In this document: positions 1-64,000 of the stretch, in pieces
How positions within the stretch are numbered: position 1 is the first letter of the stretch
How the letters are laid out: each line of letters starts with the position of its first letter
Assembly (NCBI RefSeq): GCF_009674675.1
Contig: NZ_WKJC01000001.1
Span: forward strand, 1,433,031-1,497,030
DNA from: Kangiella sp. HZ709
Lineage (GTDB): Bacteria; Pseudomonadota; Gammaproteobacteria; Enterobacterales; Kangiellaceae
DNA length: 64,000 nt
Direction of reading: 5' to 3'
The notes under the pieces: model-generated
What the model was told of the DNA's origin: nothing
The model's database searches: none
Seen by the model: the letters and a program-made list of their open reading frames with translations, nothing else
Translations under genes and position numbers: made by a program

Positions 1-1
1 G

Positions 2-106
2 GCAGATAGGATCCCAAACTCCTTAAATCAGACCATCAACGACACTATATCCAATCGCATAGACTATTTTGATTCTCAGGGTTTTAATGTTTACCCAATT
101 GAATAG
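2..106 (+). CDS. C-terminal fragment of an unknown protein (cut by left edge)
   Basis: A reading frame is open from the first bases and ends with TAG at 104-106, giving about 34 residues ending in ...DSQGFNVYPIE. Its stop codon abuts the last codon of the convergent fur gene with no gap, as expected in a compact chromosome. I recognise no family in so short a tail. It could be a chance open frame, since 35 codons without a stop are not rare. Confidence 0.4.
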   Translation, partial: ADRIPNSLNQTINDTISNRIDYFDSQGFNVYPIE

Positions 107-508
107 CTATTTTTTGGGTCTAACGTATAAAACAAGACTGTGATCAACAATCTCAACACCATGCTTTTCGGCAATTTTGTGTTGTAATTCTTCAATTTCA
201 TCGCTGATAAATTCAATCACGGTACCATCGTCCACATTCACCATATGATCATGATGTTCGCCATCATCCATCTCAAAGACCGAATGACCACCTTCAAAGT
301 TATGACGTGTGACCAGTCCGGCTTGTTCAAACTGAGTTAAAACGCGATAAACCGTCGCTAAACCAACATCATCGCCAGCTTCTAATAGCTTTTTGTAGAC
401 ATCTTCGGCACTTAAATGACGCTCCTCGGAACTTTCCAGAATTTGCATAATCTTAACTCTGGGTAAAGTAACCTTTAATCCAGCTTTTTTTAGTTGTTTG
501 TTTTCCAA
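107..508 (-). CDS. fur: Ferric uptake regulator Fur
   Basis: Iron-responsive DNA-binding repressor of the Fur family, 133 aa. The N-terminal winged helix covers about residues 1-80 (recognition helix near ATVYRVLTQF, 51-60). The C-terminal dimerisation/metal domain contains the HHDH motif at 85-88. The two cysteines that form the CxxC zinc site of E. coli Fur, just after HHDH, are absent (the segment reads MVNVDDG). As I recall it, P. aeruginosa Fur also lacks this pair. It is divergent from bamE across 113 bp; a TATAAT-like -10 lies in the gap. Length and motifs fit Fur better than Zur or PerR. Confidence 0.96.
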   Translation of the reverse strand: MENKQLKKAGLKVTLPRVKIMQILESSEERHLSAEDVYKKLLEAGDDVGLATVYRVLTQFEQAGLVTRHNFEGGHSVFEMDDGEHHDHMVNVDDGTVIEFISDEIEELQHKIAEKHGVEIVDHSLVLYVRPKK

Positions 509-542
509 AATTAAAACTCCGATAGCATTAAGCGACGAAATG

Positions 543-548
543 ATTATA
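543..548 (-). promoter_or_regulatory. Possible -10 element of the fur promoter
   Basis: Read on the minus strand these bases are TATAAT, about 35 bp upstream of the fur start codon. No good -35 hexamer sits at the usual 16-18 bp spacing, so this is a weak candidate. Confidence 0.3.
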
Positions 549-573
549 CTATGGCGAAATTGAATGAAAAGTC

Positions 574-598
574 ATTAGTCGCGCTAATTCGGACTAAT
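574..598. promoter_or_regulatory. Inverted repeat upstream of bamE
   Basis: ATTAGTC (574-580) and GACTAAT (592-598) form a 7-bp inverted repeat separated by 11 bp, 24 bp before the bamE start codon. It could be a dimeric repressor site or a leader hairpin. No known consensus is matched. Confidence 0.3.
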
Positions 599-621
599 AT
601 GAGTAATTAACAAGGTTTTCA

Positions 622-942
622 ATGAGAAATGTAATTATAGCTGTTGCAGCCATCACTATCAGTATTTTGAGTGGCTGTGTATACAAGCCAAATATTCAGC
701 AAGGCAACGTGCTGAATCAAAAAGAAATCAATCAAATTCGCCCGGGTATGACTAAAGAACAAGTTCGTTTTGTGTTGGGCAACCCTGTTTTAAATACTAA
801 CTTGGAGAATAATACTTGGTATTACCTGTATTATTTAATCCCATCGAGAGGCGATAGAATTGAAAAGCGCATGATTTTGACTTTCGAGGATGATAAATTA
901 GCCACTATTCAAGGGACTGAGAAACCCGAAATCGAAGAATAG
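622..942 (+). CDS. bamE: Outer membrane assembly lipoprotein BamE (SmpA/OmlA)
   Basis: Accessory lipoprotein of the BAM complex that inserts beta-barrel proteins into the outer membrane. The 106-aa product has a lipoprotein signal peptide with lipobox LSGC (Cys19). The BamE fold follows, with the typical segment IRPGMTKEQVRFVLGNP at about 39-55 and the WYYLYY strand after it. Length is normal for the family. In many gammaproteobacteria bamE lies next to fur or recN, and here it is divergent from fur. A strong hairpin terminator follows at about 975-1003. Confidence 0.95.
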   Translation: MRNVIIAVAAITISILSGCVYKPNIQQGNVLNQKEINQIRPGMTKEQVRFVLGNPVLNTNLENNTWYYLYYLIPSRGDRIEKRMILTFEDDKLATIQGTEKPEIEE

Positions 943-974
943 ATAGCTCTCTTTATCACAAATAATTGCAAATA

Positions 975-1003
975 AAAAAGCCACTAACGTTTAGTGGCTT
1001 TTG
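975..1003. terminator. Bidirectional terminator between bamE and the anti-sigma gene
   Basis: GCCACTAA and TTAGTGGC form an 8-bp stem (979-997) with a CGT loop. It is flanked by an A-run on the left and a T-rich run on the right, so it can end transcription from both converging genes. Confidence 0.85.
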
Positions 1004-1021
1004 TTTTACAGAATAACTTAT

Positions 1022-1255
1022 CTACTTCTTCATGCTCTCTTCAAACTCTTTCGTCAACATATCTTCCATATCTTGAGGGATCTTTTTCTTTGGCGAAAGA
1101 CTAATCATCGAAATCACTTGTTTCAATTGAAGAATATAACGGCTACAGGACTTACACATAAAAAGGTGAAATTTATATTTAAATCGCTCCCAGCGACTTA
1201 AATCACCTTCTAGGTACTCACTACCATTTTCAATTAGTTTCTTACAGCTTAACAT
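1022..1255 (-). CDS. Zinc-finger (zf-HC2/ZAS-type) anti-sigma factor
   Basis: A 77-aa protein with the zinc-binding anti-sigma pattern: Cys4 in MLSCKKLIE, then HLFMCKSC (His-x3-Cys-x2-Cys) at about 30-37. There is no transmembrane helix, so it is a soluble sensor/anti-sigma protein. Its start overlaps the 3' end of the ECF sigma gene by 7 bp, indicating translational coupling. Such partners usually hold the cognate sigma factor inactive until a signal, often redox, disrupts zinc binding. The signal here is unknown. Confidence 0.8.
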   Translation of the reverse strand: MLSCKKLIENGSEYLEGDLSRWERFKYKFHLFMCKSCSRYILQLKQVISMISLSPKKKIPQDMEDMLTKEFEESMKK

Positions 1256-1863
1256 TGCCCAGTCCTCTGGAAGTGCGCAACCATTTGTTGCATTCGATCT
1301 CTTGCCCTATGCAACAGTACTCGTGCATTAGATGAGCTGACTTCTAGTATGTTACAGATCTCTTCCATATCCATACCGCCAACATCTCTTAAATTCAAAA
1401 CCTGCTTTTGGTTATCCGGTAAAAGCTCTAAATGCTTATCAAAGCACTCTTGCAACTCATTAGCCGATAGCAATTCATCGGGCGAAGCATTATCCCATTC
1501 TGAATTGGTTTCATTCCAATGACCGCGGTTGTCAAAACGCGGATCGGTTGCCCAAGATTCATTAACCGCTTCTAGACTAACTGAGCGAGACTCTTTACGT
1601 AATCGAGTCTTAGCTTCATTGGCTACAATCCGAATCAACCAGCTTTTTAATTTAGAGCGACCTTCAAATTTAGGCAAAGCGCGAATGCCAGAAACCCAAG
1701 CTTCTTGCACCACTTCGTCGGCAATAGCAGGGCCGGCAATTGCATAAGCAACTGAGTACATAGAAGGGTAATAGGCTTTCACTACTTTACTAAATAAAGC
1801 TTGATTGTTATTCAACAGGCCTTGAATTAACTCGCTTTCTTCAGGTAAATTTTTGTCACTCAT
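1249..1863 (-). CDS. ECF-family RNA polymerase sigma factor
   Basis: A 204-aa sigma-70-family factor of the extracytoplasmic-function type. Region 2 covers about residues 20-88 (core ADEVVQEAWVSGIRALPKFEGRS). Region 4 covers about 135-190 with the helix-turn-helix MDMEEICNILEVSSSNARVLLHRAR. I chose the ATG at 1863, giving MSDKNLPEES. The open frame reaches 1974, but that extension has no family character. A purine-rich GGAAAAC lies upstream of the chosen start. It is coupled to the downstream zinc-finger anti-sigma gene and divergent from the glutamate-synthase-like/DoxX operon, a candidate target. Confidence 0.88.
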   Translation of the reverse strand: MSDKNLPEESELIQGLLNNNQALFSKVVKAYYPSMYSVAYAIAGPAIADEVVQEAWVSGIRALPKFEGRSKLKSWLIRIVANEAKTRLRKESRSVSLEAVNESWATDPRFDNRGHWNETNSEWDNASPDELLSANELQECFDKHLELLPDNQKQVLNLRDVGGMDMEEICNILEVSSSNARVLLHRARDRMQQMVAHFQRTGQC

Positions 1864-1998
1864 AGAATTGTTTTCCACTATGATAGTCATCATTATTGAT
1901 ACAAATGATGAATTTCTTTGATCATTCAAGCATTTATGACAAAGTATAGGCATATTTTTGTAATTCGCAACCATAACTGATTACTGGAAAATCGAACT

Positions 1999-3519
1999 AT
2001 GAACTCAGTTGCCGTCATGTCTTTTGTTAAAACAGCCTTAGAATGGGTTGGTGCTTTTTTAGTTTTTGCTTTGCTAATTTTGCTATTAGTAGTTCTAGTG
2101 CTATATGTCATTGATAGAACACAAAAAAAACAAACTATTCGTCGTAATTATCCCGTCATTGGGCGCTTTCGTTATTTTTTCGAACACCTTGGAGAATTCT
2201 TTAGACAATACTTTTTCGCCATGGATCGGGAGGAAATGCCTTTCAATCGCGCTGAGCGAAGCTGGGCATATCGCGCCGCCAAAAATGTTAGCCGCACCAT
2301 GGCGTTCGGTTCCACCCGTAATTTAAACCCTACTGGTTCGGTCATGTTTTTAAATGACCCTTTTCCAATCTTACAAAAAGATGCCCAAGCCACTAAACCC
2401 ATTCAGTTTGGGCCTTATGCTAAACAACCCTACGCTGCTCCAAGTTTCTTTAATATATCCGCCATGAGCTTTGGCGCACTTTCACGTAAAGCGGTCATTG
2501 CTTTATCTAAAGGTGCAGAAAAAGCAGGCTGCTGGATCAATACCGGAGAAGGCGGACTGTCCCCTTATCACTTAGAAGGTGGAGGCGATGTCATTTTCCA
2601 GTTTGGTACAGCAAAATACGGTGTAAGGAACGCAGCTGGTGAATTGGACGATGATAAATTAAAAGCCATCAGCAATAATGCTCAAGTTAAAATGATCGAA
2701 TTAAAAATGAGTCAAGGGGCCAAGCCTGGTAAAGGTGGCTTATTGCCAGCAGAAAAAGTAACTGCCGAAATTGCTAAAATTCGAGGGATCCCACAAGGCG
2801 AAGCTTCAATCAGCCCAAATGGTCATCCGGAAATCACCAGTGTTTCCGACTTATTAGACTCCATTAATCACATTCGTGAACTAACAGGAAAGCCGGTTGG
2901 CTTTAAGGCTGTGATTGGCTCGCATCAATATTTGGTTGATTTGATGCGTGAGATTAATACCAGGGGCATAGAGTCAGCACCCGATTTCATTTCCATAGAT
3001 AGCGCCGATGGTGGTACCGGTGCTGCGCCCCAGCCTCTGTTTGATTATGTGGGTTTGCCATTAAAAGAAAGCCTGCCACTGACCATCGATTTACTAGAAC
3101 AAAATGGCCTTCGTGAACGAATTAAAGTCATTTGTTCGGGAAAAATGATTACTCCCTCAGGCGTTGCTTGGGCAAAAGCTATCGGTGCTGACGTCGTCGT
3201 TTCTGCGCGTGGTTTCATGTTTGCATTGGGATGCATCCAAGCACTGCAATGCAATAAAAACACTTGTCCAACGGGCATTACCACTCATGATGAAGAGCTA
3301 CAAGAAGGCTTAGTGATATCCGATAAACTTGAACGCGTATATCACTATCATAAAAATATGATCAAAGCCGTAGAGATGATTGCGCACTCCTGTGGTGTTA
3401 AGTCTGCGCACGATTTGAAAAGAGAACACGTTAGAGTTGTAACAGAAACCGGTTTATCGACTCCATTAGATAAGTTACATCCTTACCAAGAAAACGAAAT
3501 AGAAACGAAACAGTTGTAG
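1999..3519 (+). CDS. Membrane-anchored FMN-binding glutamate synthase family protein
   Basis: A 506-aa protein related to the FMN/Fe-S synthase domain of glutamate synthase (GltB central domain). An N-terminal transmembrane helix (about 16-38) is followed by the TIM-barrel domain. Conserved stretches are GEGG (183-186), SQGAKPGKGG (238-247) and DSADGGTG (334-341). Cys412, Cys418 and Cys423 have the Cys-x5-Cys-x4-Cys spacing of the 3Fe-4S site. The glutaminase domain of true GltB is absent, so it probably does not make glutamate from glutamine. The actual substrate of this family is not known to me. A DoxX gene follows 34 bp downstream. Confidence 0.85.
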   Translation: MNSVAVMSFVKTALEWVGAFLVFALLILLLVVLVLYVIDRTQKKQTIRRNYPVIGRFRYFFEHLGEFFRQYFFAMDREEMPFNRAERSWAYRAAKNVSRTMAFGSTRNLNPTGSVMFLNDPFPILQKDAQATKPIQFGPYAKQPYAAPSFFNISAMSFGALSRKAVIALSKGAEKAGCWINTGEGGLSPYHLEGGGDVIFQFGTAKYGVRNAAGELDDDKLKAISNNAQVKMIELKMSQGAKPGKGGLLPAEKVTAEIAKIRGIPQGEASISPNGHPEITSVSDLLDSINHIRELTGKPVGFKAVIGSHQYLVDLMREINTRGIESAPDFISIDSADGGTGAAPQPLFDYVGLPLKESLPLTIDLLEQNGLRERIKVICSGKMITPSGVAWAKAIGADVVVSARGFMFALGCIQALQCNKNTCPTGITTHDEELQEGLVISDKLERVYHYHKNMIKAVEMIAHSCGVKSAHDLKREHVRVVTETGLSTPLDKLHPYQENEIETKQL

Positions 3520-3553
3520 ATTTGAACACAACTCAGGTTTCAGGAGAATAAAT

Positions 3554-4228
3554 ATGCAGGCACTAATCGAACTTTATTACCGTTTCCATGAATGGTTATT
3601 CGGTAAATTAAAACACCTTTCAGGACTACCAATATTACTAGTTCGACTTTATTTAGGGCCAATACTGATTGTTGCAGGTGTTAATAAATACGCCAATATT
3701 GATGATATTATTAGTTGGTTCGGCAACCCTGACTGGGGGCTCGGTCTACCTGCTCCTGCGTTAATGGCTTACTTAGCAACTTTGACTGAGATCATTGGCG
3801 GCTGGGCATTAGTCTTAGGCATAGGGGTCCGCTGGGTTTCTATTCCATTAATGATCACTATGGTTGTTGCTGCGGTAACTGCACATCTTGATAATGGTTG
3901 GAGTGCTATCGCTTCTGGCAATGCAGAAACAAGTGTTGGAAAATTCTGGTCATGGTTTGGCTTTGGTGATGCAGCAGCCAATCAAGCAGCTGCAGAAGAA
4001 GTCTCCAGTCGCGTTAGCAAAGCTCGAGAATTATTAGAAACTCATGGCAATAGCAGCTGGTTAAATGCAAAAGGTAATTTTGTAATTCTACAAAATGGCA
4101 TCGAGTTTGCTGCAACTTACTTTATTATGTTGTTTGTTTTATTGTTCAGTGGTGGTGGCAAATACTTCTCCATCGATTACTGGCTAAACCGTTTCTTTAG
4201 TAAACATACAACCGAACTAAGTTATTAA
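3554..4228 (+). CDS. DoxX family membrane protein
   Basis: A 224-aa integral membrane protein with the DoxX-like core: an N-terminal helix followed by the LVRLYLGPILIVAGVNKY segment, a helix around residues 75-110, and a last helix near 180-200 (FAATYFIMLFVLLFSGGGKYFSIDYW). An extra-membrane insertion of about 65 residues, rich in Ala and Ser, sits between the last helices. DoxX proteins are often redox-linked membrane partners. Its place directly behind the membrane-anchored FMN/Fe-S protein suggests the two work together. A good ribosome site (CAGGAGAATAA) precedes the ATG. Confidence 0.85.
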   Translation: MQALIELYYRFHEWLFGKLKHLSGLPILLVRLYLGPILIVAGVNKYANIDDIISWFGNPDWGLGLPAPALMAYLATLTEIIGGWALVLGIGVRWVSIPLMITMVVAAVTAHLDNGWSAIASGNAETSVGKFWSWFGFGDAAANQAAAEEVSSRVSKARELLETHGNSSWLNAKGNFVILQNGIEFAATYFIMLFVLLFSGGGKYFSIDYWLNRFFSKHTTELSY

Positions 4229-4231
4229 TTC

Positions 4232-4256
4232 AAAAGGCGCTTTAAGCGCCTTTTTT
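4232..4256 (+). terminator. Rho-independent terminator after the DoxX gene
   Basis: AAAAGGCGCTT pairs with AAGCGCCTTTT around a minimal loop and is followed by a T-run, 4 bp after the stop codon. An identical hairpin recurs at 8198-8223. Confidence 0.88.
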
Positions 4257-4367
4257 GATCCTGCATTTATTACCTTTAGCTTGCTATGAAATAAACTGCA
4301 ACTCCGACCACAAAGTCTATAGAATGAGCGTATGATCCTTTGCCATCAACAGTAATAAATATTCGTT

Positions 4368-5561
4368 ATGAGTAAATACTTTCAACAATCTTTAGATATC
4401 CACCGCTATATGCGTGGTAAATGGGCTATAAAATCCAAAGTGCCATTACAAAACCGTGATGACCTTTCTACTGCTTATTCACCAGGCGTTGCTGCCGTAT
4501 CGAATCATATCGCTAGCGACAAAGCTTCTAGCTATACCTTAACCATGAAAGGGAACTCAGTCGCAATCGTTTCCGACGGATCAGCCGTTTTAGGTTTAGG
4601 AGATATTGGTCCAGAAGCCGCTTTACCCGTTATGGAAGGCAAGGCAATTCTATTTAAAGAGTTTGCAGATATCGACGGTGTACCGCTGGTGATTGATGCT
4701 GAGAGTGTTGATGAAATCGTTACTACAGTAAAAACCGTTGCGCCTACTTTCGGCGGTATCAATTTAGAAGATATAGCGGCCCCAAAATGTTTTGAAATTG
4801 AACAAAAACTTCAGGACATCGGCATCCCAGTTTTTCACGACGATCAGCATGGAACCGCCATTGTTTTATTGGCTGCTTTAATTAATGCATGCAAAGTTAC
4901 CGGTAAAGACATTTCATCCTTAAAAGTCGTCATTAATGGTGCTGGTGCCGCAGGAACCGCTATCGCCAGATTGCTTCGCTGTGTTGGTCATGATCCAAGT
5001 GCCTGTATTCCAGTAGAAGATGTTTTGGTATGTGACTCAAAAGGGATTATCTCTAAAAATCGTGACAACCTAAATAATGAGAAAATTAAATTATTAGCTT
5101 ACACCAACCGTTTTCATCGCGATGGTAACTTGTTAGACGCGCTAAAAGACGCCGACGTTTTCATTGGTGTTTCTAAAGGAAATCTTCTTACTGGTGATGA
5201 CATCAAGTTAATGAATAAAGATCCTATCATTTTAGCCATGGCCAACCCCATTCCTGAGATTATGCCCGATGAAGCACTTGCCGCAGGGGCGTCTGTGGTA
5301 GGCACAGGTCGTAGTGACTTCCCCAACCAAGTGAACAATGTGCTGGCGTTCCCTGGAATATTCCGTGGAGCATTAGATGCACGCGCTACCAAAATCAGTG
5401 AAGGCATGAAAATTGCCGCTGCCCATGCGTTAGCGGGATGTGTTACCAAACTATCAGCCTCGCATGTATTACCCGATCCGCTTAATCGGAACGTAGCACA
5501 AAAAGTATCAGAAGCAGTTAAGCAAAGAGCTATAGAAGAAAAGCTACAAAGACCAGACTAA
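4368..5561 (+). CDS. Malic enzyme, short form without phosphotransacetylase domain
   Basis: Oxidative decarboxylation of malate to pyruvate with NAD(P)+, 397 aa, cytoplasmic. Visible signatures are the N-terminal YSPGVAAVSNHIA (37-49), the metal/substrate region NLEDIAAPKC (132-141), FHDDQHGT (156-163), and the dinucleotide-binding loop GAGAAG (191-196). Proteobacterial MaeB usually carries a C-terminal phosphotransacetylase-like domain and is about twice as long; here the protein ends after the malic domain. The cofactor cannot be assigned from sequence alone. It is a single-gene unit with no clear terminator seen downstream. Confidence 0.93.
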   Translation: MSKYFQQSLDIHRYMRGKWAIKSKVPLQNRDDLSTAYSPGVAAVSNHIASDKASSYTLTMKGNSVAIVSDGSAVLGLGDIGPEAALPVMEGKAILFKEFADIDGVPLVIDAESVDEIVTTVKTVAPTFGGINLEDIAAPKCFEIEQKLQDIGIPVFHDDQHGTAIVLLAALINACKVTGKDISSLKVVINGAGAAGTAIARLLRCVGHDPSACIPVEDVLVCDSKGIISKNRDNLNNEKIKLLAYTNRFHRDGNLLDALKDADVFIGVSKGNLLTGDDIKLMNKDPIILAMANPIPEIMPDEALAAGASVVGTGRSDFPNQVNNVLAFPGIFRGALDARATKISEGMKIAAAHALAGCVTKLSASHVLPDPLNRNVAQKVSEAVKQRAIEEKLQRPD

Positions 5562-5717
5562 TCGTTGCTACACATTTCAATGCGTTCAATAGCTTGATGT
5601 AAATAGTTTGAGCTACTTATCATAATTGTATGTTTTTTGTAACTTTGCATGCTATTGAGCCATCGTATTTTTTATATGCTATAAAATATCAAAAAAATTT
5701 CTAACTATGGGGATTCT

Positions 5718-8192
5718 ATGAAATTCAAACTAACCTCGATTGGCTTAGCAGGACTATTACTGGCCATCACTCCTAATGTTTTTGGGCATGGCGGCGGACA
5801 CCCTATTCGCTATATTGCTGAAAATGGCAAAGATGCAGGTGAATGTGGCAAACCAACGGCGCCATGTAAAACCATTGCTTATACCGTGAACAAGTCCAGT
5901 AAGGGCGATACTATCCGTATGTCATCAGGTAAGTACCATGCTAAAGACATGGATATTTTTTATCTCTTGAATGATATGGTCTCTATTTCAGGAGGGTACT
6001 CAGTCCTAGATCGGTTCCGCAAGCAATCTTCCAGTAATGTTACAACCATTGTTGGCTTACCCGCAGAGTACCGTGAGCGCCTAGCTGAAAAAGGTTTTAA
6101 ATTATTATCTGATACTAAGGGTAATGACGAATATCGAATCAAACCCGAGTATGTGGAGCTTCTTGCTAAATATCAAAAAATTAACACCAGCTTTGAAAAG
6201 AATATTGATTGTAATGGCGGGATAGCTGGAGATTATCCTTGTGCTAACATTAACTTGCAATCTCACTTACCGCTTAATCAAATGAGCTCTACACCTTCTA
6301 GTGGTAATGATATTTGGGGTTATCGCGATCTTAATAATGGTAACGAATATGCGATAATGGGCCTTCTTAACGGTACTGTAGTAGTTAACGTTACCGATCC
6401 TACAGCTCCTAAAGAAGTTGGCACCATTTCGGGTGTAAGTAGCAGCTGGCGAGACGTCAAGGTTTATCAGTATTTCGATTCCTCTGAAAATAAATACAAA
6501 GCCTATGCGTATGTCACAACCGAAGGTAGAGGCGGCTTTCAAATTATCGATTTAACCAAAGCTCCCGATAGTATTTCTCTAGCCAACACTATTAATGTTT
6601 TTCAGACTGCACACAATGTATATTTAGGTAATATTGATTACTCAACCGGCTTGCCAGTCGATGGACAAAACGCTTATTTATATATCGCGGGGTCAAATAA
6701 TGGTAACGGCTCTTATCGTATTTTCGATTTAACCAACCCGATTGAACCGTCATTAGTTACAACCCCTTCAACGACTGGTTACGTTCACGACGCTACTAAT
6801 TTAACCATATCAGACAGTAGAACTAGTCAGTGCTCCGGCGGACATAACCCATGTGAATTGTTTATCGACTTTAATGAAACAAGCATGGATATTTGGGATA
6901 CCACTAATAAATCAAGCCCAGTCAAACTTAGTGCAACTAGCTACGATGGCGTTCAATATACTCATTCAGGCTGGTTCTCTCAGGACAAAAATTATATTTT
7001 CATTCAAGATGAACTAGATGAGCAAAGAAATGGTATCAATACTACTTTATACGTCATGGATATTAGTGATTTAGAAAACCCGTCGATTGTAGGCTCTTAT
7101 GTAGGACCTACTCGGGCAATTGATCATAATGGTTTCACTTTGGGTGATAAATATTACATGTCAAACTACAAACGTGGTTTAACTGTGTTAGATGTCAGCA
7201 CGCCAACCAACCCTGTTGAGATTGGTTTTTTTGATACCTTTCCTGTACCAGCAGCCGATGATGCACAGTTTGATGGTGCCTGGGGCGCTTACCCTTATTT
7301 GCCCAGTGGCAACATTCTGGTGAGCGATATTTCAAATGGTTTATATATCTTAAAGGACAATTCTGGTACTAAATCTACTGATATCGGTCAGTTAGAATTT
7401 TTATTAGATTCAGCCACTTTTGATGAAGCTAACTCAAAAGTTACTGTCGCAGTTTCACGCTCTTCAGGTTCAAGAAATAACGTAAGCATACAATATGCCA
7501 CACAAGGTCAAACAGCCACAGCAGGTGAAGATTTTACTGCGGCCAGCGGTGCTCTATTCTGGGAAAGTGGCGAGTCAGGGGTTAAATACATAGAAATTGA
7601 AATACTAGACGATACTGTGGAAGAGCCTAGAGAGTCGCTAGTAATTGTCCTTTCCAATGTTCAAGGTGGGGCCTCCTTAGATGTACCTACTTTTTCTATT
7701 AACATCAAAGAAAGTGATGGTGCAGTACAAGCTTTACCTGGAGAAGTAACGTTAACAGATACATCCTCTAGCGTTTTAGAATCGACAGCCACTAATACCA
7801 TCACTGTATCTAGAACTGGAGGCTCTGATGGGGATGTTAGCGTAAACTACGCCACCCAAGATGATACCGCAATAGCCGGTCAAGATTATACCGCCGCAAA
7901 TGGCACCTTAACTTGGGCTGACGGCGACAGTACAGATAAAACTATTGAGCTGTCTATAATTAACGATTCCTTAGAAGAACCTGAAGAACAGTTCAGCTTA
8001 GTTTTGTCTGATCCTCAAGGTGGAGCCTCAATAGGTAGTTCTATTTATACTTTAAGTATCATTGCTAACGATGAGTCTACCCCTCCTACAACACCGCCAG
8101 AAAGTGGTAGTGGTGGTGGCGGCGGTCCTATCTTGCCGCTGACAATAACCGGCTTACTTGGTTTGTTATGGTTACGCAGGAATAATCAGTAA
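5718..8192 (+). CDS. Secreted choice-of-anchor B protein with Calx-beta repeats and GlyGly-CTERM tail
   Basis: An 824-aa exported protein. A signal peptide (about 1-23) is followed by a region like the start of parallel-beta surface proteins (GKDAGECGKPTAPCKTIAY). Then comes a long LVIVD-type repeat/propeller region (about 190-560), where phrases such as VVNVTDPTAPKEVG, LYVMDISDLENPSIVG and LTVLDVSTPTNPVEIG recur. Two Calx-beta domains (about 565-675 and 685-790, each with a TAxAGxDYTAA-like motif) follow. The C-terminus is a GlyGly-CTERM signal: a Gly-rich stretch (about 799-805), a hydrophobic helix, and basic WLRRNNQ. In known systems a rhombosortase cleaves such tails. An adhesin or surface role is inference. 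Confidence 0.85.
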   Translation: MKFKLTSIGLAGLLLAITPNVFGHGGGHPIRYIAENGKDAGECGKPTAPCKTIAYTVNKSSKGDTIRMSSGKYHAKDMDIFYLLNDMVSISGGYSVLDRFRKQSSSNVTTIVGLPAEYRERLAEKGFKLLSDTKGNDEYRIKPEYVELLAKYQKINTSFEKNIDCNGGIAGDYPCANINLQSHLPLNQMSSTPSSGNDIWGYRDLNNGNEYAIMGLLNGTVVVNVTDPTAPKEVGTISGVSSSWRDVKVYQYFDSSENKYKAYAYVTTEGRGGFQIIDLTKAPDSISLANTINVFQTAHNVYLGNIDYSTGLPVDGQNAYLYIAGSNNGNGSYRIFDLTNPIEPSLVTTPSTTGYVHDATNLTISDSRTSQCSGGHNPCELFIDFNETSMDIWDTTNKSSPVKLSATSYDGVQYTHSGWFSQDKNYIFIQDELDEQRNGINTTLYVMDISDLENPSIVGSYVGPTRAIDHNGFTLGDKYYMSNYKRGLTVLDVSTPTNPVEIGFFDTFPVPAADDAQFDGAWGAYPYLPSGNILVSDISNGLYILKDNSGTKSTDIGQLEFLLDSATFDEANSKVTVAVSRSSGSRNNVSIQYATQGQTATAGEDFTAASGALFWESGESGVKYIEIEILDDTVEEPRESLVIVLSNVQGGASLDVPTFSINIKESDGAVQALPGEVTLTDTSSSVLESTATNTITVSRTGGSDGDVSVNYATQDDTAIAGQDYTAANGTLTWADGDSTDKTIELSIINDSLEEPEEQFSLVLSDPQGGASIGSSIYTLSIIANDESTPPTTPPESGSGGGGGPILPLTITGLLGLLWLRRNNQ

Positions 8193-8197
8193 AATTT

Positions 8198-8223
8198 AAA
8201 AGGCGCTTTAAGCGCCTTTTTTA
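8198..8223 (+). terminator. Rho-independent terminator after the GlyGly-CTERM gene
   Basis: AAAAGGCGCTT/AAGCGCCTTTT hairpin plus T-run, 5 bp after the stop. The stem is the same as at 4232-4256. Confidence 0.88.
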
Positions 8224-8319
8224 ATGCTTATAGTAACAATCACTCAATTTAAATTTTATATCTCTAAACATCCTAAATAATTTTCCTTATAATCTATAAA
8301 AACTTTTTAGGAATAAATC

Positions 8320-9036
8320 ATGAGACCTAGCGGCCGCAGTAGCAACCAATTACGACCAGTCACCATTACTCGTAACTTCACCAAACATGCCGAAGGTTCG
8401 GTTTTAATTGAGTTTGGAGAAACTAAAGTCTTATGTAATGCCAGCGTTGAAGAGGGTGTACCCCGCTTTTTGAAAGGCAAAGGGCAAGGCTGGATCACAG
8501 CTGAATATGGCATGCTGCCTCGCTCTACTCACTCGCGCATGAGACGCGAAGCAAGCAGCGGAAAGCAAGGCGGGCGCACTTTAGAAATCCAGCGATTAAT
8601 TGGGCGTTCTTTACGCGCGGCGGTTGATATGAGTCAATTAGGCGAAAACACCATCTACATTGATTGTGATGTGATCCAAGCCGACGGCGGAACTCGAACG
8701 GCATCTATTAGCGGTGCTTGTGTTGCGCTACATGATGCGCTAACTCATATGCGAAATAAAGGTATCCTAAAAACCAACCCTATGAAGCACTGGATCGGCG
8801 CCATTTCGGTAGGCATCTATAAAGGCACTCCTGTTTTAGATTTAGATTACCCTGAAGATTCTGAGGCCGAAACCGATATGAATATTGTGATGGATGAAAA
8901 TGGTGGATTTATCGAACTGCAAGGAACCGCAGAAGCCGAGCCCTTTTCTGGCGATGAATTAATGGCATTATTGGATTTAGGTAAGCAAGGGATCAGAGAA
9001 ATCTTTGATCTTCAGAAACAAGCTATTTCTAATTAA
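8320..9036 (+). CDS. rph: Ribonuclease PH
   Basis: Phosphorolytic 3'-5' exoribonuclease that trims tRNA 3' ends, 238 aa, the usual full length. It opens with [16 protein letters not shown]. It contains the RNase PH core with [17 protein letters not shown], then [17 protein letters not shown] and [16 protein letters not shown], which carries the phosphate- and metal-binding residues. The C-terminus is intact, unlike the frameshifted rph of E. coli K-12. The ribosome site AGGA lies 8 bp before the ATG. A hairpin terminator follows at 9050. Confidence 0.97.
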
Positions 9037-9049
9037 GCAATAACTGAAG

Positions 9050-9078
9050 GATGGGTTATCCACCACAACCCATCTTTT
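9050..9078 (+). terminator. Terminator between rph and the convergent hypothetical gene
   Basis: GATGGGTT (9050-9057) pairs with AACCCATC (9067-9074) across a 9-base loop and is followed by TTTT. Confidence 0.7.
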
Positions 9079-9084
9079 AATATA

Positions 9085-9462
9085 TTATATGAATTGTAAA
9101 TTAATATAGTTTAGTTCTAAACCTGATTTACACTTGTTCCAACTAAATTCAAGCAAAACTTTCTCTTCTTTAAATTGGTAATTTACCTCTACGCCATCAT
9201 CAAAATGAGAGTATATTTCAGCATATAACGGTAAAATATCATTAGGCTTAATAGGTACTGCTAATTCATTAGTTTTAACGATGACATTATCCACATATAT
9301 TTTTCCCTTACTATAGAACTCAGCAAACCTAACACTGATATTTTTAATAATAGAATTTTCTACATAATATGAAATATAGCCAGATTCATAATTGCCTTCC
9401 TTTTTATCTAAAGCTCCGCCTAGAGAAAACTTATTAATTGATAGTGTATCTAAATTCAACAT
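9085..9462 (-). CDS. Hypothetical protein, 125 aa
   Basis: I do not recognise the family. The protein is soluble, without signal peptide or membrane helix, and looks rich in beta strands (alternating hydrophobic residues throughout, e.g. ISVRFAEFYSKGKIYVDNVIV). Codons look more AT-rich than those of neighbouring housekeeping genes. A purine-rich AGAGAG lies 7 bp upstream of the ATG, supporting the start. It lies 22 bp downstream of trkH on the same strand, so it may be read with the trk genes, or it may be a separate acquired gene. Confidence 0.6.
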   Translation of the reverse strand: MLNLDTLSINKFSLGGALDKKEGNYESGYISYYVENSIIKNISVRFAEFYSKGKIYVDNVIVKTNELAVPIKPNDILPLYAEIYSHFDDGVEVNYQFKEEKVLLEFSWNKCKSGLELNYINLQFI

Positions 9463-9484
9463 TATTAGTCTCTCTTAGAATGCT

Positions 9485-10933
9485 TTACCTTCTCCAGAAA
9501 TAAGGCGTAAACAATACTAACAAAGTGAAGATTTCTAAACGTCCTAACAACATGGCAAAGCTTAAGACATATTTAGATAAGTCGGAAAGCCCACTGTAGT
9601 TAAGCGCGACTTCTCCTAAACCAGGACCAAGATTATTCATACAGGCCGCTACTGCTGAGAATGCCGTGATCTGATCAAGTCCATCAGCAATCAAGATCAA
9701 CATTAATATCACAAATAGGGCAACGTAAGTTGCAAAGAAACCCCATACCGATTGCACCACTCTGTCAGATACTGACTCTCTACCCAGCTTAATCAGAAAA
9801 ACACCATTGGGATGAATCAATCGCTTAATCTCGCGAACACCTTGCTTGAATAGCAATAATACTCGAACAACTTTCATACCGCCTGCAGTTGATCCCGCAC
9901 AACCACCAGCAAAACTGGCGAAGATTAATAATACCGGTAAGAAAATTGGCCACGTATGGAATTCAGTGGTCGCAAAACCGGTAGTCGTCGCAATCGAAAT
10001 GGTATGGAAAATTCCGTTAACTACGGAATCACTAAAGTTGAACAACCCGTAACCCAGTAAAACAAAAATACAACACAATGAAATTAAACTTAGGAATAAA
10101 AGATAACCTTTAAACTCGGGATCTTTTAAATAAGGTTTGATACTCAATCGCTTAAAGGCAACAAAGTGCAACGCAAAGTTCACACCTGCTACTAACATAA
10201 AAAAGCTACAAATTAATTCAATCGCATTGGAGTCGAAATAACCAATGCTCGCATCGTGAGTAGAAAAGCCACCGATGGCGATAGTAGAAAAGCTGTGTGC
10301 AATGGCATCAAATGGCTCCATGCCTGCTAACCAATAAGCCAGCGCACAAGCAATGGTTAAGCCTAAATAGATATACCACAGGGCTTTTGCGGTTCCAGCA
10401 ATTCTTGGAGTTAATTTATTGTCCTTCATTGGACCGGGAGTTTCCGCCCGATAAAGCTGCATACCACCGATTCCAAGCATCGGTAAAATGGCAACCGCTA
10501 AAACGATAATTCCCATACCGCCGAGCCATTGCAATTGTTGTCGATAAAACAAGATGGCATGCGGCAAATCATCGAGTCCACTGATGACCGTCGCTCCGGT
10601 CGTTGTCAGCCCGGAAAAAGATTCAAATACCGCATTAGCCAAAGACAGATTTAACCCATCAGTCAATAATAGAGGTACCGAACCAAACAGACTTAAGACA
10701 GTCCAGAATAAAACTACAATTAAAAAACCATCGCGGATTTTTAATTCGGCTCGACCTTTACGGTTGGCGAAGTAAAGTGAAAAGCCTGTAATCAGTGAGA
10801 TAAAGAAAGTGGTGAAAAATGCTGTGCCACCGCCATCTTTATAAATATAAGAAACCACAATGGGCGGCATCATGGTCAAACTGAATATCATCAGTAATAA
10901 ACCAAGAAAGCGGAAAATGGTGGTGAACTGCAT
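9485..10933 (-). CDS. trkH: Trk potassium uptake protein TrkH
   Basis: Potassium-conducting inner-membrane subunit of the Trk system, 482 aa, the normal size. It shows the repeated M1-P-M2 architecture with selectivity-filter segments SGLTTTGATVISGL, FSTIAIGGFSTHD, TISIATTTGFATTEF and CMNNLGPGLGEVA. The terminal helix ends in LVLFTPYFWRR. It starts 12 bp after the end of trkA, so TrkH and its cytoplasmic NAD(H)-binding regulator are co-transcribed. Confidence 0.96.
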   Translation of the reverse strand: MQFTTIFRFLGLLLMIFSLTMMPPIVVSYIYKDGGGTAFFTTFFISLITGFSLYFANRKGRAELKIRDGFLIVVLFWTVLSLFGSVPLLLTDGLNLSLANAVFESFSGLTTTGATVISGLDDLPHAILFYRQQLQWLGGMGIIVLAVAILPMLGIGGMQLYRAETPGPMKDNKLTPRIAGTAKALWYIYLGLTIACALAYWLAGMEPFDAIAHSFSTIAIGGFSTHDASIGYFDSNAIELICSFFMLVAGVNFALHFVAFKRLSIKPYLKDPEFKGYLLFLSLISLCCIFVLLGYGLFNFSDSVVNGIFHTISIATTTGFATTEFHTWPIFLPVLLIFASFAGGCAGSTAGGMKVVRVLLLFKQGVREIKRLIHPNGVFLIKLGRESVSDRVVQSVWGFFATYVALFVILMLILIADGLDQITAFSAVAACMNNLGPGLGEVALNYSGLSDLSKYVLSFAMLLGRLEIFTLLVLFTPYFWRR

Positions 10934-10945
10934 CGAGTTTATACT

Positions 10946-12319
10946 CTAAAAATAAGTAACATTGACTTGGAACAGGCGTTCAACGTCATGGATATAGGCT
11001 TTATCCACCATGAATAAAATCACATGATCATATTCGCGAATAATGACATTATCATGGGCGATCAACACTTTGCCGTCTCGTACCAAAGCGCCGATAGTGG
11101 TTCCAGGTGGCAGTGGTACCTCGCTAATGGCTCTGCCGATCACCAGTGAGCTTTGTTCATTGCCACGAGCCACAGCCTCAATCGCTTCTGCAGCCCCGCG
11201 TCTTAACGAATAAACATTCGAGACTAATCCACGGCGAATATGCTTTAACAAACTACCAATAGTTACTTGCTGTGGTGAAATTGCAATATCAATTTCATGC
11301 CCTTGGATTAAATCCACGTAAGCAGGACGATTAATCAACACCATGGTTTTCTTAACGCCCATACGTTTAGCTAACATGGCAGACATAATATTGGCTTCAT
11401 CATCGTTGGTTACTGCGACAAACAAATCAAAATCTTTGATGTTCTCATCATCCAACAAATCTTGATCTGAAATATCGCCATGCAACACTAAACTGTCTTG
11501 CAAAGTATCCGCTAAGTGCTGAACTCTCTGCGCATCGCGCTCAATAATTTTAACCTGCATATCTTTTTCAAGATTTAGTGCCAAGCCCTTACCAATGTTA
11601 CCACCGCCAGCAATCATCACCCGCTCATAATCTTTTTCTAAACGCTGCAACTCACTCATCACAGCTCGAATATGTTTTTTATCTGCGAGGAAAAATACCT
11701 CGTCATCTGCTTCGATAATAGTGTGCCCTGTCGGCACAATTGGTTGACCGCGTCTAAATATTGCCGCAACTCGAGTATCCACATTAGGCAAGTGCTCGCG
11801 TAATTCAGATAAAGCATTGCCCACTAAAGGACCGCCATAATAAGCGCGAACTGCCACTAATCGAAGCGCTCCTTCTGCGAAATCTAAAACCTGAAAAGCA
11901 CCTGGATTTTCAATTAAGCGTGTGACGTAATTGGTGACCAATTGTTCAGGACTAATAACCACATCTACTGGAATATGGTTGTCTTCAAATAAATTCGGGA
12001 ACGAGTGATAATTTTGAGAACGGATACGAGCGATTTTTTTAGGTGTTTGAAACAGGGTATGAGCAATCTGACAAGCCATCATATTGACTTCATCACTGTT
12101 TGTCACAGCCACCAACATATCCGCATCATCAATACCTGCTTTATAGAGCACATTAGGATGAGCGCCGTGACCGACAATGGTTCTTAAGTCGAGATGATCT
12201 TGAATATCACGCAACCGCTTAGCATCGGTATCAATCAGCGTAATATCATTGTCTTCGCCTTCTAAATTCAGTGCCAGGCTCATTCCAACTTGCCCTGCAC
12301 CTAAGATAATAATTTTCAT
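10946..12319 (-). CDS. trkA: Trk potassium uptake regulatory protein TrkA
   Basis: Peripheral cytoplasmic regulator of TrkH, 457 aa, two tandem RCK modules. Rossmann glycine motifs occur at the N-terminus ([17 protein letters not shown]) and near residue 237 ([17 protein letters not shown]), each followed by a RCK_C subdomain (near 140-225 and 370-457). It lies between rsmB and trkH; this def-fmt-rsmB-trkA order is a known gammaproteobacterial cluster. A 113-bp gap separates it from rsmB, so an internal promoter is possible. Confidence 0.97.
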
Positions 12320-12337
12320 ATATTTATTTTTGGCTCG

Positions 12338-12413
12338 CTTTAGATAGTGCTTTCTTGCACGCCCCTATTTGGCCTATCCCTATATGCTAACCCTATAAGC
12401 CACTTATCTAAAG
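12338..12413. repeat. Separated 9-bp inverted repeat between rsmB and trkA
   Basis: CTTTAGATA (12338-12346) is exactly complementary to TATCTAAAG (12405-12413), with 58 bp between them, filling most of the 113-bp rsmB-trkA gap. It could fold as a large hairpin in the transcript or be two half-sites. Chance is also possible. Confidence 0.3.
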
Positions 12414-12432
12414 GATTTTTTCGTAAAATCGT

Positions 12433-13785
12433 CTATTTATCAAGCGCTTGTTTACTCAACAAACAATAGTAAAAACCATCCATTTGGTTCTGATTAGGTA
12501 GAATTTGCAGTCCTATTGGAGCGTTTGAAAGGCCATTTAAATCAACATCGGTAAAATCTGTACTCAAAAACTCAAGCTTTGCATCTTGGTGTTTTTGCAT
12601 AAAAATTTCGATTTGCTGACTATTTTCTTGTTGCAAAATAGAGCAGGTAGCATAAAGCAGTTTGCCACTCGGTTTTAATGCGCCCCAAGCTGCTTCTAAC
12701 ATAGTCTGCTGAATAGTAACTAATTCATCAATATCCGATTCTCGGCGCAATAACTTTATATCTGGATGCCGACGGATCACTCCAGTAGCGCTGCATGGAA
12801 CATCTAATAAAATTTGATCAAATTCTTCTTCCGTTTCATTTAGATACTCAATCACATCATAACAAATTACCTGCGCATCTAACTCTAGGCGCTCAAGATT
12901 TTCTTCAATCCGCTCACAACGACTATCGTCAATATCTATCGCCGTTAGTTCAAGAGCATTATTAGCAAACTCTAAAAGATGAGCCGTTTTTCCGCCGGGT
13001 GCTGAGCAAGCATCTAAAATCCCCATGCCCTTTTGCGGCTGCAAAATCCAAGCGGATAATTGTGCCGCCGCATCCTGCACCGAAATCCAGCCTTGTTCAA
13101 AATTGGGCAAGGTTGTCACATTGGTCGCTTGTTCCAATACTATCGCGCTTGGCACTAATTGATGCGCTTTAGCATTAAGCTCTTGTTCGGCTAATAATGC
13201 TAAATAATCATCGCGACTGGTTTTGCTTAAATTCACTCGCAAGGTTAATGGCGCTTGCTGATTTGTTGCTTGTAAAATTTGTGCGACCTTGCCCTTATGC
13301 TCTTTTCCGCGATAACTGAGTTTAATGGTATTAATTAACCAGTCTGGAATACTGTATTGAGTATCCCAATTTTTATCTAAGTTTTGATTAATGCTGTCTT
13401 GCTCTCTTAAAAAATTACGCAACACCGCATTAATTAATTTTTTTGCCCAAGGTTTTTTTAACTGCTCAGCAGCTGCGACAGTTTCCGCGATGGCAGCGTG
13501 GTCTGGAATTCGCGTGTATTGCAATTGATATAAACCAATCACCAATAGACATAAAATATCCGCGTCTTTATTACGCAAAGGTTTTTGCATCAACAAATTA
13601 GCTGCAGCACTTAAGCGAATAAAATAACGACAAGCATTTAAAACTAGCGACTTACACAAAGATAAGTCGTTAGGATTTTCAAACTCGATTTGCATTAGCA
13701 AATCATTTGCAGAGCGCCCATCAACAACAATTTGCGCCAACATCTTGGCGGCATGGGAACGAATTTGGCTATTATTCAGCGGCAT
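12433..13785 (-). CDS. rsmB: 16S rRNA (cytosine-967 C5) methyltransferase RsmB
   Basis: SAM-dependent m5C967 methyltransferase of 16S rRNA, 450 aa. An N-terminal NusB-like RNA-binding domain (about 5-135) is followed by the RsmB/NOP methyltransferase domain. The SAM-binding motif is LDACSAPGGKTAHLLE. The two cysteines of the m5C mechanism are in DVPCSATGVIRRHPD and LYATCSILQQEN. Its first base overlaps the stop of fmt, so the two are translationally coupled. Confidence 0.96.
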   Translation of the reverse strand: MPLNNSQIRSHAAKMLAQIVVDGRSANDLLMQIEFENPNDLSLCKSLVLNACRYFIRLSAAANLLMQKPLRNKDADILCLLVIGLYQLQYTRIPDHAAIAETVAAAEQLKKPWAKKLINAVLRNFLREQDSINQNLDKNWDTQYSIPDWLINTIKLSYRGKEHKGKVAQILQATNQQAPLTLRVNLSKTSRDDYLALLAEQELNAKAHQLVPSAIVLEQATNVTTLPNFEQGWISVQDAAAQLSAWILQPQKGMGILDACSAPGGKTAHLLEFANNALELTAIDIDDSRCERIEENLERLELDAQVICYDVIEYLNETEEEFDQILLDVPCSATGVIRRHPDIKLLRRESDIDELVTIQQTMLEAAWGALKPSGKLLYATCSILQQENSQQIEIFMQKHQDAKLEFLSTDFTDVDLNGLSNAPIGLQILPNQNQMDGFYYCLLSKQALDK

Positions 13786-14750
13786 TAAGCAATCAAACCA
13801 AATTGCTTACCAACGGCCAATAGTTCTTGTCGTGCTGGAGCATTAAGTAAATCTTTAACTGCCATCATTTTAGAACCAGCCATTTGCATGTGAGTTAGAC
13901 GAAGTAACTTTTCTGAAGTGGCCACTAAAACTCCATCTTTATCCGAACGAATAATAGTGCCAGCGTTTTCATCGGTTATCATGTCCACTACTTCCGCTTT
14001 CCACACCCGGATCGTTTGTCCCTCGAGTTCGGTAGTACACACTGGCCAAGCATTAAAGGCTCGAATTTTTCGTTCAATATTCATTGCACTATCTTGCCAA
14101 TTAATTTGCGCTTCTTGTTTATTCAACTTATGAGCATAGGTCGCTAGTGAGTCGTCTTGAATTTCTGGATGAATGTTTTCAGCAGCGATTTGCTCAATCG
14201 CTTTTGTTAGCAAACTAGCTCCTTGCTCAGCCAGTTTGTCATGTAAGCTTAAACCGGTTTCTTGTTCCGTTATCGGCGTCACCGCTTTTAATAACATAGG
14301 GCCTGTATCCAAACCCGCTTCCATTTGCATAATGGTAACCCCTGATTCAGCGTCGCCCGCTTCGATTGCTCGTTGGATCGGCGCTGCACCTCGCCAACGG
14401 GGTAATAAAGAACCATGCACATTAATGCAGCCCAGCTTGGGAATATCTAATACCGCTTGTGGCAACAATAAGCCATAGGCAACGACCACCATCAGATCTG
14501 CATCATAACTAGCAAGAATGTCTTTAGTTTCTTGTGCTTTAAAATTGACCGGCTGTTCAACTGGAATTGTGCTTTCAAGTGCCAAAGTTTTAACGGGGCT
14601 CATACTCATTTTTTTGCCCCGCCCTGATTGACGATCTGGCTGAGTATAAACCGCGACGACTTTATGTTCCGTAGATGTTGCGCAGTACTCTATTAGTGCT
14701 TGCAAACTGCTTGCAGCAAAATCAGGAGTGCCTGCAAAAATTATATTCAA
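13785..14750 (-). CDS. fmt: Methionyl-tRNA formyltransferase
   Basis: Formylates initiator Met-tRNA using 10-formyl-THF, 321 aa, normal length. The N-terminal formyltransferase Rossmann domain begins MNIIFAGTPDFAA. The catalytic region INVHGSLLPRWRGAAPIQRA is at about 109-128, followed by GVTIMQMEAGLDTGPML. The C-terminal OB-like tRNA-binding domain begins near residue 205. It lies between def and rsmB on the same strand, the standard arrangement of formylation and deformylation genes. Confidence 0.97.
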   Translation of the reverse strand: MNIIFAGTPDFAASSLQALIEYCATSTEHKVVAVYTQPDRQSGRGKKMSMSPVKTLALESTIPVEQPVNFKAQETKDILASYDADLMVVVAYGLLLPQAVLDIPKLGCINVHGSLLPRWRGAAPIQRAIEAGDAESGVTIMQMEAGLDTGPMLLKAVTPITEQETGLSLHDKLAEQGASLLTKAIEQIAAENIHPEIQDDSLATYAHKLNKQEAQINWQDSAMNIERKIRAFNAWPVCTTELEGQTIRVWKAEVVDMITDENAGTIIRSDKDGVLVATSEKLLRLTHMQMAGSKMMAVKDLLNAPARQELLAVGKQFGLIA

Positions 14751-14811
14751 CGATAATTTCCTTGTTTAGGGGTTGAGCTTAGATTCTGAGTATGAACCTT
14801 CAGCAGATGTA

Positions 14812-15327
14812 TTAAGCTCTTAGCTTTTTCTTTTGTTGTTTTTCTAGCATTGAGCGAATACGGCGCTGCTTTAGTGGCGACAAATAATCCACAAACACAA
14901 TACCTTCGATGTGATCATGTTCATGCTGAATCGCAATCGCTAAAAATTCATCCGTATCAATCTCGAAAGGTTTGCCATGACGATCTAATGCCTGGATTTT
15001 AATACCCTTGGCACGTTCCACTTTAGTATAGATACCCGGAAAAGATAGACAGCCTTCTTCATTGGTCACCAAATCGCGTTTCTCAACAATTTTAGGATTA
15101 ATAAAGACAAGTGGCTCAGACTTATCTTCGGACAAATCAATAATGAAAAGCCGTTTATGATAATCAACTTGGGTCGCAGCAAGGCCAATACCCGGCGCTG
15201 CATACATAGTCTCAAACATATCGTCAATTTGCTTTTGCAAGGCATCGCTGAACTCTTCAGGCAAAATTTCTTTTGCCTTAGTTTTCAGTCTTGGATCGGG
15301 ATATTCTAAAATTTCTAAAATTGCCAT
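14812..15327 (-). CDS. def: Peptide deformylase
   Basis: Metallo-enzyme that removes the N-formyl group from nascent proteins, 171 aa from the chosen ATG ([15 protein letters not shown]). An upstream GTG would add 12 residues not typical of the family. All three motifs are present: [14 protein letters not shown] (metal Cys) and QHEHDHIEG (metal His pair and catalytic Glu). It is the first gene of the def-fmt-rsmB-trkA-trkH run and is divergent from the ankyrin-like gene across about 100 bp. Confidence 0.97.
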
Positions 15328-15433
15328 TGAATTGGGTATAATAAAGCCAAATATTAATATCACTATGATAATAAAATGTGGGTCTAAAGACCATTGATTT
15401 CAATGGTTTCCCTTAATAATAGGTTTGTATCCT

Positions 15434-17365
15434 TTGAAAAAAGCACTCTTAGCGCTCAGTTTAATTTTAATCTTTGGCTTGATGTTCTATCTCACTAAGC
15501 CCAATAACAAAGATTTTATAGTTAGCAGCTATAATCATTCCGATACCACTGCAAGTGCTTCAATCACTAGCCCACCAGTAAATAGCATTAAACCCGTGAC
15601 TATCGATACAGCCAGTTGCGATACTGATGAGCTATTTGCTGCTTTAGATCAACTCAAACAACAACGTAATGATTCTATAAAGGCTTTAATTTCCGCCGAT
15701 TTAGAAGCAAAGCAGCTCAGTGATATGGTCAAAACACACCTACGCGACCATCAATTATCGCAAGAGATTTATACTCAAGAATTGCCCGTTATAGCTAATA
15801 CAACTCCTGACCAAGAAAGTTTGAATCTATTTCGAAATCAAAGAGAGAAAATTGAAGATTTAATGATGTCTGCCTGGGCTGGTCAATCCGACGAATCGAT
15901 TGATCAGTTTTTAAAAGGCGAATTAGCTCCATTGAATCCTGATTCTAAATTGCATAAACATTTTCTTATTAACTTGATTGCGATGAGTGGTGAAAAGCAA
16001 ACCCTTGATGCTATTAATAAACTATTTACCGAAGATGGGCCTTTAGACCCAGAAGTTGCTCCCGCCATTATTACCGCAGTCGATGACCCTAAGTCCTTAA
16101 AGCAGTTTCTTGGAAGAGTAACTGACATTAATAAGCCCGTTAGTAATAATGGTTTTTTTATGAACTCCAATCGCACCAAACCATTATTGCAGACGGCTAT
16201 GAATAATAAAAAGGTAGCAGCCGCTGAGATACTACTGGAATTAGGTGTTAAGCCCAGCACCGACAACAATCGTATTTCATTCAACTATTTTTTTCGCAAC
16301 AACCCGGATGGCATTGGCTTGCTCAATAAGCTTTTAGATCGTGGCTACCAACCTATGAATGCTTCTTCTGCGGAAAACTTTGCTCATCAGCTGCAAGAAC
16401 AACATCCAGATTTAGCAGCGAGAGTGACGGCAATTGGCGCTCAAATGAAACAGCAACAAGCCAATAATTTTGCTAATTTGCCGCAAGATTTCAAAGAAAT
16501 TATCGATGAGTTTAAGGCGCAACATGTTCCTTTGAATAAGCAATATTTAGAGTGCATAGCTAATAACAGTAGTCGAAAGCCCGCAATCCCGCCTTATCAA
16601 CCTATCGACACGGCCAAAATTGAAGCTGATATCGATCAAATGGTGATGCAGAAAATCCAATATGAGCAAATCATTGCTTCTCTGGCAGCCATTAACAAAG
16701 AAACCGTTGAACATGGTTATCGTTACTTAAGACGATTGCGCAACACTCAAAATGTCAGTCGTTCTGATATGCAGTCGATGACCCAAGAAGTTAGAACTTT
16801 AATTGGAATGATGCGTAAAGAGCAATGGACTGAAATGGTAGAGTTTCTGCAAAAAAGTCCTATTGACGCCAACTGGGAGATCACTCCAGCAACCATGGTT
16901 GGCGCCATGATTGATAAAAATGCTCCAGAATCCGCCATTATTCAAATGGTCCGAATTAGCGATAAAAGTGACGTTAAATTACTAAATCAATCCCTGCAAA
17001 AACCAGAGTTGCTAAAAAGGCTGGCTGGCTATGGTTTCAATTTGAATGCCACCGGCGTTTCTAATAAAAACCTTTTTTATCAAGTGGTTAGGAGAAACAT
17101 GGAGAGCCATATTGATTTTTTAGTAGCACAAGGTGTCGCGCTAACTTCTGATCCCTATGGCTATGATGCACTGGATATGCTTTTAAGGAAGTCATACGTT
17201 TCTGAAAACCTCTATAAAAAGCTAAATGCCATTGGTTTTCCTTTAACCGAGCATCATTTGGACTATACGCTTTACTTAAAAACTTATTATCCGCAGCGCT
17301 ATGAAAAAATAATCGCCGCATGGCCTGATCTAGAAGTTGAAGGCGAATGGAAGCCAAAAAGCTAA
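15434..17365 (+). CDS. Membrane-anchored or exported ankyrin-like protein of unknown function
   Basis: A 643-aa protein starting with a hydrophobic segment (MKKALLALSLILIFGLMFYLTK), a signal anchor or uncleaved signal peptide. The rest is polar and mostly helical. Ankyrin-like units are visible, e.g. LLQTAMNNKKVAAAEILLELGVKPS (given in part) near residue 255 and IGLLNKLLDRGYQPMNA just after, with further weak units near 500-600. I prefer the TTG at 15434, which has AGG 10 bp upstream; the frame also allows a TTG at 15425. It sits between def and the LysM/dprA cluster, where most relatives have no such gene. No function can be assigned. Confidence 0.75.
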   Translation: MKKALLALSLILIFGLMFYLTKPNNKDFIVSSYNHSDTTASASITSPPVNSIKPVTIDTASCDTDELFAALDQLKQQRNDSIKALISADLEAKQLSDMVKTHLRDHQLSQEIYTQELPVIANTTPDQESLNLFRNQREKIEDLMMSAWAGQSDESIDQFLKGELAPLNPDSKLHKHFLINLIAMSGEKQTLDAINKLFTEDGPLDPEVAPAIITAVDDPKSLKQFLGRVTDINKPVSNNGFFMNSNRTKPLLQTAMNNKKVAAAEILLELGVKPSTDNNRISFNYFFRNNPDGIGLLNKLLDRGYQPMNASSAENFAHQLQEQHPDLAARVTAIGAQMKQQQANNFANLPQDFKEIIDEFKAQHVPLNKQYLECIANNSSRKPAIPPYQPIDTAKIEADIDQMVMQKIQYEQIIASLAAINKETVEHGYRYLRRLRNTQNVSRSDMQSMTQEVRTLIGMMRKEQWTEMVEFLQKSPIDANWEITPATMVGAMIDKNAPESAIIQMVRISDKSDVKLLNQSLQKPELLKRLAGYGFNLNATGVSNKNLFYQVVRRNMESHIDFLVAQGVALTSDPYGYDALDMLLRKSYVSENLYKKLNAIGFPLTEHHLDYTLYLKTYYPQRYEKIIAAWPDLEVEGEWKPKS

Positions 17366-17567
17366 TAGAGTGTGATTAAGTTGTAGTAATTTCGCAAGAA
17401 ATGTTGATAAGATGATGATCCTAAAAGATTTTAATGGTAACTTTACTGTTAGTAAAATGCCCTAAATGGGATCTTGTGGCATTTCCTCTTGGCTTTTAAT
17501 TGAGGTATAGTAAGGCGCAAGGGGAATATTAAATTCTAATAGACAGGAACCGAATAAAAGGAAAGTC

Positions 17568-18617
17568 ATGAATAAATTACTAGTGTCTGTTGTTGCATCA
17601 GCAACATTATTAATGGGGGCCATGGTCAATTCAGCACAAGCCGCTGAGTTAAAGGCAGATCATCCGGATACCTACGTGGTCAAGAAAGGCGATACTTTAT
17701 GGGATATTTCTGGTCGTTTCTTACAAAAGCCATGGCATTGGCCTGAAATCTGGCACGTTAATCCAGAAATTGGCAACCCGCATCTAATCTTCCCCGGGGA
17801 CATTCTAAAATTAGTATATATCGATGGTAAGCCTTATTTGGTCAAAGCCTCAAACGGTACTATCAAATTACGCCCGCAAGCACGCATATTATCTGAGGGT
17901 GATGCCATTAACACGATTCCGCTGGATATGATTCGTCCTTACTTGATCGACGAAGTGGTGGTTGATGAAAGCACTTTTGATACGGCGCCATATGTAGTTG
18001 CACATGACGATGAAAGAGTCATTGCTGGCGGATTCGATGATCGTTTATATCTTCGTAACCTCAATACTGAAGCCGGTGCTTCTTATGGCGTTTACCGAAA
18101 AGGCAAAGTTTACCGAAGCCCTGGTTCTGAAGAAATTTTGGGAGTAGAAGCACGTTACCTTGCCAATGGCCATATTATGCGCACTGGCGATCCAGCCACC
18201 ATGGACATAAAAAAATCACGTCTTGAAATTCTAGAAGGTGATGTAGCGCTTCCTAGAAATGAAGATCCATTACCACCTGTGTTCGCTCCGCGCGCTCCTA
18301 GTTTTGACGTCAAGGCCAACATCATTTCAGTTTATGGTGGCGTTAGCCAAATAGGACAATACAATATTGTAGTGCTGGATAAAGGTGCTCGCGAAGGTAT
18401 TGAAACTGGTCATGTATTATCTATCTATCAAAAAGGTCGTGTAGTAGAGGACAAAATTGCTGCAAAACGCGGCGCTGAAGTCACTAGTATAACCTTGCCT
18501 GAAGAACGAGCTGGCGAATTAATGGTATTTAGAACTTTCGACAAAGTCAGTTTGGCATTAGTCATGAGCGCAACACGCCCTGTTCACTTAAACGATGTTG
18601 CAAAAAACCCTTACTAG
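17568..18617 (+). CDS. Secreted LysM peptidoglycan-binding protein
   Basis: A 349-aa exported protein with a signal peptide (1-25, cleavage after AQA). A LysM domain lies at about 35-85 (YVVKKGDTLWDISGRFLQKPWHWPEIW is its core, shortened here in part; it ends at GDILKL). The remaining 260 residues are of unknown fold but conserved in this gene position. LysM proteins bind septal or sidewall peptidoglycan. The gene is the one usually found directly upstream of dprA, divergent from def. A good ribosome site (AAAGGAAAG) precedes the ATG. Confidence 0.9.
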   Translation: MNKLLVSVVASATLLMGAMVNSAQAAELKADHPDTYVVKKGDTLWDISGRFLQKPWHWPEIWHVNPEIGNPHLIFPGDILKLVYIDGKPYLVKASNGTIKLRPQARILSEGDAINTIPLDMIRPYLIDEVVVDESTFDTAPYVVAHDDERVIAGGFDDRLYLRNLNTEAGASYGVYRKGKVYRSPGSEEILGVEARYLANGHIMRTGDPATMDIKKSRLEILEGDVALPRNEDPLPPVFAPRAPSFDVKANIISVYGGVSQIGQYNIVVLDKGAREGIETGHVLSIYQKGRVVEDKIAAKRGAEVTSITLPEERAGELMVFRTFDKVSLALVMSATRPVHLNDVAKNPY

Positions 18618-18686
18618 TCGTTAGTTGTGATTAGAAAGTAATTTCTGACAAGCAATACAGAGATTACTCACAACAGAAACATCAAC

Positions 18687-18714
18687 AAAGCGGAGCCAAA
18701 TGGCTCCGTTTTTG
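18687..18714 (+). terminator. Terminator between the LysM gene and dprA
   Basis: CGGAGCCA and TGGCTCCG form an 8-bp stem (18691-18708) followed by TTTTT. A TATAAT (18715-18720) lies directly behind it and may be the -10 of a dprA promoter, though no clear -35 is visible. Confidence 0.8.
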
Positions 18715-18746
18715 TATAATAGCCAAATACTTATTCACCCTAACTC

Positions 18747-19904
18747 TTGGTGGCTGATACTATCGAATCAAATAAACTGACCAGCAAACTCACGGATAAG
18801 CCCAACCCAGAAGCTGAATTTAAATACTGGTTAGCAATATCTCAGTTAAATATTAGTGGGAACAAATTACTCGAGTTTTTTGCCCATCATGACACTATTG
18901 AACGTCTATTTGGGTTGAGTGAAACTCAACTACAAACCTATGGATTCCGACAAGGTTTGGCGCACAAGCTTGAAAAAACCAATTGGGACAAGGTTGAGCA
19001 AGACAGCGCTTGGTTTGATCAAGAAAATAAACATCTGATCCCAATAACTTCTTCAGATTATCCAAACCTACTTAAAGAAGCAGCAGGTGCGCCTTCCCTG
19101 CTGTTTTGTTATGGCAACAAAGGCATTCTGCAGCAACACCAAATCGCTATTGTCGGTAGTCGCAACCCCTCGCCACAGGGTAAAACCAATGCGCAGCAGT
19201 TTGCCCAGACTCTAGCTCAAGCCGGAGCAGTCATTACCAGTGGGCTAGCTCTTGGTATCGATGGCTTTGCTCATCAAGCTACCGTTGATCTTGGCTTAGC
19301 AACAATAGCAGTGACTGGCACAGGACTTGATAGGGTTTATCCCGCTAGAAATAAAGCCTTAGCCGAGGCCATTATAGAAAAAGGCGCTTTAATCAGCGAC
19401 TTTGCACTAGGCACCGGTGTTCGCGCAGGCAACTTCCCCTCTAGAAACCGTATCATTACCGGCATGAGTCTTGGCACCTTGGTGATTGAAGCGGCCATTA
19501 AAAGCGGCTCCTTAATTAGTGCACGCCTCGCCTCGGAACAAGGAAGAGAGGTTTTTGCAATTCCGGGCTCCATCCATAACCCTTTGGCTAAAGGCTGTCA
19601 TAAACTGATAAAAGAAGGCGCCAAGCTGGTCGAAACCGCCGATGAGATTATTGATGAATTGCAAGCCCTTGCCCTTTGGCAGCTGGAATCACAAAATGTA
19701 AGCAGCAAAGTTGACGCTAATACTGAGTTTGAACTGGATAGCGACTATCAATCCTTGTTAGAGCAAATTGACTATAGCACCACCAGCATCGAACAAATTA
19801 TTCAGCGCTCAGGACTTGAAATAGAAGTAGTCAGCCACATGTTATTGCTGTTAGAATTAAATAATCATATCGCTAGCGTAGCTGGCGGCTATTTACGTAA
19901 ATAA
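18747..19904 (+). CDS. dprA: DNA processing protein DprA (Smf)
   Basis: Loads RecA on incoming single-stranded DNA during natural transformation; 385 aa. An N-terminal SAM-like helical region is followed by the Rossmann DprA core (IAIVGSRNPSPQGKT, VITSGLALGIDGFAH, VTGTGLDRVYPARNKAL). A C-terminal winged helix (about 320-385) ends the protein. The frame begins with TTG at 18747 followed by GTG at 18750; both are poor starts and no nearer ATG exists. It is followed by smg, as in many gammaproteobacteria. Confidence 0.95.
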   Translation: MVADTIESNKLTSKLTDKPNPEAEFKYWLAISQLNISGNKLLEFFAHHDTIERLFGLSETQLQTYGFRQGLAHKLEKTNWDKVEQDSAWFDQENKHLIPITSSDYPNLLKEAAGAPSLLFCYGNKGILQQHQIAIVGSRNPSPQGKTNAQQFAQTLAQAGAVITSGLALGIDGFAHQATVDLGLATIAVTGTGLDRVYPARNKALAEAIIEKGALISDFALGTGVRAGNFPSRNRIITGMSLGTLVIEAAIKSGSLISARLASEQGREVFAIPGSIHNPLAKGCHKLIKEGAKLVETADEIIDELQALALWQLESQNVSSKVDANTEFELDSDYQSLLEQIDYSTTSIEQIIQRSGLEIEVVSHMLLLLELNNHIASVAGGYLRK

Positions 19905-20019
19905 CTACTTATACAAACAATAGCCATTAGCCGCTTAAGCCAGTTGAATTAAGCTTAGAGTCAGCCTGCATATGATAAATCTAGCTTATTGTTATTCATT
20001 AACAACCAAAGAGAGCTGA

Positions 20020-20499
20020 ATGAAAGAAGACGTACTTGACGTACTACTTTATATCTTTGAAAACTTTCAAGACGAAGAAAGCAACCACATATTCGCTAAC
20101 GATAACCTTGTTGAAGCCTTAGAAGACGTTGGATTTTCTGATGGTGAGATTAAAGGTGCAATCGATTGGCTGGATGGTTTAGTGGAAGCCACTTCGGACA
20201 AATTTAAACCACATTCTGCAACACTTGGTGCTCTTAGAGTATTTTCGCCAAAAGAACAATTGCAGCTTTCTACGCGCACTCAAGGCGCCATTATGTTCTT
20301 TGAACAGATTGGAGTTTTGGATATACATGCACGTGAAATGGTAATAGACCGAATGTTAGCTTTAGGCCCGCAAGACGATGAAGAAGTCGAATTGGATCGT
20401 TTGCGCTGGGTGGTCATGATGGTGTTGTTTAATATGCCCGATCGCGATGCTGAATTTGCTTGGGTTGAACACTTAGATATGGGGCTAGCTGCTCACTAG
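20020..20499 (+). CDS. smg: Smg family protein (DUF494)
   Basis: A 159-aa acidic, helical protein of the Smg/DUF494 family, recognised from MKEDVLDVLLYIFENF at the start and the DDEEVELDRLRWVVMMVLFNMPD region near the end. The molecular role is not established. It commonly sits directly after dprA. GAGAG lies 8 bp before the ATG. Confidence 0.93.
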   Translation: MKEDVLDVLLYIFENFQDEESNHIFANDNLVEALEDVGFSDGEIKGAIDWLDGLVEATSDKFKPHSATLGALRVFSPKEQLQLSTRTQGAIMFFEQIGVLDIHAREMVIDRMLALGPQDDEEVELDRLRWVVMMVLFNMPDRDAEFAWVEHLDMGLAAH

Positions 20500-20688
20500 C
20501 TACCCTCTTTTACATTGGCGATTAGCCATTGCTATTTTTTCTCGTAATTAGTTGCGAACATAATGCTTTGACCTCTAAGATAAGTACAAGATTTATAACC
20601 ACCAATATCAGCCGTGCCCGATCTGAATTTTTTTATTTTAATAGTCGTTATAATACTCAAGTATGCGCCACTGAATTTATGAAAACCC

Positions 20689-22032
20689 ATGATTAAACAC
20701 TTAATATTTGCCTGCTGTGGCTTGCTGATAGCTATGACAGCATTTAGTAGCTCTGCTGAAACTAAAAAACAAATAGCCATCACTTTCGATGATGCGCCAC
20801 GCGCCTCCACTTTTCAAAAAGCTAATGAACGCACCAAGTTACTTATAAAAAACCTTAAAAAGGTTAATGCTCCAGCTGCTATGTTTTTTGCCACCGGCAA
20901 ACATTTAACTGCTGACAACGCAAAGAATTTAGAACTTTATGCAAAAGCTGGCCACTTTATTGCAAATCACAGTAATAAGCATCTGTGGTACCGCAATACT
21001 AACACTGAAGATTATCAGCGAGATTTCTTAAATGCGCATGATAAGCTAAAAAACTTTCCTAACTTTAAACCTTTCTTTCGATATCCCTATTTAGATGAAG
21101 GCAGAACCGAAGCGAAAGTCAATGCAATGAGCCGCTTCTTAGCCGATCATAATTACACCAATGGTTACGTCACTATCGATAACTACGATTGGTATTTGGA
21201 TAGTCTATTTCAAAAAGCCAAGCTAGCAGACAAAACCATTGATGAAGATGCTTTAAAAAAGTTTTATGTAAGTACTTTAGTAGATGCTTCTGAGTTTTTT
21301 AATGACATTGCTCTTGAGTATTTAGGCTATTCCCCTAAACATGTTTTACTACTGCATGATAATGACTTAGCCGCTTATTATATAGACGATTTAATACTAG
21401 CTTTACGTGAAAAAGGCTGGGATATTATTTCTCCTATTGATGCTTACTCAGATCCTATTGCCCGTAAGATTCCTAGCACTCTTTTTACTGGCCAAGGTCG
21501 AGTTGCGGCTCTTGCTCGTGATAACGGGGCACAGCCTAATCTGTTGGTTCATTATGCTGAAGATGAAGCATATCTTTTACAACAATTTGAAACTCTAGTC
21601 GCTGCCAATAAGCAGTGTCAAATTGAACAACTGGGTTTCCTGAAAGGTCAATGGGAATACCGCTCTAACAAAAATATCTTTTCTGAACATTGGACTATCA
21701 GCAAAGATGGTTTGCAGGCTCTAGGAAAAGTTATCAACCTGCAAACCGGCAAAACCTTAAGTAAAGAAACCATCAAATTAACCCGCCGAAACAATCAAGT
21801 AATTTATTCAGCGCTACCGCAACAGAACCCAAAAGTAACTCATTTTTCCTTGGCATCCTGTCATAACAATCGCTATGCCTTTATTAATAAGGAACATGAT
21901 TTTCCACAATTAATTGTTTATCAGTATCAAGCTCCTGAAAGCGGGAAAAGGGAACGCTTAAAGGTTGATGTGCATAATTTAAATGGCAAAGGCTTCACTT
22001 TAAATTATCGACGTTTGAATGATCGTCGCTAG
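20689..22032 (+). CDS. Secreted polysaccharide deacetylase (NodB) fused to a DUF6265-like domain
   Basis: A 447-aa exported protein. After a signal peptide (about 1-23) comes a NodB homology domain: ITFDDAPR supplies the Asp-Asp pair, NHSNKH the metal His-x3-His, and FFRYPYLDEG the third motif. The metal-binding residues look intact, so it is probably an active carbohydrate de-N-acetylase in the periplasm or outside. The last 155 residues form a second domain (LGFLKGQWEY, then NKEHDFPQLIVYQYQ near 415) that resembles DUF6265. It lies between smg and tsaC, where E. coli has no such gene. Confidence 0.85.
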   Translation: MIKHLIFACCGLLIAMTAFSSSAETKKQIAITFDDAPRASTFQKANERTKLLIKNLKKVNAPAAMFFATGKHLTADNAKNLELYAKAGHFIANHSNKHLWYRNTNTEDYQRDFLNAHDKLKNFPNFKPFFRYPYLDEGRTEAKVNAMSRFLADHNYTNGYVTIDNYDWYLDSLFQKAKLADKTIDEDALKKFYVSTLVDASEFFNDIALEYLGYSPKHVLLLHDNDLAAYYIDDLILALREKGWDIISPIDAYSDPIARKIPSTLFTGQGRVAALARDNGAQPNLLVHYAEDEAYLLQQFETLVAANKQCQIEQLGFLKGQWEYRSNKNIFSEHWTISKDGLQALGKVINLQTGKTLSKETIKLTRRNNQVIYSALPQQNPKVTHFSLASCHNNRYAFINKEHDFPQLIVYQYQAPESGKRERLKVDVHNLNGKGFTLNYRRLNDRR

Positions 22033-22107
22033 GATTAGTGAGTAGGTTATATCCTACGATAAAAAAAATGACTATACTTACGCTATACTTTTTCTTATGT
22101 AGTATTT

Positions 22108-24636
<2,529 letters not shown>

Positions 24637-24704
24637 ATAATTCTGCTTGTGGATTGTATGCAACTGTAAAATCTGCATACCATTTGTGACGAAAGTCTCG
24701 AAGC

Positions 24705-24730
24705 TTGATACAATGTATCAAATTGTATCA
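24705..24730. promoter_or_regulatory. Palindromic operator-like site with three half-sites
   Basis: TTGATACAATGTATCAA (24705-24721) is a perfect palindrome around a central A. A third half-site TTGTATCA (24723-24730) follows, which also pairs with TGATACAA at 24706-24713. It lies 16-41 bp before the preferred start codon of the small secreted protein gene, where a repressor or activator site is expected. I cannot assign a regulator. Confidence 0.6.
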
Positions 24731-24745
24731 TTCATTTACACCTTT

Positions 24746-25045
24746 ATGCGCCCTATTTTATTGATTATTTTACTAACAATGGCTTTTGCTAGCGCAGCCA
24801 TTGCTAAAGAAAAGTCTTCATCTAATCAATATCCATTAATCTTAAGCGTTGATGATAGCGGCACTGTGATAGACGTAACCATGAAACCATCGACTCCTCG
24901 CACTATCTTACAAAAGGCAGAGGAAGCTTTTATTGGCAAAAAATTAGCCGTAAAACGCCAAGCGGGAAAAGCAATACGTTATCAACAGAAAATTGTGATT
25001 AGCACCAAACACTTGATTGCACGACAGCAATTAGCACAGAAATAA
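24746..25045 (+). CDS. Small secreted protein of unknown function, 99 aa
   Basis: From the ATG at 24746 the product begins with a signal peptide (MRPILLIILLTMAFASAAIA) and a mature part of about 79 residues, basic towards its end. The open frame extends upstream to 24647 but that part would run through the palindrome at 24705-24721 and lacks protein character. The mature part (SVDDSGTVIDVTMKPSTPRT, then KKLAVKRQAGKAIRYQQKI) is not a family I recognise. It precedes a DUF4197 lipoprotein gene by 72 bp. Confidence 0.6.
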   Translation: MRPILLIILLTMAFASAAIAKEKSSSNQYPLILSVDDSGTVIDVTMKPSTPRTILQKAEEAFIGKKLAVKRQAGKAIRYQQKIVISTKHLIARQQLAQK

Positions 25046-25117
25046 TCAAATCGTTAAGACTAGTTCTTAGTTTCCAATCGGGTTAAGCTTAAGAAAATCA
25101 TTATCACTGAGTTTCTT

Positions 25118-25831
25118 ATGTCTAACGCTTTGAAAATTTTTATCCTTGCCAGCTCTTTTTTATTCACCAGCTGTAAAACTACCGACGTAGTCAGAGTACT
25201 GGATACCTTAAACCAATCTCAAGGGCTCTCTCAACAAACTGTTGCTGCAGGTTTAAAACAAGCACTGCAAGTTGGTACCGAAAAAACGGTGTTCAATACC
25301 AATCGTAATGGCGGTTTCAGTAGCAATCCTCTTATCAAAATCTTGGTACCTGAAAAGCTAGAAAATGTTGCTTCGACTGTACGCAAAGTGGGATTGGGCT
25401 CATATGTAGACAAGTTCGAATTACAAATGAATCGTGCCGCAGAAAGTGCTGCTGGAGAGGCCAAAACCGTTTTTTTCAACGCTATCAGTGGAATGAGTTT
25501 ACAGGACGCCTGGGGGATTTTAAGAGGCGGAGATAATGCTGCTACCAATTATTTTAAAGCCAACACCACCGAGGCTTTAACCCGTCGATTTAAACCAATC
25601 ATAACTAGCAACATGCAAAAAGTAGGCTTTTATCAAGACTATAATAAGCTAATAAATACCTATAATGCGATCCCTTTTACCAAGAAGCAGGATTTAAGTA
25701 TTGAAACCTATGTGACCGATAAAGCTCTTGCGGGTTTATTTTCGATGGTAGCTAAGGAAGAAGCCAAGATACGTCAAGACCCTCTAGCAAGAACTACAGA
25801 ATTACTGCAAAAAGTCTTTGCTGATCAATAG
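25118..25831 (+). CDS. DUF4197 family lipoprotein
   Basis: A 237-aa predicted lipoprotein with lipobox FTSC (Cys19). It matches the DUF4197 family by the pattern GLKQALQVGTEKTVF, LEKVA-like LENVASTVRKVG, and FFNAISGMSLQDAWGILRGGDNAATNYF (in part). The remainder is helical, ending DPLARTTELLQKVF. The function of DUF4197 proteins is unknown. The location is the periplasmic side of the outer membrane by inference from the lipobox. Confidence 0.85.
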   Translation: MSNALKIFILASSFLFTSCKTTDVVRVLDTLNQSQGLSQQTVAAGLKQALQVGTEKTVFNTNRNGGFSSNPLIKILVPEKLENVASTVRKVGLGSYVDKFELQMNRAAESAAGEAKTVFFNAISGMSLQDAWGILRGGDNAATNYFKANTTEALTRRFKPIITSNMQKVGFYQDYNKLINTYNAIPFTKKQDLSIETYVTDKALAGLFSMVAKEEAKIRQDPLARTTELLQKVFADQ

Positions 25832-25868
25832 GTTATATGCGCTATTTCCCTTGTTGATATTAACCACC

Positions 25869-25885
25869 GTCTGGACAGACCACTG
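25869..25885. promoter_or_regulatory. Weak FadR-like site upstream of the hydrolase/thioesterase pair
   Basis: CTGGACAGACCA at the centre resembles the core of the E. coli FadR operator (CTGGTCGGACCA). I count 11 of 17 positions matching the longer consensus. It lies about 60 bp before the hydrolase start. The match could be chance. Confidence 0.2.
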
Positions 25886-25943
25886 GCATTCTACAGCCAA
25901 TTAAGGTACAAATACTTGACTAGTTAAACTTGGAGCTCGTATT

Positions 25944-26825
25944 TTGCCACCTTATCCACATCAAAAAATTAGTTTCAATGCAAGCGATGGTTATCAACTT
26001 CAAGGGGCTCTCTATACAGCTGCTGACTCTAAACGGTTCATCATCGTTGGTTCAGCTTTTGGTGTACCCTACCAATACTATAAACATATAGCGGATTTCT
26101 TCCGTGATAATGGCATTAATGTTTTGCTATTTGATTATCGCGGCATTAGCCACTCCAAAAAAGGCAGCATGCCCACTTTGGAGATTTTAATGCAACATTG
26201 GGGACAGCTGGATGTGGAGGCCGCAATTGTTTGGGTTAGCAACCAGTTTGCTCCTGAAAAACTCTATTATCTTGGCCATAGTGCGGGAGGCCAAATCCTT
26301 GGACTAGCACCTTCTAGCCCGAGGGTGAACAAAGTAATTATCGCCGCTAGCGGTATTGCTTCTTGGCGTGAATGGCCTGGAATGCAAAAGCTATTACTGG
26401 CAGCTGTTTGGTACCTCATCTTTCCGGTCGCTAAACTTTTCCAAAGCGGCGATTATTTTCATTCTAAATTTTTAGGGCCAATACCAGTACCAAAAAATGC
26501 GGTGAATCAGTGGCTCAGTTGGGCTCGTTCTGAGGAATATCTTTTCACTGCAAAACACCAATTAGATCTCAGTGCTTATCCGAAAATTCAAGCAGAAATA
26601 TTAGGGCTTTCAATCTCAGATGATTGGTACGCACCTTATCAAGCTCGAGATGGCTTGCTAAAACAATATGTTGCTTGTGATAAGCAAACTAGGGTGATCA
26701 AACCAAAAGACTTGGGTTTAAAAGCCATTGGTCACTTCGGACTTTTTAAGAAAAAACAAGAAATCCAAGATGGAATATGGCAACCTATGCTTAACTTTTT
26801 AAATGGAACCAATGATGAGCGATAA
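25944..26825 (+). CDS. Alpha/beta hydrolase
   Basis: A 293-aa alpha/beta-hydrolase-fold protein. The oxyanion/HG-like region is GSAFGVPYQYY (37-47), and the nucleophile elbow GHSAGG lies at 111-116 with Ser113. Strand-loop LLFDYRGISHS precedes it. A candidate acid is Asp in LSISDDWYAP and a candidate His is in IGHFGLF near 270. It starts with TTG at 25944, supported by GGAG 8 bp upstream. No signal peptide is visible. Its 3' end overlaps the thioesterase gene by 11 bp, which suggests linked acyl-ester metabolism. The substrate is unknown. Confidence 0.85.
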   Translation: MPPYPHQKISFNASDGYQLQGALYTAADSKRFIIVGSAFGVPYQYYKHIADFFRDNGINVLLFDYRGISHSKKGSMPTLEILMQHWGQLDVEAAIVWVSNQFAPEKLYYLGHSAGGQILGLAPSSPRVNKVIIAASGIASWREWPGMQKLLLAAVWYLIFPVAKLFQSGDYFHSKFLGPIPVPKNAVNQWLSWARSEEYLFTAKHQLDLSAYPKIQAEILGLSISDDWYAPYQARDGLLKQYVACDKQTRVIKPKDLGLKAIGHFGLFKKKQEIQDGIWQPMLNFLNGTNDER

Positions 26826-27336
26826 AGCCAATATAAAAATCTCAAAAAAAGCAGAAGCGATTGAAACTTGGAACTTTGTATTCCCTAATCAAAGCAATCC
26901 ATATGGCAATATGTTTGGCGGCGAATTGCTAGCCATTATGGATACTACTGCAGCGCTCGCAGCTATTCGATTTTCAGGTAAAACTGTCTCTACGGCCTCT
27001 TCCGAACGGGTTATTTTTAAGCGCCCAATATTTGTCGGTGACCGCATCAAGACCGTCGCAAAAGTAGTACTAGTGGGGCGCACTTCAATGATGGTGAGAA
27101 CAGACGTATTCGTGGATAAAGGCGAGTCCGGCGATGATGGCTCGAAAGATATTTTAAGCACTACCGCGCATTTTACTTTAGTGGCATTTGACGAAAATCG
27201 AGTACCTACTGAAGTGCCCGATTTAATTCTAGAAACTGAGACTGAGAAAAAACACAGCGAACTAGCTCAGCAAATAAAAGACCACGTGAAAAGACGCGAA
27301 GAGCGAATTAAACACGTGGTCGAGAAATGGAGTTAG
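26815..27336 (+). CDS. Acyl-CoA thioesterase (hotdog fold)
   Basis: A 173-aa cytoplasmic hotdog thioesterase of the YciA/BACH type that hydrolyses acyl-CoA. Family marks are NPYGNMFGGELLAIMDTTAAL with Asp as the catalytic candidate, SSERVIFKRPIFVGDRI and LSTTAHFTLVAFDE. I prefer the ATG at 26815 with GGAA 6 bp upstream; in-frame ATGs at 26803 and 26812 are alternatives. It overlaps the preceding hydrolase gene. The C-terminal 30 residues are highly charged and helical. Confidence 0.88.
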   Translation: MSDKANIKISKKAEAIETWNFVFPNQSNPYGNMFGGELLAIMDTTAALAAIRFSGKTVSTASSERVIFKRPIFVGDRIKTVAKVVLVGRTSMMVRTDVFVDKGESGDDGSKDILSTTAHFTLVAFDENRVPTEVPDLILETETEKKHSELAQQIKDHVKRREERIKHVVEKWS

Positions 27337-27349
27337 CTGCGGCTAAAAG

Positions 27350-28600
27350 TTACTTACTCGGTCTAGGTTTACCACCACGCCTTTGGCTCGGATGGCGGCG
27401 CTTTTGCTGCAGCGGCACTGAGGGCTTTAAGTCCGCCATATACTCTGCTTTAATATCCAGCTTTGGTAATTCATGACCAATGTACTTTTCGATCGCCGTT
27501 AAATTCATGGCAAAATCTTCACCGGCAAAGCTTACCGCATCCCCTTCAGCTCCAGCACGTGCAGTTCGACCAATTCGATGAACATAATCTTCTGGATCGT
27601 CTGGTAAGTGGAAATTAAATACATGGGATACGCCGTCAATATGCAGACCTCTTGCCGCGACATCGGTACAAACCAAAACATTAACTTTGTTACTTTCTAA
27701 TTCGCCCAATAAACGTAAACGTTTTTTCTGATGTACATCACCGGTTAACATTTCTGCTGCTATGTCGTTGCCTTTTAGACAGGCCCAAACATGCTCGGCT
27801 GCCCGCTTGGTATTAGTGAAAACAATTGACCGTTCTGGCTGCAATCGCTTCATCAAACCCACTAGCAAAGGCATCGCTTCTTCACGGCCAGGATAAAACA
27901 AGGCTTCGCGAATTTTCTTAGCAGTAACTTGAGTTGCTTGGACCTGAACGTGCTGTGGATTATGCATATGCTCATAAGCTAACTCTTGCACTCGATGGGA
28001 AAGCGTTGCCGAAAATAATAAGTTCAAGCGATCATTAGCTGGTGGCATACGACGGAATAAATAACGAATATCTTTTATAAAACCTAAGTCAAACATCCGA
28101 TCCGCTTCATCTAATACCACTGAATCTATGGCTTCTAAGCCAAATGCATGTTGTTTATAATAATCGATCATTCGTCCTGTGGTTCCAATCAAGATGTCCA
28201 CGTTTTCTAATGAACGGCGTTGTTTTTCATAATCCTCGCCCCCATATACCACTCGAATCTTGAGATCAGTGAATTTACCTAGCTCTTTTGCATCTTTGGC
28301 AATCTGCACTGCTAGCTCACGAGTTGGCGCCATAATCAGCGAGCGAGGTTCATTTGGACGACGGCCTTCGATTTCTGGCAAAGTGAGCATATCGTTCATA
28401 ATGCCTAGTAAGAAAGCGATGGTTTTACCAGTACCGGTTTGCCCTTGGCCTGCTACATTTTGGCCTTTTAATAAAAGTGGCAAAGTTTTCGCCTGAATCG
28501 GCGTACAGCGTTCAAAGCCTAGCTCTTGAACCGCTTTTAGCAGTTTCGGATGCAATCCTAACTCTGCGAATGTAACATTTGATAGGTGGGAAGTGTCCAT
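27350..28600 (-). CDS. rhlB: ATP-dependent RNA helicase RhlB
   Basis: DEAD-box helicase, degradosome-associated in E. coli; 416 aa from the chosen ATG ([19 protein letters not shown]), which matches the E. coli start. Motifs in order: Q motif GFERCTPIQ, Walker [26 protein letters not shown], and [10 protein letters not shown]. The basic tail [16 protein letters not shown] may contact RNA. Divergence from trxA with rho nearby is the E. coli rhlB/trxA/rho arrangement, which supports RhlB over other DEAD-box helicases. Confidence 0.93.
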
Positions 28601-28710
28601 ATAGTAAATTTTTACCATGAGCGCTTGCAAATTAGCGCTTGTTTGTTTCAAATAGTGCCATTGTGAGCATCTAATGGCTTGAGCGCAAGCGATAGCAGGA
28701 GAATATTTTA

Positions 28711-29037
28711 ATGAGTGACAAGATTGTATATTTGAGTGACGCGACTTTCGACGCAGAAGTATTAAACGCTGAAGGTCCTGTACTAGTCGATTATTGGGCA
28801 GAATGGTGTGGCCCTTGTAAAATGATCGCGCCTATTTTGGACGAAATCGCTACTGAATACGAAGGCAAAGTTAAAGTTGCTAAACTTAATATCGATGAAA
28901 ACAACGAAACACCACCTAAGTTTGGTATTCGCGGTATCCCAACGCTAATGTTATTCAAAGGCGGCCAAGTTGAAGCGACTAAAGTTGGCGCTTTATCTAA
29001 ATCTCAATTAATGGCGTTTATTGATTCAAATCTTTAA
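28711..29037 (+). CDS. trxA: Thioredoxin 1
   Basis: General protein-disulfide reductase of the cytoplasm, 108 aa, the normal length. The redox motif WCGPC lies at residues 32-36, and cis-proline is in [17 protein letters not shown] sits 9 bp before the ATG. A hairpin terminator follows at 29054. The gene is divergent from rhlB. Confidence 0.97.
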
Positions 29038-29053
29038 TCGTACATAAATTATT

Positions 29054-29082
29054 AAAAAAGGGGCTTTTGGCCTCTTTTTTTA
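29054..29082 (+). terminator. Rho-independent terminator after trxA
   Basis: AGGGGC pairs with GCCTCT through one G-U pair around a short T-rich loop, preceded by an A-run and followed by seven Ts. Confidence 0.75.
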
Positions 29083-29110
29083 TTTTGAGATACATTAAGC
29101 AATTACCTGC

Positions 29111-29326
29111 ATGGTAGAACTTTTAAGCGCCCTATTTTCACTAATAGTAGAAGCAATACTCTCTTCTTTTAAGTATATCGGTAACTTTACGATCCGCTTC
29201 TTACTACCCAAAAGGCAAAGGCACAAGTGGGAACATGATAGCGAAGGTGCTTTTATTTTAGGCGCCATCATATTCCTAGTAGCTGTGATCGTCAGTTGGT
29301 GGTTTCTGATAGGGTTAAAACACTAG
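29111..29326 (+). CDS. Small membrane protein of unknown function, 71 aa
   Basis: A 71-aa protein with a hydrophobic N-terminal segment (about 3-30), a basic cytoplasmic loop (LPKRQRHKWEHDSEG) and a second clear transmembrane helix (about 48-67, ending SWWFLIGLKH). It starts 28 bp after the trxA terminator without a good ribosome site, so support is moderate. It sits where E. coli has the rho leader peptide region, but the sequence does not resemble RhoL. Confidence 0.55.
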   Translation: MVELLSALFSLIVEAILSSFKYIGNFTIRFLLPKRQRHKWEHDSEGAFILGAIIFLVAVIVSWWFLIGLKH

Positions 29327-29517
29327 ACAAACTCTAACCTCAATGCTAAATTGGCACTGCTGAAACAAGCAACACCTAAGCCGTTAGTTAACAATCGAGT
29401 AAGAAGTTAATAATAACTGGAACGGCAATTCCAAATTTCAAATTTAAATTAACATTTAAACAAACAGGACTGATCTTTCGATCGCAATCATTTCTCAACT
29501 TTTCTAAGTACATCTCT

Positions 29518-30774
29518 ATGAATCTATCTGAATTAAAGAAAAAAAATGCCCAAGAACTCGCCGAATTAACTAAAGCTGCCGGTCTTGAGCATATGGCGCG
29601 AATGCGCAAGCAAGACATTATCTTTGGCTTACTAAAAAACCACGCTAAATCCGGTGAAGACATTTTTGGCGGCGGCGTTTTAGAAATCTTACCCGACGGT
29701 TTTGGTTTCTTACGCTCAGCCGAAGGCTCTTACTTAGCTGGCCCTGATGATATCTACGTTTCGCCAAGCCAAATCCGTCGCTTTAATTTGCGTACTGGTG
29801 ATACTATTTCTGGCAAAATTCGCCCACCAAAAGATGGCGAGCGTTACTTTGCCTTATTGAAAGTTGCAGAAATCAACTACGACAGTCCTGAAAATTCGCG
29901 TCGCAAAATCTTATTTGAAAACCTGACTCCGTTGCATCCCGACGAGCGCATGCGTATGGAGCGTGGTAATGGCTCCACTGAAGATATTACTGCCCGCGTT
30001 ATCGACTTGGCCTCACCAATTGGTAAAGGTCAACGCGCCTTAATCGTATCGCCGCCAAAAGCCGGTAAAACGATGATGCTACAGAATATTGCCCAATCGA
30101 TCACTACTCAACATCCCGACTGCATGGTTATCGTACTGTTAATCGATGAGCGTCCTGAGGAAGTGACGGAAATGCAACGCATGGTCCAAGGCGAAGTAGT
30201 GGCTTCGACCTTTGATGAGCCAGCAGCGCGTCACGTACAAGTTGCAGAAATGGTTATCGAAAAAGCCAAACGCTTAGTTGAGCATAAAAAAGACGTTGTG
30301 ATCTTATTAGATTCGATTACTCGTTTAGCCCGTGCCTATAACACTGTCGTTCCTTCATCCGGAAAAGTGTTAACTGGTGGTGTAGATGCTAATGCATTAC
30401 AACGCCCTAAGCGTTTCTTCGGTGCGGCCCGTAATATCGAAGAAGGTGGCAGCTTAACGATTATCGCTACTGCATTAGTTGATACTGGTTCGAAAATGGA
30501 CGAGGTTATTTACGAAGAGTTTAAAGGTACAGGTAATATGGAATTACATCTTTCTCGTAAAATCGCTGAGAAACGCGTCTTCCCTGCTATCGACTTTAAC
30601 CGTTCCGGTTCTCGTAAAGAAGATTTACTTACTACGCCAGACGAACTGCAAAAAATGTGGATACTGCGCAAGATTCTTCACCCAATGGATGAGCTGGATG
30701 CGATTGAATTCTTAATTGATAAAATGGCTTTGACCAAGTCGAACAATGAGTTCTTCGATGCGATGAAGAGGTAG
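29518..30774 (+). CDS. rho: Transcription termination factor Rho
   Basis: Hexameric RNA-dependent ATPase that ends transcription; 418 aa, about E. coli length. An N-terminal helical/cold-shock RNA-binding domain (about 1-125, with [22 protein letters not shown], shown in part) precedes the ATPase. Walker A is [21 protein letters not shown], the Q-loop/R-loop regions and [18 protein letters not shown] follow. A 191-bp leader separates it from the small membrane protein gene. Rho genes are often autoregulated in such leaders, but I see no specific element here. Confidence 0.98.
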
Positions 30775-30781
30775 GTTTCAT

Positions 30782-30804
30782 GGGCGCTTTTAGCGCCCTT
30801 TTTA
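30782..30804 (+). terminator. Rho-independent terminator after rho
   Basis: GGGCGCT and AGCGCCC pair around TTT (30782-30798), followed by a T-run, 7 bp after the rho stop codon. Confidence 0.85.
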
Positions 30805-30973
30805 GTAGTAACGTTTTAATCCCTACTATGCAAAGCCGAAACATACAATTTAGAAAAACTGTTTTCTTCATCTCAAAAAGTTAGCCATGTTTGATGAGTT
30901 GAAAAATTCAAAAACCTAAAATCGCACATCACTATCTGCTAGAATAACCCCAACATAAAAAATCAAAACCCCT

Positions 30974-32476
30974 ATGCAATACAAAGACCTGCGCGACTTT
31001 ATAAAAAAACTCGAGTCTATCGGTGAGTTACAACGTGTTTCAGCAGAAGTTGATCCTAACTTAGAGATGACCGAGATCTGCGATCGGACTTTACGCGCTG
31101 GCGGTCCGGCAATTTTATTTGAGAATGTAAAAGGTCATTCGATGCCCGTATTAGGTAATTTGTTTGGCACTACTCGTCGTGTTGCATTGGCAATGGGTAA
31201 GGAAGATTTAACCGGCTTACGCGAGCTTGGTGAGTTATTGGCTTTTTTAAAAGAGCCTAAACCGCCTGAAGGTTTTAAAGATGCTTGCCAGCAATTACCC
31301 GTGTTTAAGCAAGTCTTAAATATGGCGCCGAAAGTAGTAAAAAAAGCACCCTGCCAAGAGGTCATTATTGAAGGCGAGAATGTCGACTTAAATTCTATTC
31401 CGGTGCAAACTTGTTGGCCAGGTGATGCCGCGCCCTTAATGACTTGGGGACTGACCATTACTCGAGGCCCCAATAAAAAACGTCAAAATTTAGGCATTTA
31501 TCGACAGCAGGTGTTAGCAAAAAACAAATTAATTATGCGCTGGTTGGCGCATCGCGGTGGTGCTTTGGACTTTAGGGAATGGTGCCAACAAAATCCTGGC
31601 GAAAAGTACCCTGTATCTGTAGCTTTTGGTGCAGACCCTGCTACCACCCTAGGCGCAGTCACCCCGGTTCCTGATAGCTTAAGCGAATATGCTTTCGCTG
31701 GCTTATTACGCGGTGAAAAAACTCAAGTAGTTAAATCCATTGGTAATGATCTGCAAGTACCTGCTACCGCTGAAATGGTGCTAGAAGGTTACATTGCCCC
31801 CGATGAAATGGCTGATGAAGGCCCATACGGTGATCATACCGGTTACTATAATGAAGTAGATAGCTTCCCCGTGTTCACAGTCGAGCGCATTACAATGCGT
31901 AAAGATCCTATTTATCATTCGACTTATACTGGGCGTCCTCCTGATGAGCCAGCTATCTTAGGTGAAGCCTTGAACGAGGTTTTTGTACCTATCTTACAAA
32001 AACAGTTCCCCGAAATTAGCGACTTTTATTTGCCTCCTGAAGGATGTTCGTATCGTTTAGCTGTCGTTTCTATGAAAAAACAATATCCAGGTCATGCTAA
32101 ACGCATCATGCTTGGCGTTTGGTCTTTCTTGCGTCAGTTTATGTATACCAAGTTTGTTATAGTGGTCGATGATGACGTTAATACTCGCGACTGGAAAGAC
32201 GTCATATGGGCATTGACCACTCGAGTTGATCCTACTCGAGATACCACCTTAATCGACAATACGCCGATAGATTATTTAGATTTCGCTTCGCCTGTTTCTG
32301 GCTTGGGCTCAAAAATGGGCATAGATGCCACCAACAAGTGGCCTGGCGAAACTGATCGAGAATGGGGCGAGCCAATAGTGATGGATCAAGCCGTTAAAGA
32401 TAAAGTGGATTCAATCTGGGATTCGCTTGGAATAACGCTAAACTCTAATGACTCTAACATCAAGGAGTCAAACTAA
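30974..32476 (+). CDS. ubiD: 4-hydroxy-3-polyprenylbenzoate decarboxylase UbiD
   Basis: Prenylated-FMN-dependent decarboxylase of ubiquinone biosynthesis, 500 aa, normal length. It opens [19 protein letters not shown]. It contains [15 protein letters not shown], the [19 protein letters not shown] region, [12 protein letters not shown] with active-site acid residues, and [15 protein letters not shown] near the end. UbiD needs prFMN from UbiX, which is not in this window. Its stop shares a base with the start of fre, as ubiD-fre are adjacent in E. coli. Confidence 0.97.
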
Positions 32477-33204
32477 TGTCTGAAGTTGCGACTGACTTTT
32501 ATGAATTTGAAGTTCGCTTAGTACGCCGGCTTGGAAATGACGTCTATTGGGTGCAACTAGATCCAGTCAATGAGCTTCCTGCCTACTCTGCTGGCCAATA
32601 TTTAATGTTAGAGTTAGAAGATGGTTCACTTTGTCCTTTTTCTATTGCCAGTTCTCCGCTGCAAGATGTGTTGGAGCTACATATTAGACGCTTACCAGGT
32701 CATAATGAGGCCGACAAAATCATTAGTCATTTAAAGCATCGAAGCATTGTTCGCCTGCAAATGCCATTCGGTCGTTGCTTGTTAACCAAATCTCTTCGCC
32801 CTGCTGCATTTATTGCTGGCGGCACTGGGTTTGCACCTTTCCATTCTATTATTAAAACGGCTTTGATGGATGGTGATAAGCGCCCTCTTCTACTCTATTG
32901 GGGAGCGCAAACCTCTCAAGATTTATATTTACTAGAAGAGCCAAATGAATGGGCTGAAGCCGCTGACAATTTAACTTATGTTCCTGTGCTCTCAGGAATT
33001 GATCCCGACTGGCAAGGTCGCAAAGGTTTTGTTCATCATGCTTTTATGCTTGACCATGATGATATAAGCGAAATGGATATTTATGTGGCTGGTTCTGAAC
33101 CGATGGTCATGTCGGTCTATCAAGATCTACTGGATCGCGGTGTCAATAAAGACAACATTCACTCTGATATTATTCATATCAAACAACAATTTGGTCAGCT
33201 TTAA
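32476..33204 (+). CDS. fre: NAD(P)H-flavin reductase Fre
   Basis: Reduces free flavins with NAD(P)H; 242 aa, ferredoxin-reductase fold. The flavin domain carries CPFSIASSP where E. coli Fre has RPFSMASTP, so the arginine of the flavin-contact motif is replaced by Cys. The nucleotide domain has FIAGGTGFAPFHSI and the C-terminal VAGSEPMVMSVYQDL. The start codon overlaps the ubiD stop (TAATG). The reduced flavin may support UbiX/UbiD cofactor formation. Confidence 0.92.
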   Translation: MSEVATDFYEFEVRLVRRLGNDVYWVQLDPVNELPAYSAGQYLMLELEDGSLCPFSIASSPLQDVLELHIRRLPGHNEADKIISHLKHRSIVRLQMPFGRCLLTKSLRPAAFIAGGTGFAPFHSIIKTALMDGDKRPLLLYWGAQTSQDLYLLEEPNEWAEAADNLTYVPVLSGIDPDWQGRKGFVHHAFMLDHDDISEMDIYVAGSEPMVMSVYQDLLDRGVNKDNIHSDIIHIKQQFGQL

Positions 33205-33207
33205 TAA

Positions 33208-33232
33208 AAAAAGGAGCTGAAAGCTCCTTTTT
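33208..33232. terminator. Bidirectional terminator between fre and the solute-binding protein gene
   Basis: AAAAAGGAGCT and AGCTCCTTTTT pair around GAA and have A- and T-runs on both sides, so the hairpin can serve both convergent genes. Confidence 0.88.
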
Positions 33233-33251
33233 AATCTATTTTTATACTAAT

Positions 33252-34046
33252 TTATTGGTAACTAGCGATAAATTTTTCCACCTGATTATTCGCTACCATG
33301 CTCTCTAAAGTATTCATGATAATCTCAATTTTATCGGCTTTAGCGCTTTTTTTGCTGAACATATAAGCCACACTATCTGCTGGAACAGTAACGTCTGATT
33401 CTTTCATTTTTGATGTCATTCCTTTACGTTTCATAATATAGCGTCCTTCAACTGGATCCACTAACACACCTCCAGCTCGACCATATTCTACATTGTAAAA
33501 ACTTGCTTCATTGGTCGCGCTACCGACAAATAAACGGCTATATTGAACATGATTCATTAGCTGATCAACAGCATCACCGTAGTAATAACCAGACGAAATG
33601 CCAATTTTATTGCCAAAGCTCAAAAACTGATCGAGACTATCCCCGCTAAAACGGCTGTTAGTTGGAATAAATAATACAAAAGACTCTTCTCGATACGGTT
33701 TTGAAAAGTTTGCGTAAACTTTCCTCTCTTGTGTCGGTGTAGCCCCAGCTAAAACATCAACCTTACCAGCTTCAACATCTTCCAATAACTCACTCCATGA
33801 TTTTTCAACAAAATCCAATTGGCAGTTAGCGCTATTAGCAGCTTTAGCCAAAATTTCCACATCGATGCCTTGCATCTTTTTATTTTCATAAAATTGATAC
33901 GGTTTACGAGACTCCCAACCATAAGTGATAGTGCAATCAAAGACTTTCTTTTCTGCTTTTGCTGCTTGTGAAGAGCTTCCTTTTTCATCACTGCAAGCAA
34001 CAAGCAGTAATGATGCTGATAACATCAGATACTTTAATAGTCGCAT
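33252..34046 (-). CDS. Family 3 solute-binding lipoprotein, orphan
   Basis: A 264-aa periplasmic binding protein of the amino-acid ABC type (SBP_bac_3). It starts MRLLKYLMLSASLLLVACSD with lipobox LVAC; GGGGAGA 6 bp before this ATG decides the start. The mature part has QGIDVEILAKAANSANCQLDFVE and DVLAGATPTQERKVYANFSKPY, typical of domain 1 of this family. No permease or ATPase gene is adjacent, so it may be a sensor-type or stand-alone binding protein. The ligand is unknown. Confidence 0.85.
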   Translation of the reverse strand: MRLLKYLMLSASLLLVACSDEKGSSSQAAKAEKKVFDCTITYGWESRKPYQFYENKKMQGIDVEILAKAANSANCQLDFVEKSWSELLEDVEAGKVDVLAGATPTQERKVYANFSKPYREESFVLFIPTNSRFSGDSLDQFLSFGNKIGISSGYYYGDAVDQLMNHVQYSRLFVGSATNEASFYNVEYGRAGGVLVDPVEGRYIMKRKGMTSKMKESDVTVPADSVAYMFSKKSAKADKIEIIMNTLESMVANNQVEKFIASYQ

Positions 34047-34162
34047 GTGTTCTCCCCTAAACAATAGTAATGCAAATATGCTTTAAGTATTGATTAAGTT
34101 GTGAACTAGATCAACTATATTTGTATAAATTTCCGACAGCTTGTAAAAATACTATTTTAAAA

Positions 34163-34372
34163 TCAATGCTTTAGAGTATTTTTATCTTGTATTGGCGCAA
34201 AGATTAAGTAAAAAATCCAGGCAAACCAAGAAATGAACCAAATCGCTAATACCCACCCTAACTTTTCGCTAGCAATGGTCTTTTTTGACATTAAAATCAA
34301 TATGATAGGAAGGATATACAGTAAACCAACAGTGGCCAAAAATAGCAATATGCTCGTAATAGTTAATGCCAT
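34163..34372 (-). CDS. Small two-helix membrane protein, 69 aa
   Basis: Two hydrophobic helices (about 5-28 and 38-60) joined by a short polar loop (SKKTIASEKLG), with WVLAIWFISWFAWIFYLIFAP in the second (one residue over-run omitted). It resembles small membrane proteins of the superinfection-immunity or PLDc_N type by layout only. It lies 28 bp beyond rpoH on the same strand, but the rpoH terminator at 34390 lies between them, so expression needs read-through or its own start site. Confidence 0.55.
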   Translation of the reverse strand: MALTITSILLFLATVGLLYILPIILILMSKKTIASEKLGWVLAIWFISWFAWIFYLIFAPIQDKNTLKH

Positions 34373-34389
34373 TTTTTGTCACTCGGCAT

Positions 34390-34417
34390 AAAAAACGCCA
34401 TTAAGAAATGGCGTTTT
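34390..34417. terminator. Terminator embedded in the 3' end of rpoH
   Basis: On the minus strand AAAAACGCCATT pairs with AATGGCGTTTTT around TCTT. The last sense codons and the TAA stop of rpoH are inside the hairpin. Runs of A and T on both sides make it usable in both directions. Confidence 0.85.
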
Positions 34418-35249
34418 TGATTTTGTTCATGGCATTTTTTTCCAGCTGACGAATTCGCTCTGCAGAAACACCATATTTATCGGCCAGCTCATGCAGAGTT
34501 GACTTCTGATCGGTCAACCAACGTTGCTGCAAAATATCTTGGCTGCGATCATCAAGTGTTTTCATCGCAGACATCAAGCGTGCTTCACGCTGATCCTGCC
34601 AATCATTTTGCTCGATTTCTACCGCAGGATCTAAGCTTTTTGACTCCAAATAATGTACCGGAGCATAAGCTTGAGCATCATCATCGATGGCAGGCGCATC
34701 AAAAGCGGCATCATGCGCATTCAAACGCCCTTCCATTCGCATCACTTCTTCTGGTGATACATTTAGATCTTCGGCAATTGCCTTTACTTCCGCTTGATTT
34801 AACCAATTTAGCTTCTTTTTCTTAGAGCGCAGGTTAAAAAACAATTTACGCTGCGCCTTAGTAGTGGCAACCTTAACAATACGCCAATTCTTTAGTACAT
34901 ACTCATGAATTTCCGCTTTGATCCAATGTACTGCAAATGATACTAAACGCACGCCCATAGTCGGATCAAAACGCTTAACCGCCTTCATTAGACCAATGTT
35001 TCCTTCTTGGATAAGGTCTGCTTGTGGCAAGCCATATCCATTGTAACCTCTTGCTATATGAGCCACAAATCGTAAGTGAGCCATTACTAACTCACGTGCA
35101 GCATCTAAATTTTCTTCATCTCTGAAGCTATGAGCTAATGCCTGTTCTTCTTCTACAGATAGGACAGGAATTGCATTGACAGACGAGACATAACCCTCGA
35201 TGCTGCCTGTTGGTACGGCTAATGCCATAGACAATGAAGTGTTGCTCAT
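34401..35249 (-). CDS. rpoH: RNA polymerase sigma-32 factor RpoH
   Basis: Heat-shock sigma factor, 282 aa, the usual size. Region 2 shows [24 protein letters not shown] (given in part) and [20 protein letters not shown]. The diagnostic RpoH box QRKLFFNLR lies at 133-141, and region 4 ends [31 protein letters not shown] precedes the ATG. Two CIRCE operators lie 32-89 bp upstream, an unusual control. It is the expected neighbour of ftsX but is separated from it by a four-gene cassette on the other strand. Confidence 0.97.
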
Positions 35250-35280
35250 GCTTTCCTCCTATTAATACTTACAATATATA

Positions 35281-35307
35281 TTAGCACTCTTTTATCTAGA
35301 GTGCTAA
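35281..35307. promoter_or_regulatory. CIRCE element 1 (HrcA operator) upstream of rpoH
   Basis: TTAGCACTC (35281-35289), nine bases, then GAGTGCTAA (35299-35307). This is an exact match to the CIRCE consensus TTAGCACTC-N9-GAGTGCTAA bound by the heat-shock repressor HrcA. It lies 32 bp before the rpoH start codon. Confidence 0.93.
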
Positions 35308-35311
35308 TTTT

Positions 35312-35338
35312 TTAGCACTCGCGCACTTAGAGTGCCAA
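35312..35338. promoter_or_regulatory. CIRCE element 2 (HrcA operator) upstream of rpoH
   Basis: TTAGCACTC (35312-35320), nine bases, then GAGTGCCAA (35330-35338), one mismatch from the CIRCE consensus. It repeats element 1 at a 31-bp interval, about three helical turns, so two HrcA dimers could bind the same DNA face. Confidence 0.9.
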
Positions 35339-35444
35339 AACTATTAAATAAGAGACAAATATAAGCAATAAGTTTCATTTTCATGTTAATTATTTATATA
35401 GTGTTTCTCTCAATCTAAGATAAAGCATTGATTTTGGAGGTTTT

Positions 35445-35819
35445 ATGATTGGTTATGTCACTATCGGTACCAACGATTTGAAGCGGTCGTCAGCTTTCTG
35501 GGAGACTTTAATTACTGAAATTGGTGGTAATCGGATGATGGAAACTGATTCTTTTATTGCTTGGATTGGCCCCAATGGCAGTACAGGCATGGGTTTAAAC
35601 AAGCCATTCGATGGTAAACCCGCTACTGTTGGCAATGGTGTTATGGTCGCCTTCGAACTTGAATCCCCGGATCATGTAGACAAGATGTACACCAGAGCGA
35701 TTGAGCTTGGTGCCAGTTGCGAAGGTCCATCTGGTCCACGTAGTGATGGTTTTTATGCAGGTTATTTTAGAGATTTAGACGGCAACAAATGCAACTTCTA
35801 TTACATGAATATGGGTTAA
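35445..35819 (+). CDS. VOC family (glyoxalase/dioxygenase superfamily) protein
   Basis: A 124-aa single-domain vicinal-oxygen-chelate protein. It begins MIGYVTIGTNDLKRSSAFWE, the usual first strand-helix, and ends AGYFRDLDGNKCNFYYMN, the usual last strand with its metal-site position. The catalytic activity cannot be predicted. GGAGG lies 6 bp before the ATG. It is followed 4 bp later by a DUF1304 gene and heads the cassette between rpoH and ftsX. Confidence 0.88.
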   Translation: MIGYVTIGTNDLKRSSAFWETLITEIGGNRMMETDSFIAWIGPNGSTGMGLNKPFDGKPATVGNGVMVAFELESPDHVDKMYTRAIELGASCEGPSGPRSDGFYAGYFRDLDGNKCNFYYMNMG

Positions 35820-35823
35820 CAGC

Positions 35824-36189
35824 ATGTTAAAAAAAATTGCCAACTTTATAACCGCTTTAGTCGCAATCGAGCATATCGGGATTTTAGTTTTAGAAATGTT
35901 CTACTGGGATCACCCTATTGGCCGTAAAGTATTTAATATGACTCCTGAAGTATCAAATTTGTCAGCGACTTTGGCTGCTAACCAAGGCTTGTATAATGGG
36001 TTTCTGGCTGCTGGATTAATCTGGGGCCTCATCACTGGTCGCAAAGATATTAAAATCTTCTTTTTAAGTTGTGTGGTTATTGCGGGGATATTTGGCGCCA
36101 TAACGGCCAAGCCAAGCATTCTATTTACTCAAGCATTACCTGCTTTTACAGCTTTAGTGTTATGGCTAATACAAAAAAATAAGTCGTAA
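35824..36189 (+). CDS. DUF1304 family membrane protein
   Basis: A 121-aa protein with four hydrophobic helices. It is recognised as DUF1304 from the pattern VAIEHIGILVLEMFYWD near the start and the NQGLYNGFLAAGLIWGL segment near 57-73. The function of this family is unknown. It is coupled to the VOC gene (4 bp apart). Confidence 0.85.
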   Translation: MLKKIANFITALVAIEHIGILVLEMFYWDHPIGRKVFNMTPEVSNLSATLAANQGLYNGFLAAGLIWGLITGRKDIKIFFLSCVVIAGIFGAITAKPSILFTQALPAFTALVLWLIQKNKS

Positions 36190-36263
36190 CTGTCGATTAA
36201 TAAAAGACTAATTCGTCATTATTTATGGATAACGTCAATTTTATTAATTAAGAGGAATTTACT

Positions 36264-36617
36264 ATGCAATACTTACTAATGATTTATGCTGCCGAATCAG
36301 CTGAACCAACTCCAGGAAGTGACGAGTTTATGCAGCTCATACAAGAGTACGATGTCTTTACTGAAGAAGTTAAAGCCGCAGGTGCTTTTCTAGCCGGTGA
36401 GCCTCTAGAGCCTGTCTCCACTGCTACTACTGTACAAGTACGCAATGGCGAAAGGTTTGTAATAGATGGTCCTTTTGCTGAAACGAAAGAAGTTTTAGGG
36501 GGCTATTACTTATTAGACTGTGAAAACCTAGATCAAGCACTGGAATACGCTGCAAAAATACCATCTGCAAAATACGGGAGTGTAGAAGTACGTCCAATCA
36601 TGCAATTACCAGGCTAA
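36264..36617 (+). CDS. YciI-like (DGPF domain) protein
   Basis: A 117-aa YCII-related protein with the family's DGPFAETKEVLGGYY motif (about 73-87) and the N-terminal MQYLLMIYAAESA strand. The biochemical role is unknown; the fold is a small ferredoxin-like dimer. AGAGG precedes the ATG. DGPF proteins are the characteristic genetic partner of ECF42 sigma factors, and the next gene, 10 bp away, is such a factor. Confidence 0.9.
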   Translation: MQYLLMIYAAESAEPTPGSDEFMQLIQEYDVFTEEVKAAGAFLAGEPLEPVSTATTVQVRNGERFVIDGPFAETKEVLGGYYLLDCENLDQALEYAAKIPSAKYGSVEVRPIMQLPG

Positions 36618-36627
36618 AATAATTAGT

Positions 36628-37878
36628 ATGCAAAACAACAAGGGCACTGACTCCGTAGATATTCAAGTTGAAAGAGCAGTGCGGTCTTGCTACGGAAAAC
36701 TTCTATCCCAGTTAACGTACCATTTTAGAAGTCTTGATCTAGCTGAAGAAGCCATTCAAGAAGCTACTATAAGCGCCTTTGTAAAATGGAAAAAGTTGGG
36801 GATTCCTAATAATCCAGAGTCTTGGTTATTTATAGCTTCTAAACGCAAAGCTATTGATATAATTAGAAAAAATAAGTCACATGCACAAAAAAAACAAAAC
36901 CTGATCATATACAATAAAACAATAGAGCCAGAGGTTATAGAGTTATCAGACCAGGACCGACGTTTGGAATTAATTTTTACTTGCTGTCACCCTGCATTAG
37001 ATACCGCATCTCAAGTAGCACTGACGCTAAATACGGTTTGTGGCTTTAGCGTCGATGAAATCGCCAAGGCTTTCTTATTAAAAAAAACAACCATGGCTCA
37101 ACGCTTGGTTCGTACTAAACAAAAAATCAGTAAAACCAACATACCTTATCAAATACCCGAGCCTCATCAGCTTGAACAACGTTTATCAGGTGTTCTTGGA
37201 GTAATTTATTTGATTTTTAATGAAGCCTACTATTCAAAAGGCAGCAAGTACCTCAGCTCAAAACCACTAGCAGAAGAGGCTATTCGCTTAGCAAAATTAG
37301 TGAATAAACAGCTTCCTCATCGTTCAGAGCTATTAGGCTTGTTAGCTCTTATGGCATTCAACTTTGTTCGTTTCAACGCAAAAATTGATAAGTTCGGCCG
37401 AAGCATTAATTTAAAAATGCAAAATCGACAATTGTGGCAACACGAGTGGGTTGAACGAGGAAATCACTATTTAGAATCTGCGTTAACCTTAAAAAAACTA
37501 GGACCCTATCAAATCCAAGCAGCCATCAGTGCAGTCCATTCAACCTCAAAGAGTTTTGCCGAGACAGACTGGCAGCAAATACATGCCTTATATCAAAAAC
37601 TACTTCAATATCAGACTTCTCCAATTATTGAGCTAAATGCAGCTATCGCCTTAGCTTATAGCAACAAAATAGAGCATTCTTTAAAGCTCATTCAAAAACT
37701 AGAACAAGAAGGACAACTTAGCCAATATCATTTACTTTACATGGCTAAAGCTTATTGCTTAAAAGAACTAAGTAGAAATGAACAAAGTAAAGAGGCTATC
37801 AATCGCGCCATTGAGTTGAGTGATAATCAATTCCAAAAGGACTATTTTCAAAAAGAATTAGAAAGCTGGTTTGATTAA
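36628..37878 (+). CDS. ECF42-type sigma factor with long C-terminal TPR-like extension
   Basis: A 416-aa RNA polymerase sigma factor. Region 2 lies at about 15-85 (LDLAEEAIQEATISAFVKW, PESWLFIASKRKAIDIIR). Region 4 lies at about 115-170 (LTLNTVCGFSVDEIAKAFLL). A 230-residue helical extension of the DUF6596/TPR type follows (GVIYLIFNEAYYSKGS, LNAAIALAYSNKIEHSLKLI). Such factors carry no anti-sigma partner; the extension is thought to control activity. Its 3' end overlaps ftsX by 4 bp. Pairing with the YciI gene is the ECF42 hallmark. Confidence 0.9.
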   Translation: MQNNKGTDSVDIQVERAVRSCYGKLLSQLTYHFRSLDLAEEAIQEATISAFVKWKKLGIPNNPESWLFIASKRKAIDIIRKNKSHAQKKQNLIIYNKTIEPEVIELSDQDRRLELIFTCCHPALDTASQVALTLNTVCGFSVDEIAKAFLLKKTTMAQRLVRTKQKISKTNIPYQIPEPHQLEQRLSGVLGVIYLIFNEAYYSKGSKYLSSKPLAEEAIRLAKLVNKQLPHRSELLGLLALMAFNFVRFNAKIDKFGRSINLKMQNRQLWQHEWVERGNHYLESALTLKKLGPYQIQAAISAVHSTSKSFAETDWQQIHALYQKLLQYQTSPIIELNAAIALAYSNKIEHSLKLIQKLEQEGQLSQYHLLYMAKAYCLKELSRNEQSKEAINRAIELSDNQFQKDYFQKELESWFD

Positions 37879-38831
37879 GTTGGCTGGATTTCCTTTAAAT
37901 GTTTCCTAACAGAAATCCAGGAGCCGAATAAGCCGAGCAGGGCGCCGATACCAACCAAGGTAAAAGTCTGAGATAGACTCAGTCCAAGTAATTGATACTG
38001 GCTTTGATATAGCTCAGCCAATCGACCAGTGGAAGAGGCAACTAAGTTACTTAAAATACTAATCATCAAAGCTGCGATAACACCAGCCATTAATCCGTAC
38101 CATAATCCGGTATACAGGAAAGGGCGACGAATGAAAGCGTCTGTCGCGCCTACTAGTTTAATCACTTGAATTTCTTCGCGGCGATTTAAAATCGCTAACC
38201 GAATAGTATTACCAACAATCAATAAAACACCTATTGCCAGTAACAAGCTAATAAATGATCCTATTTTTTCAGATATTTTAAGGATTTCTTGGTAGCGATT
38301 GATCCATTCGGCATCTAAACTTGATGAATCTACGATAGGATTTTTTTCTAAAGACTCTACCAACGGCTGTAATTCAGAAAGAGCAACTTTGGCTTCATCA
38401 GGAACCACATTAATAACCATAGGTAATGGGTTTTCTGTCAGCATCTCTAACGAATCGCCAATACCAGAATATTTTTTAAACTCTTCTAACGCTTGTTCTT
38501 TACTGGTTAATGAAACCGATTGAAATTTATCTTGAGCTAATAATTGGCCGACTAACTCTTGTGCTTGCTGTTGACCGGCAGATTCCTCTAAATACAACGA
38601 AATCGCCATGGTGGACTCCCAATTACTAGAAAGGGCTTTGGCATTATTGGTCATAATATAAAAAATACCAGGCAAAGCGAGAGCAATGGCTAACACCATA
38701 ATGGTCAGCAAACTATTGGTAGGCTGCTTAAGAATCGACAACAAACTATCGGTCGAGTTTTTCTTATGCAGAAACAAGGCCATTTTGAAGCGATCTAAGA
38801 AACTGACTTTATGAGCGGTTGCACCTGCCAT
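37875..38831 (-). CDS. ftsX: Cell division protein FtsX
   Basis: Membrane subunit of the FtsEX complex that controls septal peptidoglycan hydrolases; 318 aa. There is a cytoplasmic N-terminus, a first helix (about 38-58, LLTIMVLAIALALPGIFYI), a periplasmic domain of about 120 residues, and three more helices in the C-terminal FtsX permease domain (GNTIRLAILNRREEIQVIKLVGAT is its hallmark, given in part). It overlaps ftsE by one base. Confidence 0.96.
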   Translation of the reverse strand: MAGATAHKVSFLDRFKMALFLHKKNSTDSLLSILKQPTNSLLTIMVLAIALALPGIFYIMTNNAKALSSNWESTMAISLYLEESAGQQQAQELVGQLLAQDKFQSVSLTSKEQALEEFKKYSGIGDSLEMLTENPLPMVINVVPDEAKVALSELQPLVESLEKNPIVDSSSLDAEWINRYQEILKISEKIGSFISLLLAIGVLLIVGNTIRLAILNRREEIQVIKLVGATDAFIRRPFLYTGLWYGLMAGVIAALMISILSNLVASSTGRLAELYQSQYQLLGLSLSQTFTLVGIGALLGLFGSWISVRKHLKEIQPT

Positions 38832-39511
38832 TATGAGTGAACCTCTTCTATCAGATCATTTCTAATGGTTTGGCCATCTTTTAAAGTAATCACTGGGTGC
38901 TTCAAACGAGCTATTAAGCCTAAATCGTGGGATGCGATCAAAACGCTTACCCCGACTTGATTAAATTGCTCGAACAAACTCATGATTTCCGCAGATAGCT
39001 CAGGATCTAAATTACCAGTCGGCTCATCGGCCAAAAGAAGAGGGGGCTTATTCACCACAGCGCGCGCGATACCCACTCTTTGTTGTTCACCGCCGGATAA
39101 TTGAATAGGTAGTTGCTTTTCTTTGGTTAACAAACCGACTTTGTCTAATGCCGCTCGAACCCGCTTTGGGATGTCTCTATCGGCGACACCTGCAATGACT
39201 AAAGGTAGCGCCACATTATCGTAGACACTGCGATCATAAAGCAGTCTATGATCTTGAAAGATCATGCCGATTTTGCGGCGATGAAAGGGGATTTGTCGGT
39301 CTTTGGCTTGTGAGATATTTTGACCATCAAGAATAACTTGGCCACGAGTAGGGCGCTCCATAAGAGCAATCAGCTTTAGTAGAGTACTTTTGCCTGCACC
39401 AGAATGCCCTGTTAAAAACGCCATTTCACCGTTTTTTAAAGCAAAGCTGACGCCTTTAAGAGCTTCATGGCCACCTTCGTAACGCTTAAAAACCTGATGA
39501 AATTCAATCAT
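38831..39511 (-). CDS. ftsE: Cell division ATP-binding protein FtsE
   Basis: ABC ATPase partner of FtsX, 226 aa. Walker A is GHSGAGKST, the Q-loop is IGMIFQDHRLL, the signature is LSGGEQQRVGIARA, and Walker B is LLLADEPTGNLD. It lies between ftsY and ftsX in the conserved rsmD/ftsYEX order. The final base overlaps the ftsX start region. Confidence 0.97.
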   Translation of the reverse strand: MIEFHQVFKRYEGGHEALKGVSFALKNGEMAFLTGHSGAGKSTLLKLIALMERPTRGQVILDGQNISQAKDRQIPFHRRKIGMIFQDHRLLYDRSVYDNVALPLVIAGVADRDIPKRVRAALDKVGLLTKEKQLPIQLSGGEQQRVGIARAVVNKPPLLLADEPTGNLDPELSAEIMSLFEQFNQVGVSVLIASHDLGLIARLKHPVITLKDGQTIRNDLIEEVHS

Positions 39512-39547
39512 TTATATAATTTTACTCTAGTTATTATTGTATAATGG

Positions 39548-40813
39548 CTATTCTTTGGAAAATAGCGCCTCAATAAAGTCTTGGCTGTCGAAAGGACGCA
39601 AATCATCAATCCCTTCACCAACACCGATAAAACGGATGGGGATCGATAATTTGTCGGCTAAAGCAAAAACTACTCCACCCTTTGCAGTCCCGTCAAGCTT
39701 AGTAATCGAAATTCCCGATAAACCGACAGCTTTGTGGAAATGTTCCGCCTGATTCAGTGCATTTTGTCCAGTTCCAGCGTCCACCACCAGCATAGTTTCA
39801 TGCGGCGCTTCAGGATCCAATTTTTGCATCACTCGAACCACTTTTTCTAGCTCATCCATCAAATTTGATTTAGTGTGTAAGCGACCAGCGGTATCAGCAA
39901 TTAACACATCGATATTGCGCGCTTGTGCCGCCTGCAAAGCATCAAACACCACCGATGCTGAGTCAGCGCCGGTATGTTGGGCCGTTACATGGACATTATT
40001 ACGTTCGCCCCACACTTGTAACTGTTCAACCGCTGCCGCACGAAAAGTATCGCCAGCTGCTAACATTACCGATTTGCCTTCATTCTGGAATTTTTTAGCT
40101 AACTTACCAATGGTGGTTGTCTTACCAACACCATTAACACCCACCATCAAAATCACAAATGGCTTTTTGTTAATCTGCAAAGCGTTAGAGCAGGGCGTTA
40201 CGATCTCAGACAATAACTCGCGAAGACGTTCCATTAAAGCAGCAGAGTCCTTTAATTCTTTACGCCCTGCTTTATCCGTTAAATCATCAATAATCTTACG
40301 AGTAGCAGCAACACCTACATCCGCCATTAATAATTGAGTTTCAATTTCTTCAAATAAATCATCATCGATTTGTTTTGAGCCTAAAACTAGATCTGCGAGA
40401 CCGCTGGTAAGCTGGCTACGAGTTTTACTAAGGCCTGACTTTAATCGTGAGAAAAAACTCTCTTTTTTCGGCTTTTCTTGGGTTGATTCCTGTTGTTGCT
40501 CTTGAGGCTGCTCAGATAGTTGCTCTAATTCCTGAGTCGCCTCTTTTACTTCAACAACCTCAGGTTCAATGTCATCTGATTCTATAGTATTTGGTTCAGC
40601 AAAATCAGAAATGTCTTGAACAACTTCCGTCGTCTCTTCAATCACTAGCTCAGCGATTTTCTGTTCAGATTCAATAGGCGTTAACTCAGATTCTGTTGTT
40701 ACTTCATCTGGGCTTTGTTCTTCAACAGTTTCTACCGCTGGAATTTCTTCTTTTTTAGGTGATTCTTTTTTTTTGAAAAGCCCAAATAGGCCGCCTTTTT
40801 TTTTCTCGCTCAT
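39548..40813 (-). CDS. ftsY: Signal recognition particle receptor FtsY
   Basis: SRP receptor GTPase for co-translational membrane insertion; 421 aa. The N-terminal A domain (about 1-125) starts with the basic MSEKKKGGLFGLFKKKE membrane-contact helix and is then highly acidic. The NG domain follows, with GVNGVGKTTTIGKLA, DTFRAAAVEQL, DTAGR and TKLDGTAKGG. It is first in the ftsY-ftsE-ftsX operon and divergent from rsmD. Confidence 0.97.
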   Translation of the reverse strand: MSEKKKGGLFGLFKKKESPKKEEIPAVETVEEQSPDEVTTESELTPIESEQKIAELVIEETTEVVQDISDFAEPNTIESDDIEPEVVEVKEATQELEQLSEQPQEQQQESTQEKPKKESFFSRLKSGLSKTRSQLTSGLADLVLGSKQIDDDLFEEIETQLLMADVGVAATRKIIDDLTDKAGRKELKDSAALMERLRELLSEIVTPCSNALQINKKPFVILMVGVNGVGKTTTIGKLAKKFQNEGKSVMLAAGDTFRAAAVEQLQVWGERNNVHVTAQHTGADSASVVFDALQAAQARNIDVLIADTAGRLHTKSNLMDELEKVVRVMQKLDPEAPHETMLVVDAGTGQNALNQAEHFHKAVGLSGISITKLDGTAKGGVVFALADKLSIPIRFIGVGEGIDDLRPFDSQDFIEALFSKE

Positions 40814-40970
40814 GAATTCTCTTTTACGCTTAACGCCTAATTAGCAGCAATTGGCCACTTGTTAAAATCAATAAAGGCGCTATCCTATCATTTTCCATCA
40901 ATTTTCGTCAGCTTTATAAGCCGTTAGTGATACAAAAGTAGCGCCACGAATAGGGTGATCATTAGTTAAT

Positions 40971-41609
40971 ATGGGCAATCGACAAAAACTCAACAAAACC
41001 TTGAACACTAGTTCGAATAGAAGTTCAAACAAAAATACTGATCGCTTCAAAAAAGGGGGATTTAGAATCATTGGCGGTCAATGGAAAGGACGCAAACTTA
41101 ACTTTATCGAAGTCGATGGGCTTAGACCTAGTCTCGATAGAGTGCGAGAAACCTTATTTAACTGGCTGCAGGCCGATATTCACCACGCCAAAGTCTTAGA
41201 TCTATTCGCAGGTTCAGGTGCACTTGGCATAGAAGCCTTATCTCGTGGCGCCGATTGGGTGCAATTCGTAGAACTCAACAATAAAGCAGCAAGGCAGCTA
41301 GCCAATAATCTCGATTTACTAACTCCCCATGATTCGAGTTTGATCACTGGCAATGCTCTAAAGTTTATCGAAACCAATCAAAATCAATTTGATCTAATAT
41401 TCTTAGATCCACCATTTCGGAAAGGTATTGCACAAGAGGTGATAAATCTTTTATCCTCTGTATATTGGATAAGGCCAGACACCTTAATTTATTTAGAAAC
41501 GGAGCAAGGCTTAGAGCTTACCATACCGGATCATTGGTATCTTTTAAAAGATAAGAAAGCCGGTCAATTACTTTATAAACTTTATCGGGTAGACAAGATT
41601 GAACAATAA
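40971..41609 (+). CDS. rsmD: 16S rRNA (guanine-966 N2) methyltransferase RsmD
   Basis: SAM-dependent m2G966 methyltransferase, 212 aa. A basic, Asn/Ser-rich N-terminal extension (about 1-28) precedes the typical FRIIGGQWKGRKL. SAM motif I is LDLFAGSGALGIEALSRGA and the catalytic motif is IFLDPPF. It is divergent from ftsY, as in E. coli. The following gene overlaps its end by 11 bp. Confidence 0.95.
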   Translation: MGNRQKLNKTLNTSSNRSSNKNTDRFKKGGFRIIGGQWKGRKLNFIEVDGLRPSLDRVRETLFNWLQADIHHAKVLDLFAGSGALGIEALSRGADWVQFVELNNKAARQLANNLDLLTPHDSSLITGNALKFIETNQNQFDLIFLDPPFRKGIAQEVINLLSSVYWIRPDTLIYLETEQGLELTIPDHWYLLKDKKAGQLLYKLYRVDKIEQ

Positions 41610-41946
41610 AAGGGAATTTTTATTTAGCTACGGAACTTTGCAACACAAACAAGTCCAGCAAGAAACATTTGGTCGAGAAATCTCAGGCAAATCCGATATT
41701 CTATTGGGTTATCGATTAGAGCACGTTGAAATAACGGATCCTAAGGTGCTCAGTGTCAGCAAGCAGCAGTTTCATCCTATTATCGTAGCCACTGATAATC
41801 ATCATGACCAAGTCAAAGGCATTATTCTGGAATTAACTGCTCAAGAATTGGCGCAAGCAGACTCTTATGAAGTCGATGATTACCAACGAATTCTTGGCGA
41901 ATTTAAATCCGGCAGACAGGCCTGGATTTACGCTGCTAAAAACTAA
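41599..41946 (+). CDS. Gamma-glutamylcyclotransferase-like (AIG2/GGCT) protein
   Basis: A 115-aa protein with the GGCT-like signature FSYGTLQHKQVQ near the N-terminus and the conserved Asp/Glu region QADSYEVDDYQRI (about 90-102). Members can cyclise gamma-glutamyl amines or peptides, but many are uncharacterised. The frame begins with TTG at 41599 inside the end of rsmD, which suggests translational coupling. It is convergent with the parvulin gene, overlapping by 4 bp. Confidence 0.85.
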   Translation: MNNKREFLFSYGTLQHKQVQQETFGREISGKSDILLGYRLEHVEITDPKVLSVSKQQFHPIIVATDNHHDQVKGIILELTAQELAQADSYEVDDYQRILGEFKSGRQAWIYAAKN

Positions 41947-42227
41947 CTTTTATAAAGTACTTTTATTAAATGATAGCCAAAACGTGTTTTAACTGGGCCA
42001 ATGTATTTTTGATCCTCTGAACCTTTTTTAAACACCGCATTATCGAACGACTTAACCATAGCCCCACGTTTAAATTCTCCTAAATCACCACCATTTTTTT
42101 TAGAAGGACAGGTAGAATTTTTCTTAGCCAACTGAGAAAAGTCTGCCCCAGCATCTAGCTTCTTTTTTAAAGCTAAAGCTTCTGACTCAGTTTTCACTAA
42201 AATATGTAATGCTGATGCTTTATTCAT
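41943..42227 (-). CDS. ppiC: Parvulin-type peptidyl-prolyl isomerase PpiC
   Basis: A 94-aa single-domain parvulin, cytoplasmic (no signal peptide). Family residues are visible: ASALHILVKTE, FSQLAKKNSTCPSKKNGGDLGEF (in part), GPVKTRFGYHLIKV. This matches E. coli PpiC in size and layout. Its start overlaps the stop of the GNAT gene (ATGA-type overlap), so the two are one transcript. Confidence 0.92.
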   Translation of the reverse strand: MNKASALHILVKTESEALALKKKLDAGADFSQLAKKNSTCPSKKNGGDLGEFKRGAMVKSFDNAVFKKGSEDQKYIGPVKTRFGYHLIKVLYKS

Positions 42228-42691
42228 TCGTATTTATCCAATTTTTTATTCATAAAAACACTATGCGGATCTAATTTATAATTTGCAAAAGGTTGGCAAT
42301 TAGCAAAACCGAACTTTCTATATAATAACCTTGCGGGTTTAAAATAATCCATCGCCCCTGTTTCTAGACTCAATAAAGAATACCGCCTTGCTTTTGCTTC
42401 TTCAATCAAAAAGGTTAATAGCTCTGTGGCTACCCCTTTCTTTCTGAAGCACCTAGCTGTACGCATTGATTTAATTTCTCCATGCTTAGAATCCAGCTCT
42501 TTTAACGCTATGCATCCTGCTAATTGATTTTCAAACCATAGGCTCCAAAATGACATGTCATCTTTAAGTAATTCAGTAATATCAAGTGCATGGATACTTT
42601 CTGGAGGCGATACCCTCTTCATGTCATCCATATGTGCAGATAGAAATTGCTGAATTTCTTTACTTTGCAAATCATCTTCTATAATTTTCAT
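42224..42691 (-). CDS. GNAT family N-acetyltransferase
   Basis: A 155-aa acetyltransferase of the GNAT fold. The acetyl-CoA pyrophosphate loop is RCFRKKGVATELLTFLI (about 79-95), preceded by the strand KSMRTA and followed by LSLETGAMDYFKPARLLYRKFGF. It resembles the YafP/PhnO-like small-molecule acetylases. The substrate is unknown. It is upstream of and overlaps ppiC. Confidence 0.88.
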   Translation of the reverse strand: MKIIEDDLQSKEIQQFLSAHMDDMKRVSPPESIHALDITELLKDDMSFWSLWFENQLAGCIALKELDSKHGEIKSMRTARCFRKKGVATELLTFLIEEAKARRYSLLSLETGAMDYFKPARLLYRKFGFANCQPFANYKLDPHSVFMNKKLDKYE

Positions 42692-42781
42692 CTTTTGTAC
42701 ATTTGATATTTTTTACAAATTGTACAACCAAAAACCCTTTTTACTAGTTGCTTGCATTACTTTGGTGCATCTAATTTAGTG

Positions 42782-43600
42782 TCAGTTATTCACATAAACA
42801 TCAAACCTATTGCCTTTACTTTCTATACTCATGCTGGGTTTTTGTTCATTTAAATAAGGTGCGTAACTGGGTCTTTTTACGACCACCCTTTTTTGGGCAT
42901 GAGCTAATGCAACTGGCAATAAATTATCTGCATCGGGATCTTCGCCAACTAACAGCTTCACTAAGCGCATTTCTTTTTTGACTGCCGCGCTTTTTTGTTT
43001 TGGCGGGAACATGGGATCTAAATAAATAATATCTGCTTTTTCTGACTGTGATAGTTTTTTTATCAGCTCAACTGATTGGCCATGATGCAAGTCAAAGCCT
43101 TGGCTGAAGAGTTTGTTATCTGTACTTAGCGATGCTCGTGTTATTCCATCTTGCAGCAAGCTCGCAATAAAAGGCGACCGCTCGATGATTCTCAAATCGC
43201 AACCTAGGCTCCTCAATTCAGCAGCATCACGCCCCAAACCGCCAGTTGCGTCCAATACTTTTGGATTCCAGTTAGCCTTCAGTCCACACGCTTTAGCGAT
43301 ATGTTGTTTACGGCCACCACCATGCTGTCTTCGATAACCAACTTGGCCTGTCATTAAATCCACAAACATAAACACCCTTTTTCCATCTAATTCAGCGCTA
43401 AATGATAAAGCCAACTGCTCATTCACTTGCTGATATGAAAAATAACCTTGATAATCAGTCAATTGATTTTGATGCTTCACCACAGGTAAGCCTACTAACC
43501 AGTCTGGAGACTGCTTCTTAGGGAATTCAGCTGATTGGAAAAATGCGAATTGATTTGCCACGACAATTATAATTATGGTTTCTGATACTAAGAATAACAT
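42782..43600 (-). CDS. rsmJ: 16S rRNA (guanine-1516 N2) methyltransferase RsmJ
   Basis: SAM-dependent m2G1516 methyltransferase, 272 aa in the longest form. Family marks are VGYRRQHGGGRKQHIAKA, motif I LDATGGLGRDAAELRSLGC and IIYLDPMFPPKQKSA. The first 13 residues (MLFLVSETIIIIV) are hydrophobic and not expected in this family, so the GTG at 43561 (VANQFAFF) is an attractive shorter start. With the ATG at 43600 the gene would overlap the divergent pseudouridine synthase gene head to head by 26 bp. Confidence 0.9.
   Translation of the reverse strand: MLFLVSETIIIIVVANQFAFFQSAEFPKKQSPDWLVGLPVVKHQNQLTDYQGYFSYQQVNEQLALSFSAELDGKRVFMFVDLMTGQVGYRRQHGGGRKQHIAKACGLKANWNPKVLDATGGLGRDAAELRSLGCDLRIIERSPFIASLLQDGITRASLSTDNKLFSQGFDLHHGQSVELIKKLSQSEKADIIYLDPMFPPKQKSAAVKKEMRLVKLLVGEDPDADNLLPVALAHAQKRVVVKRPSYAPYLNEQKPSMSIESKGNRFDVYVNN
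43566..43573. promoter_or_regulatory. Symmetric -10-like sequence between divergent starts
   Basis: ATTATAAT reads TATAAT on both strands (43568-43573 on plus, 43566-43571 on minus). It sits between the GTG candidate of rsmJ and the ATG of the pseudouridine synthase gene. If used, transcripts on either side would have almost no leader. Confidence 0.3.
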
Positions 43601-44459
43601 TATTGAGCTGCATATTGATATTCTCGAAGACTATATCGAGAATAATTTATCGGTATTAGATTTACTCACTAATCGCTGCACCTTATCTAAACAAAAACTT
43701 AAAGATGCCATGGCTAAAGGTGCGGTTTGGCTTACCGCCACTAAAGACTCTGCCAAGGCTAAGCCAGTACGTCGAAAGAATGCCAAGCTCAAAGCAGGCA
43801 ATCAGCTGTATCTTTATTACAATCCGCAAGTTCTGCAGCAGATAAGCAGTCTACCCATATTGATCGCAGATGAAGTCGATTATTCTATTTGGAATAAACC
43901 TTATGGCGTCTGGTCGCAAGGTTCAAAGTGGGGCGATCATTGCTCAATGGGCCGCTTGGTGGAACAATATTTTGAGTTCAATCGCCAAGCATTTGTGGTA
44001 CATCGATTAGATAGAGCTGCAAACGGTTTAATGCTTATTGCTCATAATAAAAAAACCGCCCACAAATTTGCCAAGTTGTTTGCTGAGCGGCGTGTCGAAA
44101 AATCTTATCAAGCATTAGTGAATGGTCATTTCGAGAAAAATCAAATAATCACGATACCCATTGATGATAAACCCGCGATCAGCCATGTTTCATTAATGAC
44201 CTACAACAAAGAGAAACAGGTATCTTTACTGGAAGTCGCCATCGAAACAGGACGAAAGCATCAAATCCGCAAGCACTTAGCCTCCATTGGCATGCCTATT
44301 ATTGGCGATAGGTTATATGGCAAGGCGAAAGAGGAGGATATTGATTTGCAACTTACTTCTTATAAGCTTTGTTTTGAATGCCCTATTACTGGTATTAGAA
44401 AGGAATATAGGCGTAAAGATCTAAAAAGCGTTTCCCGCTTTCGCGGGAATGGCCATTAG
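43575..44459 (+). CDS. RluA-family pseudouridine synthase
   Basis: A 294-aa pseudouridine synthase. An S4-like N-terminal part (about 25-85, LTNRCTLSKQKLKDAMAKGAVWL in part) precedes the catalytic domain. The RluA motif with catalytic Asp is VVHRLDRAANGLMLIA, and the later conserved stretch is LLEVAIETGRKHQIRKHLASIG (in part). The target (rRNA or tRNA position) cannot be decided. The last residues SRFRGNGH are encoded by a dRS3-like palindrome, so the C-terminus may have been altered by that repeat. Confidence 0.9.
   Translation: MVSDTKNNIIELHIDILEDYIENNLSVLDLLTNRCTLSKQKLKDAMAKGAVWLTATKDSAKAKPVRRKNAKLKAGNQLYLYYNPQVLQQISSLPILIADEVDYSIWNKPYGVWSQGSKWGDHCSMGRLVEQYFEFNRQAFVVHRLDRAANGLMLIAHNKKTAHKFAKLFAERRVEKSYQALVNGHFEKNQIITIPIDDKPAISHVSLMTYNKEKQVSLLEVAIETGRKHQIRKHLASIGMPIIGDRLYGKAKEEDIDLQLTSYKLCFECPITGIRKEYRRKDLKSVSRFRGNGH
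44431..44457. repeat. dRS3-like palindromic repeat at the 3' end of the pseudouridine synthase gene
   Basis: TTCCCGC (44432-44438) and GCGGGAA (44443-44449) form a hairpin. On the minus strand the 20-mer from 44450 to 44431 fits ATTCCC-N8-GGGAAa, one base from the dRS3 pattern (ATTCCC-N8-GGGAAT) known from Neisseria and similar repeats elsewhere. A second palindrome, AATGGCCATT, follows at 44448-44457 and includes the first base of the stop codon. No second copy is seen in the window. Confidence 0.6.
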
Positions 44460-44477
44460 TCACTTTATCTTCTAATG

Positions 44478-45080
44478 CTACACAACTTCTATCGTTTCAG
44501 GCTTTCTTAAAAAAAAGACAGCCAATATCAGCATATAGATGGGGAAGCTAATTATGACTAAGAAAAAGAGAATAATACTCACTTCAAATACACCTTGAAT
44601 AATGGAGATAACTCCTAGGGCTTTTAAGATAGTTGGTAACTTTTCATGGTTAGTTAAAATAATGATACCGATAATAATATCGACAACTCCAAAGGCAACC
44701 AAAGTTGATAAGGTAACTCCTCCAAACGCAATACCTAATCCATCACTATTTTTGAAATCCGTTACTGAGATTATTGCTTCAAGTCCTAAAAACACAATAT
44801 GGAATAAAACACTTAGGCCAATTAATACCCACAACAACACGTCTAGACTTTTAAAATTCAGTTGTTCATTAAGAATCTTTTTAAAGTTATAAAATACAAA
44901 GACTACCAATAATCCCATAACCAAGAAGATAGCATCTTCAAAACCCCAATCGCCCCCTCCAACTAATAAGCTCTTCCAGTTGTCATCACCAAAATCCAAG
45001 ATTTCATAAATCATTAATGCCGGAAAAATCACCGCAAGTAAAATCGTTGCAATCCCTGGTAATAAGTAATCATTCTTCAT
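44478..45080 (-). CDS. Multi-helix membrane protein paired with an XRE regulator
   Basis: A 200-aa integral membrane protein with about five hydrophobic helices (residues about 6-27, 48-66, 79-105, 123-145, 150-190) and no recognised domain. Its start overlaps the 3' end of the XRE regulator gene by 11 bp, so the two are translationally coupled. Small regulator plus multi-helix membrane protein pairs of this kind are common (for example DUF2975 with YozG-like regulators), but I cannot confirm that family here. Confidence 0.7.
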   Translation of the reverse strand: MKNDYLLPGIATILLAVIFPALMIYEILDFGDDNWKSLLVGGGDWGFEDAIFLVMGLLVVFVFYNFKKILNEQLNFKSLDVLLWVLIGLSVLFHIVFLGLEAIISVTDFKNSDGLGIAFGGVTLSTLVAFGVVDIIIGIIILTNHEKLPTILKALGVISIIQGVFEVSIILFFLVIISFPIYMLILAVFFLRKPETIEVV

Positions 45081-45309
45081 CAGTTACTCCATTTGTATCT
45101 TTATCATCGGTCACATATTCAAGAATGTCGCCAGGTTGGCATTTCAATTCTTTACATATTGCTTCCAAGGTTGAAAATCGAATCGCTTTGACTTTACCGT
45201 TTTTCAATAAAGACAAATTGGTCATTGATATGCCAATATTTTGCGATAACTCTTTGAGTGACATTTTGTTTTTTGCCATCTCAATATCTAAGTGAATTAG
45301 TATCTTCAT
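45070..45309 (-). CDS. XRE-family helix-turn-helix regulator (YozG-like)
   Basis: A 79-aa regulator that is almost only an HTH_XRE domain (SLKELSQNIGISMTNLSLLKNGKVKAI in part, then FSTLEAICKELKCQPGDILEY). I chose the ATG at 45309 over the TTG at 45345. The short form starts MKILIHLDIEMAKNKMS, typical of this subfamily. It overlaps the downstream membrane protein gene. A perfect 19-bp palindrome 43 bp upstream is a likely binding site for it. Confidence 0.85.
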   Translation of the reverse strand: MKILIHLDIEMAKNKMSLKELSQNIGISMTNLSLLKNGKVKAIRFSTLEAICKELKCQPGDILEYVTDDKDTNGVTDEE

Positions 45310-45351
45310 GTTTTTAAGAATACTTGATGTCTTTATGAAAAGCAATGTTTA

Positions 45352-45370
45352 TTTTATGATTATCATAAAA
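45352..45370. promoter_or_regulatory. Perfect 19-bp palindrome between the XRE gene and the DJ-1/PfpI gene
   Basis: TTTTATGAT-T-ATCATAAAA is fully symmetric. The core ATGATTATCAT equals the centre of the Fur box, but the flanks do not match. It could be an XRE autoregulatory operator or a degenerate Fur site. Confidence 0.6.
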
Positions 45371-45504
45371 CAAATTATCTTTATCATTGCTTTCTACTTT
45401 TATTCTTTCTATGTTCAATCCTGTATTTTGATCATTTTCATTTTTATTTGATTCATCTTTTGTTAGTTTTAATGGCTATAAAAACTATTCTAGGAATGCC
45501 ATCA

Positions 45505-46197
45505 ATGAAGGTCTTAATGGTACTAACTTCTCATGATAAACTGGGCAATACCGGCAATAAAACCGGATTTTGGCTGGAAGAATTCGCTACTCCATACTAT
45601 GTTTTCAAAGATGCAGGCGCAGCTTTAATTCTTGCCTCTCCTCAAGGGGGGCATCCGCCACTTGATCCAAAAAGTAATGATGCCGACTCTCAAACTGATG
45701 CCACGATTCGATTTGGTTCAGATGATAATGCTCAACATCAGCTGGCAACTACACATAAGCTTTCCGAAATAGATATTAATGATTTCGATGGGATCTTCTA
45801 TCCTGGCGGTCATGGACCACTTTGGGATTTAGCTGAAGATAAAAATTCTATTGCTCTTATAGAGGCGGCTTATGAGGCTGAAAAAGTCATTTCTGCGGTA
45901 TGTCATGCTCCTGCAGTATTTAAGAACACCAAGAGCGCATCGGGCGAACCATTAATAAAAGGAAAAACCGTGACTGGATTTTCCAACACTGAAGAAGAGG
46001 CTGTACAACTGACTAATATCGTTCCTTTTTTAGTTGAAGATATGATCACAGAAAATGGAGCCCACTACTCTAAAGACGAAGATTGGCATCCACACTGTGT
46101 AGTTGACGGTTTATTGATCACCGGTCAAAATCCAGCATCTTCCGAAGCTGTTGCGCAAGCCGTCTTAAAAAAATTAAGTTCAATTAATATTCAATGA
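45505..46197 (+). CDS. DJ-1/PfpI family protein (Hsp31-like, glutamine amidotransferase class 1 fold)
   Basis: A 230-aa protein beginning MKVLMVLTSHDKLGNTGNKTG; AGGA 9 bp upstream supports this ATG. The nucleophile elbow VISAVCHAPAVF holds the catalytic Cys-His, and the conserved Glu is in the GFWLEEFATPYY segment. The pattern PGGHGPLWDLAED is typical of the Hsp31/type 1 glutamine amidotransferase-like group, whose members act as glyoxalase III/deglycase or chaperones. Its stop overlaps the start of the UDG-family gene (ATGA). Confidence 0.92.
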   Translation: MKVLMVLTSHDKLGNTGNKTGFWLEEFATPYYVFKDAGAALILASPQGGHPPLDPKSNDADSQTDATIRFGSDDNAQHQLATTHKLSEIDINDFDGIFYPGGHGPLWDLAEDKNSIALIEAAYEAEKVISAVCHAPAVFKNTKSASGEPLIKGKTVTGFSNTEEEAVQLTNIVPFLVEDMITENGAHYSKDEDWHPHCVVDGLLITGQNPASSEAVAQAVLKKLSSINIQ

Positions 46198-46763
46198 CTA
46201 ACCTTATTGAAAAAGTAAGGAGTTGCACGCTTTGCCAAGACTTACCGCTTGGACCTAGACCCATTTTGCAATATAGCGCTGATGCTAAAATCTTGATTGC
46301 AGGTCAGGCTCCTGGCCGTATTACGCACCATAAAGGTATTCCATTCGACGATCCTAGCGGTGAACGTCTTAGAGATTGGATGGGCATTGATCGAGCCGTT
46401 TTTTATGATGCAAAAAAAATAGCCATAATTCCTATGGGCTTTTGTTTTCCGGGCACTGGCAAGAATGGCGACTTGCCTCCAAGAACCATCTGCGCTGAAA
46501 CTTGGCATCAACAACTGCTAACTTCTCTGCCGAAACTTGAGCTCACTTTAATTATTGGTCGTTATGCCTTGGACTGGCATTTAAAACCCAGTAAACAGCA
46601 GACCTTAACTAATATAGTGAATGACTGGCCTAGCTATTTACCGTCGCACATTCCTTTACCGCATCCAAGCCCGCGAAACAATCGATGGCTGAAAAACAAT
46701 CCTTGGTTTGAAGAAACGCTATTGCCTATTCTCAAACAAAGAGTTCAGTCGTTACTGGATTGA
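46194..46763 (+). CDS. Uracil-DNA glycosylase family protein
   Basis: A 189-aa member of the UDG superfamily. The motif 1 region is ILIAGQAPGRITHHKGIPFDDPSGERL (in part) and the C-terminal motif is LPHPSPRNNRWLKNNPWF, a HPSPxNN catalytic loop. The family 4/5 Fe-S cysteines are incomplete (only CTLC near the N-terminus). This small family is usually annotated without proven activity. It overlaps the DJ-1/PfpI gene by 4 bp and is convergent with DUF1415, overlapping by 19 bp. Confidence 0.88.
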   Translation: MTNLIEKVRSCTLCQDLPLGPRPILQYSADAKILIAGQAPGRITHHKGIPFDDPSGERLRDWMGIDRAVFYDAKKIAIIPMGFCFPGTGKNGDLPPRTICAETWHQQLLTSLPKLELTLIIGRYALDWHLKPSKQQTLTNIVNDWPSYLPSHIPLPHPSPRNNRWLKNNPWFEETLLPILKQRVQSLLD

Positions 46764-47296
46764 TAAAAACTATTTTCTAAAGTTTTTTCAAAAACATCAC
46801 GGCCTAACTCCTGTGCCAATTTAATATTTCGATCAGGAATTGCTTCAGGATCGTCAATGTTCGCTAGTGCTCGCTCTAAACTATCCTCTCGCAATATATG
46901 TAAAATTGGAAACGGCGAACGATTGGTATAGTTACTAGGATCATCCTCATCTACCCCATCAAATATGTAGTTTGGGTGAAAGCTGGCGATTTGATAGATC
47001 CCTTCATAATCCTCTTTTTCTAATAGATCATTAGCTAATACAAGCAAATCCAAGTAATCATCGAAGTCTCTAAACCCATGTTCGAAAATTAGTAAGCTGG
47101 TTTCTGCTTCTGAGTTTTCGTCCATAAAGGTAAAAACATCCAATAATTCATAAAGGGCATCTTCTTGTGAACTAGTTTGGGTCACTCGATAATCTATGGT
47201 CCTTTTCACCAGCTCTTTTTTTGCAAAAGGGCAAAAATTAAAGCCAATCACCGTTTCTTGTAACCAATATTGAGTTGCATTAATCGCCTGAGACAT
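46745..47296 (-). CDS. DUF1415 domain protein
   Basis: A 183-aa soluble acidic protein of the DUF1415 family, seen from VIGFNFCPFAKKEL near the N-terminus, FHPNYIFDGVDEDDPSNYTNRSPFPILHILRE (in part) and the helical C-terminus. The conserved Cys22 (FCPFA) and His/Asp positions hint at an enzyme, but no function is established. The gene overlaps the UDG-family gene tail to tail. Confidence 0.88.
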   Translation of the reverse strand: MSQAINATQYWLQETVIGFNFCPFAKKELVKRTIDYRVTQTSSQEDALYELLDVFTFMDENSEAETSLLIFEHGFRDFDDYLDLLVLANDLLEKEDYEGIYQIASFHPNYIFDGVDEDDPSNYTNRSPFPILHILREDSLERALANIDDPEAIPDRNIKLAQELGRDVFEKTLENSFYQSSND

Positions 47297-47430
47297 ACGA
47301 AATCTCGAAGTTCTGAATTTTTTGTGTGGCGATTAGGATAAACCAATTTTTGTAGAAACCAAGCAATATCAGTATTCCCAAGCGCTTTTCACAAAAGGTT
47401 AGCGACGAATGTTGGTATTACTCCTCATTT

Positions 47431-47465
47431 ACAGACCAACTGGTTTGACAGACCAACTAGTTTGT
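47431..47465. promoter_or_regulatory. Two overlapping TetR-type operators upstream of the RND operon
   Basis: ACAGACCAACTGGTTTGA (47431-47448) and ACAGACCAACTAGTTTGT (47448-47465) are nearly identical palindrome-like sites repeated at 17 bp. They share the pattern ACAGAC-N2-ACTAGT-YTGT with the site at 47504. Confidence 0.75.
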
Positions 47466-47503
47466 TATTTAATACCGCCCTCAGAAAAATTTTTTGTTTC
47501 AAC

Positions 47504-47521
47504 ACAGACTGACTAGTCTGT
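47504..47521. promoter_or_regulatory. Third TetR-type operator, next to the RND gene start
   Basis: ACAGACT-GACT-AGTCTGT has perfect 7-bp arms and ends 14 bp before the ATG at 47536. It overlaps the 5' end of the likely transcript and would block transcription when bound. The TetR gene at the end of the operon is the natural ligand. Confidence 0.78.
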
Positions 47522-47535
47522 AAGAAGGATTTTCA

Positions 47536-50055
47536 ATGAACAGTGTTCAGCAAAATAATGATACTAAAACCGTAAAATTCGGCCAATTTGTCGTTAATAA
47601 CAAATGGCTGGTGCTATTTCTTTCCATTGCCATAAGCTTTTTAGCGGCTTTTGGTGCTTCATTCTTAGAAATAAAAACCGACTATCGTGTTTTCTTTTCT
47701 AAAGATAACCCACAGATGTTGGCATTTGAAGATATCCAAGATACCTATGACAAAGCCGATAATGTGATGTTTGTATTAACGCCAAAAGATGGAAAAGTTT
47801 TTACTAAACAAACACTTAAAACCATTCACTGGATCACTGAAGAGGGCTGGAAAGCGCCTTACGCTACCCGCGTTGATTCAGTAACCAACTATCAGCACAC
47901 CTGGGTAAGCCCAGATGATGAAGATTATATGTTGGTCGGCGCGCTCTTGTGTATTCCGGACAAATCTGCGGATATGGACAGTGAGTGTGAGCATGATGCC
48001 GTCACCGAATCGATGATTGACGGCCTAACCGAGCAGCAAATCTCGCAGCTTTCTGAGATTATCCTTAATGAGCCGCAACTTAAGCGCCGTTTAATTAATC
48101 CCGAGAAAACTGTTACTGCGGTCAATATTACCGTTCAACCGCCATCGGATCCCGACGTAGAAGGGCTAGAAGGTCAGGCTAAACTGGACAAACAAGCCGA
48201 AGTTATGGCTGCAGTGCCAAAAATCACTCAGTACGTTCGTGATTTAAAACAACAAATCGAAGCACGCGATCCCAATATCGAAGTTCGTATGACCGGCGTT
48301 ATTATGATGAATAACGCTTTCGCGGAAACCGGCTTAAATGACATGATGACGCTAACGCCATTAATGTTATTGCTGGTGATTCCGTTAGCGCTGTTTTTTA
48401 TGCTCAGAAGCGTCGGCGGTACCATTGCCAGTGTATTCGTAATTATTTTATCCATTGTTGCATCCATGGGCGGAGCTGGCTGGTTAGGTATATACATGAC
48501 CGGCCCAGTGTTCTCAGTGCCAACGATTGTCGCCACTATGGCGGTTGCCGATTCGGTTCACCTGTTGGTGACTTTTTTGCAAAACATGCGTCGCGGCATG
48601 AGTAAAAACGATGCGATGGTAGAATCTATTCGCATCAACATGATGCCGATATTCTTAACCAGTATCACCACTATCATTGGCTTCTTAACCATGAACTTTA
48701 GTGAAGTTCCGCCATTAAGAGACTTAGGCAACGTGGTATCGATTGGTGTTGCTTGGGCATTTTTCTTATCGGTAACTTTCTTGCCTGCATTAATGTTAAT
48801 ACTGCCTGTGAAAGCAAAAGTCAGTAGCGCTACCGAACCTAAAATGATGGATACGCTTGCAGACTTTGTTATCACTAAACGCAAGTTTTTATTACCTGCA
48901 ATGGCGGTATTAAGTATCGTTATCATCGCCTTCTTACCAAAAAATGATCTGAATGATGAATTTGTAAAATACTTTGATGAGACCATTGATTTCAGAGCCG
49001 ATTCGGATTACACCGCAGAGAACTTAACTGGTTTGTATGTCATGTTTTATAGCGTCAAATCTGGTCAGCAAGATGGTATTCATGAGTCGACGTTCTTAGA
49101 TACGATCGAAGACTTTGCTAATTTTGCCAAAGAACAGGATGCGGTATTGCACGTTCAATCCTATGGCGATGTTATGAAGCGTTTGAATAAGAGTATGAAT
49201 GGTGACAAGCAAGATTGCTATCAACTGCCAAAGCAATCGCTTAAAGCTGAATGTAATGCTGTATTACTTGAGCCGGATGAAGAAGGTATTGAACTGGATA
49301 CGCGTTTACGTGAATTAACCGCTCAGTACACCTTAATGTATGAAACTTCTTTGCCTCGCGGTATGGATTTAAATAATCAATTGAACGGTGAAAAATCTTC
49401 TACCCGAATTCAATTGGCTTTAAAAAATATTTCCAGTAAAGAAGTGATTGCTTTAGAGGAAAAATTTGCCAATTGGTTTGTGACCAATGCACCAAGCTAC
49501 TCTATCTCAGCTTCAAGTCCTGCGATTATGTTCTCGCACGTAGGGCAAAGAAATATTTACTCAATGATCAAAGGTACTGCGATAGCCTTGATACTCATCT
49601 CCATCATCTTGGGTATTGCCTTGAAGTCCGTCAGACTTGGTTTTTTAAGTCTGATCCCCAATATTATACCTATGGCAGTTGCCTTTGGTATCTGGGGCAT
49701 CTTTAAAGGTCAAGTTGGCATGGGGCTTTCCGTGGTCATGGGTATGACGCTTGGTATTGTCGTGGATGATACGGTGCACTTTTTAAGTAAGTATCTTCGC
49801 GCTTATCGTGAAAAAGGTATGCAACCCCCTGAAGCGGTACGCTATGCCTTCCAAACAGTCGGTATGGCATTAACCGTTACTACCATTGTTTTGGTTTTAG
49901 GATTCTTGGTTCTAGGCATGTCGCATTATGTGATGAATGCTGAAATGGGAATCATGACTGCAATTACCTTAGCCGCGGCTTTGATAATTGATTTCTTATT
50001 ACTACCACCTTTATTGATGCTTTCGAAAAAACGTAAGCAGACTAACGAAGTCTAA
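47536..50055 (+). CDS. RND/MMPL-family exporter
   Basis: An 839-aa inner-membrane transporter of the MMPL/RND superfamily. A first helix (about 28-48) is followed by a large extracytoplasmic domain (about 50-245), then a six-helix block (about 255-430). A second extracytoplasmic domain (about 480-680) and a second helix block (to about 830) follow. MMPL marks are SVPTIVATMAVADSVHLLVT and GMTLGIVVDDTVHFLSKYLR, each carrying the in-membrane Asp residues used for proton coupling. AAGGA precedes the ATG. It heads an operon with an outer-membrane lipoprotein-sorting protein and a TetR regulator. Confidence 0.92.
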   Translation: MNSVQQNNDTKTVKFGQFVVNNKWLVLFLSIAISFLAAFGASFLEIKTDYRVFFSKDNPQMLAFEDIQDTYDKADNVMFVLTPKDGKVFTKQTLKTIHWITEEGWKAPYATRVDSVTNYQHTWVSPDDEDYMLVGALLCIPDKSADMDSECEHDAVTESMIDGLTEQQISQLSEIILNEPQLKRRLINPEKTVTAVNITVQPPSDPDVEGLEGQAKLDKQAEVMAAVPKITQYVRDLKQQIEARDPNIEVRMTGVIMMNNAFAETGLNDMMTLTPLMLLLVIPLALFFMLRSVGGTIASVFVIILSIVASMGGAGWLGIYMTGPVFSVPTIVATMAVADSVHLLVTFLQNMRRGMSKNDAMVESIRINMMPIFLTSITTIIGFLTMNFSEVPPLRDLGNVVSIGVAWAFFLSVTFLPALMLILPVKAKVSSATEPKMMDTLADFVITKRKFLLPAMAVLSIVIIAFLPKNDLNDEFVKYFDETIDFRADSDYTAENLTGLYVMFYSVKSGQQDGIHESTFLDTIEDFANFAKEQDAVLHVQSYGDVMKRLNKSMNGDKQDCYQLPKQSLKAECNAVLLEPDEEGIELDTRLRELTAQYTLMYETSLPRGMDLNNQLNGEKSSTRIQLALKNISSKEVIALEEKFANWFVTNAPSYSISASSPAIMFSHVGQRNIYSMIKGTAIALILISIILGIALKSVRLGFLSLIPNIIPMAVAFGIWGIFKGQVGMGLSVVMGMTLGIVVDDTVHFLSKYLRAYREKGMQPPEAVRYAFQTVGMALTVTTIVLVLGFLVLGMSHYVMNAEMGIMTAITLAAALIIDFLLLPPLLMLSKKRKQTNEV

Positions 50056-50067
50056 TCGGAGAATCTA

Positions 50068-50865
50068 ATGATTAAACCTTCAACATTACTATTAACAGCT
50101 TCTTTTACCTTAGCACTATTTTTTTCAACTACAATTTCTGCTGAAACTCCAGAAGAAAAAGGTTTAGCTATCGCTAAAGAAACCAAAGCACGCAATGCCG
50201 GCTGGGGCGACAGTGAAGCCAGCATGACAATGACATTACGCAATAAGGCTGGTCGCGAAACTATCCGCAAAGTTCGCTCTAAAAGTTTAGAGGTTCTAGA
50301 TGATGGTGATAAGGGTCTAAGTATTTTTGATGAGCCGCGTGATGTGAAAGGCACTGCCTTTTTATCACATACCCATATACAAGGTAACGATGACCAATGG
50401 TTATTTTTGCCGGCGCTTAAACGTGTTAAACGTATTTCTTCGTCGAACAAATCAGGACCTTGGATGGGTAGTGAGTTTGCTAACGAAGATTTAACTTCAT
50501 TTGAAGTCGAGAAGTTTAACTATAAATTCCTTCGTGAAGATGAAGTTGATGGTGATAAAGTTTTCGTGATTGAACTTTATCCACAATACAAAAATTCTGG
50601 CTACAGTAAATCGATCTCACATATCGATCAAGAACACTACAGAGTGCGTAAAATTGAGTATTTCGATAAGCAAGAAGAACTGTTGAAAGTCATGACTTTT
50701 TCAGATTACAAACAATACTTGGATAAATTCTGGCGCGCCCATAGCCAAGTAATGAACAATGTTCAAACCGGTAAGAGCACCATCATCGAGTGGGACGAGT
50801 ACAAGTTCAACGTTGGCTTAAGCGATAAAGACTTCAATAAAAGTAGTCTAAAAAGAGCTCGCTAA
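50068..50865 (+). CDS. Outer membrane lipoprotein-sorting (LolA-like) protein
   Basis: A 265-aa periplasmic protein: signal peptide (about 1-25, ending TISAE) then the LolA/LppX-like fold of the outer membrane lipoprotein-sorting family (GWGDSEASMTMTLRNKAGR, DDQWLFLPALKRVKRISSS, GPWMGSEFANEDL). It is the constant companion of MMPL exporters of this type and probably carries the exported hydrophobic substrate across the periplasm. It starts 12 bp after the exporter gene and shares a base with the TetR gene. Confidence 0.9.
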   Translation: MIKPSTLLLTASFTLALFFSTTISAETPEEKGLAIAKETKARNAGWGDSEASMTMTLRNKAGRETIRKVRSKSLEVLDDGDKGLSIFDEPRDVKGTAFLSHTHIQGNDDQWLFLPALKRVKRISSSNKSGPWMGSEFANEDLTSFEVEKFNYKFLREDEVDGDKVFVIELYPQYKNSGYSKSISHIDQEHYRVRKIEYFDKQEELLKVMTFSDYKQYLDKFWRAHSQVMNNVQTGKSTIIEWDEYKFNVGLSDKDFNKSSLKRAR

Positions 50866-51473
50866 TGTCTGCCACTGCATTACGTAATCCAGATTTAACT
50901 CGCCAACGCATTCTTGATGTGGCCTTTGAAGAAATACTTCTAAAAGGCTACCAAGGGCTCCGTGTTGATCAGGTTTTAAAAATTACTGCCTTAACTAAAG
51001 GGGCTTTTTATCATCACTTTAGTAGTAAACAAGCGTTAGGGCACGCTGTTATTGACGAGGTTTTAAAACCTTGGATTGTTGATAAGTGGGTCAAACCCTT
51101 AAAGCAGTTTAATGACCCTGTTAAAGACTTGATCGAAATGCTAACCGTTGCCCGTCAAGAGATCAACATGACAGAGTTACATACAGGTTGCCCCCTTAAT
51201 AACCTGACTCAAGAAATGTCGCCTTTGGACGAATCATTTAGGGTTAGAATTACTGCTATTTGGCAGCTATGGCATGACGCTTTAAGTGCCGCATTTGAAC
51301 GTGGTCAAGCCAGCGGTTTAATTCGACAAGATGTTATCCCTAATAACGTTGCTCGGTTTTTAATTGCAGCAATGGAAGGCATTATTGGTCAATGTAAATG
51401 CTATATGAATGATACTGCTTTTGATGAGGCTGGTGCCTGCTTAAAAGATTATATTGAAAGTTTAAGCGCCTGA
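50865..51473 (+). CDS. TetR/AcrR family transcriptional repressor
   Basis: A 202-aa regulator. The N-terminal HTH lies at about 12-58 (LTRQRILDVAFEEILLKGYQGLRVDQV in part, then TKGAFYHHFSSKQALGHAVID). The C-terminal ligand domain contains TGCPLNNLTQEMSP, typical of the TetR_C_33 group. Its ATG overlaps the preceding stop by one base. Three ACAGAC...GTYTGT-type operators in front of the operon make autoregulation likely. The ligand is unknown. Confidence 0.92.
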   Translation: MSATALRNPDLTRQRILDVAFEEILLKGYQGLRVDQVLKITALTKGAFYHHFSSKQALGHAVIDEVLKPWIVDKWVKPLKQFNDPVKDLIEMLTVARQEINMTELHTGCPLNNLTQEMSPLDESFRVRITAIWQLWHDALSAAFERGQASGLIRQDVIPNNVARFLIAAMEGIIGQCKCYMNDTAFDEAGACLKDYIESLSA

Positions 51474-51553
51474 TTACTCCCTGTCGTGTTCGTTAGGTAA
51501 TTTAATTACCATGCTTGTCACCCCCATACAAGTTATAGAACACCTTGGCGCTG

Positions 51554-51581
51554 AAGCCGCACATTTGTGCGGCTTTTTTTA
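51554..51581 (+). terminator. Terminator after the RND/LolA-like/TetR operon
   Basis: AAGCCGCACA pairs with TGTGCGGCTT around a minimal loop and is followed by seven Ts. It precedes the convergent kinase gene. Confidence 0.9.
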
Positions 51582-51593
51582 TTCTTTATTAAC

Positions 51594-53147
51594 TCAATTG
51601 AACAGCTCGTAAAATTTCTGATAAATCGGTTTTAACTGCTGATACAGCTTTTTGTAACCTGATTGATAGAGTTGCTCGTAAATTTTCACATTCTCGGTAA
51701 TCGGGGTAAATTCCTCTCCCTGTCGACACATAGCAGAAACCGCTTCTTGATAGTCATCATAAGCTCCAATCCCTACGGCAGCATTAATTGCAGCTCCCAA
51801 CGCAGACGTTTCATAGGTATGAGGGCGAATGGCTGGCATATTGAAAATATCCGCCGTTATTTGCATAGCAACATCGCTTTGCGAACCACCACCTGAAACT
51901 ACTAATTTCTTCATTGGCCTTTTTGTTTTTCTCTCTATCGCTTCTTTACCTTCTCTTAACCCGTAAGCAATGCCTTCTAAAATCGCTCTATAGACATGCG
52001 CCCTGGTGTGAATATCACTAAAACCTATAATTGCCCCTCGAGCTTCAGGCCCTGGAATTTTTACTCCTGGCGACCAGTAGGGTTGCAGCATAAGGCCATT
52101 CGAACCCGGCGCAATATTAGTGATGGATTTATCTAAAAGTTGCTCCGCTGTGATACCCATTTCTAATGATAAATCTCTTTCTATTTTCCCGAATTGTTCA
52201 GTAAACCAAGAGACCATCCAATAACCTCGATAAATTTGATATTCGATAGTAAATGCGTCAGCTACATTAGAGGGATATGGAGGCACAAAAGCTATCGGCT
52301 CCAAGTATTTTTCGCTGGTAACATTGATCGTTGCGGTAGTACCATAACTTACACAAGCTTGATTGTTTTCAATACAACCTGAGCCTAAAACTTCAGAAGA
52401 TTTATCTGCCCCCGCCGCAATCACTGAAACTCCTTCAGGGATTCCAGTAAGCAATGATGCCTCTTGGCTTACCGTTCCAATTTTATCACCCGGTTTTACC
52501 AGCTCTGTTAACATCGAATTCTTTAGTGGGGCGACTTGCCATTTCCAATCATTACCTTTTGCCCATTGATGCTTTTTGTAATCAAAAGGAATATAGCCGA
52601 CTTGAGATGCTAACGAGTCTTTATACTCGCCCGTTAATTTATAATTTAAATAGCCAGAGAGTAATAAAAATTTATCGGTTGTGTCCCAAATTTCTGACTG
52701 ATTTTCTGCGATCCATGCCGCTTGACAACTGTGTTGAAAATTCTTGATGGTATCTTCGACACCTGCGAATTTAAAGGCATACTTCCAAAATCCTTTTATA
52801 GGTTTAATCGATTTTGTCTTACGTTTATCCGTCCAAATAATGGCAGGCCTTAGAGGGTTACCTTTCTTATCCAGATTCACCACCGTATTACGCATAGTAG
52901 TTATGGCAACCGCCTGAACTGATTCCTTAACCACCTCAGGCTGTTTCCATAACTCATTACAAGCACGACATAATGAATCCCAAAAGAAAGTTGGATGTTG
53001 CTCACTCCAATCTGGCTGCTCAGAGAAATAGGCATTAAGCAATGGAACTTGAGATTTAGCGATAATATTCCCTTGCAAGTCAAACAAGATTGCTCGAATC
53101 GATTGGGTACCGTTGTCTATAGCAAGAATAGTTTTTTGGTGGCTCAT
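51594..53147 (-). CDS. FGGY-family carbohydrate kinase
   Basis: A 517-aa sugar/polyol kinase of the FGGY family. The N-terminal phosphate-binding loop is AIDNGTQSIRAILFD and the FGGY_C domain contains LVVSGGGSQSDVAMQITADI (close to the family's GG-GGGAxS pattern). The substrate is not predictable from the visible motifs; the family includes xylulose, ribulose, glycerol and fuculose kinases. No transporter or isomerase gene is adjacent. Its start overlaps the AraC regulator gene by 4 bp, so they are co-transcribed, with the regulator first. Confidence 0.9.
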   Translation of the reverse strand: MSHQKTILAIDNGTQSIRAILFDLQGNIIAKSQVPLLNAYFSEQPDWSEQHPTFFWDSLCRACNELWKQPEVVKESVQAVAITTMRNTVVNLDKKGNPLRPAIIWTDKRKTKSIKPIKGFWKYAFKFAGVEDTIKNFQHSCQAAWIAENQSEIWDTTDKFLLLSGYLNYKLTGEYKDSLASQVGYIPFDYKKHQWAKGNDWKWQVAPLKNSMLTELVKPGDKIGTVSQEASLLTGIPEGVSVIAAGADKSSEVLGSGCIENNQACVSYGTTATINVTSEKYLEPIAFVPPYPSNVADAFTIEYQIYRGYWMVSWFTEQFGKIERDLSLEMGITAEQLLDKSITNIAPGSNGLMLQPYWSPGVKIPGPEARGAIIGFSDIHTRAHVYRAILEGIAYGLREGKEAIERKTKRPMKKLVVSGGGSQSDVAMQITADIFNMPAIRPHTYETSALGAAINAAVGIGAYDDYQEAVSAMCRQGEEFTPITENVKIYEQLYQSGYKKLYQQLKPIYQKFYELFN

Positions 53148-53986
53148 AATTGTTGCCTACGCGCTTTACCTGGCGTTATGGAAAATTGCTTCTTAAAGAC
53201 TTTACTAAAAGCTGCTTCTGACTGGTAGCCATGATCCAAGGCTATCGAGAGTATCGAAGCTTTAGTTGCTACCAAGGCATTATAGGCACTTTGCATTCGC
53301 CACTGCTTTACATATTGCATTGGTGTTAACTGCACCAACTCAGAAAAATAATTGGAGAAAGCCGAGCGCGACATATTGGCTTGCTCAGCTAAGGTTTCTA
53401 CCGTCCAAGCTTTACCTATATCGGAGTGAAAGGCCGCCAAAGCTAAACTTAATTGTTTATCCGACAGAGCTGCAAGCAAACCTTTTTCATTGGGTTTGTG
53501 TTGCACAAAATAGCGTAAAACATAAATAAATAGTATTTCTGCCAGCTTATCTAGGATCAAGCTTTTGCCATCAGTTCCTGACTCCGCTTCATTAACGATC
53601 TGTCGAAATAATGACTCGAACCACGGTAGCTTGCTAATTTCATTAGCCGAAACATGAATAAGTTCTGGCAAATAGCCTAACAGTGGGTTCTGCTTTTCAC
53701 CAAAATCATAGCTACCACATATTAAAGTCGTAAACTGATCATCAGCATGGGTTTGGTTTTGAATACGGTGTGGCGTATTTCTTGGAAAAAATACTAAATC
53801 ACCAGCATTCAACACTAAATCTGGCTTGCCCTCGATTTTAATTAAACAGTTTCCATAGGCGATCACATGAAATGAACCTAATCCAGGATTATCGGATTTC
53901 ATGCCCCAGGGCGAGCAAAACTGAGAATGTAAGTAAATATTAGCGTCGAAATGCATCGAAGCCATTATCTTTCCAATAGTGTCCAT
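53144..53986 (-). CDS. AraC-family transcriptional regulator
   Basis: A 280-aa regulator with a cupin-like N-terminal ligand domain (LVFFPRNTPHRIQNQT) and a C-terminal double HTH of the AraC type (WTVETLAEQANMSRSAFSNYFSELVQLTPMQYVKQWRM in part, and ALDHGYQSEAAFSKVFKKQF). It lies upstream of and overlaps the FGGY kinase gene and is divergent from the cupredoxin-like gene at 54095. It probably activates or represses the kinase gene in response to the same sugar. No specific operator is recognised. Confidence 0.92.
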   Translation of the reverse strand: MDTIGKIMASMHFDANIYLHSQFCSPWGMKSDNPGLGSFHVIAYGNCLIKIEGKPDLVLNAGDLVFFPRNTPHRIQNQTHADDQFTTLICGSYDFGEKQNPLLGYLPELIHVSANEISKLPWFESLFRQIVNEAESGTDGKSLILDKLAEILFIYVLRYFVQHKPNEKGLLAALSDKQLSLALAAFHSDIGKAWTVETLAEQANMSRSAFSNYFSELVQLTPMQYVKQWRMQSAYNALVATKASILSIALDHGYQSEAAFSKVFKKQFSITPGKARRQQL

Positions 53987-54094
53987 ATTTCCATCATAAA
54001 ATACGAATGGACAATTAATATAGACTAAATATGCTAATTAGTACATCTTTATCTCTATAATTAATCTCGTAAATACAACCTATCGGAGAAAATT

Positions 54095-54484
54095 ATGAAA
54101 ACCCTAAAAACTTTTTTAACTCTTGTTACTTTTATCACAGGATTGGCAGTAACTACACCCGCGCTGGCAGACTTACCCACTACCGATGAAAATGGTGTGA
54201 CACGAATCCACCTCGACCAGTATGGTGGTTATTTTGATGCTAAGGAAACCTTAGCTAGCTTAAAAGCCGGTACATACGAGTTTGTTGTGACCAATAAAAC
54301 CAACAAAGTGGTAGGCTTCCAAATTCAAAACTATAAGACTCGCGAGCAACTGGACAAGTTTCCATTGGATCCAAATCAAACCCGCATTTCTAGAGTAGAA
54401 ATTACCGACGACGGCTTCCGTTATCGCTGCCCAATCAACCCAACTCCTTGGTATGATGTTGAAGGTGTAACCAAAGCCAAGTAA
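54095..54484 (+). CDS. Small secreted cupredoxin-like protein, unknown function
   Basis: A 129-aa exported protein: signal peptide 1-26 (cleavage after ALA). The mature beta-rich domain has KAGTYEFVVTNKTNKVVGFQI (in part, about 58-77) and RVEITDDGFRYRCPINPTPWYDV (in part, about 100-122). The layout resembles a cupredoxin or plastocyanin-like sandwich, but the two His ligands of a blue-copper site are missing and only Cys112 is left. GGAG lies about 8 bp before the ATG. It is divergent from the AraC gene. Confidence 0.7.
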   Translation: MKTLKTFLTLVTFITGLAVTTPALADLPTTDENGVTRIHLDQYGGYFDAKETLASLKAGTYEFVVTNKTNKVVGFQIQNYKTREQLDKFPLDPNQTRISRVEITDDGFRYRCPINPTPWYDVEGVTKAK

Positions 54485-54501
54485 CACACTTTGGTTAGTT
54501 T

Positions 54502-54527
54502 AAAAAAGGCGCTTTCGCGCCTTTTTT
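54502..54527. terminator. Bidirectional terminator between the cupredoxin-like gene and prlC
   Basis: AAAAAAGGCGC pairs with GCGCCTTTTTT around TTTC. The T-run on the plus strand overlaps the last bases of the prlC stop codon, and the A-run gives a T-run on the minus strand. Confidence 0.85.
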
Positions 54528-56565
54528 ATTGAATTCCTGAATGTTTTAACAACGGCTCTATCGACGGCTCCCGGCCTCTAAAATCTCTAAACAAGATAGC
54601 AGGCTCTTCAGAGCCACCTTTTTGTAAAATTGCCTCTAAGAAATCTTTGCCCACCTTAGGCTCGAAAATACCTTCCTCTTCAAACCGCGCAAAAGCATCT
54701 GCAGATAAAACCTCGGCCCATTTATAAGAATAATAACCCGCTGCATAACCGCCAGCAAAAATATGACTGAAGCCATTTTGAAAACGATTAAAAGCCGGGG
54801 TTTGCACTACTGCAACTTCACCTCTAACTTTATCCAGCATTTGCTGAATATCTTCAGCAGCTTTAGCCTTAAATCCATCATGAATCCGAAAATCAAATAA
54901 AGCGAATTCAATTTGTCTAAGCATTTGCATAGCTGACTGGAAATTTTTTGCTGCCAGAAGTTTTGCCAACATTTCTTTAGGTAAGTTTTCATTGGTTTTA
55001 TAATGACGAGCAATTTTATTAAGGCCTTCTTCAACCCAGCAAAAATTTTCTAAAAACTGACTCGGTAATTCCACCGCATCCCAGGCGACTCCATTAATTC
55101 CAGCAACCGAAGCGTAATCAATAGTGGTCAACATATGATGTAAACCATGACCAAATTCGTGGAAGAGGGTAGTGACCTCATCATGAGTGAATAGTGCTGG
55201 TTGATCACCTACTGGGCTACTAAAGTTACAGGTCAAGAAGGCTACTGGTATCTGGACACTGCCTTGGTTAATTCTACGACCGATGCAATCGGCCATCCAA
55301 GCACCGCCCCTCTTATTTTTACGCGCATATAAGTCTAAATAAAAACTAGCGATATGCTGATTATTTTGATCAAGGACATCATAGAAACGAACATCCTGAT
55401 GCCAAGTGTTTATATCTTGGCGCTCTTTAAAACTTATAGAGAATAATTGTGATGTAATCTCAAACATTCCTTCAATAACTTTATCTTCAGGAAACCAAGG
55501 ACGCAGTTCTTCTTGTGAAATGTTATATTTTTTCTTTTTTAGCTTTTCACTGTAATAAGCAAGATCCCATGCCTGTAGATCGTCTACACCATATTCTTTT
55601 TGTGCAAAATTTTGTAGCTCCTGCATTTCTGATTTAGCTTGCGTTTTAGATTTATGCGCTAGATCTATAAGAAAACTAAAAACTTCCTCTGAAGTATTGG
55701 CCATTTTAGTAGCCAAAGATAAATCTGCATAAGAGTTAAAGTCTAATAGCTGTGCCAGCTGGTGTCTTAACTCTAAAATCTCAGGCATTAATTCTGAATT
55801 ATTATATTGAGCATCATGCGGGCCCTGATCAGAAGCACGAGTACAAAAAGCTGTGTAAACCTCTTCTCTTAATTCTCGGTTATCAGCATGCATCATCACA
55901 GGCAAATAAGAAGGGTACTCAAGCGTAAGGCGATAGCCATCGACGTCATTATTATCCGCTGTTTGCTTTGCCGCCGCTATAGCAGATTCTGGTAGGCCGG
56001 CAAGCTCATCAGCGCTAGCCAAATCTTTATGCCAACTCATAGTAGAATCCAAAAGGTTCTGATCAAATTTAGAAGTTAACTCAGACATCCTAAGTTGCAA
56101 TTTGCCATACTGTTCTTTCTTCTCATCCGATAAAGAAACACCCGATAGTTTAAAGTCGCGTAAGTCGTCTTGTAAAATTTTCTGCTGTATTCTATCTAGT
56201 CCTAATTCTTTTGCCTTATCATTTAAAGTTTGAAGCGCACTGAACAAGCCCTGATGCTGGCCCATTTCAGTGCCATATTCTGACAACAATGGTAAACAAG
56301 CATTATAGGCTTCTCGGATTTCGTCGCTATTAACCACAGCATTCATATGACTAATCGGTGACCAAGCTCGATCTAAACGATCGCTAATAGCTTCCATCGG
56401 GACTATAAAAGATTCCCAGCTAATAGTTTCTTTGCTTTGCTTTTTAATTAATTCGTTAATTGCAGCACGGCTTTCATCGATAATTATCTTGATAGCTTGC
56501 TGCATATGAGATGGTTTAATATCTGAAAATGGTGGTAATGTTTTAAGGTTCAATAATTGATTCAT
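54526..56565 (-). CDS. prlC: Oligopeptidase A (M3 family metallopeptidase)
   Basis: Cytoplasmic zinc oligopeptidase that degrades signal peptides and short peptides; 679 aa, normal length for PrlC/OpdA. The zinc motif TTLFHEFGHGLHHML lies near residue 468 (HExxH), with the second Glu in DAVELPSQFLENF. No signal peptide is seen. It is the last gene of the hldE/CDP-glycerol operon, 2 bp from the preceding gene, although its function is unrelated. Confidence 0.96.
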   Translation of the reverse strand: MNQLLNLKTLPPFSDIKPSHMQQAIKIIIDESRAAINELIKKQSKETISWESFIVPMEAISDRLDRAWSPISHMNAVVNSDEIREAYNACLPLLSEYGTEMGQHQGLFSALQTLNDKAKELGLDRIQQKILQDDLRDFKLSGVSLSDEKKEQYGKLQLRMSELTSKFDQNLLDSTMSWHKDLASADELAGLPESAIAAAKQTADNNDVDGYRLTLEYPSYLPVMMHADNRELREEVYTAFCTRASDQGPHDAQYNNSELMPEILELRHQLAQLLDFNSYADLSLATKMANTSEEVFSFLIDLAHKSKTQAKSEMQELQNFAQKEYGVDDLQAWDLAYYSEKLKKKKYNISQEELRPWFPEDKVIEGMFEITSQLFSISFKERQDINTWHQDVRFYDVLDQNNQHIASFYLDLYARKNKRGGAWMADCIGRRINQGSVQIPVAFLTCNFSSPVGDQPALFTHDEVTTLFHEFGHGLHHMLTTIDYASVAGINGVAWDAVELPSQFLENFCWVEEGLNKIARHYKTNENLPKEMLAKLLAAKNFQSAMQMLRQIEFALFDFRIHDGFKAKAAEDIQQMLDKVRGEVAVVQTPAFNRFQNGFSHIFAGGYAAGYYSYKWAEVLSADAFARFEEEGIFEPKVGKDFLEAILQKGGSEEPAILFRDFRGREPSIEPLLKHSGIQ

Positions 56566-56567
56566 AG

Positions 56568-56972
56568 TTAACTACTTTTTACAGTTACGTGTTTTACGAC
56601 TTCGATAATTTCTGTGGTTGATACGGACGGCGTTCTGGGTAAATAGATTACTTTGCAAATATCATTAAATTCATCAAATTTTCCTTGCCAGTCATCACCC
56701 ATGACTAACGCATCGGCCTTATACTGCAAAAGGTATTCTCTTTTCAATTCCAGCGACTGTTCTAAAAACACAAAATCGACACTCTTTAGAGCGCTTACAA
56801 TATGCATCCGATCTTCTTCGGAATAGATTGGATAGCGGTCTTTTTTTGAAAAGTTTAGCTCATCTGAAGAAACCCCAACATACAGCTCAGTACCCAGTGA
56901 ACGAGCTCTTTCTAATATGCTTACATGGCCTACATGAAAAACATCAAAAGTACCAAAAGTAACTATGCGCAT
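56568..56972 (-). CDS. Glycerol-3-phosphate cytidylyltransferase-like (TagD type)
   Basis: A 134-aa nucleotidyltransferase of the TagD/GCT group that makes CDP-glycerol from CTP and glycerol-3-phosphate in Gram-positive teichoic acid synthesis. Motifs are GTFDVFHVGHVSILERA (the HxGH site) and the PRTPSVSTTEII segment with the signature RTxxxSTT. It overlaps the CDP-glycerol glycerophosphotransferase gene by 10 bp. The pairing supports CDP-glycerol rather than ethanolamine or ADP-heptose as product. Confidence 0.85.
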   Translation of the reverse strand: MRIVTFGTFDVFHVGHVSILERARSLGTELYVGVSSDELNFSKKDRYPIYSEEDRMHIVSALKSVDFVFLEQSLELKREYLLQYKADALVMGDDWQGKFDEFNDICKVIYLPRTPSVSTTEIIEVVKHVTVKSS

Positions 56973-58036
56973 TCTGTTTCTCCATAAAGATAATCGACGA
57001 TACGCTGTGAAGCTTTACCATCAACATCGCCTACTATTTCATTAATAAGTTGCTTTCTATTTTCGTTATCATTTTGATCTTTATTAAGCGATGATTGTGT
57101 CATTTCCAATAAACTCGAAAAATTAGGAACTTTCGTCCCAATGCTTTTATATCGCTCGAACTCTGAATCTACCCTGGCTTTCATTCTGTAACTAAAAACA
57201 CCTCGATACGACCATCTTAATTTTACAAATTCACAAATCAATACTGGTTTGTTAATCGCAGCAAATTCAAAGAGTGCAGATGAATATTCACTCATCATTA
57301 AATCGGCGCTTAACATATAAGGTAATAAGTCTTGATCTTCTGCAGGTGCAACATAAACATTTTTATATTGTTGCCACTTTTGAAACTTCTCTCGATGTGA
57401 CTGGTACTTTTTCTTACTATAAGAAAAGCCGTGAGGTTTGATTAAAATATTGTAATCTGCAAATTGCTCAGGCCAATCATCGGGCATATTATCTACAGTG
57501 CTAGGATAGAAGGTGGGCGCGTAGAGTATGGTTTGCTTATTAGCATCAAAGCTTGATACTATCGTTGGTGATATTTCGCCATTAACTAATGGATCTAATT
57601 TGCTATAACCGCTCAGAATAAACACCTTATCCAGGAACATCTCTTTTAATTTACTTAGCCGATGTTCACTTTCAACGAATCGATACTTTATTGGCGAATC
57701 TGAAACTGTGTAATAAACAGACTTAGGACCAATTCCATGCTGTATCAATGCTGTTTTTGTCCCTTTATCAAGTCCATCTAACGTCGAGGTAGCATTGCCA
57801 AAAAATAACCATTGAGGATTAAACTGATTAAAGTATTGATACCACTGACCCATGCTATAGTCTTTGGATACCTTATACTGCAATCCATGATAACTCTCTA
57901 GCTTTTCAATAAACTGGTCACTTGGCTGTTGTGAAAGGCCGACTACAACGGAACAATTTCTACTGACTAACTCATTAATTACCGGTTCAAAATGCGGCCA
58001 GTAATAATTGTGCATAACATAAAATGCGACTTTCAA
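56963..58036 (-). CDS. CDP-glycerol glycerophosphotransferase family protein
   Basis: A 357-aa member of the TagB/TagF-like family (Glyphos_transf), which transfers glycerol phosphate from CDP-glycerol to a glycan or polyol acceptor. Family landmarks are LIQHGIGPKS (His of the H-G motif), LYAPTFYPSTVDNMP, NILIKPHGFSY and DLMMSEYSSALFEFAAINKPVL in part. It lacks the extra N-terminal glycosyltransferase domain. It sits between hldE and the cytidylyltransferase gene, so the acceptor may be the LPS core or a capsule. Confidence 0.85.
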   Translation of the reverse strand: MKVAFYVMHNYYWPHFEPVINELVSRNCSVVVGLSQQPSDQFIEKLESYHGLQYKVSKDYSMGQWYQYFNQFNPQWLFFGNATSTLDGLDKGTKTALIQHGIGPKSVYYTVSDSPIKYRFVESEHRLSKLKEMFLDKVFILSGYSKLDPLVNGEISPTIVSSFDANKQTILYAPTFYPSTVDNMPDDWPEQFADYNILIKPHGFSYSKKKYQSHREKFQKWQQYKNVYVAPAEDQDLLPYMLSADLMMSEYSSALFEFAAINKPVLICEFVKLRWSYRGVFSYRMKARVDSEFERYKSIGTKVPNFSSLLEMTQSSLNKDQNDNENRKQLINEIVGDVDGKASQRIVDYLYGETECA

Positions 58037-58038
58037 TG

Positions 58039-59457
58039 CTAAGCCTTTATTTTATTAATAATATTAGTGGTCGAATAACCATCTTTGAATTGAAGAATCT
58101 GCACTTTCCCGCCATTAGTGGTAACTTCTTGATAGCCAGCGATCTCATTAGCTTGATAGTCCCCACCTTTAACTAAAACGTCAGGCAAGCATTCAGCAAT
58201 AATTCTTTGTGGTGTATCTTCAGTAAATTCAACCACCCAATCTACCCCGTTTAAAGATGCCAACATTTCCATTCTATGACTTGCAGGATTAATGGGTCTT
58301 GCATCGCCTTTTAATCGCTTAACAGACTCGTCACTATTAACTGCTATTATTAATCTATCCCCTAAACTCGCCGCCTCTTTTAAATATGCTACGTGACCAG
58401 GATGTAAAATATCAAAACAACCATTTGTCATAACAACGGTTTCGTTTAATGATTTAGCATTTTCGATCAAGGCCAATAATTGTTTCTCATCTACGACGCC
58501 TTGCTCAGGTGCATATTCCAGCGCAAAGGAGCGCTCTAACTCTTGAGTGCTGGTAGTTGCCGTTCCCAGCTTGCTCACGACAATACCTGCAGCCTGATTT
58601 GCTAACTTACTAGCTAATACAAAATCTTTACTGCAAGCATAAGTCGCAGCTAATGTTGCTATGACTGTATCTCCAGCGCCAGTAACATCGGAGATTTCTC
58701 TTGCTTGTGTTGGTTGAAAGTAGGGCGGCTTCTCTGATTCAACTAAAGCCATTCCTTTCTCACTTCGAGTTACTAACAGCGCAACCAGATCTAAGTCGCG
58801 CTTTAAATTTTCAGCTTTTAGCACCAAGTCTTGATCATTCACAACTTTACCGACAATCGCTTCAAACTCTGATTGATTCGGAGTCAGCAAAGTAGCACCT
58901 TTATATTTACTAAAGTCGCTACCCTTAGGATCAACAATTATTGCTAATTTTTCTGCATTTGCCTTTGCAATAATTTTTTCAACCTGCGCTAAAGTACCTT
59001 TATTGTAGTCCGATAACACCAGTGCATCATAGTCAGAAAAACTTAAAGCCGTTTGCTCTAGATTTAGCGGGCTAGTTAAGGAAAAATCTTTTTCAAAGTC
59101 TAAGCGGATTAATTGTTGATTACGACTAATCACTCGAAGCTTTGTAATAGTGGTTTGATGATTACGGCGCTCAAAAACACAAGTTACATTATTAGTTTTC
59201 AAAATACTTGTTAAGCGATCGGCTTCCGGATCATCGCCAGTAATGCCGCATAAAGTTACTTGCGCACCTAAACTTGCAATATTAATGGCAACATTTGCAG
59301 CGCCGCCTGCTCTGTCTTCAGCGTCTGCTACGTTGACCACAGGAACTGGTGATTCGGGAGAAATTCGCGAGGTATCACCATACCAATACCGATCGAGCAT
59401 GATATCGCCAATCACTAATATGTTAGCTTTCGAAAAATCTGGTATTTTTATGCTCAT
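58039..59457 (-). CDS. hldE: Bifunctional heptose 7-phosphate kinase / heptose 1-phosphate adenylyltransferase HldE
   Basis: Two-domain enzyme of ADP-heptose synthesis for the LPS inner core; 472 aa, the standard size. The N-terminal ribokinase-like kinase domain (1 to about 315) has GGAANVAINIASLGA and the catalytic DVTGAGDT. The C-terminal adenylyltransferase (about 340-472) has TNGCFDILHPGHVAYL with HxGH. It heads the operon with the two CDP-glycerol genes, 2 bp from the first, and is divergent from gor. Confidence 0.97.
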   Translation of the reverse strand: MSIKIPDFSKANILVIGDIMLDRYWYGDTSRISPESPVPVVNVADAEDRAGGAANVAINIASLGAQVTLCGITGDDPEADRLTSILKTNNVTCVFERRNHQTTITKLRVISRNQQLIRLDFEKDFSLTSPLNLEQTALSFSDYDALVLSDYNKGTLAQVEKIIAKANAEKLAIIVDPKGSDFSKYKGATLLTPNQSEFEAIVGKVVNDQDLVLKAENLKRDLDLVALLVTRSEKGMALVESEKPPYFQPTQAREISDVTGAGDTVIATLAATYACSKDFVLASKLANQAAGIVVSKLGTATTSTQELERSFALEYAPEQGVVDEKQLLALIENAKSLNETVVMTNGCFDILHPGHVAYLKEAASLGDRLIIAVNSDESVKRLKGDARPINPASHRMEMLASLNGVDWVVEFTEDTPQRIIAECLPDVLVKGGDYQANEIAGYQEVTTNGGKVQILQFKDGYSTTNIINKIKA

Positions 59458-59579
59458 AAATGCTCTATGAAAAAAATATGCTCAATCATAACGATTTTCA
59501 GTCCATTTTGTAACATTTTAACGCTAAAAGCAGTTAAATACGTATAATAAACCTTATTGATTAATCACGAGAAAATGTT

Positions 59580-60932
59580 ATGACCAAACATTATGATTTT
59601 ATCGCCATTGGCGGTGGCAGTGGTGGTATCGCTAGCGCCAACCGTGCTGCCATGCATGGTGCAAAATGCGCCATTATTGAAGCAAAAGATCTGGGCGGAA
59701 CTTGTGTCAATGTTGGCTGTGTCCCCAAAAAAGCTATGTGGTACGGTGCGCAAATAGCCGAAGCTTTTAAATATTCTGCAGATTATGGTTTCAGCTATAA
59801 AGATATGCAGTTTGATTGGCAAACATTAGTCGATTCTCGCCAAGCCTATATTTCACGAATCCACCAAAGTTACGATCGTGTGTTATCCAACAATAAAGTT
59901 GATGTGATCAAAGGCTTCGCGCGTTTTGTAGACGATAAAACCCTTGAAGTAGATGGCAGGCAATATACCGCTGATCATATCGTTATTGCCACCGGCGGCT
60001 ATCCTTTCATCCCGCAAATCCCCGGTGCCGAATACGGAATCGACTCTGATGGCTTTTTTGAACTGACTAAACAACCCGAGAGTGTCGCCGTCATTGGTGC
60101 TGGTTATATTGCGGTTGAGATTGCCGGGGTATTCCATGCGCTTGGTACAAAAACCGACTTAATTGTTCGTAAGCACAAACCTTTGCGTGAATTCGATGAA
60201 TTAATCTCTGATACTTTAGTTGAGATTATGGCCGAATCAGGTCCGACACTACATACCCAAAGCATTCCAAAATCAATCGAAAAAGATGCTGATGGTAGAC
60301 TTATCGTTCATCTGGAAAATGGCAAAAGCATAGGGCCAGTTGAACAAGTAGTTTGGGCAGTAGGTCGCAAGGCAGCTAATTCTAATATTGGCATAGAAAA
60401 TACTGATGTGACACTCGATAAGAATAATTTTGTGATCACTGATAAATATCAAAACACCAATGTTTCCGGTATCTACGCTATCGGTGATAACACAGGCCGC
60501 TTAGCTCTTACTCCTGTTGCTGTTGCGGCTGGCCGACGCCTTTCAGAGCGCTTATTTAATGATAAAACAGACGAACACTTGGATTATAGTAACGTTGCTA
60601 CCGTAGTATTCAGCCACCCTCCAATTGGAACCGTTGGTTTAACGGAGCAACAAGCCATTGATGAATATGGTAATGCGCAAGTTAAAGTTTACACATCATC
60701 TTTTACAGCCATGTACTCAGCCTTAACACATCACCGCGAGGCGACGAAGATGAAGTTAGTTTGTATTGGTGATGAAGAGAAAGTCGTCGGCATCCATGGC
60801 ATAGGATTTGCCATGGATGAAATATTGCAAGGATTTGCAGTAGCCTTAAAAATGGGGGCGACCAAAGCTGATTTTGATAACACCGTAGCAATACATCCTA
60901 CTTCGGCAGAAGAGTTTGTTACGATGCGCTAG
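59580..60932 (+). CDS. gor: Glutathione-disulfide reductase
   Basis: NADPH-dependent reduction of glutathione disulfide; 450 aa, normal length. The N-terminal FAD loop is [16 protein letters not shown], the redox disulfide is [16 protein letters not shown], and the NADPH loop is [16 protein letters not shown]. The C-terminal His-Glu pair is in [15 protein letters not shown] long perfect hairpin terminator follows. It is divergent from hldE across 122 bp. Confidence 0.97.
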
Positions 60933-60945
60933 TTTACTCAAAATA

Positions 60946-60984
60946 GGTATAAAAAAACCCTGATAGTCAGGGTTTTTTTATACC
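60946..60984. terminator. Perfect 18-bp inverted-repeat bidirectional terminator after gor
   Basis: Bases 60946-60963 and 60967-60984 are exactly complementary, separated by TAG. The stem contains CCCTGA/TCAGGG flanked by seven A and seven T. It serves gor and the convergent TraB/GumN gene and is unusually long. Confidence 0.92.
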
Positions 60985-60992
60985 TTGATATT

Positions 60993-61988
60993 TTATAATC
61001 TTTCTATAGTAAAACCTTTTTCTTCTAAATATTGTTGTACACTATTTTTCCCGGCGTAGTGGGCAGCACCCACTACCGCAAATACAGACTTCCCTTGCTC
61101 CATTTGAGCAGCAATACCATCGGCCATAACCTTGTTACGCTTATATAAGAAGAGGTCATTAAATTCATTCATCACATCAGTTGGAATACCCATAGCCTTT
61201 GAGTCCGCTTCAGCCTGCGCCATCACTTGTTCCATTTGACCAGTTTTCCAAGACTGCATTAAGTCTTTAAAATCATTAGCATCTTTGGTAACAGCGCCAA
61301 GCACCATATAATCTTGTAGTTCTTTTGGCATGCCATCTAATAATTTCAATTGACCTTCCAAAGATTCTAATTCAACAATTTCTTTTTCTTTCGAACCATT
61401 AATAAAAAACTTATCAATCCCTAAATCTTCTGAATAGCCCAATTGAATAACGCTCATCGCTTCAATGGTCATAGCCGCCATCCAAGGTTCAAATATTTTC
61501 ACCAAATTACAAGTTGAAGTTTGCTTCTCACAAAAGACTTCATACTGTTCTCGAGTTTTGTCCGACAACACTGTTGGTAACGGATTTTCCAGATCCATTG
61601 CCATCTCTTGAACCATTCGAGCCATTTCCATTTGATTCACATTAACAATGTTAGCTTCAACAGCTAACACTTCCGTTTCAGAGAACGCCTGTAAAACATT
61701 TTCAGGCAGAGGGTACATATCTTTTTCACCCACATGAATTGAACCAAACAAATAAGAGGTTTTACCTTTATGTTCGATTTTCCACATTGCCGGCGTGTAT
61801 GTTTGTTGGCTGTCTTTATCGTTTGCTTGGTCAACCATTTTTTTATCGGCGTTTTCTTTGATTTTAGTGCTTTTTTGCTCAGTAACTTCCTCTGTTACCG
61901 TCTTAGTTTTATTAAACACATCCGATAAAAAATAAAAGCCGCCCACAATAATGGCGATTAATAATAATACATAAATAATTTTTTTCAT
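60993..61988 (-). CDS. TraB/GumN family protein
   Basis: A 331-aa protein of the TraB/GumN family. An N-terminal hydrophobic segment (about 4-26, IYVLLLIAIIVGGFYFL) is a signal anchor. The family domain begins near residue 65 with MWKIEHKGKTSYLFGSIHVG and ends with FAVVGAAHYAGKNSVQQYL. Conserved Gly-His residues suggest a metalloprotease-like fold (Tiki family), but bacterial members have no established function. It lies 8 bp downstream of the ATP-grasp gene on the same strand. Confidence 0.88.
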   Translation of the reverse strand: MKKIIYVLLLIAIIVGGFYFLSDVFNKTKTVTEEVTEQKSTKIKENADKKMVDQANDKDSQQTYTPAMWKIEHKGKTSYLFGSIHVGEKDMYPLPENVLQAFSETEVLAVEANIVNVNQMEMARMVQEMAMDLENPLPTVLSDKTREQYEVFCEKQTSTCNLVKIFEPWMAAMTIEAMSVIQLGYSEDLGIDKFFINGSKEKEIVELESLEGQLKLLDGMPKELQDYMVLGAVTKDANDFKDLMQSWKTGQMEQVMAQAEADSKAMGIPTDVMNEFNDLFLYKRNKVMADGIAAQMEQGKSVFAVVGAAHYAGKNSVQQYLEEKGFTIERL

Positions 61989-61996
61989 GACCTCTC

Positions 61997-62878
61997 CTAA
62001 TTCGACAATCTTTGTAATAATTTTTCAGTTAATAGTTTGCAACTTTGTTGACCACCATGCCTAAAAAACAAAGAAGGTTCAATTAATTCCATCTCATTCA
62101 GATATACTTCTCCTTGTTCTCCATGTAAAAAATCCAATCTCGCATACAGTAAGGAACCAAACTTTTCATTGACCCAATCTAAAGCTTGCTTCGCTAGCTT
62201 TAGCTCTTGATCGTTTAACTGATAAGGATAATCTTTTGCGCCATAGTCATCTTGCACTCGGAAATCTCCCTTTACTGGTACTTTTCGCGTGCCATGACTG
62301 AACTCACCGGCGAAAAATATACCTGAAGTTTCGCCAAACTCTTCTACGCTTTTTAAGTAAGGTTGCATTACCAAATCCTCATTTGGAGTCAACCTATCGA
62401 TATGCGATTGCGCTTCAGATATACCCTCGGCAGTCATTGCAAAACGACAGCATTCTCTAGCATTAGCACCAATTAGAGGCTTAATAAAACCTTCTGTCCA
62501 GCCATGCTGCTGCATTATGCTTCGAGCATCATATTCGACACCATGCATTAACCAATGAGATGGGGCGATGGTTATTCCGGCTGTTTCTAGATCTTTTAGA
62601 TAACTCTTGTGGCTATTCCATAACATTACTGCTTTGGAATTCAGAAGCGTAGTTTGTTGTGAAACATTGTCTAACCATTGGGTAAACTCTTCAAATCGCT
62701 CTTGATAATCCCAAGTGGTTCTGATTAAACAAGCTTCGTATTGCGACCAATCCACTGCTGAGTCCCATGGTAAAATTTCATACTCAACACCATATTCCGT
62801 TAAGGTCTGGAAAAAAGGTTGATCATCAAGTTCCCAGTCAGGAAGATCTTTACAAGAAGCAATAGCAACTCTTGCCAT
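61997..62878 (-). CDS. ATP-grasp domain protein (RimK/glutathione-synthase-like)
   Basis: A 293-aa ATP-grasp protein. The N-terminal substrate domain includes VDWSQYEACLIRTTWDYQERF (in part), and the ATP-grasp region holds WTEGFIKPLIGANARECC and LYARLDFLHGEQGEVYLNEMELIEPSLFF (in part), which supplies the metal-binding Asp, Glu and Asn. It probably joins a carboxylate to an amine with ATP. The substrate is unknown. It may share an operon with the TraB/GumN gene. Confidence 0.85.
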   Translation of the reverse strand: MARVAIASCKDLPDWELDDQPFFQTLTEYGVEYEILPWDSAVDWSQYEACLIRTTWDYQERFEEFTQWLDNVSQQTTLLNSKAVMLWNSHKSYLKDLETAGITIAPSHWLMHGVEYDARSIMQQHGWTEGFIKPLIGANARECCRFAMTAEGISEAQSHIDRLTPNEDLVMQPYLKSVEEFGETSGIFFAGEFSHGTRKVPVKGDFRVQDDYGAKDYPYQLNDQELKLAKQALDWVNEKFGSLLYARLDFLHGEQGEVYLNEMELIEPSLFFRHGGQQSCKLLTEKLLQRLSN

Positions 62879-62915
62879 AGTAATGCCAATAAAGTAGTGA
62901 TTTTGTTAGATTCTA

Positions 62916-64000
62916 TTAAACTTGGCTGGGAAAAGAAATACGACCTTGCTTTAATATATCAGTAATGGCGTTCGACGACATAGGGCGGCAGTAGAGCATG
63001 CCTTGTCCCATATCGCAGCCTAAGGATTTCAAAATTGACATCTGCTGAACCGTTTCAATACCTTCACCCACCGTATGCAGATCTAAACTTTGGGCTAATG
63101 ATATAATACTTCGAATAATATTCACATTTATCAAACGATCACGTTTTTGACTGCCCAATTGAGATACGAAATACATATCAATCTTTAAATTATCAACCGG
63201 CAATTGACTCAAATAAGCGAGCGAGGAATAGCCTTTACCAAAATCATCGATAGATAGCTTAATGTCCAATTCCTTAAACTGATTCAAGATCTTTACCGTA
63301 TTCAAAACATCAGTCATAGCCGCACTTTCGGTAATCTCAACCTCAAGCGAACTACCTTCAATGTTATACATCGACATAGTATCGTTAAATTGACGGACAA
63401 TATTAAAGTTCTTTAAATCCTTAATGGATAAGTTTAAAGCAACGCTAGTATCAATACCCATATTGCGCCACTCATTTACCTGACGACATGCCATATCAGT
63501 AACTAATCGACTTAAGTCATTAATTAAATTGGACTCTTCAGCAATAGGAATAAACAAGCCAGGCGAGACATCACCAGAATCTGGGTCATACCAACGGCAT
63601 AAAGCTTCAACGCTTTTAATAGCTCCAGTTTGAATATCTACCCGCGGTTGATAATAAAGGCGCAAATCGCCGTTGGCTATTGCTAACTTTAATTTCTTCT
63701 CAGTTGAACGGCGGCGGTTTTCACGCTCGGTGTGCTTGATTTCATAAAACTCGTAAGAATTTCGATCTTTCTTGGCAGAATACATAGCGATATCAGCGAA
63801 GCGAAAAAGATCTTCTGATTTTTCAGTATGCTTAGGATAAATACTAATTCCAATCGAGGCGCCACTTTGGACTCTATGCTTATCTGCTTTAAACGGCGTT
63901 CTAAACTGCTCGAGAATTCTCGTGGCTATCGCGCCGGATTCTTTCTCACTTGAATCCGGTAGTACAATCGCAAACTCATCTCCGCCAACTCTGGCTAAAG
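62916..64000 (-). CDS. GGDEF-EAL domain protein (cyclic-di-GMP enzyme), N-terminus cut by right edge
   Basis: The frame is open to the window edge, so only the last 360 or so residues are seen. The first part is the end of a GGDEF domain with an intact RVGGDEFAIVLPDSS and the closing FADIAMYSAKK. An EAL domain (about 260 residues) follows, with the VEAL motif, EVEITESAAM and IDDFGKGYSSLAYL. The EAL residues look intact and the GG(D/E)EF site is canonical, so the protein may both make and degrade c-di-GMP, or one domain may be regulatory. Sensory domains would lie beyond the edge. Confidence 0.93.
   Translation of the reverse strand, partial: LARVGGDEFAIVLPDSSEKESGAIATRILEQFRTPFKADKHRVQSGASIGISIYPKHTEKSEDLFRFADIAMYSAKKDRNSYEFYEIKHTERENRRRSTEKKLKLAIANGDLRLYYQPRVDIQTGAIKSVEALCRWYDPDSGDVSPGLFIPIAEESNLINDLSRLVTDMACRQVNEWRNMGIDTSVALNLSIKDLKNFNIVRQFNDTMSMYNIEGSSLEVEITESAAMTDVLNTVKILNQFKELDIKLSIDDFGKGYSSLAYLSQLPVDNLKIDMYFVSQLGSQKRDRLINVNIIRSIISLAQSLDLHTVGEGIETVQQMSILKSLGCDMGQGMLYCRPMSSNAITDILKQGRISFPSQV

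Follow-up and report, generated by a model that had tools for sequence, protein, structure and literature searches.

Tandem CIRCE elements at a sigma-E-type promoter as predicted HrcA operators of rpoH in Kangiella sp. HZ709

We found two CIRCE palindromes directly upstream of rpoH in Kangiella sp. HZ709, and we consider it likely that they are HrcA operators that repress rpoH transcription from a sigma-E-type promoter, GAAACTT-N16-TCTTA. The features of this locus are listed below by their coordinates in the window, the whole 64,000-nucleotide stretch of DNA that was analysed.

34401..35249, minus strand: rpoH, heat-shock sigma factor sigma-32, 282 aa, ATG at 35249; NCBIfam TIGR02392 (rpoH_proteo) 411.5 bits, cut-off 323.1, equivalog level
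35255..35260, minus strand: rpoH ribosome-binding site AGGAGG, located by eye
35281..35307, minus strand: CIRCE 2, the element nearer the rpoH ATG, a perfect TTAGCACTC-N9-GAGTGCTAA, from a motif scan
35312..35338, minus strand: CIRCE 1, the element farther from rpoH, one mismatch, from a motif scan, in a 31-bp register with CIRCE 2
35349..35376, minus strand: sigma-E-like promoter, -35 GAAACTT (35376-35370), N16, -10 TCTTA (35353-35349)
35824-36189, part of the divergent gene set upstream of rpoH: DUF1304 ORF, assigned by Pfam

Read towards rpoH, CIRCE 1 (35338-35312) is followed by 4 bp, CIRCE 2 (35307-35281), AGGAGG (35260-35255) and the ATG. A preliminary description of this DNA had reported one perfect and one singly mismatched CIRCE, 31 bp apart and directly upstream of rpoH. 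Our scan agrees on each point: the elements have 0 and 1 mismatch, the 31 bp is the distance between their starts (leaving the 4-bp gap), a further 31 bp separate CIRCE 2 from the start codon, and the ORF is RpoH by TIGR02392. The 64-kb window has no further match at up to three mismatches; shuffled sequence gave a mean of 0.05 matches, with two or more in 1 of 100 shuffles. The same description had made the regulatory link depend on an hrcA gene in the genome, and was right that none lies in the window. The genome does contain one, the only hrcA recovered by the genome search, on the same contig about 3.5 kb to the left of the window and followed by grpE; its product matches TIGR00331 at 325.9 bits (cut-off 197.2) and PF01628 with an E value of 1.8e-62. 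A search for further elements at groESL and dnaK had also been proposed. groESL has one, starting 106 bp before groES, and dnaK has none with up to three mismatches.

The 2.41-Mb genome thus holds three CIRCEs at up to three mismatches, two at rpoH and one at groESL (reversed control, 0), and because there are no others, hrcA-grpE lacks one as well as dnaK. No CIRCE with up to four mismatches was found within 150 bp (or as much of this as was available) before hrcA in 20 relatives, comprising 19 members of the genus and G020. In a scan of 41 genomes, 19 of the 20 genus genomes examined, this one included, have exactly three sites at up to two mismatches and G008 has four; the reversed control gave one match each in G004, G009 and G017. 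All eight non-rpoH sites that were inspected have groES downstream, and groESL is described as the constant member of the HrcA/CIRCE regulon in the available portion of PMC545781.

In Bacillus, Chlamydia and Caulobacter, HrcA/CIRCE controls groESL and dnaK. The operator sequence and repressor family are the same here; the differences are that the gene for the heat-shock sigma factor would also be a target and that dnaK and hrcA-grpE have no CIRCE at up to three mismatches. At groESL, the CIRCE right arm shares bases with a sigma-32-like CCTTGAG..CCCCAT promoter in all six genus loci inspected, and the corresponding regex had no match at the two non-genus groESL sites inspected. In the same six loci (positions 1498-1543 of locus L003 in this genome), the -35 of this promoter falls within the right arm and spacer, so the groESL operator too appears fused to a stress-sigma promoter. 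At dnaK, CCCTTGAT..CCCACATAT is visible by eye, a motif that the regex did not catch. A sigma-32-like CTTGTAA..GACCCA before hrcA, in this genome and 11 of 20 relatives, was judged too weak to build on.

We then compared the presence of CIRCE at rpoH with the presence of hrcA. The sample of relatives comprised 99 genomes among the matches listed, including this one, and 42 of them have hrcA. rpoH could be located in 92, yielding 96 loci, since four second copies, all in genomes without hrcA, were counted as loci. Seven genomes had no convincing rpoH match and were left out (G032, G035, G038, G057, G062, G080 and G083, of which G032 and G038 have hrcA), as were a stop-broken second match in G029 and RpoS/RpoD-like matches. 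Among the matches listed, a CIRCE with up to three mismatches lies within 400 bp of rpoH in 40 of 40 genomes with hrcA, whereas 52 of the 56 rpoH loci from genomes without it have no CIRCE and four have one with two or three mismatches. As the best rpoH site has at most one mismatch in 39 of the 40 hrcA-bearing genomes, these four look like eroding remnants; it is possible that an hrcA was overlooked in G025, which was scored as lacking the gene and is assembled in 330 contigs. A more distant sample of 80 named loci, mostly from Gamma- and Betaproteobacteria, gave the same picture, with CIRCE at rpoH in 32 of 36 loci with hrcA and in 2 of 44 without (Fisher p 8e-23 for the relatives and 1e-15 for the named loci, in tests that ignore kinship). 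The four hrcA-bearing loci without a standard CIRCE are L020, L030, L046 and L067. The two sites without hrcA, L011 and L034, both come from metagenome bins, so the gene may be missing from the assembly.

CIRCE at rpoH thus tracks hrcA and is ordinary where HrcA survives. The preliminary description had implied that the arrangement is rare and had looked to conservation in relatives for support. The implied rarity is not supported: proteobacteria that have retained hrcA commonly have CIRCE at rpoH, and according to the available portion of PMC545781 the arrangement had been published for Geobacter sulfurreducens. The conservation was found: the sites are kept in all 20 genus genomes examined, and in the order and the class their presence goes with that of hrcA. 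The sigma-E-like promoter next to the operators, described below, does not feature in the preliminary description.

Two side observations concern the repressor itself. A variant palindrome, GCAGTC-N9-GACTGC or close to it, lies upstream of rpoH in L026, L030 (Xanthomonas), L057 and L067, three Xanthomonadaceae-type loci and one unassigned bin. The change is symmetric or partly symmetric, and such variants suggest that HrcA specificity may have shifted. The HrcA matches of L038 (Pseudoalteromonas, E 1e-11) and G089 (E 4e-35) are much weaker than in other hrcA-bearing genomes despite a perfect CIRCE before rpoH; these HrcA proteins were perhaps acquired or are fast-evolving.

Sigma-E promoters have a GGAACTT-like -35, a spacer of 15-17 nt and a TCNNA-like -10, and by this consensus GAAACTT-N16-TCTTA upstream of rpoH is a predicted sigma-E promoter. 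The genome encodes RpoE (TIGR02939, 319.5 bits, cut-off 236.15); upstream of rpoE itself a strict sigma-E regex had no match, and by eye a GGAACTT can be seen, separated by a 17-nt spacer from a weak -10. Elsewhere in the window, a sigma-E-like GGAACTT-N16-TCTTA motif at 428-455 on the plus strand is followed, about 170 bp on, by an outer-membrane assembly gene whose ORF has a BamE domain (PF04355, 81.4 bits). The rpoH promoter ends 10 bp before CIRCE 1, with its -10 outside that element. The start is predicted near 35342, which would place CIRCE 1 from about +4, and HrcA would thus act immediately past it. A GAAACTT, GGAACTT or TGAACTT box precedes CIRCE 1 in 20 of 20 genus alignments, with TC[TA]N 16 nt after it in 17 genomes and one base farther in G002, G007 and G014. 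A sigma-E-like motif occurs within 250 bp upstream at 41 of the 96 rpoH loci (among the matches listed); 200 mononucleotide shuffles gave a mean of 0.2 and a maximum of 2, and the region from -700 to -450 had the motif at 0 of 96 loci. It is about equally common in named loci without hrcA (20 of 44) and with it (15 of 36), and so the promoter is independent of HrcA and outlives it.

In many lineages the predicted promoter and operator share DNA. In 26 relatives (13 of the genus and 13 others), the -10 consists of the last left-arm bases and first spacer bases of CIRCE 1; the promoter is 22-23 bp farther upstream in this species and five close kin (G004, G011, G015, G016 and G017), and 14 bp farther in G008. 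Left-arm mismatches occur in 3 of these 26 composite first sites and right-arm mismatches in 23, whereas 18 other first sites show no lean (6 left, 5 right). CIRCE 2 leans the same way more weakly (left 6 of 31, right 12 of 31). The constancy of the left arm, inflated by kinship, fits a double duty as putative operator and -10. Beyond the relatives, RAACT starts 15-16 bp before the element in 18 of the 34 CIRCE-bearing named loci (null mean 0.3, largest 4, 2000 shuffles), and 16 of the 34 have no RAACT at 14-17 bp. A class-wide scan for GAACTT-N8-10-TTAGCACTC returned 61 sites in 60 of 369 genomes, and the reversed pattern occurred in 2 genomes. Thirty of the 61 sites were inspected, and 28 of them are a CIRCE followed by rpoH, in 16 families as judged by genome codes; the other two, one in G320 and one in this genome away from rpoH, have no right arm and look like chance.

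These data bear on a different reading, in which HrcA represses rpoH at an ordinary sigma-70 promoter within the CIRCE region and the sigma-E-like motif is an independent second promoter outside HrcA control. In its favour, a CIRCE arm can resemble a -35 box, the sequence that follows CIRCE 2 is AT-rich across the genus (by eye), the -10 in this species lies outside CIRCE 1, and the motif is as frequent in named loci without hrcA as in those with it. A consensus scan for sigma-70 promoters over 35200-35460 found none (shuffles, mean 1.0), although such a scan might miss a promoter on which HrcA acts. The fixed distance from -35 to CIRCE in the 26 relatives and in 18 of 34 named loci, and the position of 28 of 30 composite sites before rpoH, would be unexpected if the two elements were independent. 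We regard this reading as unlikely.

A second alternative holds that the repeats are RNA hairpins in the rpoH leader, serving mRNA stability, thermosensing or attenuation, and not DNA operators. Both CIRCEs do fold (-46.7 kcal/mol for the leader and gene start, z -3.2), and here both would be transcribed if the upstream promoter is used. On both strands, CIRCE 2 (window 35280-35308) is also picked out as a terminator-like stem ending in a T-rich tail (2 found, 0.1 expected), which probably reflects nothing more than its palindromic sequence. Hairpins of this kind would not explain why the elements track hrcA (40 of 40 against 4 of 56 among the matches listed); mismatched arms in the genus have no compensating changes (by eye), and in the 26 relatives a transcript started at the sigma-E-like promoter would lack part of CIRCE 1, which overlaps its -10. 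This explanation is very improbable.

The tandem itself is conserved within the genus. Two CIRCEs in an exact 31-bp register occur in 20 of 20 genus genomes examined (among the matches listed), with CIRCE 2 starting at -58 to -63 relative to rpoH. Pairwise difference across the 20 genomes is 0.053 (5.3%) in the arms, 0.477 (47.7%) in the 9-nt spacers and 24.1% in the 4-bp gap, and arms that are kept around variable spacers are, at the level of sequence, the signature of an operator. rpoH was located in 17 other genomes of the family: 10 of them carry a second site with at most four mismatches, spaced by 30, 31 or 33 bp, and the remaining 7 carry a single site. G076, which is not in the family, carries a pair spaced by 33 bp. 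An exact-core tandem scan of 369 class genomes found two, this genome and G336 (42 bp, with an RpoH-like ORF after it, by eye), which is a lower bound, as the scan misses core mismatches. Spacings of 30, 31, 33 and 42 bp are suggestive of helical phasing, in few lineages.

The gene upstream of rpoH varies among the 12 genus genomes inspected (of 20). This species and several kin have a divergent set containing glyoxalase-like, DUF1304 and YCII ORFs (Pfam), other members of the genus have a co-directional YceI-like gene (by eye), and 4 of 5 family members inspected (of 17) have ftsX (by eye). In the window, the divergent set occupies 35445-37878 on the plus strand, between ftsX and rpoH, and also includes a sigma-70-like ORF with DUF6596. 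The neighbour changes while the CIRCEs stay, so the sites belong to rpoH, and we give almost no credence to the alternative that they control the divergent set from 35445 onward, which draws on the intergenic region common to both in this species and is contradicted by the replacement of those genes in the genus and family while the sites remain with rpoH.

For the preferred reading, repression of rpoH by HrcA at a sigma-E-type promoter, we propose the following mechanism; HrcA binding, use of sigma-E, cooperativity and the sign of regulation are what we infer from the features described above. Two HrcA dimers would sit about three helical turns apart on the same face of the DNA, and would bind cooperatively if this near three-turn spacing has its usual meaning. 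Bound HrcA would block sigma-E RNA polymerase at rpoH, immediately past the start in this species and its five close kin and over the -10 in the 26 relatives. HrcA would be active only with GroE, so that when GroEL is occupied by unfolded protein HrcA would be released and rpoH transcribed, with the highest output when sigma-E, too, has been activated by envelope stress. Modulation of HrcA by GroE is described for B. subtilis and C. trachomatis in the available portion of PMC9959188. RpoH would then act on groESL through the sigma-32-like promoter that overlaps the only other CIRCE in the genome, which would be freed at the same moment as the rpoH operators. HrcA would in this way repress groESL twice, directly and through rpoH, and a rise in GroEL would restore HrcA and close the loop, giving a feed-forward loop with negative feedback.

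Parts of this arrangement have precedents. The available portion of Rodionov et al. 2004 (PMC545781) reports a perfect CIRCE at -51 of G. sulfurreducens rpoH. That case resembles the present one in having CIRCE before rpoH and groESL in the regulon, and differs in that G. sulfurreducens is a delta-proteobacterium, one site is given and no sigma-E-like promoter is mentioned in that portion. In the portions available of PMC545781, PMC3989490, PMC10696704, PMC5904260, PMC3557214, PMC9959188 and PMC2758279 there is no mention of CIRCE at rpoH beyond G. sulfurreducens, and neither these papers nor the available portions of PMC9131926, PMC12194929 and PMC3224663 mention a sigma-E/CIRCE composite. 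Our search of the open-licence literature, which excludes most subscription papers, found no published sigma-E/CIRCE composite or tandem CIRCE at rpoH. On these partly available sources, CIRCE before rpoH is already known from G. sulfurreducens, and the composite and the tandem at rpoH are apparently unreported. A 2003 survey of beta-, gamma- and epsilon-proteobacteria (Permina and Gelfand) may list further CIRCEs at rpoH.

The rpoH gene of Escherichia coli has a sigma-E-dependent promoter, P3, and so shares with the locus described here a sigma-E-type promoter before rpoH. Our hrcA search had no match in the E. coli control genome, and hence there would be no HrcA gate at E. coli rpoH. Tentatively, and with somewhat more doubt than conviction, we propose that the ancestral rpoH promoter of Gammaproteobacteria (including Betaproteobacteria) was a composite in which the same DNA served as sigma-E -10 and as left arm of the HrcA operator. 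Such a promoter would be an AND-NOT gate, letting envelope stress raise sigma-32 only if GroEL is overloaded. Lineages that lost HrcA would have eroded the operator and kept the sigma-E promoter, the enteric sigma-E promoter of rpoH would be a relic, and the 31-bp tandem would be a later tightening in one family.

Sigma-32 and HrcA are generally portrayed as alternative ways to control the heat-shock response. Our analysis suggests that the two systems may be wired together in many proteobacteria; in this class, where both exist, they would usually be stacked, with HrcA upstream of sigma-32, and in many lineages a sigma-E envelope response and a GroEL sensor appear to converge on the same bases. 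The system offers a direct test of a chaperonin sensor gating a sigma-factor cascade, and the genomes provide a natural series for the dismantling of such a gate, from hrcA kept, to hrcA lost with an eroded operator, to hrcA lost with no operator.
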